This document shows, in pieces, positions 1-64,000 of a stretch of 64,000 nt of DNA; position 1 is the first letter of the stretch, and every line of letters begins with the position of its first letter. This DNA comes from Diplosphaera chodatii (taxonomy: Eukaryota; Chlorophyta; Trebouxiophyceae; Prasiolales; Stichococcaceae): NCBI GenBank assembly GCA_032358165.1, contig JAALGY010000021.1, positions 1,550,001 through 1,614,000 of the forward strand, in the 5' to 3' direction. Both the position numbers and the translations under genes were made by a program. The notes below the pieces were generated by a model. The model did no database searches, had not been told where the DNA came from, and worked only from the letters and a program-made list of their open reading frames with translations.

Positions 1-495
1 GGTGTGTAGCCATCCGTGCGCCGGCAAACTATCAGTCGCCTTCATGTGGACCCTTGCATATGCTGCATGGCTTCCACAGAGCCAACTCGTGTCCTGACAC
101 CTCTGAACCGTGCGTCCAGCAGCAGTCCTGGTACCTGTGATGTATGCTCGCAGTGATGCACTGTAGTCTAATCAGCCTTTCTGTGCAGCGACCTTGATAT
201 CATGATGTGCAATCATGGTAGGAGATAATGCTATGACACGTGAATCAGAGACACAGTGCTGCATGGCGTGCATGAGCCAGCACGCAGTCCTGCAGCTCGC
301 ACTTGCTTCAGGTAGACTAGGCCTAGCAGTCCATGAAACACTGACACCTAGCCTTGTTAATAGACGCCCATCAGCCAGGCAGCGATGTCTCGCAAAAAGC
401 TCATGCCCTGAGGTTGCCAATTGGTGCCATAGTTCAATAGTTCTGTCCACACAAACATGGAATGAAGGTGGGTGTTCGCGGCCCGCAGCCGCCGT

Positions 496-702
496 TTATT
501 TATGCATTCCCCTGGCAGCTTCCTTGTCTTGGCGGCCTTGTACTTCCCCAGCAACCAACCTATTCAGAATTGACCAGCACAGCATCGTCAGTGCGCAAAT
601 TCCGTTGCTGATGAACAAGAGACCGCAACCTTTAACTTTAACTGGCCTTGCAATAATGTTGCCCTGCACCACTTCCAGCTCAGCAGGCACGGCTCTCTGA
701 AA
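496..702 (-). other. Possible terminal exon of an unidentified gene (weak)
   Basis: An open frame on the minus strand follows a good-looking splice acceptor (pyrimidines then CAG near 703). It codes about 68 residues with one hydrophobic stretch (GCGLLFISNGICALTMLCW) that could be a membrane helix, flanked by basic and polar residues, and ends in a stop at 496. I found no upstream exon that joins in phase before gene A starts on the other strand at 1008. It may be a chance open frame. The rest of 1-1007 shows nothing I can support. Confidence 0.2.
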
Positions 703-1007
703 GACAACGCGCGCGGTGTGCGAAAGGAACACAGCACTCGAGGCTTTCAGGTGCGTGCAACCCCATGCGCATCGATCGGGCTCTGCCTTGCTTCCTTCGT
801 GTTGCCTACACACCAGCTGCATGCACCGTTGCCTTGTGTTGGATTGCAAGGTGTGTGCAACAATCAGGGGAGGGGAGGAGAGTTGTTGCAGTAGCAGATA
901 ATCGCATGACAGAGCACCTTGCTGCACATGAAGACAGTTCGTTGTGTCACATGCAACCGGCTTTGCCATTGCAGTGAGCTGATGTGACAGCCACCCGCAA
1001 AGCAAGA

Positions 1008-4000
1008 ATGGCTTCGTGGGCCGTGCCTCATGGCCAAAACAGCAGGGCGTCCATGCTTGACATGCCTTCAGAACTACTCCAGCAGTTTTGCAGCTTCCTG
1101 GACGACCCTTGTGACCTTGCAAGCTGCCGGATGGTCGATACGAGGTACATGCACTACATGTGATGCGCAGGCGCCTCTCTCAAATGCATGGCAAGTCGTT
1201 GCGCTGGTGAGCACTCATAACAGCACATAATACTATTCCAGCTTTGTTGCACAGGGCTATTCACCATGAAGTGTTGTGGCGCAGGTTCCGCGATGCGGCA
1301 AGGGCTGCTGTGCAGCGTGCTGAGCCGCATTACCCAGAATTCCTCGACCTTGCATTGCAATACCGCTACCCGCTGCGCCATCTCAGCACTGCTGAACTGT
1401 CATTTTGCAGCCTGGATCCATTCCTTGCAAAGGTGCAGAAAGGTTGCATGGTGTGTCTGCACAGCGTCCCATGACCCCGGCTACAGGCTGCAGCTGCCCA
1501 CGCACACGACAACAAACATAGGGTTGTCCACCATCTTTTGCAAGGTGCGTGTCAATGGAACATGCATGCGCAGTATGCAGTGTGGGTTGACGCGTCAACG
1601 TGTGTACAGGCTCCCAGCACCTTGACGTCTCTGGACGTCGATTGGAAGACGTTGATGGAGCACTGGGGTCGGCGTCATGCGGCACGCACGCTGCACATGG
1701 CCAACTGGCTGCAGGGCATCTCCAGCCTGCGCTCTCTATCTTGCCCAGTGAGCACATCTGTAGCCCCTCCGTCCTCTGCATGGGCCGCAAAATATGCATG
1801 TGCTGGGTGGTAGTGGCACAGAGGGAGGTGTGCGTGACCCTCTGCAGGCCCATGCTCTGAGCTCCTCCCTGCGCCTCTCAACCTGCTCTGAGTATGATGC
1901 TAGCTGTGATTGCTGCTGTGCAGGCACCCAGACCGTTTGGATGCCAGCATCGCATATGTATATCATCATGCTGCAATGACAGCCAACACTGACCGCACAC
2001 CTCGCTGCATGTCGCAGGTCGAGGGGAGTACCCTGGACTTCCTGCAGCCACATCTCAGCGGCCTCACCGCGCTGACGCTGACATTTGCAAATGATCTGAC
2101 AGACTGCCAGGTAGGTGCAAACAAAGGCATGCAAGATTACGAAGCCAACAGATGGGCTGGCTGCTGTAGATGCACAGCACATGAGGCTCTACCTGAGTGT
2201 GGGCATTCAGACCTCCTGCGTATCTGCAGGCGCTCGGGTGCCTGACGAACGTACTGCGTCTGAGACGCCTGAGAATCGTCATGTACTGGCCACCGGGGTG
2301 CCAGCTGCTGAATGTGGTGACCAACCTGACATGCCTCCAATCGCTGCGCTTGCCGCTTGGTGGCTGACCCGTCGCCACTCTCGACGCTTGGGTAGGGCGT
2401 GCTTGAGCACAGGGGCATCATGATGCTGCAGGACATGTGCAGGCACGCTGCTGCTTCAGGCCACACATTCATGCAGGCACCTGACTGCCTTCGAGCTGGG
2501 CGTGAGCATGTGTGACGAAACAAGTTGTGACACCGACGAGGACATCGCAGCGTTGGTCAAGGCTTTGCCAAAGCTACGTGCAATGAAGCTAATTGAGTGC
2601 GGAAACCTGGCAACCAGCTCAGGTTTGCTTCACAGAGCACCGCAATGTGTCATGGAGCTCATGCAGCACGCATGTCAGGGTGTCTCTGGAGCTTGCAGAG
2701 CACAGTGCCAGGTTGCAAAACACCACATGGCCCTGAGCATGTGAAGCCTCTGCAGGGTGTGGTCAGCTGTCAAAGCTGAGGAGGCTGCAGCACCTGCGCT
2801 TGGATGGTTGCTTCAGGCGCGGAAATTACGGCCTGGTCGCAGCTCTGGCCACCATGACAGGTACCATCATACAAGGTCGTCTGCACCCTCAAGCCCAGTA
2901 GTGGCTGGTCAGGCACTCTGCTGACAAGCAATTGGATGTGACCTCTTCTGCCATACCATCTTGCAAGCACGAGCAAACTCACTGGCTGCTCTACTGACAC
3001 AGGCCTGGAGGCACTTGAGATCTCGCGTTGGAGCGTGACTGAGCATGCGATGGCTGGCATCGCTCAGCTCTCATCCTTGACCGGCCTGTTTGCTCATCTT
3101 TCGGGCTCTGCGAGGTGCGCTGCCGGAGCGAGCAGTGCTGACACTGTCGATTGTCTGTGCAAGTTGCGGCATTCGCGCTCATGCAAACTCATGAGCCTCG
3201 CTCCTCACAGCAGCCCAGCACCCAGGCTTCCTGTGCGGCGTGTATCTTGCATGGAAATGCGAGCGCTCGCAAGGTGACACGAGCATGCGACGGGCAAATT
3301 GACCAGGCACTGCTGCACCCTGCAGCGCCATGGACGGCATGATGAGGGCCCTGGGTCCGCGGCTGCAGCGGCTTGTGGTTTATGCTTTGGACCGCCAGCC
3401 CGACAGCAGCTACAGCTTACTGCCCGCAATTTTGAAGCACTGTACGCTGCTGAGTCACTTGGACCTGCCCCCTGGATATACACAAGGGGTGATGTTCCTG
3501 AACAAAGCCATGAACTGACGCTTGTTCTCTCCTGTATGCAAGTCCACAGCCCACATGAGGTGTATGCAATCATGGCTGCGAGTGTCATAGCAACGTGGCT
3601 CACATGTCGTGTCTGCAGGAACTGCTGGCGTCTGCGCGGCTGACCAGCTGCAGGCAGCTGTCACTGTGTCGCATTGCAGAGGTGTGCTCGGCGGCCACAA
3701 GTTGACCACACACATCAAAAGTGTTGTGCATGGTCGAAACACCTGCAACTTTCATATTGCACCGTCACTACTTTTCGTCAGCACCCGCCAGAGTGTGCAG
3801 GCAAAGCGGCTGCTTCCGCATGTTCCTGAGCTGCGCCGCCTGCAGCTGCACCTGGACAACAAGGCAGCTGTGGCAGAGGTATCCATGCTTGAAGGTGGGT
3901 GACATTGGCGCTCTCCCCATGCACACCAGCCCCTCCTGAACTCTGAACCGCCATACAGGCCTGGGGACATTTGGAGTATGCACCTCTTGTTCACAGAGCC

Positions 4001-5072
4001 AAACATGCGCGCACGCACAAGTGCTTCGCTCTGCAGGCCTGCAACGCCTTACCTGTCTCAGCTCAGCGTCAAGATCAACGATATGACGACCGTACCAGCA
4101 AACTGTTTGCTCGAGGTACGTGAGGTACGTAAGCATGTAATTGGCACGCAGCTCGCGTCGTGGTACAGATGTAGATTGCATTGTGCTGCTGCGATTGCAG
4201 GCGCTTGCCTCCTGCAGAAGCCTCACGTGGCTGCAGCTGGCTGATCACAGTTCCCAGGGCTTGAGCAGCATGCTGGGTCGCCCCAAACCCCGGGTATGTA
4301 CATACCCATGCCTGCCGCACCTGCTGCAGTGATGCTTGGCAGGCATTGTGCATGCCTCATGGGGCACTGCCACTGCAGTAGTGTACCTGGCGATGAAGCA
4401 GCATGCTCGACATGATCTGGCATCTGGTCTGACCAAAGGGCGGGGTGTTGCTGCGCCTGCATCTTGGCCCCAACCGGATTCTGTTGTCAGCAGGGCATCA
4501 GCCTTATGCGGCTGAGGGCGCTGACAGCCCTGCCGCGGCTGACGGTGCTGAACCTGCACCAAGTGCTCTGGGCGGAGGACGCTGTGACCTCGGCGTTGAC
4601 GGTGCTTGCAGCCAGCCTGCCGCATCTGCGCGTCCTCAATGTACCAACCTATGTGCTGGTGCGTCGGAACGGGTGTCCACCTGTGGGTGTGTTCGCCCCT
4701 GCTGCGCACCTCTACACTGATCTGCTACCCAGTCTACGTTGTGTCAAACCTGCCCTTGATATGCATGTTGCAGCAGCCAGCGTTTTTGAGTCGATTTGGT
4801 TTGGCAGAGCAGTCCGCGCCTCAACCTACAAGCTGCAGATATCCAAAGCCTGAGTGGTGTGGCGCTTTGGTGTGCAGCTGCGGAGCCCGGCAGTGGTCGT
4901 CAGCTCTGTGGTGCGGAAGCACGCCTGCATCTATGAGTTGCGGGATCCGCCCGGGCGCCGGCTGCGGCGGTGGCCACGGCGTTCAACCCTGGGCCGTGTC
5001 GGCCGGTCTCCTGGGCCTGGACTCAAGTTGTGGTCTGTCATGGAGGAGCACCGCTGGTTGTGGGACGAGTGA
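1008..5072 (+). CDS. F-box/leucine-rich-repeat protein, copy A
   Basis: Likely substrate-recognition subunit of an SCF-type ubiquitin ligase; the target is unknown. The ATG at 1008 opens MASWAVPHGQNSRASM, parallel to the MASRP start of copies C and D. An F-box follows (SELLQQFCSFLDDPCDLASC), broken by a donor at 1145. Later exons on the same strand carry Leu-rich repeat segments: YPLRHLSTAELSF near 1370, LTSLDVDW near 1625, LDFLQPHLSGLTALTL near 2040, LTALPRLTVLNLHQ near 4515, and LPHLRVLNVPTYVLV near 4620. The last exon ends in a signature shared by all four copies, ELRDPPGRRLRRWPR ... HRWLWDE, with a stop at 5070-5072. About 14-16 exons are implied. It is the only copy on the plus strand and has no BET gene beside it. 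Exon limits are approximate; the family call is firm. Confidence 0.85.
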
Positions 5073-6327
5073 GCGAGCGGGACTTGTGTGCGGAGACAGG
5101 CTGCAGTCTCTGTGTGTCAACCTGGTGCATGGTCTTGTGATGATGCCCATGTTCTGTCAACAGCAGTAGCACTGCTGGGCGATTGATGACGACGTCGGCA
5201 GCTCCTGAGCTTGACAGCTCTGCAGAATACTCTGCAGTGCTGGCAGCTTGTCGACAAGTACAACTGTGTCAGCAAACTGTGGTGGTTTAGGTTCTTCATG
5301 CCCAACATCAAGTAATGCGCCTACACTTACAGTTTGAAAGTCCACGCACGCATCGGCTTGGCTGGCTGCAGACAGCATGATATTGCTGCGGCGCTTGCCG
5401 ATGAAAATCCAGCCACATCGATGTATGTACCTGCCGTCCCCATGAGGCCACTCATTGAGTTGTGTCGGATGTGTCTGGTCGCCGGAGCACCAATCCCCTT
5501 CCCGCTGCTGGCAACCCAAACAAGCAAAGCGCCAAGCGGCGTTGCCGCCGCTGCTGCACCACTCACGCCCTTCCTGCCAACACATTAATCAGCTGCATGG
5601 CTGAGGTGATGACGGCGGCTGGCAGCAGTCCACTCCACCGCTGCCACACGACTGCAGGCGGCTGCCGTGGTAGCAGCCCACCAGCGGCGTAGGCGGTTGC
5701 GGTGGCAGGGGCCTACCTGCAGCAGCTGCAGCCGCAGCTGCGCAAGCTGCGCCTCAGGTAGCATCATAATGTATTGTGCCACGCAGGAAGTGGTACAAAG
5801 GGAGAATTGACCATGCACACCCAATGGTGATCGCAACCATTCGAATACGAAAGGCGGATACTTCCCAGCCACCATGTGTTTGGTCACTTCCATTCCGACT
5901 GCCGCACACCCCAAAATGCTGACTGCTTGTTGTCTACACACGACAGGTGCACGCAACCCCTTAAGCTCTCCAACGGCACAGCCAGCGCTTGATGCAGGCA
6001 TCAAGGGCAGCATGCAAACGGACAAGAGTGATGTTACTGCAGGGTGGGCTGAATGAATGAAGGCGATTACATCCCATATACTCCACTGGGCACACAACAA
6101 GTCAATGCTGGTGTCCAAGAACTGTGGAGCACCAGGGTTTAGCACAATGGCCGACACCCTGGATGCACCCGAAGGCACACGGGGCAACAACTCAAAACCA
6201 TCAAGGCTCAAATGAGTGCAGCCAGGGTGGGCTGCCGTGGGTTAATTGAAAAGTGGCGTATACAGTATCGATTAGACCGAGGCTCTGCCCCGCACAACTC
6301 AACAGGAGGCACAATGCCACCTGGCCA
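5073..6327. other. Spacer between F-box gene A and the tRNA; no gene supported
   Basis: About 1.25 kb with no recognisable gene. A minus-strand open frame at 5585-6211 (about 208 codons) has no ATG at its start and no recognisable domain. A Leu/Gln-rich stretch near 5705-5755 reads as LRR-like on both strands (AYLQQLQPQLRKLRLR on plus) and ends in a possible donor. It could be a relic of an F-box/LRR copy, but I cannot join it to anything. Confidence 0.4.
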
Positions 6328-6400
6328 TCCGTTATAGTATAGTCGGCTAGTATACGCGGCTCTCACCCGCGAGACCCGGGTTCGATTCCCGGTGGCGGAA
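6328..6400 (+). tRNA. tRNA-Glu (anticodon CTC)
   Basis: Folds as a complete 73-nt cloverleaf without an intron. The acceptor arms TCCGTTA/TGGCGGA pair over 7 bp with two G-T wobbles, and the discriminator base is A at 6400. The D stem is GTAT/ATAC. The anticodon stem is CGCGG/CCGCG around loop CTCTCAC, giving anticodon CTC, which reads GAG (Glu). The T arm is CCGGG/CCCGG with loop TTCGATT and an intact B box. CCA is not encoded, as expected for a nuclear tRNA gene. Its 3' end is the seed of the tandem array that follows at once. Confidence 0.92.
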
Positions 6401-8112
6401 GCGTTTTGTTTGCCCCGGTGTGGGCTCTGCCTTTTGCTTGGGAGCCCTTTTTCGCCCTGCCCGCACCCCGCCAGGTGCGGTGTGCCGGGTGCTGGGGCGG
6501 TTGCCCGCGGGCTGCGCCCCTTGCGGGCGGCCGCCGGCCCCTTGTTCCCCGGGCTTTCGATTCCCGGTGGCGGAAGCGTTTTGTTTGCCCCGGTGTGGGC
6601 TCTGCCTTTTGCTTGGGAGCCCTTTTTCGCCTTGCCCGCACCCCGCCAGGTGCGGTGTGCCGGGTGCTGGGGCGGTTGCCCGCGGGCTGCGCCCCTTGCG
6701 GGCGGCCGCCGGCCCCTTGTTCCCCGGGCTTTCGATTCCCGGTGGCGGAAGCGTTTTGTTTGCCCCGGTGTGGGCTCTGCCTTTTGCTTGGGAGCCCTTT
6801 TTCGCCCTGCCCGCACCCCGCCAGGTGCGGTGTGCCGGGTGCTGGGGCGGTTGCCCGCGGGCTGCGCCCCTTGCGGGCGGCCGCCGGCCCCTTGTTCCCC
6901 GGGCTTTCGATTCCCGGTGGCGGAAGCGTTTTGTTTGCCCCGGTGTGGGCTCTGCCTTTTGCTTGGGAGCCCTTTTTCGCCTTGCCCGCACCCCGCCAGG
7001 TGCGGTGTGCCGGGTGCTGGGGCGGTTGCCCGCGGGCTGCGCCCCTTGCGGGCGGCCGCCGGCCCCTTGTTCCCCGGGCTTTCGATTCCCGGTGGCGGAA
7101 GCGTTTTGTTTGCCCCGGTGTGGGCTCTGCCTTTTGCTTGGGAGCCCTTTTTCGCCCTGCCCGCACCCCGCCAGGTGCGGTGTGCCGGGTGCTGGGGCGG
7201 TTGCCCGCGGGCTGCGCCCCTTGCGGGCGGCCGCCGGCCCCTTGTTCCCCGGGCTTTCGATTCCCGGTGGCGGAAGCGTTTTGTTTGCCCCGGTGTGGGC
7301 TCTGCCTTTTGCTTGGGAGCCCTTTTTCGCCCTGCCCGCACCCCGCCAGGTGCGGTGTGCCGGGTGCTGGGGCGGTTGCCCGCGGGCTGCGCCCCTTGCG
7401 GGCGGCCGCCGGCCCCTTGTTCCCCGGGCTTTCGATTCCCGGTGGCGGAAGCGTTTTGTTTGCCCCGGTGTGGGCTCTGCCTTTTGCTTGGGAGCCCTTT
7501 TTCGCCCTGCCCGCACCCCGCCAGGTGCGGTGTGCCGGGTGCTGGGGCGGTTGCCCGCGGGCTGCGCCCCTTGCGGGCGGCCGCCGGCCCCTTGTTCCCC
7601 GGGCTTTCGATTCCCGGTGGCGGAAGCGTTTTGTTTGCCCCGGTGTGGGCTCTGCCTTTTGCTTGGGAGCCCTTTTTCGCCCTGCCCGCACCCCGCCAGG
7701 TGCGGTGTGCCGGGTGCTGGGGCGGTTGCCCGCGGGCTGCGCCCCTTGCGGGCGGCCGCCGGCCCCTTGTTCCCCGGGCTTTCGATTCCCGGTGGCGGAA
7801 GCGTTTTGTTTGCCCCGGTGTGGGCTCTGCCTTTTGCTTGGGAGCCCTTTTTCGCCCTGCCCGCACCCCGCCAGGTGCGGTGTGCCGGGTGCTGGGGCGG
7901 TTGCCCGCGGGCTGCGCCCCTTGCGGGCGGCCGCCGGCCCCTTGTTCCCCGGGCTTTCGATTCCCGGTGGCGGAAGCGTTTTGTTTGCCCCGGTGTGGGC
8001 TCTGCCTTTTGCTTGGGAGCCCTTTTTCGCCCTGCCCGCACCCCGCCAGGTGCGGTGTGCCGGGTGCTGGGGCGGTTGCCCGCGGGCTGCGCCCCTTGCG
8101 GGCGGCCGCCGG
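6376..8112 (+). repeat. Tandem array of about ten 175-bp units derived in part from tRNA-Glu
   Basis: The start of the unit recurs at 6376, 6551, 6726, 6901, 7076, 7251, 7426, 7601, 7776 and 7951, always 175 bp apart. Copies are nearly identical. The first unit is the real tRNA 3' end; all later units carry it with a 2-nt CT insertion in the T loop (CCCGGGCTTTCGATTCCCGG then TGGCGGAAG). The other roughly 145 bp are GC-rich and hold a perfect hairpin (CCGCACC, 6-nt loop, GGTGCGG) and a GCCCGCGGGC palindrome. Because 175 is 3x58+1 and the unit has almost no stop codons, several frames on both strands stay open for 550-650 codons; these are artefacts, not genes. The last unit breaks off at about 8112. 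Confidence 0.97.
6404..6407 (+). terminator. RNA polymerase III terminator of the tRNA-Glu gene
   Basis: A run of four T begins 4 nt after the tRNA discriminator base, the usual Pol III stop signal. The same T4, and a later T5, recur in every 175-bp repeat unit. Confidence 0.6.
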
Positions 8113-8330
8113 ACCCCTTGCTTGTCATGGCAGAAACTTGTGGTTTTGTTGCCAGATGTGGGCATGATGAACTACGTTATTGGAAACACGACTTTTTGCC
8201 CCGATGTGGGTTTCACTGTTTGCTGTGGGCACCTTTTTGCCCGGTGTCAGCTCCTCGGCTGTGCTCTGGCCCGCGTGCTGCACCGGCGGCCCGGGGGCCG
8301 GGCCGCCGCCGCCGTGGTTTCGACATATTT
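8113..8330 (+). repeat. Degenerate repeat units at the right edge of the array
   Basis: Beyond the perfect array the sequence still echoes the unit: GTTTTGTTGCCAGATGTGGG near 8142, CTTTTTGCCCCGATGTGGG near 8192, and a GC-rich stretch (GGCCCGGGGGCCGGGCC) near 8287. They look like old, decayed copies outside the part that is still homogenised. Confidence 0.6.
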
Positions 8331-8715
8331 GTAGGTCATCGCCTGGGAGTCTTCATGCATGGTGTTGTGTAGCATTCTCGGCCACACTTGGGGAGCTTTA
8401 CTTCGTAGAGGGGTCCACCATGTCAGAGGAACTGTGTCAAGGATGTGCCCGCTTGACAACATGACCTTGTCGTGATCGGCAGACCACCATGTCCCCCTGT
8501 CCTTTTATGGTTGATGGGCTGCAGCCGGTTTCGGCTTGACTGAGTTCAGGTCCACTTACTGATGATTTAAAACGATGCATTGTACTAGCATTCCATGCAT
8601 CGCAAAGCGGCATCACAGAAACATCATGTGGACGTGATCCCATGACCATCATGTGCCAATGCACAACGTCAGATCACCAACACGTCTCCACTACCATGGT
8701 CCACCGGCTACCACG
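8331..8715. other. Spacer between repeat array and F-box gene B
   Basis: Roughly 385 bp forming the 3' flank of minus-strand gene B. I see no gene, RNA or clear repeat in it. Confidence 0.4.
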
Positions 8716-11700
8716 TCAGGGCTGCATGCCCACCGTCCCCGCTTCATATCTTGAACCTCGGTACAAAATGGGTCTTAATCCGTCCCACAGCCAGCGGTGC
8801 GTCTCCAGCACAGGCCACGGCGTGTTCGCAGGGTCCTCCGCAGCCGCGCCCAGGGTGCCGCACCGTGGCCACCGCCGCAGCGGCCGCCCCGGTAGATCAG
8901 GCAACTCGTAGCTGGCCAGCAAAACATCCTGGGTACCGTCTGGATCCTGCAGCTCGGCACACCGCGAGTTGGACTCCAGAGTAGCCAGCTGGCAAGGCAC
9001 GGTAGGCATACTACGTCTACTACTAGGCCGGCAGGTGACGTAGGCGCACCAATATGCGGTCAGGTAGATGCAAGACGCGCAGGCGGGGCAAGCGAGCCAC
9101 CAGCCATGCTGCCATGTCTCCACCCCCTGACCATGGCCAATGCACTTGGCACAGGTTCAGCACCGTCAGCCGCTGCAATGTTGTCAGCGCCTTCAGGTTT
9201 GTGTCAAAGCCCTGGGCACCGAGGCTGCAAGTCTTGCTCATTGACAAAGGCAACAGCAGCCGGGTGCGACTTCGGTCTGGCATGGTGCTTGTGATGCAGT
9301 TCACATGGACATCATGTTGATGGCAGTAATAGTGCTTGTTCATCAGCATGCACGCAGTTGATACCAGTGGGTTGCAACCATCACGCAGCTGCAACATTGT
9401 CAGTTTGCTGCAGGCAGCTACTGCCTGCACCAGCATTGACACCGGGCGCTTTACGTTCTACTTGCAAAGTCCAACACATCAGCAGGGTCGCTGGCTGGAG
9501 CCAGCTGGATGGATGGACTCTACGCACATCAAGTGCATTGTGCCCTGAGCCGTCTCTGCGCATTTGAATGTCTATGCTAAGAGCCGCAAGATGCGGAAGA
9601 TGTCGCAAACCTGCAAAAACAACACAAGATATGCAAACATGGCCTGTGCATCAAGCCACCTCAGGGCTGCACGATGCTAGCAAGTATAGTCGGTGGATCA
9701 ATGACATACAGTGCCTCATGGTCCTGGTGTACGAACCATCCGTGATGAACGCGAGGCTATGCACACACTCCATCCTGTCGGAGGCGATTCGCAGGCGGCG
9801 CAGCTGCTGGAAATGCGATAGCACCAGTAGGGCCTGCATTTCATCAGGCCTCGCTCGGCAGCATGCCGAAGCCGAAGCTGAACCAAAGCCACAAGAGCAC
9901 TGCAATAAGAGTCTCAAACACACATGCTGCACACACAGTCTGCTGCATTTGTGACCTCCACAGACGTGCAGCCAGCAGTCGGCCTTCCCTGCACGACTGC
10001 CAACAGCGCACCTTCGAACCCCAGTGGCTGAGGTGCAGCTGGATGCAGCTTGTCGGCGGTGCACAAGCCAGCAGTTCCTGCGAGGTCGACACACATGCTG
10101 TTGTCAAGTGTGACTATGGTGAGGCATTGCAACTGCCGCATGAAATGCAGCAGACTGGCGGCGTATGTCATCGCACATCGCAGAACGGGGGGTCTGTCAC
10201 ATCTCAAGTGCACAGAATGCTGTGGACACGTACGGCTTCAGCTGTGCTCAGCGGCAGGTAGTCGACTTCCAGGTGTGCCAGCTGTGGGCAACGCTGCAGT
10301 ACCGCAACCACATGCTTGTTGCAACTCCTCCACTCAGATCCCACAAATATGCCAAGCGGACCCTGCACTGATAGCCACCGCAGGCGAGGACCCAGTGCTG
10401 CGAGCATGTCTGCCGCGGCGCTGCAGAGCACAGAATGACTGGGGTCATTAGTCGGTATGCACACACTCATGCGATCTGCCAGATGACACTCGACTCGGCA
10501 TGCATGGTGCCCATGGTTTGGGCGCAGCATTGCTGTTGGGTATTCGGTCTCCCAGTCCCCGTCCCGGCACACTCTGCTCTTGCAACAGTCTGCTCTCAGC
10601 CCTGTGCAACCAGCTCTTAGCCGACTGAGCTATGCGCACCCCTCGGAGCCCCTTTCGCGTCCAAAATCGGCACGGAGAGCCGTCAACTTGCCGAGCTGGG
10701 CAATAACAGGCATCGCAGGCTGCTCTATCCAAGAGCTGTGCGAGATGTCAAGTGCTTCCAGACCTGGCGTCAAGCAACCGGCCACAGTTAACACCAGTGC
10801 TGTTGCACAACAGCAAATGTTTTGTTCTGGCATCAGCATGGCGCATTGCCATGGTTTCCAGCCAGGTCGCACACAGCCTATTGCGCACTTGGCTACCGGC
10901 TTATGCAGTGCAACGCAGCAAAGTCACAATTTTGGCACCGGCAGTAAAGACCCCTGCTGCTGTGACGCTACCTGTCATGGTGGCGAGGGCTGCCTGCAAG
11001 CCGTGGTGTGTGCAGCACGGAAAGGCCGCTGCCAGGCTCAGGTGCTGCAGCTTGCTGAGATTCGAAAGTTGATCAAAACCTGCACGATGCATAAGCTCAG
11101 CGTTGCAAAGAATTTCAGGAACTCTGGGAACACTGTGTTGCTGCAGAACTGTCACCAAGGCACGATATCGCAAAGGTATGATGCATGTGAGGCACTCCAC
11201 GGGCAAACCTGCATCCGTTGCAGACTTTCCGCCGCCCGAAAGGTTCAACGCACGAAGCTCCGGCATATCAGCTGCTAGCGCTGCTATGAGCTGATTGCCA
11301 TCGCAACCCAGTGCTGGATGTAGGTGCAAGGGGGTGAGTTGGCTGCACACACATGAAACGCCTGTTGTTGTGCCACACTTGACGGGCAACAGTTGACGGT
11401 GAGTCCACCGCAGCGACTGACGTGGATGAGCACATGAATGGATGTGGTCAAAGCTGAGCTGCAAGCATAGCCTGCACATCTTGCTACGTGATTGCGAGTG
11501 CTGCTGCGTCAAAAGCTGCAGGATATCTGCATCCTGGCAACTCGGCTGGCGTTTCGATGGCAGCTGTCGTTGATGGAGCCACTTGACATGCGTGGCCCAT
11601 GCCAGCAGTTGTACATATATGTGGCTGTTCCCGGGTGCAGATTGTAGCCAAAGAGGTGAGTCGCAGCATTGGGTGTACTTGCCTGATTACAACAACTGAT

Positions 11701-13057
11701 GATGGAGCCCATTCGATGGGTGCTGGAAGGCAAAGACAGCGGAGATGTGTCAGCATCGAGATGACGTTCACTCGCGGATCGTCTTTGTAGACATGCCCAC
11801 TTGTGCTGATTTCTAGTCGCGTCAGACGTGTCAGATGCAGGAGTCCCTGCAGGCATGACATGCTTTGGAGGTCGGTTGCCAAAACGACACATGAGCTGGC
11901 GTCTGCAGCTAATTCAGTGGATGACATGCAGGATGCCACCACCTCTCAGTCGCAAGCTACCTGGAAGTCGCTCAGTTTTTGGGATCTCGCATCCAACGAC
12001 AACGTGCGCATGCCGGCAAGATGTGGCTGCAGAAAACTAAGGGTGCCGTCTTGCACCTGCGTTTCAGCAAGTTGTGCAGTCTGTGACAGGAAGGCTTTCA
12101 GACCTTCATGCATGTGTCAGGTAGCAAACAGCTGGGTTCGTCACATCTGCCGTCACTGCCGCTCACAGGCGAAAACAGCAGGTGCACGCAAGCCGCAAAC
12201 GCCCTGGAGGACGGATGTTGGCCAGCAAGGTGTCAACATACAGGGTGCTGCCCCAGTTCAGGTGGAAGATTCGAAAAGCAGCAGACAGGGACTGGAAATG
12301 CGCACTGTGCAAGATAGACTGCGCAGGGTAGAGATGCCGTGAAGCACTGTGCCCAGCGGGATGACAGACTCCACGGTCGAGCCATCCTTTTGCTGGCGCT
12401 TTGTCAGTGTCCACTTGGGCATGTACAAGGACGTCAGGCTGCTGGGTGCCTGTGAACTTTAAGGTCGACGTCAGTTGGTGAACTCGACTTCACCGCAGCC
12501 TGCAGCCCTGGTGTGCAACATTTATTTGGAAGGTCACTGTGTTGACCGCAACTCCGTAGGTGCGTGCACAAGCAGACAGATCACCACAGCCGCTCGTTCA
12601 GGCAGGAATTTACCCTGCACCTGCGCAAGGTAGGGGCCCACGTCGAGGTATTGACATTCAATGGTGCTGAGGTGCCGCAGCGGATACCGGTGCCGCACTG
12701 CCATATCGAAAAACCCTTCATCCAACGGCTCTGCGCTATGCAGGGCAGCCATTGCTGCATTGCGAAATCTGTGCCACAGCGATACTAGTCATTTCCGACA
12801 GAGGTTGCTTGAACAGCGCAACAATGTGTGTGTGTGTGTGTGTGTGCTCGCAATGACCACCGCAGACCAGCCGCTGCTTGAGCGCACTTGATGTAAGCAA
12901 TTGCAGCTGGCGCACACACCTTGTATCTACCAGGTGGCAGCTTGCCAGGTCATCTTGGTCGTCCAACAGGCTGCAAATGTGCTGCAGAATGTCTGAAGGC
13001 AGGGCTGTCAAAGACTTTTCTGCTTAGAAGGCCGATCGTGCCGGGTCTTGAAATCAT
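8716..13057 (-). CDS. F-box/leucine-rich-repeat protein, copy B (possible 5' frameshift)
   Basis: Paralogue of copies A, C and D, probably an SCF ubiquitin-ligase receptor. Minus-strand exons in order include the F-box (LPSDILQHICSLLDDQDDLA, near 12990-12940), RHRYPLRHLSTIECQY near 12680, LTRLTRLEISTSGHV near 11800, LSNLSKLQHLSLAAAF near 11060, LEALDISHSSWIEQPAMPVI near 10730 and LTTLQRLTVLNLCQVHW near 9180. The tail carries the family signature YELPDLPGRPLRRWPR ... ETHRWLWD, then 21 extra residues to a stop at 8716 where the other copies end at once. The ATG at 13057 opens MISRPG, matching MASRP in C and D, but one extra base before the F-box puts it out of frame; the F-box frame has a TAA upstream and no ATG. 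It is therefore a frameshifted copy, a sequence error, or a gene with another 5' exon (a CAG acceptor lies next to that TAA). Confidence 0.75.
10613..10637 (-). other. tRNA D-arm-like sequence (A-box match) inside gene B
   Basis: On the minus strand GCATAGCTCAGTCGGC then TAAGAGC gives a D arm with a 4-bp stem and an exact A-box (TAGCTCAGTCGG). No matching anticodon arm or B box follows within tRNA distance. It is most likely a fragment of a tRNA or tRNA-derived element, or chance. Confidence 0.3.
12825..12846. repeat. (TG)11 microsatellite in an intron of gene B
   Basis: Eleven uninterrupted TG dinucleotides lie in the first intron of F-box gene B, just after the F-box exon. Confidence 0.9.
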
Positions 13058-14104
13058 GATTGCCTGCTTGCTGCCAGAGCGCAGGTAGGTCGGAGCGAGT
13101 GTGAATTAGGCACGTTGCATTCTTGAAGGTGACGAGTGCACGTCACCCTCTTTCTGCCAGGTGTGATATGGGAATGTGCGAGCATTCTGCTGGATGGTTC
13201 CCCTTCATCATGACTTGCAGGAAGCAGTCCGAAGCAAGCTGAAGCCACCTCTCGGCTTCGCTAACCGCCAAGCTGATGAGGCCTGCGGTCTCTACCCGAT
13301 AAACTTCCGGCGGCCCCAGCTGGCGTGCTGCTGAGGACACAGCCCCGCAAGTGCGTTGGGCGCACTCTAGCATGTTCATGCAGCTTTCTGATCGCCTCCC
13401 ATATATAGTCAGCATTTATGCCACAGATGGGTGCACTACTTCGTATATTGTGTAACATATATCCTTAGCAGCCAACTGGACCCGCACGCATGCTGTTGCT
13501 GTCCTCCACCGCGCGCGCCAGCAGTCGCTGCTGCCGCCAGCCGCCGCCGCTGCCATCATTGTTGTTGCTGCTTCTGATCAGTTATTACGATTGACAGAGG
13601 CACAGCGAGTCTAGAGGGTGGATATGCATCAGACAAGCCAGTGGGAGGAGTGACAGTCATGAGGAGCGCACTGCCACATATATACACCTACATCTTCGTC
13701 GTGACTGCTCAGGTGTGCATGACCATGTGACGCTGCCGACTTATGAACCGGCGGATTGTTTGGGCTCACCCACCGGCGGAAGTCCCTGCTGTGTGGCTTG
13801 GCTGCAAGTTGCCAGCCGTGCATGCAGGTGCTGCCAGTGTGTATATATCCCACTGCACCTGATGCCGTGCAGGTCAACAGAGCCGCCGCCCAGCGGGCCA
13901 TCGTGCAGGTGTTCATTACCGGAATCCCGGGACCTTCTTGCCTTTGTGAGCAAACTGACTTGTTGGTCTGGATATGACACCAGCATCAAGCCATCGGCAA
14001 GCTTTTGGGGTTTTATCATGATGTACCTGTCACCACATCAGGCCGGCGTGCCCACAATATTTACTACAAATACTTGGATCTGAGCCTGACGCATGACGCA
14101 CTCC
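13058..14104. other. Spacer between F-box genes C and B
   Basis: About 1 kb holding the 5' flank of B and the 3' flank of C. Apart from the upstream block shared with C and D (13217-13335) I see no gene. A stretch of GCC/GCTG-rich simple sequence lies at about 13510-13580. Confidence 0.4.
13217..13335 (-). promoter_or_regulatory. Upstream block shared by F-box genes B, C and D (B copy)
   Basis: Starts about 160 bp upstream of the B start. The plus-strand text GCAGGAAGCAGTCCGAAGCA and the following 100 bp align by eye with the same-position blocks at 18323 and 29844. Survival of a non-coding block when neighbouring intergenic DNA has diverged suggests a core promoter or 5' leader, though I recognise no named motif. 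Confidence 0.35.
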
Positions 14105-17100
14105 TCATCCATCCCACGGCCAGCGGTGCGGCTCCAGCACCGGCCAAACGTCTGCCACAGGGTCTTCCACATCATCACCCAGGGTGGCGCGTCGCGGCCA
14201 CCGCCGCAGCCGACGGTGCGGCAGGTCTGGCAGCTCATAGCTGACCGGCGGTATGCCAGTGTTGTCATCACCCTGCAGCGGCTCACCGGAGGGTCTCATC
14301 AAATACTACTGCGATTTGCAAGGTGGCATGACAACAATCTTCTTGCCAGCATCAGGTTGGCAGATGCTGCATGCAAACGCACCAGCACATCGTCCGGCAC
14401 GTTCAAGACCCGCAAGCGGGGCATGCAAGCCACCAGCCAGGTCGCAAGACCTTTGCCCCCTGCAATGTGCACCTTGAACAGGTTCAACACCCTCAGCCGC
14501 TGCAGCGATGTCAGTGGCTTCAGGGTTGGGGCGCCAAAGCCCTGATCAGGGAGGCTTGCAACTAGGGTGACGTGGAGGCGCAGCAACAAAAATGACTGTG
14601 TCACGTTGCAGGGGCACAGCAGGTACACCTTGAGGCAGCTGATGTCTGGCCTGCTTGTGCTGGGTGGTGCCATGCACGGACGCCATGATGTAAGCTTGAT
14701 TACCTGGGGGTTGCAGTCGTCAGCCAGCTGCAGCATCGTCAGACTACTGCAGGCGGCTATTGCCTGCACCATTGAGAGCACAGTGTACACTTCCAAGGCG
14801 AACATGCTAGCTGCATGTGTGGCACGAACTTTCCGCAATGCATGTTGGCTGTGGTGGCTTAGATTTGTGGGATTTCAGATACCTCGAGCACTCGATGCCC
14901 TGGGCCGCCTCTCCAGTACTCGATTTCGATGCTGAGAGCTTCCAGACCCCTAAGACTTCGCAGCCCTGCAGCAGCAAGACGCTCGGCATGCGCGGGGCTC
15001 TGCATTTGGGAATGGCAGCAGTGTATCATACTCCTCAGGCTTGCACCATGACAGCAGGTAGGATGTGGCAGACGCGCCTTTGATGACGTCAGCCAAACCG
15101 TGTTCTTGCGCCATCTTCTTACAGGCGATACGCAAGCGACGCAGCTCTTGAAGATGGGACAGCGCCAGTTGTGTCTGCACACCAGTCTTTCCTTACGTTA
15201 GCAGCACAGCTTCCACGGGTGTGGTGTTTCACAGAAGAAGTGTGGGTAGCAGTCGCATCCACCACCACACCGCTACTAGCAGCACACGCACCTGCGGACC
15301 CCAGCGACGCAGGTGCAGCTGTGTGCAGTGTGCCAGCGGCGATGAAACCAGCAGGTCCTGCAAGTGGGACGGACCAGCCCTTAGTGGCACCTGCGAGCTG
15401 CAGGCCGCCTCCATCTTTGCAGGTGCCGTTGCAAGCAGTGCATGTGAGGCATGGCATTGCATTACATGTCCGATCTCGTGTTGCACAACGCCAGCAAAGG
15501 TGCAACACCCGTTGACGAGTGCTTACCGAGTCAGCTTTGCTCAGGCGCAGGTTCTTCACTTCCAGGTGTCCCAGCAGTGGGCAGTGCATCAGTATGGCAG
15601 GCACATGGTTGTCGGGGTTCTCCTCTTCCCAGGGCCACCAGTCGCCCCACCTCTGCATTGACAGCCGCCGCAGCCGAGGACCCAACGCCACAAGCATGTC
15701 GCGTGCAGCGCTGCAGAGCAAAAAGACAAGGTCAGGCGGCATCCCCTCAGATATTGAGGTGACATCGAATACTTGCATCCGTGTGCATACTGTCTGAGGG
15801 CCAAGCGTAGCCTGGGACACCACTGTTGGGCCACAGCCTTTAAGGGCCATCTGCTTCAGCAAGAGTTCTGCCGCTGAACAAACCTGGGGATGTGCCAGCC
15901 GTAGTGCTGTGCATCCTTGCATCCGCACCTCATGCAGCCGCTTGCAGGAAGCCCATCGGCAAACAGAGTCGTCAATTTTCCGAGCTGAGCAATGTGAGGC
16001 AGTGCATGGTGCGTCATCCAGGAGGACGTGACTTCAAGCGCTTCTAGGCCTGCGGCAAAGACTTGCCACCATGTTAAGCTGGTGCTGCAATTCCAGAGTG
16101 CTCGCTTGTGTGGCTTGGCAGGTGTAAGTGTGCTGGTCATCATGTAGCTGATAGTGCTCACTCAGCTGCGGCTTCTGCAACACAGTGCAAGTCAGCCACA
16201 GTATATCGACACCATGTGCACATGCATCTCTGACGATACCTGTCAGGGTCACGAGAGCCTCCTTCAGGCCAAGGTGTGTGCAGCCCCCAAAGGCCCTGGC
16301 CAGGCTCAGGTGCTGCAGCTTGCTGAGCTTCGACAGCTGGCCAAATCCTGCAACTCAAGGACACCTCACCAAAGCAGTGCATAAGCTGTGACAAGAACAG
16401 ATATGCTCGTGTGAAGGCATCGATATGTCACAACATCGTTCTATACCAAAGCACAACAAAAGCCCATCGCCATGCATCCTCACCCGCATCGGTTGCATGC
16501 TGTAGGCAGCCGTTGAGACGCAATGCTCGGAGCTGCGGCAGAGCCTCTGCTAGTGTTGTCATGTCCTCGTCACCATCGCGACCCAGCGGTCAGCGCAGGC
16601 ACATGGCGGTGAGCTGGCTGCAACAAGATCGGGGTCTATTGCTGCACTCGGCAGTCAAGCTATGGAAGCTCCTCTTGTCTTGCAAGCACATGACATGCTG
16701 CACACTTGTTCAGGGTTGTGCTGGAAGCACTGTCAAAGCATAAACCAGACATGCTGCCATTGTCAGCTGCACGCTGCAGAGGGCTGATATTGGTTGCGCT
16801 ATACGCTTCTCACCCGAGTGCGCACAAAGATGTGGTGTCTGGCCAACTGGTAAGCTCTGGGAGGCTCAGAGACTGCAGTGTCGTCAGCTTGGACACCACG
16901 CTCCACAGCAAGCCGCTCAACGCCCCGGGCATGCTGACTGACAGACGTGTTAGGTTTGTCAGATGTAGGATCCCCTGCAGGTATGAACATGGGTGCCTTA
17001 GTGCTAATGCTCATCGGGCCCACGCATCTGCTGTGCTGTTTTCACACTGCCTACTGACCCGATGCACAAGTGTGCACAGCATGCAGCATCCAGGTGCCTG

Positions 17101-18146
17101 ATAGTTGTAGACGTGCTGGCCCTCTGTACACTCAAGCGACAGTGTCTTCAGGCCGGCAAGGTGCGGCTGCAGGAACTTCATATTGTCACCCAGCACCTAG
17201 GCAAGGTGTGCAGCTCATGTTGCACACTGTTGAGCCACTATGACTATGTATGTTTCGGTGGCACCCTGCTCGGCCATCTTCATCAAGAATGCACTGCACG
17301 TCACGTGACAAGGCTGCAGCCGCATTGGAGAACATTGGCAAGCGGTTCTTTGGAGTGACACCGCTCCTGCTATGTTCTGAAGGACAGCTATCTCGACGGG
17401 TTGAAGTGGTAACGTCTACATACCGGGCAAGACAGACTGCGCAGGCTGGAGATGCCCTGGAGTACGTTGCGGTCATATGCCGCATCGTCCCGCTGCGCCC
17501 AATCTTTGTGTGTCCACTTGGCCATGGTCAGGGACGTCAGGCTGCTGGGCGCCTGTGCACGACACAAAGCACGGATCTCAGGCGGCGGGCTTCACGGCAA
17601 TCTACAGCACTGCAGTGCCTGCTGCCTACCTCAACATCTGCTGTGGTCTTAGGTGTAACCAGGCATGACTCTGCCATTCAGCAGCATGACATGCCTACAA
17701 GCTGAGCGCCATACCCACGCACTGCACCTTCGCCAGATATGAGCCCAAGTTGGCGTTGCGGATCTGCAGCTCGATGGCGCTGAGGTGCTGCAGCGGATAG
17801 CGCTGCCACAGCGCCAGGTCGACAAAGCCTGGGTGCTGCGGCTCTGCGCAGTGCAGCGCGGCCCTTGCTGCTTCACAAAGCCTGCATCATACCAGCAAAG
17901 ATCGCTTGTGTGACTGACAGCCGAGAGTTCAGCACCAGAACCCACAGCAAGACCATGAAATAGCAACGAAGAGCAGCCGCCTGCAGCGGTCTTGAATATG
18001 AACACACACCCTGTATCTACCAAGTGGCAGCTTGCAATATCATCTGGGTCCTGCAAAAAGCTGCAAATGTGCTGCAAAACGTCTGAAGGCAGCGCTGACA
18101 AACACGTCTTATTGTGTGCGTCAGTTGAACTGGGTCTTGAAGCCAT
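14105..18146 (-). CDS. F-box/leucine-rich-repeat protein, copy C
   Basis: Paralogue of A, B and D. The ATG at 18146 opens MASRPSSTDAHNKTCLSA and runs straight into the F-box LPSDVLQHICSFLQDPDDIA. Further minus-strand exons carry YPLQHLSAIELQIRNANLGS near 17780, LGDNMKFLQPHLAGLKTLSL near 17160, HLEVKNLRLSKADSV near 15560, and LTSLQRLRVLNLFKVHIAGG near 14480. The tail is YELPDLPHRRLRRWPR ... EPHRWPWDG with a stop at 14105. Many short introns separate the Leu-rich segments. It lies about 0.9 kb downstream of the bromodomain-less BET copy, in the same order as gene D beside the intact BET gene, so the two F-box+BET pairs are duplicates. Target protein unknown; exon limits approximate. Confidence 0.83.
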
Positions 18147-19040
18147 TGCAGCTTTGCTGTCTACAAGCAGACAGAGTGTCTGTCAAAACTGCCCACTGAT
18201 CAGTGTATGTCAGAGAGTCCACTGATCAAAGTGAGCAATGCAGATCGCGTGCTCGCCGCTTGCTGTTGCACAGCAGTAGTATACTCAAGATACCGAGTTG
18301 AATCGATCCCCTTCGGCATCGCTGCAGGAAGCAGTTCGAAGCGAGCCAAGTTGAGCCATCCGACTCAGCTTACATACAGCAGATGATCGGGCGAGCGAGG
18401 TACCACCAGATAACACTCCGACGGCACTTGGCTTGCTCCGTCTGGTGCTCACAGACCGAGAGCTCCGCTGCAGGCGTGAAAGCACGATCCATAACACCTG
18501 CTGATCTTCACACACAAGTGAACATGGCAGCACACGGGCAAGCAATTTGAACTAAAGCATTGACGCCACCTGCCTCATTAACCTGCACTACCACACTACC
18601 ACTCAGTAAATGATTGTATAGAGCCAAACAGGGCGCAGCAGCAGCGGCGCCAGCAGCCATTTCGGTATTGATTGAGGCGGCACGGCGACAAGGGTACAGT
18701 GTGTGCCGGCAGTTCCGGCTGGCACGAACAGTGCAGAGCATCGAGATGGTGGTCAGGTCGCGCCAGGCTGTTTCGGGCCACGGTTGAGCTGAAAAGGAAG
18801 ATGGTGAACGGTTTGATCAAGACTACCGTGTGCTAAACCTCCAATTGAGCCGATCCCAAGCTTGACAGCGCCGACATGTGACAGAAAAGTGATACGGAAT
18901 GCTTTGTCACGGACCCACTGGCATCTTTCACAGCACAACAAGCTGACAAACTGCCTATAGTTCTCTGGTGCGACCAAGGGCTGAGGTCTGCCACCCTGCA
19001 AGTTCCTGAACAATCGATGCCACCCCCTGTCAGTCGAAAA
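18147..19040. other. Spacer between BET relic and F-box gene C
   Basis: About 0.9 kb. It contains the F-box upstream block (18323-18440) and, at about 18895-18950, a segment resembling 30680-30735 (both contain TCACGGACCCA), showing that the duplicated block extends past the BET stop codons. No gene seen. Confidence 0.45.
18323..18440 (-). promoter_or_regulatory. Upstream block shared by F-box genes B, C and D (C copy)
   Basis: Lies about 177 bp upstream of the C start. The plus-strand text GCAGGAAGCAGTTCGAAGCG and a second patch (GCGAGCGAGGTACCACCAGA) have counterparts upstream of D and, more weakly, of B. Confidence 0.35.
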
Positions 19041-22000
19041 TCACTCCTGCATCGCCTCGGCAATCGCGGCGTTTGCACCAGCAAACGGCTGACCCGTGGC
19101 GGCGGGCAGCACATCAGCCCGCAGCGCGTCCTGCAGGGTGCAGGGGTGCGCACCCAGCTTGGGCTGCAAGCCTGAGCTGAAGCCGAGCAGCCCCTGCTGC
19201 ACGAAGCGGGGCGACCCCGCCGGCGGGACAAAGTCGGGCCCAACTGCAGCAGACACCGTCGCCACGGCCGGGCGCAGCTTCGGAAGCGCCGCCAGCTGCG
19301 GCGGCAGCCGCATGGCTGTTGGCGCCTTTGGCTGCTGCATCTGGCACGCTGCCAGCGGCGCATCCACTGGCGCCGCGCTGGACCCCTGGTGCTGCAGGTC
19401 GATGGCGGGCGGGCGGCTCTCGTTGCCGCCGGCCACATCGTCATGCAGCATCGCTGCACCCAGGTCTGCAGTGCACACCTTCAGTAGTGGTAAGAGGCTG
19501 CACATCACGAGGTCGCACATGCAGTGTGGCAGACAAACAGTGCCAGCGCTGACCTCGGGTGTCAAGCAGGATATGGCCGGTCGCATGTCCAGATGTGACT
19601 CCCGCCTATGGAACATCAGCGCACCTGCAGCCTGCTGGGCAGCGTCCACGGCTTCGCTGCCGCCCAGCGCGCCGGACTGGCGAGTGGACAGCAGCCGGTC
19701 CAGCGCTGCAGCAGCGCTGGGCGGCAGAGCTCCAGCGGCTGCCGCCTGCGGCTGTGCTGCAGAGGCGTCGGTTGACTGGCGCTGCGCCAGGACATGGTCT
19801 GCTGTTGGCTGAGCGCCATCCTGTTGCTGTTGAGCGACCGGGCCCTGCCCTGCGGTTGCCGGCTGCAGGAGTTCCTGCTGTTCTACCAGTGACTGGTGCG
19901 CAGGCTGTGGTGCGTCAGGAGGCTGCTCCTCAGGCCGCGCCGCCTGCTGTGGCTGACCAGGCTGCTCCCCCTGAGCTGTGTGCTGCAATGGCAGGCTGTG
20001 CGGCTCTGCCTTTGGCTGCTGCTGTAGTGCTGAGGGCAGCCGCTGCTGAGGGGCAGCGCCTGTGCCTGCCGGCTGTCCTAGAGGCGTGGCAGCACCGCCG
20101 GGCGTCGCTGGCTCGGAGATTGGAGGATGCGCCGAATCGCCAGACGCCTGCTCCGGCGCTGGGGCTGCCTCGCAGGGCGGCACCCGGTACCCACGCAGCC
20201 CTGCAGACCGCGAGTGGCGCTGTGGTGCCAGGCCTCAGCCGCACATGTACAGACTGTCCACGACTTCCACACACTGCTGCAGGCTGGCCATGAGCACCCT
20301 GGCCCAAGGGTTGCCCACTAGCATCCACCGGGCTCACAGCACCCACTGATGACCGCGCGATCATGAGCACAGAACGACAGGTCCTCTGTACGAGAAGCAG
20401 CCCTCACCGCTGCCCGCCAGGAGACCAGGCCAGACGAGGGGCCCCCCTGAAGCGGGGTCGCCATCACCGCCGCGGCCGCTGGGCTCGCCGCCCTGGCTGC
20501 CAGGGCCGCCAGGGTCGCCGCCACCATGCGAGGCTGGGCCCTCCACCTGGCCAGCCTCCCGCGCCGTCGCCACGAAGTGCTGCGGGAGACACCCAACAGG
20601 TTGCCCCTAGATGCTGTGTTATGCTGCACAACCACTGGCCATACTTAGGCCCAAAAAGTGTAGTGAGTTACTCCGAAACAAAGCTCTGGCTGCTTCACCC
20701 AGAGCTGTTGTATAAGTAGGAGCAGCGGTTCGCAGCAGGTAGTTGACAACAACAACAACATTGCAGGAGACTACAGCTGGGCGTGCGCTGCGCTCAGTGC
20801 CCAACGACGGACCGCTGAGCAGTACAGGGGGCGCCACGCACCTGCAGCCGCCGCAGCGTCAGCGCGTCCAGGCGGCCCATGTCGACGATCATGTCGCAGA
20901 AGCCCGGGTGCAGCTCGGGGGCGCGCCCCACCAGCAGCCCCGTCGCCGCGCCAAAGGCGTCCTGCCGCAGCGCCCCAATCCCCCCGCGCCAGCTGGTCCT
21001 GTGTACGCAGGGGGGCACAGGGTCAGCGGAAAGTGGCCAGCTTGCTGCGTGCTGCAGTACTGACACTGTGGCAGCACGCTGACGCCCTGGTGCAGCTCTG
21101 AATGCTGCCTGCCTTGGTGTCTGAAGCGCATTTGCTGGCATTCAACGGCTGAGGGCGCACAGTGGGGCCACCTTGTCTTCGAGGGACACGGGCTCGCACT
21201 GGGAGGCCGCCAGGCTCCGCGCATCGCTCAGCCGGTGGCCCAGCGAGTCCAGGGCGGCCGTCAGCACCTCGCGCGCGCCATCAGCCCCTCGGTGCGTGCC
21301 GTCTGCGTATCACAGGTACCAACAGGCTGAGCAACCCGTCAGGTGTTGCAGTATTGGACACCATCTGGACTATCGAACGCAGGCTGTTCTGACAACAGTG
21401 GGAAGTGCTGCAGCCGCTGTGACATTGTCGACACAGCGAGGGGTGGTGCACGGCTGGTATGATGGCACCTGCGCAGCTTCTTTGGCTGCGCGGATGGCAG
21501 CCTTCTCATCGGCTCTGGAGCACTCGCAGCATCCGTCAGCTTGTTTGTGACCCCCCTCTGCCACTTCTTCTCAGACTCGCTCTGCAGGCCAGACGAGGGG
21601 ACACATGAGCAGCAATTGTGCTAAGCCTCGCTGCTGACGCCGTGACAACCACTTCGATGTGCTGCTGGCGGCATTGCGATGCAATCCAGAGCAGCGGACG
21701 GATGCACAGGAATGCCAGGAGCCGTACCTGCGAAGTGGTCGCCATCACGCCCACATTCGACTCCTGCTGGTTACACAGGGAGGTGTTTGTGAACACCTGG
21801 CATCAAGAGACAGCAGGCATGAAGCTGCACACGCATCGCGCCATCCCATGCTTGCTAGCAAACAATTTTGCGGAGCAGCTGAGCATGCACAGCCCTGCGG
21901 CTACCAAAAAGGTGTCCACTGGATTGTGGCTGTGTCAATGACATGTGGCATGCCAGCGTCTAGGTGATGAAAGACTTGAGGCACCACCAGGATTGAACCG

Positions 22001-22371
22001 CAGGAAGCGGAGCACCTCGACGAGCACACCTCCCACAAGGCACCGGCTCGTGTGTGACGCTGTCACAACAGTGAGTGCAGGGCATTGTTGCACCGTCTAG
22101 CCCGCAGCGCCGCGATGAACTCAACACTGCAGCGCGATGCTGGACTGCCACTTTGTGCAAGGCTGCCGGCGGCACCGCCCTGGAGGGCCAGCGCGTGCAG
22201 CGAGGGCCTCACCCGGTGGGAGACGAGGGACCGCAGCACCGCAGCGCAGCCGCGGATCATGACATCGGCGGTGCGGCGAGCGGCGGACTCTGCCAGCCGC
22301 GCCCGGTCCGCCCCGCCCAGCGGCTCCTCCAGCGGCGGCGTCGGCCTCGCCCACAGCGCCTGGGTGTTGTT
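19041..22371 (-). pseudogene. BET-family paralogue lacking its bromodomain core exon and 5' part
   Basis: Clear duplicate of the BET gene at 30814-35212. Retained parts, in transcript order: QALWARPTPPLEEPLGG to VLRSLVSHR (22371 to about 22225), a decayed FTNTSLCNQQESNVGVMATT exon near 21770, a Lys/Ala-rich coiled-coil exon near 21490, the NET domain (ELHPGFCDMIVDMGRLDALT, about 20990-20845), HFVATAREAGQ near 20570, and a long Gln/Ala/Pro-rich C-terminal region ending in AEAMQE with a stop at 19041. Missing: the whole N-terminal exon; the acceptor CAG in front of the first retained exon (a 6-bp loss); and the 51-residue WAYPF...ADIQQ exon, removed with a few intron bases at about 22000. That exon starts and ends in phase 0, so its loss keeps the frame, and the C-terminal exons have no stops. 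It could therefore still make a NET-only protein; pseudogene is the cautious call. Confidence 0.65.
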
Positions 22372-25300
22372 CGATGCGATATCTGCATTCAGATGCTTTG
22401 CCACAGACGGGTGCACCCACTCTCACAATGGTACACAGGTCCTGAACAGCCAGTTGAAGCCCCACCTGCACCGAAGCTGTGTGCTGACAAGCCAGCCGCC
22501 GCCGCCACTGCTGCTGGTGAGCTGCTGCTGCTGCTGCTAGAAAGGATGCTGCTATTGTACGCTTCGGAACCTGCCGTTGCCATTGATGCTGTGGCTCACA
22601 GTGGGAGTGGTGCCATCATGCGCTGCAGGCCGTCCGAGTGGCAACGACGCTGTATAGTATTCCCATGCTGCCAAGTGTCGATTACCAAACCCTGTGCCAA
22701 CCAACACATGGCACTGTATGTCATGGTTTGCCATGTGCGCTCCAGAACCAACAACAAGATGCGCTCTCCGAGTCAGCCATTAAGCTGTGGTAGTCCAGGA
22801 GCACAGGGCGGCCTGATCCAGTAGTCTGCAGTGACGCACCACAGGCCAGCTGCTGCATGTGTCGGGTGCGTGGGGCGGCCGCAGCGCCTGCAATGTCTTC
22901 AGCAAGGCCAGGCCAGGACGGTTGTGGCTGCAATCAATATGATAGTAGAGGACTCAGCCAACAGGACATGCATCGAATGAAGCCTGTAGGAGGAGTCACA
23001 CTCACGTCGACACAATGATGTGTGCGGAGCAGCATGCCAAGGCGGACGTGGCTGCTGAGCGTGTCCCACCATGCAGCAGCAGAAACTCGCTTGGAGCGCG
23101 CTGTCACTGGCAGCGCTAGATGCTGGCTCAAAGTCCACCTGGGCAGACAGGCATGACAAGGCGCAGATGGCTGTGGAGCCTCACATCGTTCCTGCAACTG
23201 CCTGTGAGCAGGCATGTCCTCAGCCAGGTGGCTGAAAGTGTGCAACCTCCTGTGTGCTGCCTGGGGGTGACAGCAAATCTGATTTATTGAAGCTGTGCAA
23301 CTGGTAATTTGTGCATCAAGTGCATCAGCTGGCTTGCACCTGATCGTACACCGTAGATGAACCATCCAGCGCTGAAGACAAAACACCCCCTTCCTGGTGC
23401 AAACACGCTGCCGCTGCTAATTCTGTGCCTCTCGTGCCAGGTGCACCACTGCTGCACGGCCGTATATGCACTCCGCAGTTGCCAAGCTCCGTCATCTGCT
23501 GAGCGATGCAGCCACAGTACATTCTGCCGTAGCAGCCAGCAAACAAGGATTCCATACACTACATCCGTATCGATGCACAATGATGATGCGACCTGATCCA
23601 AGCACCTGTCTAGCGGCAGTCTGCATGGCATCCGTCTGGGCTGACCATTGCGGCGGCTGGGCAGATACCTGCGGCTCATTAATGCGGTACGCTACAAGGT
23701 GCTGCAGCCATCTGCCAGCGCCTCTCCAGCACCGTATCATTGTGCTCGCTTGCCTGCACGTACAGCTTCAGCGGCATGGTGTTGCTGCTGGCTGGCGCCC
23801 TCGTTACACGGAGCAGGCAGTGTACTGCCAGCAATGCTGATCTGACGGTCAGGCCACCGCAATCTACGTGAGTGCATTGCAGGTATCTATGCCATCCTGG
23901 AGCAGACTGAGTCTGCTCAAACTCATTGACGAGTCACAATGTGCTGAATACAGGGGCAACTCCATTTTGCCTACCAGGCTGCCCGTCAGCTGGTGCCTGT
24001 GGTAAAACACACCTGCTGGACGTAGAGTTGCCAGGTGCCGCCAGTACTTTATCTGGCGGCTCATATCCTGCAACGTTCAAAAGAGCTGCCAGCGCGTGGC
24101 GTATCGCCACAGAATCTGCTCGCAGCTGACTTCAAATGCAGTGCACTGCCACACAGACCTACATCTGGTTCCAGGCACCACACATGGTCAAAGACGAATG
24201 GAACCATTCGAGAAAGCATGCATGCATGGACGCCAGGCAGGCAGGACTGTACATGGCTAATGTTCAAGCGCACCAGTTGTGCACATGTCGGCTACACCGC
24301 CTGTGACACCAACACTGGCGCAATCTGGAACCTCTGCAAGGCACAGCATTGTTATCAGTAGTGTGGTCACGTGTGTCGCTGTACATCGCACTGCGCAGGT
24401 GCAACAGAATAAGTAGTGCACATAACCAATGCAGCCATGGCAACGACGGTCGCTGCGGTGCCTGACAGCCAGCCATGGCGTGCAAACCCGGCGGCAGCAG
24501 CGACACCCTGGACGGCGATGTACGTCCTCTTCATCTGTAATCTGCAGACGCAGATTCACAAGCTTGACTTGCACAATGGGTCCTGCAAACATGGCTGTCA
24601 TCCGGCAGACCTGGCACTCAATTGCAGAGCCCTTGGCTGTCCAAGGCTCTCAAGGCCTACCGCTTGGCGCCGGCCAGACCGCCTGCCTTCTACCATGCGC
24701 TGCAAGCGTTCCAGCTGTCGCGGACTCACTATTGAGGCTCATCAAATGTGCAGGTGTTCTGAGGCAAGTGGCTCCTATTGTGCGCATGACACTACTCACG
24801 CAGACATTGTGGACAGACGTAGATAGGAGAGGTCCTCAAGGGCAAGGATGCCATTCATGTACATCATGCGCTCACCGGCTGTGGATCTTGCATCATTCCC
24901 TGCTTGACGCCCTGAAGCATGTCGTCGATGTGTGCGATGTACCAGTTCCAGAGTGGCGCAGGTGATCATAGCCCTGCCTGCGCCTTGGTCAAAACCTACA
25001 CCAAGGCTGCATTCACGAGTGCATGTCAGAAGCAGGCAATACATAGCTACATGCAAGTGCTGCTCCAGTGAAATTACATGTGGTTCACAGACAGGAAGCT
25101 GCTATTGCAGCAGATAGGATGGCAGCACGTTCATGCAGCAAGGTTTGCCTTGGGTGCAACATCGAAGGCCACCACGCAAGCTGCTTTCTCAGTTCGATTT
25201 CAAGCTTAACAAAGCACCATCATCTGTCAACAGCTTCAAGCTTCATGTCTCGCGACATGTCAGCATGTGCTGGCATGCCCCATCCGACCACTGAGCCACT

Positions 25301-25414
25301 GAAGTCCGAGCTATTGATGCCATGGTAGGTGTTGCATGCCGTCATACGGGCACCACATGATGACCCTGCTTGCATCCATTGATGGACACGCGCAGCCCCA
25401 TGCATGACGATTGC
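22372..25414. other. Three-kilobase stretch without a recognisable gene
   Basis: Lies between the truncated BET copy and the 3' end of F-box gene D. Open frames of 100-180 codons occur on both strands (for example 24429-24965 plus and 23284-23679 minus), but none shows a known motif, good codon pattern or consistent splice partners. I saw no transposase, reverse transcriptase or terminal repeats. The duplication breakpoint should lie in here. Confidence 0.4.
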
Positions 25415-28400
25415 TCACTCATCCCAGAACCAACGATGCTGCTCCAGCACCGACCACAAGACTTGCGCAGGCTCGGCCCCAAGGTCGCACAGGGCAGACT
25501 GCCGTGGCCACCGCCGCAGCCGACGATGCGGCAGGTCTGGAAGCACATAGCTGTGCGGCGGTAGGTGACGTGAAACGTCATGATCCTGCAGCATGTGACG
25601 AAAGCCGTTAATAACACGAGCACGCATACCGAGCAACTCCGCTGCCAGCCGGGCCAAGAGCTCGTTGCCAACATCAGGTCGGCAGGTTGCGCACGTACTA
25701 GCACATGATCTGGCACGTTCAAGATGCGCAGGCGCGGCAAGCGAGCTACCAGCCATGCTGGCATGTCTCTGCCCATTGCACAGTGCACGCCATACAGGTT
25801 CAGCGCCCTCAGCCGCTGCAGTGCTGCCAGTGGCTTCAGGGTTGTGGCGCCAAAGCCCTGGTCACAAAGGCGCACACTCTGGGGATGCAGGTGATCAACA
25901 ATGTGCACCATCTGCCCACACCTATGTCAATCTATCAAGGGACTGCAGCAGAACAAACAACTGCATGAAATACTTATGATATATACGTTCGTGTGCGGCT
26001 TGCATCTTGCATGGTGCAATGACAACATGGTGCATCGTCCATGCATGCATATGGACTGTCATCAGCACACAGGCTGTGAAGGATGTTACCTTGGGGTTGC
26101 GAGCATCAACCAGCTGCAGCATTGTCAGGTTTGTGCAGGCAAGCACTGCCTGCACACCATTGAGTCAAGATGCTGTTATCAAGCCACGAAGAGTCGTGCC
26201 TATGGAATGAAAATGGCTTCATGGAGGCAGCATTACAGCCCGCAGTTGTAGCGCTCCCAGATACCTCAAGCAGGTTCTGCCCTGCGCCGCCTCTCGAAAC
26301 GTCAAGTTCAACACTGAGAGCCTCAAGATGCGGGAGATATCTCAAGCCTGCAATGACGACATGTTGTGGGTGCGCCCATGTGCAATCCTGCGTCGCAGTG
26401 CATGCATGTGGCGCTGGACTGGACAGAGGCCCGCATCATGCAAACAAGCAAGACGTGCTTGTAGACCACACAGCAACGTCACATGACGCTGGCATACACA
26501 CCATTCATGTTGTAAACCAGGTTGTGTTCTGTTGTCCATCTCTTCGTGACGATTTGCAAGCGGCGCAGCTCATGTAGACCCGAAAGCGCCAACTGCTCCT
26601 ACATGTCAGGCTCACAATGGGAGTGAACTCGCAGTTTCACAGAGGTAGCGTACTGCAGCTCTGGAATGCTCAGTACGCTACCTCTGCAACTTGACATGAG
26701 TGAAGACTGTCATGGTCCTGTGCTTGCAGACATGTCATCTTGCTGCATGTAAGCGCACGAATGCGACCAGAGAGAGAAGCTGGCAGAAATGGCACCAATG
26801 CCAACTATGCACCTCTGCAATTCCGAAGCGCAGGTGCAATTGGCTGCACCGCATCAGTGGTGCAATACCCAGCTGCACCTGCAGTCGGCAAACTCCTGCT
26901 GTCAGCATTTGCACGCACCTTGAGACCCAACTACCTCCACTGTTGTAGGTGTGGGGTGATGAAACCGACGTTGCACTAGTAGAGTGCAGGTCACGCTTGC
27001 TGGATGACTACCGCGTCAACGAGCCTCAGCCGCAGGTGGTCCACTTCAAGGTGTGCCAGTAGCGGGCAGTGCTGCAGTATTGCAGGCATGCAGTTGTTGG
27101 GGCCCTGCCCACTGCTGTGCCACTCGTCACCCGGACCCAGCATCGACAGCCGGTGCAGCCGGGGACCTAGTGCCGCCAGCATGGCGCTCACGGCGCTGCA
27201 GCGGATCACAGTGAGATGGGGTCATGCAACAAACGCTCTGAGGCCCGCGTTTCAATCACATTCAGATCCATGTGCACACGGTGCAAGGTGCGGGCCCTGC
27301 ATGCTGATGCACTTGAATGATGTGTTCCATGCACATGGAACTTCGTTCACATTGTGAGGTCTGCTGCTTCCAGACATACACATGTCATTTGTGGCACGAT
27401 GTGCCTTGCACATTCGCACCTCAGACATGCAGTGGTGGCCGCCCCATTGGCAAATAGAGCCGTCAAAGTCGTAAGTCGCGCAACATCAGCCATTGCGTGC
27501 TGCGTCATCCAGATGGACGACACATCCAGCGCTTCAAGAGCTGCAGTCAGGACGTGCCACACAGTTGCTGAGGCTACCAGGATGCACAAGCATTTTGGGA
27601 AAGAGTTGATCCGGTTTTCGTAATAGTCATGCTGCAAACTCCATCTGGTGCTGACTTTTGCCATATGTACGTCACTGAGCAAAGGCCTGAACAACCCAGC
27701 AGTCTGACGCACTGCTACCTGTCATGGCACTGATAGCTGCCTTCAGGCCGTGGTGTGTGCAGTCCTCGAAGGACTTCGCCAGACTAAGGTGCTGCAGTTT
27801 GCTGAGCTTTGAGATCTGGCCAAACCCTGCAGTTTGTGCAATACCTTATCAATGGGTTGCCCAAGCTGTTGATTGTGGGACACCCCTGCACAGCTGCAGG
27901 GCCACAGAAGATGCCATGTCAGCGACTACACCAACATCGCAGCTGCACGGTGGTTTTGTGCGTTGCTGACCTGCATCGGTTGCCAGCTCTGCGCAGAGAC
28001 TCAGGTCCAATGCTCGAAGCTGCGGCAGAGCCTCCGCTAATGCTCTTATGTCCTCATCAAGGCCGCCACCCAGCGCTCCACGCAGGCACAGGGCAGTCAG
28101 CTGGCTGCACAGAGAAGATTTTGTTTTTTTGGCACTTGACGGCCAAGCACTGGAGGATGATCACGCCATGCTGACACAAACATTCCTTGAGGCATGCTTG
28201 GTCAGGGCTGTGCTGCAAGCACACTCGAAGCACATGTTCAGCAATGCCGGTGTCCCTGCCAGGTCTGCGTTTGTCAGCTGCGCAGCAGCTTGATACACCG
28301 GGGGTGTTAATGCAGCCAAGAGGGGCAGATGTGCATATGTGCAGTGGCGGGGGTACATTTTTGAACCGTGCAGGATTTTGTACCTGAGCGCTGAGAAGGA

Positions 28401-29720
28401 TGATGCAAGCGACCAGGTGATATGTGCTGGAAGGTATAACGACTGCAGCTTCGTCAGCCTCGTGACCACATCCAGCAGCAGCCCGCTTGACATACTGAGC
28501 GCTAGACGCGAGAGATTTTTAGGTGCAGCAGCCCCTGCAGGCATGGTGCGCTTCGACTTTATACCATTTCACCACCACCACCACCAATCCGGTGTATGGT
28601 GCCACTTGCTGCAATGGATAAGTGCAGCAAGCAGCATCCACCTACCCGATAGTCGTAGATGTTCCAATGCCCAGCGTCGAGTGACACTGCGCTCAGGCCA
28701 GCTAGATGTGGGTGCAGGAAGTCGAGGGTTCCATTCACCACCTGCGTATGTCGAAGTATGCACAGCTTATGTGCTGCACCTGACCAGCAGGTTGTTGCAG
28801 ATTATGTGGCACACAACTAGGTCCACTCTACCTAAAACACTGGGAATTTGCCCAGACTGCTGAGCATGCACACAAGGGCGTCAGCCAGCTGGAGCCGCAA
28901 CTGGGCACATAGCCCATGAGGAATGGCAGCACGCGAGGGCCAAGAAGTGCGCGCACCGGACAGTGAAGACTATGCAGGCTGTGGATGCCTCGAAGCGCAC
29001 TTCCCAGCGGGGTCACCGCCGAACCGCATTGCAGCGGCTGCTCTGGCAACGTCCACTTCGCAATGTGTATAGATGTCAAGCTGCTGGGCGCCTGCGACAT
29101 GTTGGAGGCACGACCTCAGGTGGTGATCTGCTTCACCTTGCGCTGCAGCCCTGAAGCTCAGTCTTTGGACATGAAGCCTGCACAGTTCTTGGATGCAGCT
29201 ACGCTGCTACGGCACTGCGATCTGACGGGTCGACAGCTCAACATGCCCGTGAAGGCAGCATCACGCCGCAGCTGTGCAAGCACCTGTGCAAGGTACGAGC
29301 CCAAGTCGTAGGAACAGAGCTCGATGGTGCTGAGGTGCTGCAGTGGATAGCGGTGCTTCAGCGCTCGGTCGAGAAAGCCTGGCTCTGGCGGCTCTACACA
29401 AAGCAGGGTAGCCCGTAGTGCCTCGCAAAACCTGCAACGCATCGTCGTGTGCTGCGCGGTCAAGTTCTCACTGAGCGTCGTTGCATCAGCAGCCGTTGTC
29501 ATTGATTGCATGCATGCGCCATGGACCAAGGCGCGCACTCCCAGCGCACGTCATAGACATGGATCATCACATGCAGGCACCTTGTATCTACCAAGTGGCA
29601 GCTCGCAACATCCTCTTGATCCTGCAAAAAGCTGCAAATGTACTGCAGAATATCTGGAGGCAGCGCTGTCAGAGACGACGAGCTGCTGAAAGTGCCTGCT
29701 TGATCAGGTCTCGAAGCCAT
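25415..29720 (-). CDS. F-box/leucine-rich-repeat protein, copy D
   Basis: Fourth paralogue. The ATG at 29720 opens MASRPDQAGTFSSSSSLTA, then the F-box LPPDILQYICSFLQDQEDVA. Later exons include HRYPLQHLSTIELCSYDLGS near 29330, VNGTLDFLHPHLAGLSAVSL near 28720, LTTLTALFANGAATTACL near 27460, LLAHLEVDHLRLRLVDAVV near 27040, LHELRRLQIV near 26560, and LAALQRLRALNLYGVHCAMG near 25810. The tail is YVLPDLPHRRLRRWPR ... EQHRWFWDE with a stop at 25415. All read in the Leu-rich style of C. It sits 1.1 kb downstream of the intact BET gene, mirroring the C/BET-relic pair. A perfect 15-bp inverted repeat lies in one intron (26641-26685). Presumed SCF receptor; substrate unknown. Confidence 0.83.
26641..26685. 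repeat. Perfect 15-bp inverted repeat (hairpin) in an intron of gene D
   Basis: AGAGGTAGCGTACTG at 26641-26655 and its exact reverse complement at 26671-26685 are separated by a 15-nt loop. In the gene's direction it lies about 40 bp upstream of a splice acceptor near 26600. The equivalent place in gene C has no such hairpin. Confidence 0.9.
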
Positions 29721-30813
29721 GGCTTCGCTCCAAGACGTAAAAACAGGAAAGAGTTCGAGTGCATCTTGCAAATTGCAACTACCGCAATTTCCTTAAAACT
29801 AGCAAATTCACTGCTGGATACTTTTCACTTGCACGTGCTGAATGCAGGAAGTATCTCGAGACGAGCCGAGCTGGAGCAACAATTGTGCCAGTCATGAGGC
29901 GAGCTAGCTCCCACCGAATATTGAACTGGCGGATATTTCGTTGCTCTGCGATCTCGTTGACGGCAAACCGGCGCAGTGACGGTGTTCACGCCAAACAGAA
30001 CGGCTGCATGCAAAGCTATGAGGATGTACCGCCAACTGCGCATACACCTTGCAGCACTCCCAGCGTCACAAACAGATTTTTGCAACGGCTCGGCATGGCA
30101 ATGCATGTGGCAATGTCGCCGCAACCCATTAATCATTCAGGCCATCCATGTTCCGATTCCAATTGTGACAAGCTTGCACTATACCAGTGCTGCAATGGTC
30201 ACTGTGTGCAACAATGTGTGGAGCGCATGGTATCATTGACAAGACAGGCCTTCCAGTCCGTCGCTCAGCAGCAGGACTTTGCGTTGTGCGCCACAGCAGC
30301 CATGCACAGTGCTGATGATGAATGCGCTGCGGCCTGACACTCGATGAACGAGAGTAGCAGTGGCGACTGTGTTCGCACGCGGACTGCATTCCATTCCGCA
30401 CATACAAGCGCAACGTGCATGACACGGTCGTCTCCTGACGGTACATCCGCATCCAAGAGGTGGGCCAATGTTCACGTGACTGCCAATGAACGCAGTTGGC
30501 ATGCACAGTGCATACAACATGTCAAGACCAGTACGTCCTCTACGCTGGACCCTTTGTGCCTCTCTTCATGCCACCATGTTCTCAGTACACCCTTTCGAAT
30601 GTTCACGCTGACAATATGCAGATTTGCATTCGAGCTGATTTGACCTTTGCAGCAACACCTAACATCCAGAGATGGGACAGAGAATGTTTGGTCACGGACC
30701 CAATGACCCATCTGACAGCAAACAAGCTGCACTCGTACAGGGCGACCACGAGCTGAGAGTCTACACCCAGCACCTACCTGAGACAACAGCCGCCACCCCA
30801 TGTCCACCTAGCC
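29721..30813. other. Spacer between BET gene and F-box gene D
   Basis: About 1.1 kb holding the 5' flank of D (shared block at 29844-29955) and the 3' flank of the BET gene, part of which (about 30680-30735) matches the flank of the BET relic. No gene seen. Confidence 0.45.
29844..29955 (-). promoter_or_regulatory. Upstream block shared by F-box genes B, C and D (D copy)
   Basis: About 124 bp upstream of the D start. The plus-strand text GCAGGAAGTATCTCGAGACG followed by GCGAGCTAGCTCCCACCGAA aligns with the C block; spacing and order are kept. Confidence 0.35.
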
Positions 30814-33800
30814 TCACTCCTGCATCGCCTCGGCAATCGCGGCGGTGGCACCAGCAAACGGCTGGGCCGCAGCGGCAGGCAGCACATCAGCCCGCAGCGC
30901 GTCCTGCAGCGTGCAGGGGTGCGCGCCCAGCTTGGGCTGCAAGCCTGAGCTGAAGCCGAGCAGCCCCTGCTGCACGAAGCGGGGCGACCCCGCCGGCGGC
31001 ACAAAGTCGGGCCCCACTGCAGCAGACACCGTCGCCACGGCCGGGCGCAGCTTCGGCAGCGCCGCCAGCTGCGGCGGCAGCCGCTTGGCTGTTGGTGCCT
31101 TTGGCTGCTGCATCTGGCATGCTGCCAGCGGCGCGTCCACCGGCGCCGCGCTGGACCCCTGGTGCTGCAGGTCGGTGGCGGGCGGGCGGCTCTCGCTGCC
31201 GCCGGCCACATCGTCATGCAGCATCGCTGCGCCCAGGTCTGCAGTGCACATCTCCAGCAGTAGTAAGAGGCTGCACACCACGAGGTCGCACATGCACTGT
31301 GGCAGACAAACAGTGCCGGCGCCGACCTCGGGTGTCAAGCAGGATATGGCCGGTCACATGTCCAGATGTGACTCCCCTATGGAACATCAGCGCACCTGCA
31401 GCCTGCTGGGCAGCGTCCGCGGCTTCGCTGCCGCCCAGCGCGCCGGACTGGCGAGTGGACAGCAGCCGGTCCAGCGCTGCAGCAGCACTGGGCGGCAGAG
31501 CTCCAGCAGCTGCCGCCTGCGGCTGGCCTGCATTCATTTCCACTGGCTGGCGCTGCGCAACTGCAGGGTCCTCTGCTGGCTGCCCGCCTTCCTGCTGCTG
31601 CGGAGGAAACGTGGCCTGCCCTAGAGTTGCCAGCTTCAAATGTTGCTGCTGATTGACCAGCGGCGGGTGCAAAAGATGTGCTGCATCAAGAGGCTGCTCC
31701 TCAGGCCGCGCTGCCTGCTGTGGGTGTCCCGGTCGCTCCCCCTGTGCTGAACGCTGTGGCGGCGCGCTTGGCGGCTCTGCCTTTGGCTGCTGCTGTACTG
31801 CTGAGGCGGGCTCCTGCTGAGCGGCAGCCGCTGCGCCTGCTGGCTGTCCTAGAGGCGTGGCACCACCGCCAGGCGTCGCTGGCTCGGACACTGGCGGATG
31901 CGCCGAATCGCCAGACGCCTGCTCTGGCGCTAGGGCTGCCTCGCACGGCGGCACCCGGTACCCACGCAGCCCTGCAGACCGTAAGTGGCGCTGTGGTGCC
32001 AGGCTACAACCACACATGTACAGACTGTCCAGCACTTCCACACACTGCTGCATGAGTACATTGGCCAAAGGGTTGCCCACTACTTACCGGGCTCACAGCA
32101 CCCACTGATGACCGCGTGACCATGAGCACAAAACGACAGGTACTCTGTACGAGAAGCAGCCCTCACCGCTGCCCGCCAGGAGACCAGGCCAGACGAGGGG
32201 CCCCCCTGAAGCGGGGTCGCCATCACCGCCGCCGCCGCTGGGCTTGCCGCCCTGGCTGCCAGGGCCGCCAGGGTCGCCGCCACCATGCGAGGCTGGGCTC
32301 TCAATTTGGCCAGCCTCCCGCGCCGTCGCCACGAAGTGCTGCGGGAGACACCCAACAGGTTGCCACTCAACGTTGTGATACGCCGCACCAACCCTGGCCA
32401 TGCTCAGGCCCAACGAGCGTGGTGAGTCACCCCGAAACTGAACGCTGGCTGCTTAGCCCTGAGGCTTTGTGTGAGTAGCGGCAGCAGTGTGCATGCAGGT
32501 GGCTCACGGCAACACAGTCATCGCAGGAGACCACAGCTGGGCATGCGCTGCGCTCAGTGCCCAACGACGGACCGCTGAGCAGTACAGGGGCCGCCGCACC
32601 TGCAGCTGCCGCAGCGTCAGCGCGTCCAGGCGGTCCATGTCGACAATCATGTCGCAGGAGCCCGGGTGCAGCTCGGGGGCGCGCCCCACCAGCAGCCCCA
32701 TCGCTGTCCCAAAGGCGTCCTGCCGCAGCGCCCCAATCCCCCGCGCCAGCTGGTCCTGTAAGTGTGCATGAGGGGTGCAACTCTGAAAAGGGGTACAAGA
32801 GACGGCCTAGCATACATACAGTTAAAAGCTTTTCTGCTCTCTACGTAGCCGGCAAATGCTGCACACCAGCTGTCCCACTGCTGCCGATTCTGGGACATCG
32901 TTGAAGTAAGATGACTAAACCTGTCGAAGATCAGGGTGTGTAGCCGCTCGGCCTGGAAGTAATGGCAGGTGGAGTGCATGTGCTTGTCCGGTGACATCCA
33001 GACTCTGAGGATGCCACCCCACTTACCTTGTCTTCGAGGGACACGGGGTCGCACTGCGAGGCCGCCAGGCTCTGCGCATCGCTCAGCCGGTGGCCCAGCG
33101 AGTCCAGGGCTGCCGTCAGCATCTCCGCGCGTGCCATCAGGCCCTCTGTGCGCGCCGTCTGCGCACAAACAGTGCCAGCGGTTGAAGAACCTATCAGGCG
33201 GTGTAGGGTGAGTACCATCGGATTGTCAATGGCAAGACGGGTGTGACAATGGTGCGGCAGTGCTGCGGCCCTGAAACATCCATCAGACAGCGAGGAGTGC
33301 GACGGGCTGGACGGCGTCGACACCTGCGCAGCTTCTGTGGCTGCACGAATGGCAGCCTTCTCCTCGGCTCTACACGCGCTCGCAGCATCCGCCAGCTTGT
33401 TCGTGACCTCCCGCTGCCACTTCTTCTCAAACTCGCTCTGCAGACCAGAGGAGGGGACGCCTTGGCAATGACTGTGCTGAGTCTCGGGTGCTGATGCCGT
33501 GAAGAGCACGTGCACATGCTGCTTGCTACCCTGCTGCAGTACTGTGTGACCCGAAGCGGCAGATGTACAGGCATGCAGGCGGCTGTACCTGCAGAGTGGT
33601 CGCCATCACGCCCACATTTGACTCCCGCGGGTTGAACAGGAAGGCGTTCGTGAACACCTGGCACCACAAGACAGCAGGCGTGAGCTGCACACTCACCGTG
33701 CCATCCCATGCTTGCTTGCAAACAACTTTGCTGAGCAGCTGAGCATGCACAGCCCTGTGGCTGCGGAGGAGGCGTCCACATGCATTGTGGCTGTGTAGTT

Positions 33801-35212
33801 GACATGTGGCATGCCGGCGCCAAGGCAAGTCATATTGGAGGCACCACCGGAACCGACTCCCCACCTGCTGGATGTCCGCATGCATGTCGTCCGGGACCTT
33901 GTACGTGCCCGCCTCAAGCTTGCGCTTGATGGTGCCAAAGTCCATTGGGCGATCCACATACTTGAGATAATTATCGTAGCGCTTGGTGTCCACCGGCTGG
34001 TTGAACGGGTACGCCCACTGCGCAGGAGATGAAGCAAGGCTCAAGAAGCACACCTCACAAATTGCACCGACTCTGGTGTGACAGTGTCGCAGCCCTTGAG
34101 CGCAGGGCTCCTGTTGCAGCGCCACCTCGCCAGCGACGCTGCAAGCACCTCGGCATTCCAGTGCGGCGCCTGATGACATGACGGCCACCGCCTGCAAGGT
34201 TGTCAGTGGCTTCAAAGATGGAGCGAGGGCCTCACCCGGTGCGACGTCAGGGACCGCAGCACCGCAGCGCAGCCGCGGGTCATGACGTCGGCGGTGCGGC
34301 GGGCGGCGGACTCTGCCAGCCGCGCCCGGTCAGCGCCGCCCAGCGGCTCCTCCAACGGCGGCATCGGCTTCGCCCACAGCGCCTGGATGTTGTTCACCTG
34401 CGGTGCGATAGGCCGACCAGTGCGTGCCAGTGCCTGCTTCGCAGTTTTCAGGCAAACGGGGCAGTTGTGTGCATGCTGAGCATCAGCATGCATCCTGATG
34501 CGCGTGGGTGAAGGGTGCCTGCCACGGCAGCCTGCAATTTGAGTGTGCTGTTACACCCTACATTTGGAAGATCAAGACTCCCTCCGCTGTGCACCTCATT
34601 CTGCAGCGCCTCGTACTCGGCCGTGATGTCCGCCATGTGCCGCCGCAGCTCCAGGCGGCGCTGCCGCTGCGCCTCGTCCTCGTGCCGCCGCCTGCGCTTC
34701 GCCCGGCGCTCGGCCTCACCTGCCGACTGCGGCGGCATCGACCGCTGTTTCTGCTTCCCATCCGCTGGTGCACTGAGTGCATAGCCGGCTGCGGCTGCAA
34801 AGTGGGCGCCATCAGCCTCAGCAGGGTTGCCGCCCGGGAGGCGGGGTGCAGCCGGTGTCGCGCCATTGGCGTTGATGCCGTTGGACGTGCCCCTGCTGGA
34901 CGGGTCTGCTGCGGGGTGGGCTGCGGGCCCGTCCGGGTTGCGGCGGGCGGCGGCCACTGTGAGGTCGGCGTGCCGCTGCTGCGCTGCCTGAGCCGCGCTG
35001 CTGCTCTGCTTTGCCAGCGCTGCTGCTTTGGCCTGTGCTGTCAGCAGGTGGGGCACAGGCATGCCGGCCGCCGTCGCATCTGGCTGCAGCAAGCCAGCTG
35101 CTGGCTGTGCAGCTGCCATGGCTGCTGACAGGCTGCCCGCAGCACCATCCGCTGGCAACAGCGGCGTGTGTGACGTGGATGGCGGGGCGGGGCCAGTGCC
35201 ATTTGGCTGCAT
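30814..35212 (-). CDS. BET/GTE-type bromodomain protein (bromodomain + NET domain)
   Basis: Chromatin reader that should bind acetylated histone tails and recruit partners through its extraterminal (NET) domain. The ATG at 35212 opens an Ala/Pro-rich, then basic, N-terminal exon (AERRAKRRRRHEDEAQRQRR, a likely nuclear signal) that ends ITAEYEALQNE at a donor near 34595. The bromodomain spans three exons: helix Z (VMTRGCAAVLRSLTSHR, near 34230), the 51-residue exon 34017-33865 with WAYPFNQPVD and VDRPMDFGTIKRKL, and VFTNAFLFNPRESNVGVMAT near 33640. The acetyl-lysine-binding Asn is kept in LFN, with Phe where Tyr is usual. A Lys/Ala coiled coil follows, then the NET domain (HPGSCDMIVDMDRLDALTLR, near 32640) continuing across an intron into HFVATAREAGQ. 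The C-terminus is long, Gln/Ala/Pro-rich and ends AEAMQE. It has a decayed duplicate at 19.0-22.4 kb. Confidence 0.88.
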
Positions 35213-36408
35213 CGGCGGTCAGACCACCAGTGCTGTCATTGTCGCATGCAGCAGCAGCTGCTGCACGGCGCCTACTGCTCGTGACTGCAACCGTGGCACC
35301 GCCTTTCAGTGTAAATCAGCAGCCCGCATACAGAGCCGCAGGTGGCTGTGGCGCTGCGGCGCATGCCAGCGCCATGTGCTGCAGGACCAGCGGCGTGTGC
35401 CGCTGCACTATGCCAGCCGCCCCCTGACGTGCTGTGCACGCCTGCTGCTGGCGCCCAAGCTCAGATCAACAGGCCTTGGGCTGCGATTGCCCCTTGCGCC
35501 CTGCGGTCACCACTGACGGCAGTAAGCAACGGGCAGGGAGACCAGCGTATGATCAAGCGTGACCGTACCCACTGCTGCGATGCTGAAAAGCCTGCCTGTT
35601 GACTCAACGGACGCACGCATGAGCACATGCGGCGGGTGCAGCCCACGGCGCGGCTCAGTCATGTGCCGTGCCTGACAAACAGAGACGGCGTGCCATGTGC
35701 TGTATGTTCACGAGACTGCCTTCCAAGCCGCCGACATTTGCAGATTCTGACGCAGGAGGTTTTGCCAGGCTGGTCCTATCGGACGAGGAGGCGACCGACG
35801 TGAAGGTTTCGGGGGTGCGCTGGCAGCGAAGTTGGTCCAGCGCCCCGCACCTGCTGCAATGCAGTCCTGCAGAGCTGCGGCTGCTGCTTGCGGCCCTGGT
35901 TCGCCCTGCCCAGCCCCAACCTGTGCTCCAATCCGTGCTAATCAGCACGACTGCCCACCGTTGGTGTGCACAGCAGAGGCGCCCTCGGTGCCAGCCCTCT
36001 TGAATAGCTCCTGACGAGCGTCTGACCGCAAAGCAGATGACTTGTGAAGCGGCGGACGGTCTGCTGTGCTCTCAAGACCTAGGGACTGCCAAAGCGGGGG
36101 TGGGACCCGTCAGTGTCAGACCACGATGCAGGCCATCTTAGTTAGCCTGTTGCGAATGCTTTCGCGTGTGCATGGTGCGCAAACATCTACGTCTGCTTGT
36201 GGCATCTGACTTGGGCGGCACTCGCTGATTGCGTTGCCTGCAACCGCCTCCTGCAAGGTGCAAGGCAGACCGGCGGAAGGGCTTCCGTGGCATCACGCGA
36301 ACAGGGCAGGTTGAGCTGATTGGCTATACATCGAGATTGCCGTGTATGGTATCGGACCTACCGAGCGGCGCGGCTGCTTGACTCCGCACCGTTTCCCTCA
36401 GCGCATCG
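35213..36408. other. Spacer between the divergent BET and RRN3 genes
   Basis: About 1.2 kb between two start codons facing away from each other; it should hold both promoters. One open frame is listed separately (35695-36003). Confidence 0.45.
35695..36003 (+). CDS. Small hypothetical open reading frame (weak)
   Basis: An ATG-started frame of 102 codons (MCCMFTRLPSKPPTFADSDA ...) with a Leu/Ala-rich patch (AELRLLLAALVRPAQPQP), ending at a TGA-free TAG-free frame limit at 36003. Nothing in it is recognisable. It lies in the same direction as RRN3 and could be an upstream exon, a small gene or chance. Confidence 0.2.
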   Translation: MCCMFTRLPSKPPTFADSDAGGFARLVLSDEEATDVKVSGVRWQRSWSSAPHLLQCSPAELRLLLAALVRPAQPQPVLQSVLISTTAHRWCAQQRRPRCQPS

Positions 36409-39400
36409 ATGGCGCGAGCGGTGGCACCTCCGCCTGACAATGACGACTCCAGCTTGGAAGTTACAGACCTTGGTGCGGCAGCAACGTGCTGTGAAACGTT
36501 CATTGAGCCATGATGCAAGAACGTGCATTGCTACGATGAGCCCTGTGTCCTGCCATAGAGCTCAATGGGTCCGCCGCTCCTTGCAGGCGGCTCAGATGCG
36601 CTGCAGCTGCTGCGGCAGTACATCCGGGACGCGCTGCTGTCACGCATCAAGGGCGTTGACACGGGAGCATACACACAGTGAGTGCTGCTATGTGGCTTTT
36701 GTGCCGCCCTGACATGGCAGGCTTCCTGCTCTGAACCATGCATGCGCATCTGCAGCGCGTCTGACGCAACAATGCCTGCTGATGCCACGTCGGCTGATCG
36801 ATATTGCAGCCTGGTGCGGGAGCTGCGTCAGCTAAAGGAGCAGGTCGCACTGAGTGCTGGCGGTGAGCTTCATGACGTGGCAGAGCAGCAAGAAGCAGAT
36901 GGAGGCGATGCAGCTGAGGAGGCAGCCCCAGCGGTACAGCAGCTGGCCAACATGCTGGTGGCGCTGTCGGCGCACGTGTCGCTGCTGCACGAGCGGCTTC
37001 ACGAGGCACTGCTGAGCCAGATCCTGGGCTTGCAGCTCTGGACGTTGCCTCAGGTCAGCGCTCTTGCTCTTTAATGAAGCCGGCACTTCTTGATGCCATC
37101 AGTAGTGTTGTTGCACAACGACCTCCTGCGTTGCCTTGAAGTGGCCTGCAAGCCATGACATACTGCCATTGCCAGATCACATGGCTGGAGGTCCGGCAAC
37201 ATGCAGCAGCACAGCCAGTCGCTGCTGACTGGCCGTGTGTGCCGCCAGATGTCACGTCTTCAGTTGGTCCGAGATTGCCTATGGTTGGGGCACTATTCAT
37301 TGGGTGCTGAGGGGGCTACTCCGCTGGGAAGGCACATGGGTAGGACCACTGCCTCAGCATGGCCCGTGTCCTGCAGGGGGTGCGGTCCGCGGCGCTGCAG
37401 CTGGTGCAGCACCTGGTGCTGTGCAGCGGGGCGCTCCTGCAGCTGGGGCTGCGCATGCTGGTGCTGGGGCTGTCGCCGCCGCCGCGGCCCCCGGCTCCCG
37501 GCAGCAACACCGCCAGCCCGGGCGGCGGCGCCGCCTGGCGCCCCCAGCCCCACGCAGTGCTGGTGCAGGACCAGGTCCTCGCTGTGCTGCTGAAGGTGGG
37601 GCTGAGGCGCCGCAGTGCCGCTATGGTGGGGTCCGGCTGAGCCCGTCCGTGCTCGAACATTCAAACAATGTGCCGCTGCAACTGTGCAGAGGACGCTGTG
37701 GTGTCCCCATCTGGCGATCTGGATGCTTGTAGGTGCTGGCGCTGGTGCCAACAGCACCGACGCGGCTGCTGCCGGTGCTTGCGACGGGGCTGCCGCACAA
37801 GAGCCGCGAGCGCGACGTGCACTGCCTGGCGCTGCGCGGCGTGTTTGCGCTCGCTGCGTCGCCGGCAGGTGGGCCTGCGGTAACAGTCCGAAGGACAGCA
37901 GTCTCGCACCAGGCTGTTGTCTGCTTGGGCACGAGTTGCGAAGGGTGTGGTGTCACACAAGCCTGCTGCATCGCACATCTGGAGCATCCTAGTGTGACGC
38001 TCGGCAGGCGCAACCATTCGGGAGGGGCTGCTGGCGGCTGTGGTGGACCACCTCCTGGAACTGGACGTCGAGATCCGGTGGCAGGACATTTCCGAGCGGC
38101 CAGGTGCGCGCCACACAAGGCCGTCCAGGCCTCTAGAAATTTTTCGACAAGGGGACCTCCCATTGCTGCCGGTCTGTAGTTCTCTTGGCGGCATAAGGAG
38201 TGTGAGCATCCAGGTCAGGTGCCTGATTGAGGTGCCTGATCCCTCCGATATCATCTACACAGTAAGCTGATACAGAAACGCCAACTGGTTGGTATAGCAC
38301 AGGCACTACACATGCCTCCCGAGCTGAAAGCCACTCAAACTTGCATTGTCGCACCGTGGTCAACAGCGGGCTCGGACCTGCGCTGAGCAGTCGCATCGTA
38401 TGTTGTGCAATGTTTTGACTCAGCTTCCACGGAGACAGATCGTCAATGTCTGAGCGATAACTGTTGCATGTGCCGCGCAGATGAGCCAGACGATGAGGCA
38501 AATGAGGCGGAGCAGCAGGCGCAGCTGCAGGCAGAGGTCGAGGACATGTTTGAGCTGGAGGGTGAGCAGCACCGCCACACATCCTTGGCATGCATCACGC
38601 TGCGGTCATGGCACACAAAAGACAGAGCCAGGCGTTTTCGACTCGCGACCCAACAGTTTGCCACAGTGCGTGCTGTGTCCTTTGCAGGGATGACGGAGCT
38701 GGACATCTACAGCAGCCAAGCAGCGCATCAAGCCGGGCAGCAGGCGGCCGGCCTGCACCGCGGCGGCTGGGAGGGCGCCCCCGCGCCCGCACAGGTGCCT
38801 ATGCCCCTGCTGCCCCATCGGACGTCTGCAACCCTGCTGTCAAGATGTCAGCCACCCTGTGTTCTGTTAATGAATGACTGGCATCTGCACCGACAGGAAG
38901 CCTTGCTGTGTGCGCTGCGCAGGTGCCGCCAGCGGAGCGGACGGCAGCGGACGAGCAGGCGGATAAACTGGACGCCATGATGGAGCTCACCCTGGAGCAC
39001 CTGCAGCAGCGCACCGTGAGCAGCTCTTGTCCACTCAAACGACATCGTGGCACCCTCTGTCAGTGCTTGCATGCACAGCGCCACCCGCCAGCATCACGCC
39101 CGTGCAAGTTCTGGTCTGAGTTTCCCGGTTGCTGATGTTTTGGCGCCAGAGCTGTGCAGGAGGAGGGGCAGGCGGCGGGGGTGTGGGCCACACTGATGGG
39201 TGCCCTGGACCGGGCGCTGCTGCCCACGCAGCGCTCCAAGTTCACGCAGTTCCTGCTGTTCTATGCGGCGCGGCAGGTGCGCATGTGCTGCGGTTACCTA
39301 TCGGCGTGCCGTCCTGTGGACGCTCGTATCTGACACTGACGGTCTTGCTGCGTACTTGCAGCAATAGTGGCACTAGTTGAAGGTTGCTGCTGCGCTCGAG

Positions 39401-41883
39401 TCGAGCAGAGCCACCGCCTGCTACACTGTTGTCAATCTGTGGGGTCGCATCAGGCAGACATGGCAGGGCTCCAACGCCGACGAACCATGTGGTTGTCCTT
39501 TTGAACACGGACAGGAACCAGAGCGGTGCTCCCACGAGATGCTGCAGCTGCTGCTGGCGCGGCTGGCCGACTCGAGGGCTGCGCCCCTGACGCGGTCCGC
39601 CGCCGCCGCCTACGCGGGCAGCTTCCTCGCACGCGCAGCCTTCGTGCCGCCGCCCCTGGTCGTCAGCGCCGTGCAGGTGTGCGGGGTTCATGCCTATTCG
39701 GTGACACGTCAATGGTGGCCTGGCAGCGCCTCAGCCCGTTGCTGCGCTCATGCACTGCTGAGTTCATTTTGGGGAGCTGCGAGTGCCAAGAAGCGCTGCA
39801 GCAGTGGACGGCCTCTACCTGCACACGCGTTCAACCACATAGCGACAGGGCTGAGTACAACGTAGCTGACCTGCGTCGCACTCGCTGCAGGAGCTGGCCA
39901 ACTGGTGCTGGCGGTACTGCTGCGAGCAGGATGCGAGGGCGGCGGTGCAGCGGCCCGCCGCGCCGCCGCCCCCCGACTCAGGCGCCGCCGCCGAGCAGCA
40001 GGCCGCGGATGCGCTCGCCCAGCACCAGGTGCCGCCCTGCCCTGCATACGGTGTTTGTGTTCCTACAGTGCGCTTACTGTTATGTATGCTTGTGATGCGA
40101 TGGCAGTGCATGTGGAAGGGCAGCCATTCCCTGGTCTAGGCATCCACTCGACGTGCTGAGCTGTTGAAGGCTTCGAACTTGCGTTGCAAACCATCAAACA
40201 TTGTCTCGTTGCTGCAGGTGTTCTTCGCGGCTTTCCAGGCGCTGCTGTATGTGCTGTGCTACCACCTGGAGGGCCTCATGCAGCCGCAGCCGCCTGCCTC
40301 AGCAGCCGACCAGCAGCGGATACCACAGCATCAGCAGCAGCCCGAGGACAGCAACCTGCCGGCAGCTGTGCGGCTGATGTTCCAGAGCGTCATCTCGCAG
40401 CTGCTGGCGCACCGCCTCGCCCCGCTGTCAGCGTGCAACGCAACGGTGAGTGCATTGGGCATCTGCTGAGTCCATTACGACAGTGCCCAGATAGGATGCA
40501 GGTCTGTGGCTGGCAAGATATTCGGCTGCTTCCTTGACAGCTGATACTGCCGCACATGCCCGAGTGACGACGAGTGTGCTACAGATGTCTGGGTGGCAAT
40601 GCAGGTGGTCGCCGAGTTCTCGCGGCTGTCAGGGCGGCTCTCGCTGCTGCCCGCTGGTGCGGCAGGGGCAGCGGCGGCTCTGGCGGTGTCGCGGGCAGCA
40701 GCCCCCGGCGTCCGCCCCCTGGAGATGTTCTTTCCCTTCGACCCGTACCTGTTGCGCCGCTCGGCCCACCTGCTGGACCTCGAGGTGGGTCCCATTAGCT
40801 GAACATGCAGTGGGACGAGGCCGCCATCAGCTGCTTTCCATTGTCAACATTAAGCAACACGTGCGCACGTAGCGCTATGCTACCCTTGTGGTGAGTGAGG
40901 ACTGTCATCAGGTGCCAGACCATCGTGCAGGACCCTGCGGAATGGCTCTCTGCTCACAAGTTCTCAGCATGATGTCAAGCAGACGCCGCTGTGCAGGAGA
41001 CGTATGTGTATTGGAGCAAGGGGCATGCGCAGCCGGTGCAACCAGGGGACGCCATTGCCGGCGCCTCAGATGCCGCCTCCAGCGATGACGACTTCGATGC
41101 CGAGGAGGCGTCGGACGACGATGCCAGCAGCAGCGACAGCGACAAGGACGATGAGCCCAGGTATGTTACAGAGCGCTGTTGGTACGATGTTGCCGGCGCA
41201 GAGACATATGCATCTACTGCATGAAAAGGCTGATCCCATTTACTGCAGTGATTTGCATTCTGCACTCGTACCAGAAGGGCTGGGATGCGTGATGCCCTGT
41301 GCAATGGCAGAGTGCCTGGCTGCTGGATCATACATCAGCTTCCTGCTGCCTGCAGGTCGCTGCCGCCGACAGCGCCCAGGGCCGGCCCCAAGCGCAGCAG
41401 CACCGCAGCGTTCCAGCCCATTGTCGGCTTTGCGTCGGGGCGGCAGCGGGCGCTGAGCGCCGACATGGCGCGCCGCGGCCAGCAACTCCCGCTGGGCGGC
41501 AGCGCCAGCAGCGGCGGCGTGCATCAGGTGCCTTCTGTGGAGACATCATGCACACACATCATGCACACAGATGCATGCACGGGTGGCGCTGAGGGCACAC
41601 CGTGCCATGTCACCCTCATGTGCCCCCGAACTACGTGTTTGAGCAAGGCTGCTGAAAACCTCCTTGTTGTGACCTCCTGACGGTGGGGACGCCACTCAAC
41701 GGTTAAACCTTGTGCATGCAGAGCTCATTCAGCACAGACGGCACAGATGCGCTAGGCCAGTCGCCATGGGGCACGTCATATGCGATGTCGCCAAGTGGTG
41801 CAACTGGCATGTCGTGGGCAGCGGAGGTCAAGATCAACGGCTTCATGGCCCGCACACAGTCTGAGCCCAGCAGCGGCGGCTAG
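36409..41883 (+). CDS. RRN3: RNA polymerase I initiation factor RRN3 / TIF-IA
   Basis: RRN3 binds RNA polymerase I and links it to promoter factors on rDNA, making it a growth-controlled switch for rRNA synthesis in the nucleolus. The first exon MARAVAPPPDNDDSSLEVTD (36409-36472) joins in phase to GGSDALQLLRQYIRDALLSR (from 36587). Helical-repeat segments follow on the plus strand: LVRELRQLKEQV near 36815, ERDVHCLALRGVFALAASPA near 37815, LLAAVVDHLLELDVEIRWQD near 38030, KLDAMMELTLEHL near 38970, and LLPTQRSKFTQFLLFYAARQ near 39220. Diagnostic RRN3 stretches are RSAAAAYAGSFLARAAFV (about 39600) and FFPFDPYLLRRSAHLLDLE (about 40730). An acidic Ser/Asp-rich segment (ASDDDFDAEEASDDD, near 41080) precedes the C-terminus, which ends SEPSSGG with TAG at 41881-41883. 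About 16 exons. Its partner RPA1 lies 4 kb away. Confidence 0.9.
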
Positions 41884-42218
41884 GGTGCCTGGCCCTGTCA
41901 AGCCTGCCAAAGTAGTGTGTTCCTTCGAGCCTGTGCACATGTTCTGGTGTCTGCTGGGCTGCTGGCAGAGGGGTGTTGTGGGGTCGAGTGATTTCTATTC
42001 ATGTCACGGCTGAGGTTGCAGCTGGATGAAGTGTCTTTCTTGTGGTTTGTCATGCCCCAATTGGGCGGTTTTGCTGTAGTTTGACCGAGATCTTCGAGGA
42101 CTTGATGGTGCTGCAAAGGGGCAGTCATGGTTTGCAATCTGATGAACAGTGTACGCACTAGCCACCAACCGATGGCAGCATGCAGTGCAAAATTTCCACA
42201 CAAGCGCCTGGCTAGCTG
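41884..42218. other. 3'-3' spacer between RRN3 and the tRNA-binding protein gene
   Basis: About 335 bp between two convergent stop codons. It should hold both 3' untranslated regions; nothing else seen. Confidence 0.5.
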
Positions 42219-43920
42219 TTAGCTGATCGCTGCTCCGTCTGGCATCCCCTCACAGGCGGTCACACGCCCCGCCGCGGTGACCAGCGGCTTGCCGTCAAAG
42301 GTGGCGGTGCCGCCCCGCACCTGCAGCAGCTCCTTGATCTGGGCCCACGGCCCCGACTTGAGCACCTGCCCACCCAGCAGCAGGGATGTTCGGACTGCTG
42401 CACAGCTCAAGTCAAAACACACAATGGCTGACAGTTGTCGTGGCCACGAAACAGATCTGCAGCTATCCATGCGATGCAGGGAACCCTTACCTTTGGTGGT
42501 GCCTCGCTGGGGGAGGCGCCCTCAATGAGCACACGTGACCCCACCTCCGCATCCCCTGATGCGATACATACCACTCACATGTCAGTGGTCATCGTAAGAG
42601 CTCACAGGTGTAACCAGCACAGGAGTGTGACAGCCGATGTTGCACAGCGGCCGTCGGAACACTAACGCACACCATTTGGCCGTATCGGGTGCACCAGCTC
42701 GCCAGCAGGCAGCGCCTCATCCTTATGTACAGCCGCGAGGATCATCCTGTCGACAGAGTGAGCAGCCGTAAGCCAGAGGGTGGCCGCAGGATCCTGCCAG
42801 ACATTTGTGACATTGTGAACCAACCCCTTTGCAGGACACACACACACACAGGTGTGCAGCATCACTTGAATATGATTGCTGACATAGGCGATGCACCACA
42901 TGATGCTCACCCTTCGCTCAGCTCCCCTGCCAGCTTGGCAGCCTTGAGGTTCAGGATGACGACCACCAGCGAGCCCTGCAGGGCTGGCTGCTCGATGTGC
43001 TTGCGCAGGCCGGCAATGATCTGCATGGATCCAGCAAGCGGCATGTCAACATGTGTATGTGGTCACAGTGCACTGTGCACATGCCGCCATAGACTGCCTG
43101 TGGCAGCCAGGGGAATGCCACCCGACATCGAGGGCACTTGCTCAATGGTGTATGCACATCAACTGTGTACATTCTGTGACAGCACCTGCCGCTCCTCTCC
43201 GCCAGCAACCTGCACCCTCGTCTTGTACAACTTGTCGCTGGATGGCAGCGCCTCCGCACTGACCACACGCGCTACCTACAGAGGTGTGCGCGGACCACGT
43301 AGGTCTAGTTGTGTACTGGTGGCTGCACAGTACAGACTGTCCACAAGATGGTGAGTGCCCCCTCGAGACCAGATCCAGGTCACCTGCAGCATAGCCTTGC
43401 CGGACAGGTCATCCGTCGTCTCGGGCGCCGCCGGCGCCGCCTGCTTCTTCTCCTTCTTCTCCCTCTTCTTCTGCATGCCAGCCGGCGCCGCTGCAGCAGC
43501 TGCAGGCGCTGCCTGTCCGTCTGCCGGCTCGGCTGCACCGTCTGCGGCTGCCGGAGCTGTGCTGGGCTGGGCATCTGGAGCACATGCTGACGCCGGGTCA
43601 GCAGCCTGGTCCGCCGGCAGTCGCAACCATGCAGTGCTCCTGACAACAGCATGCATTGCTGGATGTCCGATCGACCACTGCTTGATGGTGTTCTTGCATC
43701 AGTCTAGATTGAATGCGCCTTTACCTGGTATGCTGGAGGAAGCCAGCGCATGCCACGGCTGCCTCACGGGCGGAGCAACCTGCGCCGCCATGCCATTGGC
43801 GGTTCCTGATCCAGCGCCTGAAGTCCCGCCATCTGCCTCACTTTGCAGCTTTGCGCACAGAGAGTCAATCAGAGCAATTGCTTCATCGAGAGCTGGCGTC
43901 GATTGCGTGCCAGTGGTCAT
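42219..43920 (-). CDS. EMAPII/Arc1p-type tRNA-binding domain protein (AIMP1-like)
   Basis: Belongs to the family of aminoacyl-tRNA-synthetase accessory proteins (Arc1p, AIMP1/p43, plant At2g40660) that bind tRNA through an OB fold and deliver it to synthetases in the cytosol. The ATG at 43920 opens MTTGTQSTPALDEAIALIDS; an upstream GTG is not needed. A low-complexity Ala/Pro linker and a Lys-rich patch (MQKKREKKEKKQAAPA, near 43460) lead into the tRNA-binding domain: VARVVSAEALPSSDKLYKTR (near 43260), IIAGLRKHIEQPALQG and LVVVILNLKAAKLAGELSEG (43020-42915), MILAAVHKDEALPAGELVHP (near 42740), GDAEVGSRVLIEGASPSEAP (near 42550), and a last exon with PWAQIKELLQVRGGTATFDG ending GAAIS with TAA at 42219. 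Seven exons. It lacks an N-terminal synthetase domain, so it is the stand-alone form. Confidence 0.9.
42836..42850. repeat. Short (AC)n microsatellite in an intron
   Basis: Fifteen bases of alternating AC lie in an intron of the tRNA-binding protein gene. Confidence 0.8.
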
Positions 43921-44339
43921 TGCACTGGCTGTTGTGCGTGCGATGCAGCAAACCCTCGGCACAGCACCAGGGCCACCACCAGCTGTGAAAGCTGCAGAAG
44001 ATCACGACTTCCACCTTTTGCAAGGACCACTGCGAATTCACGCCTAAGGTTCGGCCGTCTTGGGGCGTGGGCACATGCTGCGGTCGAAAGGGAGATGGCA
44101 AAGGCACGCAGCAGAGGGCGGCCTTCGGAGGTTTCTGCCTACCCCGCAAGCATCAGCTGGGTTTACGCGATCACGAACGCTCCGCACTGCTGCTTTGCGT
44201 CCTGCTTGGGCGCCCCTTTGCCATGCCGCTGGTCTGTGGCGGGTCAAGTGCACTGACGAAGCCTCGGCGCTCGTTCTGGCCACCGTATCGCTGCCGAGTA
44301 GTGGCACACGTGCTGCAATCCATAACGCTGCCCTAGACA
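43921..44339. promoter_or_regulatory. Shared 5' region of two divergent genes
   Basis: 419 bp separate the start codons of the tRNA-binding protein (minus) and the MYND-like protein (plus). Both promoters must fit here unless either gene has an untranslated upstream exon. No named motif seen. Confidence 0.4.
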
Positions 44340-45418
44340 ATGCCCACCTTTGTGAGGAAGCCCCCAGCAGACCTCAAATGCTCGGGGTGTGGAGCAACAT
44401 CAGCGAATGGCGCACAGCTGGTAGAGTGCGTTGCCTGCCTGCGGGAGTGCAGCCGAGGGCAGACTACAGCAATCTACTGCTCGGGGCCCGAAGGGGGCTG
44501 CTTTAGCACGCACTGGCAGACGCGGAAGCATGGCCCGCAAGGCGGTTGTGAAGCAGCAATAGACAGGTGAGCCGGCAGACCGCCGCGCATGCCGCGCTCG
44601 ACTCCGACAGTGTTGTTGACAAGACACCGGACGGTTCGAAAGCTGTTCTCATCTAGCCGCTCGCCGCTGCATTCGTCAGCGATCGCAGTGTTTCTATTGA
44701 TCTGGTGCCACCCGGCCGTGCTATGGTGGCCCACCTGCGCTCTCGCCGGCTGCGTGCTGACACATCCGCAAAGCAAAGTAGTTCGAGACGGTGTTCTGCA
44801 CACCGCACACGGCCACGCGATCGTCGCACGCCAGCCTTTCAGGCTTGATCTGCTACTGCAGAGCTGCATGGCCGCACCAGCGGCGCGGATCATGCCCACC
44901 ATGGCAACCCTGAGATACTTGAGGGTGACCCTGCAGTGTGGCGCCCAGCCCGCAGCAGCTGCGGCCGCCGTCGGCGGCGAGGAGCGTGCGCGCCTACGGC
45001 AGTGGCAGCAACGGCGATTCAGGCAGCTCCAGCCCTGCCCAGGGGTCCCTGTCGAGCAGCCCCAGCGTCGCGGCGCCCATCACGCCGCCGCCGCCCCCGC
45101 GGAAAGGTGCACAGTTGTCCTGGATGTCGTGTGTGTGATGCTCGGCTTTCTACAAGGAAGGACAGCTCACAGCGTGGACGCTACAAGGGTACAAAGCTGG
45201 CTGCACTGCCAAACGTCAGTACAGGGCCACCAGCAGCGGGTCCTTGGCCGTATTGCACCGCTCAGAAGCTCCAATACCCTGTGCATACTTGTGCAGGGTT
45301 CGCACAGCGGCACTACAGCCCGCACGCTGCGGTCCTGCACGCCGGCGGCCTCAGGCCGCTGCACGTCGGAAACACGCAGCGCGCTGTGTCAGCTGGCGGT
45401 CCATCCTCCCGCGGCTGA
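44340..45418 (+). CDS. Small MYND-like zinc-finger protein (172 aa)
   Basis: Three exons, 44340-44566, 44937-45106 and 45297-45418, join with consistent phases (2, then 1) into 519 nt, 172 residues plus stop. The N-terminal half holds a MYND-like zinc cluster: CSGCGATSANGAQLVECVAC, then YCSGPEGGC, then HWQTRKHGPQGGC, i.e. two CxxC pairs followed by the Cys/His half typical of MYND fingers, with a longer gap than usual between the second pair and YC. MYND fingers bind proline-rich peptides in partner proteins. The second exon is Ser/Gly/Pro-rich (SSSPSVAAPITPPPPPRK) and looks disordered; the tail is RHYSPHAAVLHAGGLRPLHV. No catalytic domain is present, so it is probably an adaptor. The start is the first ATG in frame before the finger; an extra 5' exon cannot be excluded. 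Confidence 0.72.
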
Positions 45419-46022
45419 GGCAACAGCATCTCTCGTGCCTCCACACGAGGAAGTGAGTCGGTCTACATCGGGGTCATTGACATACTGAGAGGTGGGCTGA
45501 CCAGCACTGCAAACGCTGTGTTCTGCAGCATGAGATTTGACCTTTGCCGGCAGCGGCAAACAGTGAGAGAGAGAGGGAGTGTGTCCTGTTGAGGGTTTTG
45601 TGTGGCAATGCGTGACTGCTCCATGTACATTGTGTTTCGACCCAGTTGTATTGTTTGCCACATGCATGGTCATGCTGGCGGCAATCTTGCAAACAATGCT
45701 GATTTGTCTGCGGTCTCGCACTGCCACCTGAAGTTTGGACAATGTAACACTTGCAACAGTCATGACTACATTCGCCCGTGTTGGCATAGACACACATCTT
45801 CACCGACTGTAACATGCTGCCTGATGAGCCTGAGACACCACGCAGCACACGGACTGCAAACCCTTATGAAGACGCTGACGCACCCCACTGTCTATCGGAC
45901 ACAAACAACAGAGCATCTACCACCCCCATCTAGCGACTGAAAGGTCATCATCCTCAGCTGCGACAGCAGCCGTGCCGTTTGACACCAGGTCTGATGATGC
46001 AGCTCATTGTATATGTACACAG
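45419..46022. other. 3'-3' spacer between the MYND gene and RPA1
   Basis: About 600 bp between convergent stop codons. It contains a GA-rich simple stretch near 45565 and several TGTAA motifs (for example near 45744 and 45808), the poly(A) signal usual in green algae, on the plus strand. No gene seen. Confidence 0.45.
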
Positions 46023-49000
46023 TCACACTGCAATCTTCTGTACATGAGCGCTATGCGGGTCATTCGCGCTTGGCTGTTCTGGTATGGAGGGCAGCTGCTG
46101 CACCAGGCCGAAACCACCTGCAGTCACCAGGCAAACATCAGATGACTTGCATTACCTTGTGGGCATCAGCTGCGTCATGTAGCTAAGGTATATCTGCAGA
46201 TTCAGGTTGCTCAAGAGCAGCTGATTGTAATAATGCTGCATACCTGTGCCTGACTCCACGACACGGCCCAGAACCAGGCGGGCGGCAGGTGACGACAGGT
46301 CGTCATGCGCGCCGCGCAGCGTTGCCTCTGTGAGGAATGCCGTCGCCGTCTCGAAGCTGATCTTCAGGAATGGTGAGGCATTTGAGTCGATGCCCAGACG
46401 GCTGCACGCCCGGTACCCGCCCTGGAGTGGAACAAGCACAGCACATGAAAATTTGTGCAGCACAGGACACAGCAGTTGTGACATTCAGCACCGTCTCAAC
46501 ACGTGGTGCCTGCAGCCATGACCGTTGTGCAGGCACGCCGGGTGGGTGCAAACCTGACCAAAAGGTGGAGCAACCAGTCGTGCTCCCATCGCTCAGTGTA
46601 CCTGGTGCATCATGAAGTCGGCGATGAGGTTGAGGTGGCGGGCGTCGACGCCAATGCCATACACGCCAAACACGCGGCCGATTTCCGTGAGCAGCGTCGA
46701 CCGCGCAGCCTCCACGCCCAGAGACTGGAGCACCGCGCCGACGTCGTTCGTTGTGATGCGAGCGGTGTCAATCAAGTCCTGCAGTCAGGCAGATAGCAGG
46801 TTGTCAAACTGTGGTTCCTCGAACAGCTCACGTTGGCATTATGCCCCACATTTGCATTTCGCCATCACAGGGGGCACAAGTTGCCACCACCGAGCTGACC
46901 TGGTGCTGCCAGACGCCGGGGAAGCTGATGCCCTGCGCCTCCACAATGGGGCCATCGCTGCCCGGCGGCTCCACGATGTTGCTGCGCTCGATGCCTGCCA
47001 CACCACATGGCGCGGTCAACACGCCTGGCCAATGGTGCACAGCGAAACGGAAGCAATGCGCAGCCGATGCAACGGAGTTGCGTGCAGCAAGCCAGAGCTG
47101 ACCACAGTGCATGCCGGGTGTGGCCCTGTACAGCACCAGGTGGTCGGTCTGCGGCTTGTAGAAGGCCAGGACATGCATGAGGGCCCACTTCGCGGACCGC
47201 CCTGCGCACCTGTCGTGGCACGGACGGTGGTGGCCACAGCGGCGCGCTCCGCAAGCTCCAGCAGCAGCACCTTGGGCGCCGCCAGCGACATCGCCAGCTT
47301 CAGCGCCAGCGTGTTGCCAGGCTGCAGCGCAGGGCGGCAGGGGGCATCGGACCACAGCGTGAGCCTGGGGCCTGTTGCCGACGGCATTGCCATCAAAGGA
47401 CGCTAGGGTCACCCCTGGCCACGTGCGCCTCGTGGTCATCTCCAGCAGAAGCCATAACCTGATGCCCCTACCCATCAGCAGCTATGCAACCAGCTGGCAG
47501 GGCAATCAGACACCTCTGGCGTCATCCTGCAGCCGGCACCAATGCTCCTGGTCTGCCCCCTCACCTCGTCGATGACCACCTCGTTGAACACCGCGCCCGC
47601 CGCCTGGCCCTTGGCCTTGACGACTGGCGACTTGAGGGCTTCAGCGCCGCTGGGCTGCTGCTGCTGCTGGCCTGGGCCGGCTGCGGGCGGGGCGCTGGGC
47701 GCGTCGTCATCCATAGTCGACTCCCCTGGCGGCTCCTCCTCACCCTCATCGTCCTCGTCGATCTGTGTACGCAGGACAGGCGTGACAGTCACCCACCACA
47801 CCTGCATCTTATGCCTCCAGCAGAATGTGCCTCGGGCGCCTGACTGGCATCACCCTTGACCCAGCATGGGCGTAGTCAATATACACACCCCTTCGGTCTC
47901 ACACCAATGGTGCCGTCATGTGTATGAACGCATGGCTGTCACATGACAGAAATATGCGGCCAAACCACGTCCACATCTGCAACGCCTTCTCCTGCGGGGT
48001 GGGCGCACCTCGGGGGGCTCGGCGGCGCGCTGCAGGGCGACGTCCTCCGCCTCCCCCGCATCGTAGGTGGCCTCCTCCCGGCGGCCGCCCACCCACTGCA
48101 GCTTGCCCTCCTCCATGTCGGCGTCCGCCTCCGCATTCTCGTCCTCCTCCTCCTGTGCCATGGTGATGCAAATGCTCGAGTCGACATGTCGTCCTGCTGC
48201 AGCCACTCAGATTCGACCGGGGTGGAGTGGGGACTCAGCACCAAGTTGTGCAACGGATGGCCTTGTCCCTTTGCTGCTGGTGCAAAGAGAGGGTTCTGTC
48301 AGGCCATCCCCGATGCAGTAGCGCAGTCTCTTGCATGCGTGAGCATCCCGTTGCACCAAAGCCCATGCCATCACCCCACGCTGCTCCATCTCTGTTACAC
48401 CTTCTCCGTTGCAGCGCACCTTCTTGGAGGCCTTGGCGCCCTCGGCCACCTCCCCCTCATCCCGCTGTGCGCCGCCGCCAAAGGCGGGGCCGCCCGCACC
48501 CTCCTCCCCGCCCACCCGTGCCACATTCATGGAGTCCACCGTGAAGCTAGCGTCCGCGCGCTTCTGCGCTGCCTTCACTGCTGCCTACGGCCAGAAGTTT
48601 GTGCGTTGATACGTTGTCCAAGATCATAAGCGGCCTACAATATGAAAGCAGAAGGCAACCACCAGTCCACACCAAATACCAGAACTACAATGACAGGACC
48701 AGATGGCCTGACAAGCCTGAGAGGATGGCAGACTGTCGAAGGCAAGGTATTGACAGCAGCTCACCCGCAGCCGTGGCACGAAGCTGTTCTGGAAGGCGGC
48801 CTCGATCATGGGGAAGGTGATGCCCGCCTCTGTTGGATATTTCTCCATTGGGTAGATACGGGTGAGCACTGTATACCGCCGGACCGCAGTGCGCGCATCC
48901 AGCTGCTCCTGTATCGTGATGCCTGCAGCAGGCAGATGACCAATGAGACACTAATCCACCTCAAATCGCCAGTGGCACACTCTTGAGGGCGCACAGCGAG

Positions 49001-52000
49001 AGGGTGTTGCCATTACCCTTCCTACAACATGCAAAGCCTATGCATTGCACGTCATCGGGAAGCCCTCTACTGATCTGATGTAGCGCAACGTCATCCCGGC
49101 AGGTGCATGAAAGAGCACCAGAAACAGGCGCACACCCTGCAGAATCTCAGCGAAGCTCAGGCGCCGCAGCCGGCTCTGCAGCACGGCGGCCTTCTCCCTC
49201 TTGCTGAGCGCGTCCACCGGGGACCCGCGCTCTGGGTCCGGCAGCGGCAGCAGCGGCGGCAGCAACGGCAGCGTCATCACGGGCGTCTTGATGGACAGTG
49301 CCGCCGTCATCAGCAACTCCCTGCGTACCAGAAAGGACCTTGAGTGAGCTTTGCAACCTGTGCATCTGCGGCCTTGAGGCGCTCTAACAAGGCAGAACAC
49401 TGCAGACAGCCAGCGCATGGCTGTGGTGAGAGTGAACTTGACAGCAGCATGGCAGACGGTGGGTGCGTGGATCGACTGGCGGCAGGAGACGGGGGCTGGC
49501 GGGCGCACCGCAGGCGCGGGATGCCGAGCGTGACGTTGGCCTCGCCGCGCCCCGCCATGTGGAACGTGTTGAGCGTCATCTGGGTGCTGGGCTCGCCGAT
49601 GGACTGCGCCGCCAGCACGCCCACCGCCTCACCCGACGCAGTCGCAGCACGGGCATACTTGAGCTCCATCAGCCGCTGCAGTAAGCAAGGTGGGACCCAG
49701 TTGTGCTGGGCACACATGCATGTCATGCTGCGACTGGTCACTAATCTCACACGTGCATGGGCACGCTGTGATGGGCGATGACATAGGCTGCATGTGCGGT
49801 GGAACCGCAAGAACTGCGGCAAAGCTGGTGGTCGCACCCGGAAGCCGTTGCCTGAGCGTGGGTCAACCTCGCCATCTGCTGGATTGCCTGCCTCCTCTGT
49901 CTCGCTGGCCTTGCGCTTACGACCCTGCCCAGTTCTAAGCAATACAGTCAGCCTTTGCAGCAAGAAGGTACATGTTTGACGGAAGCTGTGCAAGCTGCCC
50001 ATCTGTATGCCGACCAGCAAGCCACCCACCTTGTCCTTGAGCAGCTTTTCGGGGTTGTCCTCCAGATAGTCCGCAAGAGAGTCGGCAAAGGCCTCGCTGA
50101 CAGCGCCCAGCGCTGATGGCAGCGCTACCGCTGACACGGGTGGCTTCTCGGCCTCTGCTGCCAGGGCGGCTGTGGCGGCTTCCTTCCCACGGCGCGCCTC
50201 GCGCCGCAGCCGCTGCCGCTCCCTGCACAATGTATGCCCATCCGTCAAGCTTGACAGCAGCATGTGGTGCAGCAATGGTGAAGTTTCAGGGGCTTTCCCT
50301 TTCTGAACTTCCTACTGAGGTACATGGACACAAAATATGCATCAGGTCGTCGCTGCATAGATCAGGTTCCGCAGCTGACATGCGATGAATTTGCATCCAC
50401 CATTGCATGCGTGCTGTTGCTTGCTCATGTCGGCAAATCACGAAGCGTGCTGCAGAAAGTCACCTGGCAGTCCGTTGCACGGCAGCCTCCTGCTGCTGGA
50501 CTGCCGTGGCGCCAGCAGCGGCCTGCGCCTCTTGCAGGCGCAGCTGCTGCGCAAAGCGGTCTGCATTTGACGCCTGGAAGCCAAACTTGGTCAGGAAGCC
50601 CGTCTGCAGCACGTCTATGCCGTCCTCGCCGTACAGGAACTGCACCAGAGCAGAAGCACCACTGCGTCTTGGATTGCTAGAGGAGCATCCAGTCTGTCTG
50701 GAGCCTGACCCACATGGCCGGACCGTCCCGCAATGAGCTACCACTCATCGCAGGAGCAGATGCACAGCTGCAGCCACACAGGCCACTGCTTCCACAAATA
50801 CCAGCCGCTGAAGCTGCAGATGCAGCGCATGTCACTCCCTGTGTACGACAGGATGCAAGCACCTGCACGATGGAGCCGTCGGTGTCATCGCGCACGGTGG
50901 CATCATAGTGCACATGCAGCGCCTCCAGGTTCTTCACCATGCACCGCTGCAGATACCTGCAAGCAAGACCATATGCTGCTTGCAACCCCTTAGCGAGATG
51001 CATTGAGTGCAGAGTGCTTGCGTTGCTACAGAGACTGGACAAACTTCTACCAGGTGGGCTTTGCACACCCAGAGCGGGATGTCTTCACGGTGGTGTCGAC
51101 CAGCCCCTCACGTCCCGCCATGCAGTGGAAGTAGTATTCCTGCAGTAAGAAGCCCAGTGGACCTATCATGTGCAGGGAAACTCAGGAGTGCACGTAGGGT
51201 GCAAGTTACCTTGTAGAGACGGCAAATGGTGATTTGGGGGGTCATTTACTGATCAAGCGCACACAGACCTGCGGGCGCAGGCCATCCAGGAAGCGGTCTC
51301 CGACAAAGCCGCCGGAGCGTGCGCCGCCATCGTACGGCGCAAAGCACGGCAGCGTCTTGCCGCTGGACATGCGCGGCACACGCCGCCCTTCCAGCGTCTG
51401 CAGCCAGCAAATCAGTCAGCTACTCGGGTGGAATGCATGGCGACGACGAATGAGATGCATGAAGCAGACAGCTTTTGGCCTGCAGTGAACATGCATTGAT
51501 GCCTGCATCTGCAGCTTCCTTTTCAGACAAACTCATCAGCTGCTTCGCTGCGGATCTGCAATAATTCAGCTAGCATCATGCTGGACGACTCACTTGCTGG
51601 CCCAGCAGGCAGGAGATCTGCGAGAAGTTGACTTGGCTGCCCTTGGCGCCAGTGCTCGTCATCAGTGCCATGCAATTGTGCCGGAAGGGCTTCTTTTCAC
51701 CCCCTGGGAAGCACGCCTGTGCAGCAAGATCAAAAAGATGACATGACTGCGTATAGCACACCTGAGCAGGCAAGGCTAGAGAATGCAGCTGCTGTGCAAC
51801 CTGCAGGTGGCCGACTGGTCTTGCCATCGCACATTGCATCTGCAGTCACACAGCAGTGCGAAGTATTGCAGCATGTCACGCATCCAGCCCCACCCCGACG
51901 ATGGTGGAGGCGAAGGGGTTGATGGCCGACATAGTGCTGGCATCATGCATAGCACCCCACTCGCGGCTGCCTGCATACTTCTGCGCCAGTGCCGCCTGCA

Positions 52001-55000
52001 CAATGGCCGGCGAATCATCCTCGCCACCCTGCGGATCAGAAGACAGCGCCATCAGTCAATCAGCAGCTTGCATGCACCCCACAGACGTGCATGCCTCATC
52101 CAAGCATGGTGCAGCAGGTCTGGACCGCCGAGATGCAGGTTGACACCCCCTAGTCAGATGCTGAACTCTGATTCACTCGAGTGACGCATCATAAGCTGCA
52201 TAGCATGCAGGAACATGTGATCCGGGGGGCACCTTGAGCGGGGGCAAGCCAGCCGCCTCGGCGGACGCACGCAGAGCAGTGGCATCTGCGCCGAGTAGCA
52301 CCTCTGACCGCTTGGCCTCTGCCTCCGGGTTCAGGATAACATCATCGATGCCGCAGGTGAACCCATTGCCCTGCAAAGCAGATTAGTGGATGCACTCATT
52401 GGTGCACTGCACGTGAGGAGATACCCACCAGCCTGCACATTGGGCTGGTGGCCTTGCCTGCAGGAAATGCGTGAAGAGGCGTGAGAAGCCGCTGAGCAGG
52501 CGACCAGCCGCCACGTTGCCGTACAACTCCTGCACAACACACAGCCATTGTTCGTGTTGTCAGTGCTGCCCGCAATGCTACAGACAGTATTGTTTGTCCA
52601 GCCTGATGACAGAGTTTCGAGCTGAGACAGCTCATCAACACCGGGCCTAGCGCGCCACACCTGCACGCTGTGCACCAGCCCATAGCTGCCAAACTGCGCC
52701 TTGTCTAAGAGGCCCGTCACCATATCGCCGCTGCGGAACTCCATGTACTCCTGCATCGGGAATGATGAGCTTGTCTACCAGATAGCCTGGCTGTGTCCCC
52801 TCCACGATGTGCCCAGCAGCACACTCAGTTCTGCTGTCTGCCACACAAAGTCCCGCACCTCGCTGCTGGTGACGCCCCAGGCGTGGGCCGGCGTCTTGGC
52901 CTTGCACACCATGCTGACGGGGGCCATGCCGCGCGTGAAGTGCCGCACCACCGCCGACAGCACCTGCACATACATGCAACATACGCTGAGTAAATGCACA
53001 TGTGACAACATGCACAAGCAGAAGGCAGTGACACGCTGAGCATCATACACTGTGTTTCTGGCTGCCACACTGGGAGTTTGGGTATGGTATCTGCACTTCA
53101 GACCGCTATGGTGTCGTCAGGCTGCCCGTGCGGACACGGGCGCGTCATAGAGTGTGTAACAAGCTAATCATCACCAGTGCCTCCACCTATGCCCTTGCTG
53201 ACAGATAATGCCTCAGAGTTTGCATGTGTTGTCGTCACTGAGCCCTCGAGGGGCTTTCAGTCCTATCGATCGTTGTGATCTCATCACAGGCAGTGTCAGC
53301 AGCACTTTCTAATGTGTTCATGCATGCAACAACCAGTGCAGTGCACCAGCAGCATGGCTGCTTTGGATAATGAGTTGCACCTTGGGCTCTTGGGAGCACA
53401 CTTCGTTCTGCAGTGTTCAGACAGTAAAAGGTGCTGTTTGCGGGCTTGCGCCTCAGGGTCTAGCGGCCCGACCTGCTTGCCGGTGTACAGGGGCTGGGGG
53501 CGCCAGATGGCGGGGGGCGGCACGCGCAGGCTGCCGACGGCAGCCGCAGCGTCGGCGCCCGGCCGGCTGGAGCAGCAGGCCGCGTACAGCAGCTGCATGT
53601 ACTGCGCGCGCGTGAGGAAGGTGTCGCGCTTTGTCAGCAGCACGCCCGCGATGATGTGGTCCTGTGGGCACGGTGGTAATGTTGGGGCAGCGTTCAACCT
53701 GAAAAGTGCCCAACATAGATGGCTCAACATGGACATCAGAGTTCTACTTTGACCAGCGGAACAGCTAGCTCCATAATGAAGCCAAGGCTTGCTAGGCATC
53801 AAGTCAATGTTGGCCAGCAGCAGGTTATATGCAAACCTTCGCACCTGGATCAGGCCGCGGATGGGCTTCCCATCAGTTGGCACAATGTACTGCTCATCTG
53901 CGTGCACAATGCCGTAGCCCTCTGCACGCCCCATCTGGTCCTGCAGTGACCATCAGCAGACTTGAGACCTTATCCTCCTGAGCGGTCGCACCAGGATGCA
54001 TCTCATCATGCAGTGGCAACTGCCTAGTGGTGTAAGTGGCCAGGTTTTGGGAGAGTGAGACTTTAGCATGCAGCATGCCTGCGGCAGGTGCAGGTTGATT
54101 TCATCTCCATCAAAGTCGGCATTGAACGTCGCGCAGTTGGCATAGTGCATGCGGATCGTGCGCTCGCCCTGCACATGCAAGGAAAAATATGTCAACACCT
54201 GCACCTGCGCAGGATATGTCATAACATTTTGCATCCCTCCTGATGCTCTCAGCTGTGGCAGTTCAGTGCATGCATTATGGTATTTGGATTGCCTTGAGTA
54301 CGCGGGCGCGGTGGGCCATCATGCCGGGCTTGTGCAGCGTCGGCTGCCGGTTGGTCAGCATCAGGTCGCCGTCGCGCAGGTTGCGGTACACGGTCTTGCC
54401 CTTGCCAGGCTTGGCGGCAGCTGCGCTTGCGCGTGCCAGCAGCTGCTTTGCAATCGCATCCCGCTTCTGTTAGCACACCAAAAAGCACATCATCGTCAAC
54501 AGCAGTTGCACCTCGAGCAGGTGCAGTAGTGCAATCGTGGGTTGCTAGGTTGCCTCGATGTGACAAATGCTGCAGCTGTGGGACTCGGCACATATGCTCA
54601 TGTTTGGGGTGCATCATCCAGCACAGCCACTTGTACAGCCTCAGCTCCTGATACGGCATTACCTCAGCAGCGAGTGTGGCAAGGCTGAGCATACGACCCT
54701 GCTCATCCTCGACTGCCACTGCGCCAGGCAACGCATCTGGTCCAGCACGCACCTGTTGCCACCACTGGTTTTGTTTACAACACACCATAGGGGCTATCCC
54801 TGACCAGTGCAAAGCTCTTGCTGGTGAATGCACAGACAGAGTGTGCACTCGCAAGGCAGGAATGGTGCTCACCGCTGCTGCCAGCGACGCAGCATTCCAT
54901 GGGGTGACCGGCTCTGGAAATGAAAGCCGCTTTGCAAAGTAGGGAGGCACGCCAATCTCGCCAGTGGCTGCACAGGGACCAGCGAATCTGCTTGTACATT

Positions 55001-57765
55001 TGAGTGGAAGCATGCCACAATTTGCATGCTGCTGCAGGCCCTCAGAGGATGTTTCCCTGATGGCATCAGACTGCAACCACCTTGCACACGCAAAATGAGT
55101 ACCTATATATGGGTCAGGCGAGATGACGGAGCGGCAGGCGAAGTTGACGCGTTTGCCCATCATGTTCTTGCGGAACAGGCCCTCCTTCTTCTCCAGCTGC
55201 TGCCTTATACCCTACATAGCCCGTACATATTTCAGCGACTGGCAGTGAAATTGCATCTGCTGACTTTTTGGCTTTCAGCAAGTGTCAAACACAAAAGCTT
55301 ACCTGAATGGCACACTGTCACACAACATGGGTGGTCCACATGTGCATCAAGGTCGCCCATCATATTGTCACAGCCTCACCAGAACGCCCTTGTCAGCAGT
55401 GGTGCTGTCGATGAAGCCATTCACTGACGCCTGCAGGTCCAGCCACAGCTTCAGGGAGCGCGCCAGCCGCGCCGCGACGATGTCGGCAGCACTTGCGCCT
55501 GCGGCAGTGACGATCAGACTACGGACAGGCACATTGATGTCTGAGCAGTTTTGAGTTGATTTGAGCAGGTGCGGCTGCGTCAGAAGGAACAGAGCATCGG
55601 CTTGCTACCCGCCTGCGCCCTTGTCACCGGCCGGAATGCTGTATGCCGGCTCTGCAGCCAATGCCTCAAGCTCCAGGTTGGCAGTCACCACCTGCCCCAG
55701 CACCGTGTTCTGCGGGTGCTCGAACCTGCAGGTGGGATGGCAAGCGTCAGGACCAGAGACTGCTGTTGCGTGGCAGCAGAACCTCACTGCCACTATGCAC
55801 GTTTCTGGGCTGCTCAGAAGCGTTGCTGCACAAAGTGTGTTCGTGAGGCTGATGGCAACATCCCATGCATGGGAAACAACACGCTCATGTGCCTCAGCCA
55901 GTACTCACAGGCCGTCGCCCATACGCGAGGGCGGGCGGAACTTGTTCGGCGGCACTGCAACAGCATGCAAGAAGAACATGCGCCAGGAGTCCGCAGCACC
56001 ACCAACGCCCCCCGGCAGCGCGAGACCCGAGCGCTGCGCGTCTGTTGCGAAGATGAGCGACAGCAGGTCGCCATGGCGTGCCCACATCCGCCGCAGCGCT
56101 TCCCTCACCTGCAGGCATGACGTTTCGGTTTGGATGGTGCAGTACCGAACAATCCACCGCAGGGGAAAACTGTAGGGCGCTGGCACAGACGCCATGGCTG
56201 CAAATGCCGGCTTGTGCACTTCATGACCGTCTGGACTATACATGGCAGGCAGTGCGTATGTCCATGTGTAGGTGCACCTCTGCCGGCGTCATGAAGCGCG
56301 GTCGGCCTGCTTGCTTTACTGAGGCCTGGGCGGCTGCTGCGTCGCTGGCCTTACCGCCTGCAGCCAGCTGTGTTGCAAGCTCCTGCTCCAGACCAGCAGC
56401 CTCTGCAGTCGAAATCACCAATAGTGTGTGTACTGCATGACGCCTGCCGCACTGAAAATGGGCCAGATTGCAGATCACCATGACGGCATGCCTCACATGG
56501 CAGGGTGCTTGCAATAACAAGAAAGATGAAGCGCACCGCTACTGGCTGCATCGGAGGGGTTGATCGTGATGGGGCGCAGGATGGTCCCCAGCACTGCATT
56601 CCTTGCAATCTGTGCTGGCGTCAATGGCATCTGGAACACTTTGGATGCGCCCTCCCTGCAGCCACAAAGGCAGGTGGTCGTAAACACCAGGACCTCACCA
56701 CCGATACTGCAGGTACATTACTAATGCTTGATGTATGAGCAAGTTGCTGAGCTACCACTTGACAGCTCGCCAGTAACAGCCATGCACCTGCGGATGGTGG
56801 GGTTGGACGCCTTGCAATTGGCGCACTGCTTGAGCGGCATCTGCTTCATCATCTCAGCGATGCAGTCACGCACCGCCTCAAGTGTGCCAGCAGTCAACTT
56901 GCCCGCCCGCAGGATTGGCCCCTCCTCTGTTTGCAGTGACGACTTATCAGCATAAATTGGAAATGTCAACAGGCGGCATCATATGCCATGCACCCAAGAC
57001 TCACAAGTGCTGCCGCTGCTTCCTTGCGTGTGGATGCCGCAGCACTGTGCATGCTGGATACAGCACATACAAAAATGGCCGAGCGACACCCACCTATGGC
57101 ATCCTTGCCCTTGCCGCCTGGCTTGCCAAGCCCAGCAGCGGCGTCAGCAGCTGGGTCAGTGTCCTTGCCCCAGTCCTCGTCCATGTCTGCTGCGTCCCCT
57201 TCCTGGTCACTGGAGGAGCGGGACTTCAGCACGGTGGCAAGATGTAACGGAGGGTTGATGCACAGCCTGCAGACTCCACCTGATGCAAGCGCAATCTGAT
57301 GCAAGCGCAAAGTTCGATGGCAGCAGCGCATGTTGAGCGCAACAATGCCAAGCGCCAATGCACCTTGCCGATCTTGCCGGCGGCTGAGCGTACAGCGCTG
57401 CTGGCGCCGCCTGCCGCCCCAGTCGCCTCCACCAGCCGGCCCTGCAGAGCATGCCATGTCAGCAGCCGCCGAATCTATTACTCTGCTACAAACCTATACA
57501 CAACACACCTTCAGGGATCTTGGTAAGCCACAGTATGAGACCGCCTCTGACATGCAGTTTCGGAGTGCAGGGTCACCTGCAGCAGCAGGGCCAGCCGCTG
57601 GCGGTAGCGCGCCAAAAGGGTCTGGTCCATCTTCAGGTGGAAGCAGTGCAGGCATGTGCACCGCAGCAGCTTGAACATCATCCTGCGGTACCGTGCATAA
57701 CGATATTTGCGATGACCCGGTGACGGAGTATCGAAAACAGCCTGTGTCGCAGTAGATGTGCAGCA

Positions 57766-57802
<37 letters not shown>

Positions 57803-58473
57803 CTCACGGAAACACGAGGGGGTTGAACACGGGTACTGCCAGCTCCACGTGCCCAAAGTGGCCAGGGCAATGCTGGTAACGCAGCCCACATGTCGCACAG
57901 CTGCAATTTTCATTATGAGTGTCAGCTTTGACAGCGTGCTAGGGCATCACAACAGTGTGCTTGCACACTGTGCCCCCGTGGCTGCCTTCGTCGAGCAGTT
58001 GGCAAAAGCACACATGCCGTGTGCAATCGCACCACCAGCAAACACCAGCTACACATGAGATTGTGTACAAGCGACCCGCACCTGTCGTGCGTTTCCATTG
58101 GCCCCATGGCCGCATCATACAGGCCGTTCGGCACCGCATTCTTGAGGTTGTCATACACCAGCGGGCTTGTGACACGCTTGACGCTGAGCTTGCGGATCTG
58201 CAAATAGGCAGTCAGCCTTTATGACAGTTTGTGATGCAAGCATCAGCAATCAGCCCACAACTTGACTGCATGCGCATCCCAGCCGTCAGGCGCCCACGGG
58301 GGCTTCGGGGGGCCTTTACTTGCGCGCACGCTTGCACAAAACACATACTATCACGGACAGCAGGCCTGGTATCATCTGTTGTCATTTCCCCCCACCTCCG
58401 CGTCCGTGAAGAAGCCGAATGTGACGCCTGCGACCTGCACAGTGGTCACCTCTTTCGATACCTGAGCACTCAT
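46023..58473 (-). CDS. RPA1: RNA polymerase I largest subunit (A190/NRPA1)
   Basis: Catalytic largest subunit of Pol I, which makes the large rRNA precursor. The ATG at 58473 opens [20 protein letters not shown]; the next exon is [20 protein letters not shown], then the clamp zinc motif [14 protein letters not shown] (near 57890) and a second CxxC (QCANCKA, near 56830). [18 protein letters not shown] is at about 55145, [19 protein letters not shown] near 54340, and the catalytic loop [15 protein letters not shown] near 54110 with its three Asp. Funnel and bridge exons follow ([20 protein letters not shown] near 51640; [20 protein letters not shown], then [20 protein letters not shown], near 49590). 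The jaw has two acidic low-complexity exons near 48130 and 47740. C-terminal exons [17 protein letters not shown] and [14 protein letters not shown] lead to a last exon ending [13 protein letters not shown] at 46023. Roughly 35-40 exons; every expected block is present. Confidence 0.95.
57761..57803. repeat. CAG/CTG triplet repeat next to an RPA1 splice donor
   Basis: About 13 CAG units, broken by two CAA-type changes, lie in an RPA1 intron. In the gene's direction the GCTGCTGCT run begins a few bases after the donor of the clamp zinc-finger exon. Confidence 0.85.
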
Positions 58474-58705
58474 GCTGCTGTTGTCACGGCTACATCAGTG
58501 TACCATCCTGCCTTGCACGCTGGCGTACTGCAAGCAACCAGGTACATTGCACGGAGTGGCTGCATCCGCTGTATGCATGCAGGTTGCAGGCTTCGACAAG
58601 GAAGCACACAGGATGCAGCAGCAGGTGTTTTCGGTGTTGCACGGTCCCATAGATGTGCACTCCCTAGATTGCTAAGCCGCTGTGACGTATCAAGATACCA
58701 TCGCA
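58474..58705. promoter_or_regulatory. 232-bp bidirectional promoter region of RPA1 and its divergent neighbour
   Basis: Only 232 bp separate the start codons of RPA1 (minus) and the 177-aa protein gene (plus). Unless an upstream non-coding exon exists, both promoters and both 5' leaders share this stretch. I see no obvious TATA box. Confidence 0.5.
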
Positions 58706-59664
58706 ATGCCTCGTGTCGCCTCACGGCAAGTGCTGGCCTTGGCAGCGGCTGCAAGATCGCTGGCAGCCTCAAACGTTTTACAAGTGCAGCCAGCGGCAGC
58801 GCTCCTGTCATCTAGACTTGTCCACACAGGCTGCAGTCGATCCTGCACATGCTCGCTGTGCTCAGCCAGTCCTAGGCAGCACCATCTGTCATGTGCATGT
58901 GGCAGCTGCCGCACGGTGGCGCTGGGTGCATCAACAGTACCATCCGGGCGGATGTGTTTTGCCACCCTTGGCGACAGCCAGGGCAAGGTAGCACGCGATC
59001 TCCTGCTGCCTGAGCTGCGATCTTTTGGGCGTGGTGTTCGTATTCAGTTGCTGCTGCGACAGATACTGACTCATGCCTGCAGATGGATGCAATCAATGAT
59101 CGCTTTGCGGAGGCCCGAGAGGAGATCAGCATTGCGCATGACGATGCAGAGACGACGTGAGCTGCTGACGTGCGCTATGATGTGGCGGTCATGTGCCTTC
59201 GCGCGAGTTGGCACCGCCATCATCATGATCACATACTTGCATTGAGCAGCGACGCTACACACGCTTGCAACGCAGGTACTTTGACGAGGCTTATCAGGAG
59301 GCCAAGCAGGTAGAGCCACACCAGCAACGTCATGCACAGATCCCATGTAGTGCTGCTCCATACCTTCGTAGGCAGCAGTTCAATGCACAAATGTGACTGC
59401 AGGCCACCACCGAGGTGCTGACCATGTTCGAGGACCTGCTGGCCAGTCTAGACGAGGCAGAGCGGGGGAAGCTCCAGAGATCCATGGGGATGAAAATGGA
59501 ACAGCTCAAGGTGGGGACCCTGTGCTTGTTAGACAGCCAATCCGGCTAGACTGCCGCCCTGTGCAGACATGTTCAATCGACATGTCCTAGCTGATCCTGC
59601 CGTAGAACGCGCTTCTGTTGCTGTGCAGGCAGAGATGTCACAGCTAGACACACTGCATGATTGA
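58706..59664 (+). CDS. Small conserved protein, probably organelle-targeted (177 aa)
   Basis: Five exons, 58706-58987, 59083-59156, 59276-59309, 59403-59510 and 59629-59664, join in phase to 534 nt. Residues 1-50 (MPRVASRQVLALAAAARSLA ...) are rich in Ala, Arg and Ser without acidic residues, typical of a mitochondrial or plastid transit peptide. The rest of the first exon is Cys-rich and may be partly spacer. The mature part is a charged helical protein: MDAINDRFAEAREEISIAHD, TYFDEAYQEAKQ, EVLTMFEDLLASLDEAERGK, LQRSMGMKMEQLKAEMSQLD. I believe plants have relatives with the same end (RSMGLKMEQLKAEL-like), but I cannot name the family or assign a function. An in-frame GTG 24 nt upstream is not a likely start. 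Confidence 0.8.
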
Positions 59665-59868
59665 CATGGGGCAGAAGCTAGGCATCCCATTCATTGCCCC
59701 GCTGTATGTGCAACATCAACCCGTTCAGAAGCTCCCAGATTGTTTCTATCGTGATCAACCTACAAAATAAGCACCTAGCCGAGAGCTATGATCGATGTCT
59801 AAACCGGCGGGTCTGAGGGTCTGTATGCTTGCTCCGCTGTGCTCATGCCAAAATTTCTCTACACTCCG

Positions 59869-60821
59869 TCAGAAGGCTTCAGGCGGCACGTTGACGAGCT
59901 CGTACTCCACTAGTGACAAGTTGAAATCCGTCTGCAACAGCACACGTCAAATGCCTCAGAACTACCAATGTCAGCCCGCGCCAGTCAAACACATTAGAAA
60001 GATGCCGTCATTTGTGCATAATCTCCCTATGCAGTAGTGATACGGTCGTCTGACCCTAGCATGATCTTTGCGCCTCATCACATGGCAGACGACAGGAGCA
60101 GGAAACTGCATCTCCAGGCCGCTCACCTTTGGCTCGATGCTGGTGTTCTCTGATGGCTCCAGCTTGCCAAACTGGTCCACTGCAAGGCGCATGCAGCCGC
60201 GGTACATGTCCACCTTAGCGTTGCGCAGCATCCATGCTGTGCCTGGCTGCAGCTGGTCCACTGCAGTGCACCAGCTGATGGTCACAGGCCTGTCAAGGAT
60301 GCCTTGGTTGGCGTAGTCAGGACCGGTACCAGTGCTGTGCCAGACGTCTTCACTTATGCCTGCCTCGTAACCCCAGCAAAACAGCGTGATGGCAGCAGCC
60401 GCTGGCAGATGAGACTTTTGCAGACTGGGCAGGGGCTCTCACCCTGGTCATTGCGCGCAGTCAGCACCATGACACCACTGTCATCGCCGACCAGGCATTC
60501 TGCGATCCGAGTGGGTTGTGATCCTGGACGTCCTTGCCGCGAGGCCACCAGCTTCGCTTCAATGACCTGCAAGAGGATGCTTGCACACTGTTGCGGCAGC
60601 ATTCTTACACAGGCTGCCGAAGCAGCGCATCCTAATGCAGAAGCACCGACTTCTGCCTGGGTGGTCGATGCGCAGGCATGAGCAACGAGGCATCTGCAGC
60701 AGCCGATACAGCAAGTGGGTTGGGTGCTGCACACCTTGACGGTCAGGTTATGGCCTGCTGTGTCGGGTCGAAGCTCTCCCAACTTCTTGAACACAGCAGG
60801 CTGCTTATCGTCTGTGCTCAT
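59869..60821 (-). CDS. OB-fold nucleic-acid-binding protein, plant At4g28440 type (135 aa)
   Basis: Four exons, 60821-60735, 60566-60443, 60260-60127 and 59931-59869, join in phase to 408 nt. The product is a single OB fold of the SSB/SOSS-B-like plant family whose Arabidopsis member is At4g28440: FKKLGELRPDTAGHNLTVKV, IEAKLVASRQGRPGSQPTRI, AECLVGDDSGVMVLTARNDQ, LRNAKVDMYRGCMRLAVDQF and LVEYELVNVPP near the C-terminus. Such proteins bind single-stranded DNA or RNA, but the role of this family is poorly defined. The length matches the family, so it looks complete. It is convergent with the 177-aa protein gene (204 bp between stops) and lies downstream of the ALFIN-domain gene on the same strand. 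Confidence 0.92.
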
Positions 60822-61456
60822 TGCCCCTTGCAGAAAAGGGCTCAATCGTGCTCTCCGGTACAACGCAGCTGGGAGAGACGCTGTGACAGACACTTTGCAA
60901 GTACCAGGGGATCAAGGTAACAGATCACAGACAGAAGCACAACGTCGTCTGGTGCACAACGTGCGCCGCCGTTGAGCTGGTGTCCCAACATGCGTGTGAA
61001 GGTCACTCCAGATGCAAAGCAGTCATGGCTGCATTTATGGCTGCACCCCAGGAAGCTGCAACGTCTGGAAAGGCTCACAGGGTCCACAGCCGTTTATAGA
61101 TGACTGGGAGCCCCATTGCACTCGAAGGCGGTTTCTCGTTGAAAGGTGCAAAATCAAGTGGCACTGTGTAGCACGAAGGCAGGGATCCCGCTTGCTGTAA
61201 GCGCCGGTTTGGATAGTGTCCTGCTGCCTGTTGAGCAATAACAGACGGCATGTGCTAAGACCTTGCACACTTGCAGATAAACCTGAAACAGCGGACCGCT
61301 GCAGCACGAAACCGGACACTCTGTAGAGCACTCTGATGCTATCCCTTGTTTCAACTCGACCCTGCCTACATCACACTGTGCGACCACAAGACATGATCTC
61401 AGTCAATCGAGTAAGGTGCAGACTATGAGCTGTTGCCCGTGCCACTAAGCTGAGCC
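60822..61456. other. Spacer between the OB-fold and ALFIN-domain genes
   Basis: About 635 bp: the 5' flank of the OB-fold gene and the 3' flank of the ALFIN-domain gene. No gene, RNA or repeat seen. Confidence 0.5.
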
Positions 61457-63046
61457 TCAGTTCCCCGGTATGAGAATTGACATGTGTCCATCAGCAATGA
61501 TCTCCTCGAGATTGAGCTCCTCCACCTCGCCACTGGTGTATTGCACCCTGCGCAGTGCAAATCACAGTGACCATGTAGGTGTCATGTTGTGTGGATGGTT
61601 TGCAAGTACTTCGATCTGCCAAAGGAGATGCAGAGTGTTGGCATGAACCTCAAACACGAAGGGGGCGGATATCCACTCACTTGGCAGTCCTGGCTTTGGG
61701 GTTGACGCTATGCACCTCGATGAGGTACCACTTCTTGTCGTCTGGCCAATAAAGCTGCAGGCACGTGTCGCCAGTGATCAACTTCAGGAGGCCTCATGCC
61801 GGCGTGCAAGATCCTTACAACGCGTGCACTGGCACCGCTGAGCATGGTCTCAGAACAGCAGAAGCACCGGTTGTGGCGCTGGCAGATGAAGATCAGCATG
61901 TTGAGCTCGGCTGGCATACCTCTGCACGTCGCCCCTTCAGGTTGACACTGATGTCTGCCTGCGTGGCTAGCCGCCCGCTGGCCAGCGGCGCCTCGCTCGA
62001 CTGCGCCACCCCCGTCATCTGCTCCTGCAGTGCATCCCAAGACAACTGTTTGACTGCAAAGGGAAGGCAGAGTCCCACTCCAGGGTGCACCACCTGACAG
62101 TTTAGTGAGAGCGGAACCTCTCACAACCGCTGTTCGGGCAGGGGGTGGAGCAGCGCACTGGCTCCTGGCGGTTGCGGCCCATGCCGCCGACGCCGCCTCG
62201 GCTGGCCTGGCCCATGACTATCTCGAACAGCGTCGGGCCCTGGTTGATCGTCTTGAACAGGCGCGCCCGGCCTGCGGCGTCGAGGCGCGCACCTGCAGGA
62301 TGGTGATTGGGGATGATCAGCTTGGGACCTTGAAGACTGCGCACCGCCTGCTTGGCGCCTGCGAGACATGCACACTCTCGGAGGCATGACATGCCTCCTG
62401 TCCCACCGTAGTAGAAGGCCACACTCAGCAGCCAGGCGTCGGAGTGCACCGCCACCAGTGCCAGCCAGTCGCGCTGCTGCATGCCATTGCGGGCGAAGTT
62501 GATGCCAAGGCAGGGCTCCGGCAGCTCCGCCGGCACCTCCTCTGCTGGCAGGTCCACTGCCCAGGAGCCGTCCGACTCACCTGCCGAGGGCAGACACCCC
62601 GGCATGGGATGAATGGTGAGCTGCAATGAGGGGTTCAGCACAAGGGCAGGCATCAGCTGGCGCATGTTGCAGCACCGAGATCGACCGGACACACGCAACC
62701 CGCGCGTACATGCACGATGAGCCGTGCAGGCTGAAGAGCGTTGCGCACCATAAAGGCACAGGTTTTCGCGCTCCGGATCGCATTGGTCGTAGAGGTCGTC
62801 GACCTCTGCAGAGCACAACACGACCCTGAGCATCCGCACAGGCTGCGCGGCCCATCTTCGTGTCATGATGTTCTCTCTTGAGAAGCAGTCGTTAAGAGTA
62901 AACGGTGCAGCGGATGGCTGCGAAGCAGCTTGGGCAGCGGGATGGGGCAGGTGCGACAGATCACCTTCTGTGAGTGCGCGGAGCAGGCCCCTGAAGCGAT
63001 TCTGGTAGTCTGTGTAGATCTGATCCGCAGTGCGCGGATGGTCCAT
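61457..63046 (-). CDS. ALFIN-domain protein with C-terminal Tudor-like domain instead of a PHD finger (258 aa)
   Basis: Seven exons, 63046-62965, 62805-62749, 62580-62407, 62292-62128, 62053-61920, 61754-61681 and 61547-61457, have matching phases throughout and sum to 777 nt. Residues 1 to about 140 are the plant ALFIN-like domain: HPRTADQIYTDYQNRFRGLL, DQCDPERENLCLYG, WAVDLPAEEVPAELPEPCLG, INFARNGMQQRDWLALVAVH, RLFKTINQGPTLFEIVMG. Known ALFIN-like proteins end in a PHD finger that reads H3K4 methylation. None is here: after a linker with a few Cys (RCSTPCPNSG) the protein continues into GRRAELYWPDDKKWYLIEVH and VQYTSGEVEELNLEEI, which look like a Tudor domain of the MSH6/PDS5 kind (WP-D-KKWY then YxxGExExL). 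The end is SILIPGN, TGA at 61457. The weakest joint is the donor at 62128 (G|GTTGTG). Likely nuclear chromatin protein. Confidence 0.8.
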
Positions 63047-63676
63047 GTCCCAGCCGTCCGCGCCAAGCCGAAGTAGCTGGCCCGTGCTCTGACAAGAACA
63101 GACTCCGAGACCGGCAGTCGCCGCAGTTCTGACTGCCAAGGCGCGGCGATACGTGACGAGCTCTCCAACGATGAAGACTTAGGTCAGCCTCCAGTAGCCC
63201 GCCTTGCCGGTGTTGTACGTCCAGGGCTGCTGCGGCTGGGGATGCACACAGCACCTACAGCACCGCTGATCGGGCGAACAAACGAAGAGCGCCTGTGCGA
63301 GCCTTGATGGAGCGTGAAACGTATGGAGATTGCGACAATGGTAGCATTAATCTGGCGCGCAGATATGGCAATGGCCACACTGGCACGCGGGCAGGTGGCA
63401 TTCCCCGTGCGTGATGCATGCTGTGCTGTAAGACCCTGGTGCAGTCGGTCATAATTGCAGTTGCAGCAAGTGTGTAGCATCCATCGCGACTGCCAAAGCA
63501 AGTGTAGAGCTGGCCAACTGTGTGAGGCACATCGAGCACTGGTCCATTGTTGCAACAAGGCAGGCTGGTGCCGCAGCGTGGGTGGCGCACTGCACACTAG
63601 TTCAGCGGTGTAAACCTCACATTTGAGCGCCCTTTTGACTGACAGAGACTAAGCATAGAGTCAACAGCACACTGTG
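63047..63676. other. 5'-5' region between the ALFIN-domain and BOLA3-like genes
   Basis: About 630 bp between divergent starts, holding both promoters. A possible short exon (63179-63245) is listed separately; otherwise nothing supported. Confidence 0.4.
63179..63245 (-). other. Possible short terminal exon (weak)
   Basis: After a TGTAG/G acceptor-like site the minus strand reads VHPQPQQPWTYNTGKAGYWR then LT and a stop at 63179. The composition looks protein-like (Trp, Tyr, Gly), but I found no upstream exon that joins in phase and do not recognise the product. Confidence 0.18.
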
Positions 63677-63936
63677 ATGTCTCTCACGGGCCTAACGAGG
63701 CAGGCAGCGGGCCTGGCATGTCGTCTGCGGCAGGGGTGTCATCATGAGCCGGCATGGCGCAGCCTTGCAGGAACAATGTCAACAACATCGGCAGGCGACT
63801 CTTCAGCACAGCGAGAGCAGGAAATCGCAGACTTGTTACGATCCAGGATGCCAGGCACCCAAGCAGTGCGGGTGCTAGACACTAGCGGCGGTTGCGGCTC
63901 GATGTATCGCATCGAAATTGTTGCTGAGGAGTTCAA
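63677..63936 (+). CDS. BOLA3-like protein, first exon (cut by window end)
   Basis: BolA-family proteins work with monothiol glutaredoxins in iron-sulphur cluster delivery; BOLA3 does so in mitochondria. The ATG at 63677 opens MSLTGLTRQAAGLACRLRQG, a basic Ala/Leu-rich leader that fits a mitochondrial signal. The BolA domain begins at about residue 45: REQEIADLLRSRMPGTQAVR, then VLDTSGGCGSMYRIEIVAEE, which contains the SGGCG loop with the conserved Cys. The exon ends at a GTAAGC donor at 63937 in phase 2, just where other BolA proteins continue toward their conserved His region; that part lies beyond 64000. The in-frame GTG one codon earlier is not needed. Confidence 0.88.
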
Positions 63937-64000
63937 GTAAGCTGCCTCGCACTATCCGCTGATATGCTTCCGAATCTGGGTTCATGCATCATACGTTCCT

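Follow-up and report, generated by a model that had tools for sequence, protein, structure and literature searches.

Plant ALFIN-LIKE proteins (AL1-7) have been described as an ALFIN (PAL) domain followed by a C-terminal PHD finger (PMC6599366, PMC3900384). The N-terminus of Arabidopsis AL6, which includes the PAL domain, was reported to bind RING1a and other AL proteins (PMC3900384), and AL5-7 were reported to co-purify with SWR1 (PMC6695207). According to the same paper that described the algal ING proteins below, RING1 and BMI1 homologues occur in algae, except in O. lucimarinus (PMC6599366). In that 2019 paper, the PHD fingers of VcING2 and CrING2 were described as replaced by Tudor domains (PMC6599366). 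The closest described Tudor is the C-terminal domain of Arabidopsis RDM15 (PDB 7DE9), an H3K4me1 reader alongside which the Tudors of PDS5C and MSH6 have been named (PMC13361950). Thus, a Tudor in place of a PHD finger is already known from two algal ING proteins; for an ALFIN domain with a Tudor, no title or abstract was found among the open-access papers listed, and this architecture may be unreported.

The window, that is, the whole stretch of 64,000 nucleotides that was analyzed, lies on contig C19 of the Diplosphaera chodatii genome (85.6 Mb, 55 contigs). On its minus strand (63046..61457), we found a gene for such an ALFIN-Tudor protein. It consisted of seven exons and six introns, all GT...AG, with one open frame of 238 residues. 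Its features are as follows (C25 is the contig carrying a second copy).

62965..63046, minus strand: exon 1, start codon and residues 1-27, start of the ALFIN domain; phase 0, donor GTGATC, conserved in C25
62749..62805, minus strand: exon 2, ALFIN domain, from the gene model and the comparison with C25
62407..62580, minus strand: exon 3, ALFIN core, 98.3% identical to C25
62159..62292, minus strand: exon 4, end of the ALFIN domain and start of the linker; best end 62159 rather than 62128
61920..62024, minus strand: exon 5, linker, GRLATQADI extension, and start of the predicted Tudor; best start 62024 rather than 62053
61681..61754, minus strand: exon 6, predicted Tudor (YWPDDKKWYLIEVHSV; putative cage residues W187 and Y194)
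61457..61547, minus strand: exon 7, end of the predicted Tudor (putative cage residue Y212, H3R2-type E218) and stop codon
62213..63031, minus strand: ALFIN (PAL) domain, residues 6-131, exons 1-4 (Pfam PF12165, E 7e-62)
61457..62009, minus strand: shared tail module (GRLxT-DI extension and predicted Tudor barrel), about residues 155-238, exons 5-7

A first-pass annotation of this DNA had proposed one frame of 258 residues through all the joints. The frame was indeed open, and its length was revised to 238 residues in the best-supported model. The higher count arose because longer exons 4 and 5 (end 62128 and start 62053; +31 and +29 nt, or +20 residues) also preserve the frame, and the counterpart of this insert was open in the C25 copy as well (32 + 34 nt = 66 nt, 22 residues). 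The extra residues were not conserved. We preferred the 238-residue model as the probable main form because the insert peptides differed between the copies (VRCSTPCPNSVKQLSWDALQ vs VRCFTPPAHERVLKGGSLVAIQ; nucleotide stretches 77% and 57% identical) and because the relatives P0001-P0003 spanned the exon 4/5 joint without the insert, the transcript-derived P0003 having its own longer linker. The 258-residue form is disfavored and may represent a splice variant.

The C25 copy contained all seven exons in the same order, with the same phases and boundaries. Over the 717 coding positions, 41 nucleotide changes separated the two copies, 37 of them in codons whose amino acid was kept, and the proteins differed by four amino acids. 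The whole coding sequence gave a dN of 0.007 and a dS of 0.26 (dN/dS of about 0.03), and the Tudor part alone gave a dN of 0.012 and a dS of 0.55; identity was 90.5-98.3% in the exons and 57-82% in the introns. As dN was low relative to dS and the exons were far more alike than the introns, the ALFIN half and the Tudor half are thus both under purifying selection in one frame. These comparisons bear on a model of two neighboring genes or of a mis-joined one, in which exon 4 would be the last of the ALFIN gene and the Tudor exons part of a different one. The exon 4 frame runs on to a stop at 62102, exon 5 contains an in-frame ATG, and the exon joins here were read from genomic DNA. Against these points stand the exon order, phases, and boundaries kept in the C25 copy, the single frame holding both parts in P0001 (91% identical) and in transcript-derived MMETSP proteins, and the presence of both parts in 111 of the best 120 database matches. 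On the strength of the C25 copy and these relatives, the two-gene or artefact model was rejected as extremely improbable.

The N-terminal ALFIN domain was recognized by Pfam as listed above, and in an AlphaFold2 model of P0001 the ALFIN part matched the AL2 PAL crystal structure at 1.3 Å, with the PAL structure 5XVW among the structural matches. A PHD was not found in the 238-residue protein by the Pfam scan. Four PHD motif patterns had no match when the gene was scanned in three minus-strand frames together with the next 6 kb downstream, or when the C25 copy was scanned with 5 kb downstream; as a positive control, they detected the PHD in both ALFIN-PHD genes, on C17 and on C45. These two loci are ALFIN-PHD paralogues in the same genome, and the protein pieced together from C17 contained both Pfam domains. 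As PHD-bearing paralogues are present in the same genome, the relation between ALFIN-Tudor and ALFIN-PHD is an exchange within one gene family. Compared with plant AL1-7, the window protein has the same ALFIN/PAL domain and a similar overall length, whereas the C-terminal PHD finger is replaced by a predicted Tudor barrel. The ALFIN domain, the missing PHD Cys/His set, and the view of a domain swap rather than an addition were thus all upheld from the first-pass annotation.

A separate observation concerns the PHD forms themselves. For 121 ALFIN-PHD proteins (P0139-P0254 and five others), the PHD zinc-ligand His was His in 68, Asp in 23, and Cys in 18, and the pattern was unmatched in 12. The named proteins with Asp or Cys were from chlorophytes, including the C17 gene of this genome with Asp, and the 68 His-keeping ones were mostly land plants by name; Tetraselmis keeps His though it is among the 12 unmatched by the pattern. 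By these residues, the PHD partner of the ALFIN pair seems to be altered in many green algae too.

The ALFIN-Tudor architecture (Tudor motif behind ALFIN, no PHD by the motif test) accounted for the 111 proteins mentioned above among the best 120 of 1849 matches; the other nine were PHD forms and truncated or odd models. Several of the 111 were MMETSP transcript products. The named sources were Coccomyxa, Myrmecia, Trebouxia, Apatococcus, Symbiochloris, Auxenochlorella, Ostreobium, Ulva, Tetraselmis, Chloropicon, Dunaliella, Haematococcus, Raphidocelis, Mantoniella, and Bathycoccus, with Dolichomastix identified by taxid. These genera span Mamiellophyceae and Chloropicon to Trebouxiophyceae and Chlorophyceae. 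The architecture, which had been proposed as new in green algae, was therefore substantiated by the same tail in other chlorophyte ALFIN-like proteins, and it was widespread in Chlorophyta rather than peculiar to this alga; a lineage-specific novelty was rejected. Both forms (ALFIN-Tudor and ALFIN-PHD) were found in Coccomyxa viridis, Myrmecia bisecta (PHD model truncated), Trebouxia sp. C0010, Raphidocelis, Monoraphidium, Tetraselmis GSL018, Chromochloris (code Chrzof1), and Tetradesmus. No streptophyte ALFIN-Tudor was recognized among the best 120 of 1849 matches, many of which are without a name. The swap is concealed by database labels such as "Alfin N-terminal domain-containing", and the Chloropicon primus protein is labeled "alfin-like PHD finger protein".

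A tree of the ALFIN domain was built from 95 rows and 127 columns, comprising 51 Tudor forms (49 of the 111, the window protein, and the C25 copy), 43 PHD forms, and one odd form. A branch (97/87) set apart 45 Tudor forms, whose named members were core chlorophytes and Chloropicon; another group (100/98) consisted of 28 core-chlorophyte PHD forms. The remaining six Tudor forms (Mamiellophyceae where named) were placed with a few PHD forms near the streptophyte PHD forms. The free tree had three Tudor/PHD label changes, and all Tudor forms were together in 0/200 bootstrap trees; enforcing one ALFIN-Tudor clade cost 1.6 log units and was not rejected (p-AU 0.455). These trees fit a reader exchange, perhaps more than one, that preceded the chlorophyte radiation or took place early in it. 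In the same tree, P0117 and P0120 had related ALFIN domains (100/97), followed by a PHD in P0120 and by a different Tudor-like tail in P0117, which scored only 21 bits with the ALFIN-tail profile described below; P0117 is possibly another PHD-to-Tudor exchange.

The tail itself gave only sub-threshold Tudor-type matches in Pfam, and for the Tudors of the window protein, P0020, P0108, P0121, and P0133, every Pfam model stayed below threshold. In the AlphaFold2 model of P0001, the Tudor (residues 161-236) had a block-mean pLDDT of 94-98 and formed a predicted five-strand barrel (strands 182-187, 192-202, 207-212, 217-221, and 231-234). Its best solved match outside the ALFIN domain was the RDM15 Tudor (1.2-1.3 Å rmsd), with a TMt of 0.87 to PDB 7DE9, so that the Tudor-like C-terminus first read from the letters was borne out by structure prediction. 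With the barrel in place of the PHD and the paralogues keeping theirs, the proposed reader exchange on the ALFIN domain was likewise sustained.

The putative cage residues W187, Y194, and Y212 of the window protein and its H3R2-type E218 correspond to RDM15 W616, Y623, Y641, and E647. Among the 111 ALFIN-Tudor members, the three cage positions were kept in 111, 110, and 109 proteins, respectively, and the H3R2-contacting Glu in 110; together they were among the least variable positions. From the cage residues, we infer that the tail would bind methyl-lysine. The acids that select monomethyl-lysine in RDM15 (D643 and D645) were less uniform. The D643 equivalent was Thr or Ser in 91/111 and Asp in 11/111 (changed in 100/111, one gap included), and the D645 equivalent was Glu or Asp in 97/111; the window protein has S214 and E216, keeping only the second acid. 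The ALFIN-Tudor tail thus has the same predicted fold, W/Y/Y cage, and H3R2-contacting Glu as RDM15, whereas the host protein is another one and the D643 equivalent is usually Thr or Ser. It also differs from RDM15 in having a GRLLT-DI extension at its N-terminus and an EGHMSLI strand at its C-terminus, which among the compared sequences are shared only by algal ING tails. Raphidocelis subcapitata has two ALFIN-Tudor copies, P0082 and P0106; in P0106, WR stands where the others have the cage WY, and this copy looks like a decayed reader.

A Tudor of this kind might instead read another ligand, namely dimethylarginine (SMN-like), H3K36 methylation (PHF1-like), or H3K4me3 (Spindlin-like). SMN, a methylarginine reader, and TDRD3 were the next matches in the profile search with the tail, PHF1 and Spindlin chains appeared in the fold match lists, and the loss of the D643 equivalent noted above points the same way. 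By VIA-align Z, Spindlin-1 chains, some with H3K4me3 peptides, reached 8.3 and RDM15 8.6, which we counted as tied. However, RDM15 was clearly the best sequence match (E 4e-5, vs 0.03 for SMN), its rmsd of 1.3 Å was the lowest of the Tudor matches shown by VIA-align (Spindlin-1, 2.2-2.6 Å), and its H3R2-contacting Glu was nearly invariant in the family. We consider a different ligand rather unlikely and continue with an RDM15-like reader of H3K4.

After the two ALFIN-Tudor loci, the next best genome matches to the ALFIN-Tudor Tudor were on contigs C21 and C35, where an ING domain was located upstream and the same tail module at the end. A search with the pieced ING protein returned 20 matches, 18 of them new (P0121-P0138). 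The tail was present in 16 of the new ones, 14 of which had a precomputed ING domain; the other two were plant-type ING-PHD. The remaining matches, P0075 and P0078, had an ALFIN domain and were part of the 111. A profile of 45 ALFIN tails, that of the window included, detected 17/17 ING tails at 100-123 bits and RDM15 at 31 bits, and none of 17 shuffled tails matched at E up to 100. The shared module in the ALFIN/ING tail alignment was approximately 75 residues long (GRLLT-DI extension, WPDD..WY, GETEELDL, EGHMSLI), and the predicted ING tail had the same strand order and lengths as the ALFIN tail. By these alignments, two H3K4me3-reader families, ALFIN and ING, share one predicted Tudor module in place of PHD. 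VcING2 and CrING2 are alike in having a Tudor for a PHD, a likeness taken from their description, as the sequences compared were other ING tails. The algal ING proteins differ from ALFIN-Tudor in the N-terminal ING domain, and P0121 has 373 residues with low-confidence stretches in mid-protein.

A shared intron as proof that the ALFIN and ING tails have one origin was not supported. Near the third strand, their introns were close but differed in phase (for ALFIN, within a Lys codon in phase 2; for ING, in phase 0 and, by alignment, about five bases upstream). When the ING tails were considered as one clade, the free tree had two changes and 0/200 bootstrap trees grouped them; the constrained tree scored better and was not rejected (p-AU 0.80). 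The module may have passed from ING to ALFIN or the reverse. With a plant ING query, the genome yielded the two ING-Tudor loci alone (E<0.001) and no ING-PHD, in an exon-wise search that can miss split PHDs, as happened for PF00628 with the C17 and C45 ALFIN-PHD genes.

The occurrence of the same module on two unrelated N-terminal domains, and conservation not only of the cage but also of the GRLLT-DI extension and the EGHMSLI C-terminus, could also be explained if the tail were a protein-protein or nucleic-acid contact module common to ALFIN and ING, e.g., through one complex, and no histone reader. The low variability of the cage and of the H3R2-type Glu argues against this, as does the fact that both host families end in a histone-reading PHD in plants, and we regard a pure contact role as improbable.

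We favor, with some reservation, the reading of the ALFIN-Tudor protein as a conserved chlorophyte paralogue of plant ALFIN-LIKE proteins that reads a lower H3K4 methylation state and recruits ALFIN partners; its ligand and partner complexes are inferred. As has been reported for AL proteins of Arabidopsis, the PAL domain would dimerize and attach to chromatin complexes, namely PRC1 (RING1/BMI1) and SWR1. AL proteins are said, in a 2025 paper, to recruit SWR1 for H2A.Z deposition. The Tudor would grip the H3 tail, with R2 held by Glu218 and methylated K4 by Trp187, Tyr194, and Tyr212, and the K4 state read would most likely be mono- or dimethyl. The PHD paralogue is expected to recognize H3K4me3; through the exchange, the same effector would instead be directed to lower states of H3K4 methylation. 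The likeliest output would be gene silencing or the upkeep of low-expression chromatin because H3K4me1 has been reported at promoters of silent genes in Chlamydomonas (PMC6952782). Docking of the same machinery on H3 tails low in K4 methylation is suggested by the AL partners, this Chlamydomonas mark, and plant MSH6, whose Tudor is reported to be used for H3K4me1 (PMC12292046). The methyl state is uncertain because the D643-equivalent acid is mostly lost, and lower H3K4 states are probably read. The contrast with PHD forms is not clean, as GmPHD6, a soybean Alfin1-like PHD protein, is reported to recognize H3K4me0/1/2 (PMC13361950), so that low-methylation reading by the ALFIN family would need no Tudor. 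The exchange of one methyl-mark reader for another, as first proposed, was kept as Tudor for PHD and amended in that H3K4 may remain the target, read in another methylation state, rather than a different mark.

More tentatively, one Tudor module may have been put on both ALFIN and ING in place of PHD early in Chlorophyta. Low H3K4 methylation would then be read by two effector systems, with ALFIN leading to PRC1/SWR1 and ING to complexes for acetylation or deacetylation, and both proteins would be readers of H3K4me1, the silent-euchromatin mark of green algae; this wider view is possible rather than probable. Many green algae keep ALFIN-Tudor beside ALFIN-PHD, and the same module occurs on ING. 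Nature thus offers an old exchange of readers on effector domains that stayed the same, and the contribution of the reader can be asked directly. ALFIN-Tudor and ING-Tudor are named candidates for the H3K4me1 reader in green algae.

Two minor observations concern the neighborhood of the gene and the genome as a whole. A divergent open frame upstream (63659..63940, plus strand) ended in VLDTSGGCGSMYRIEIVAEEFK, and part of this stretch was conserved in C25. A 54-residue piece of it had no match in the Pfam scan; the ending is reminiscent of BolA-like proteins. The ALFIN-Tudor (C19/C25), ALFIN-PHD (C17/C45), and ING-Tudor (C21/C35) genes were each located on two contigs. Given these paired loci and the dS and intron identity of the ALFIN-Tudor pair reported above, the genome looks like a hybrid, an old duplication, or a set of very diverged haplotypes.
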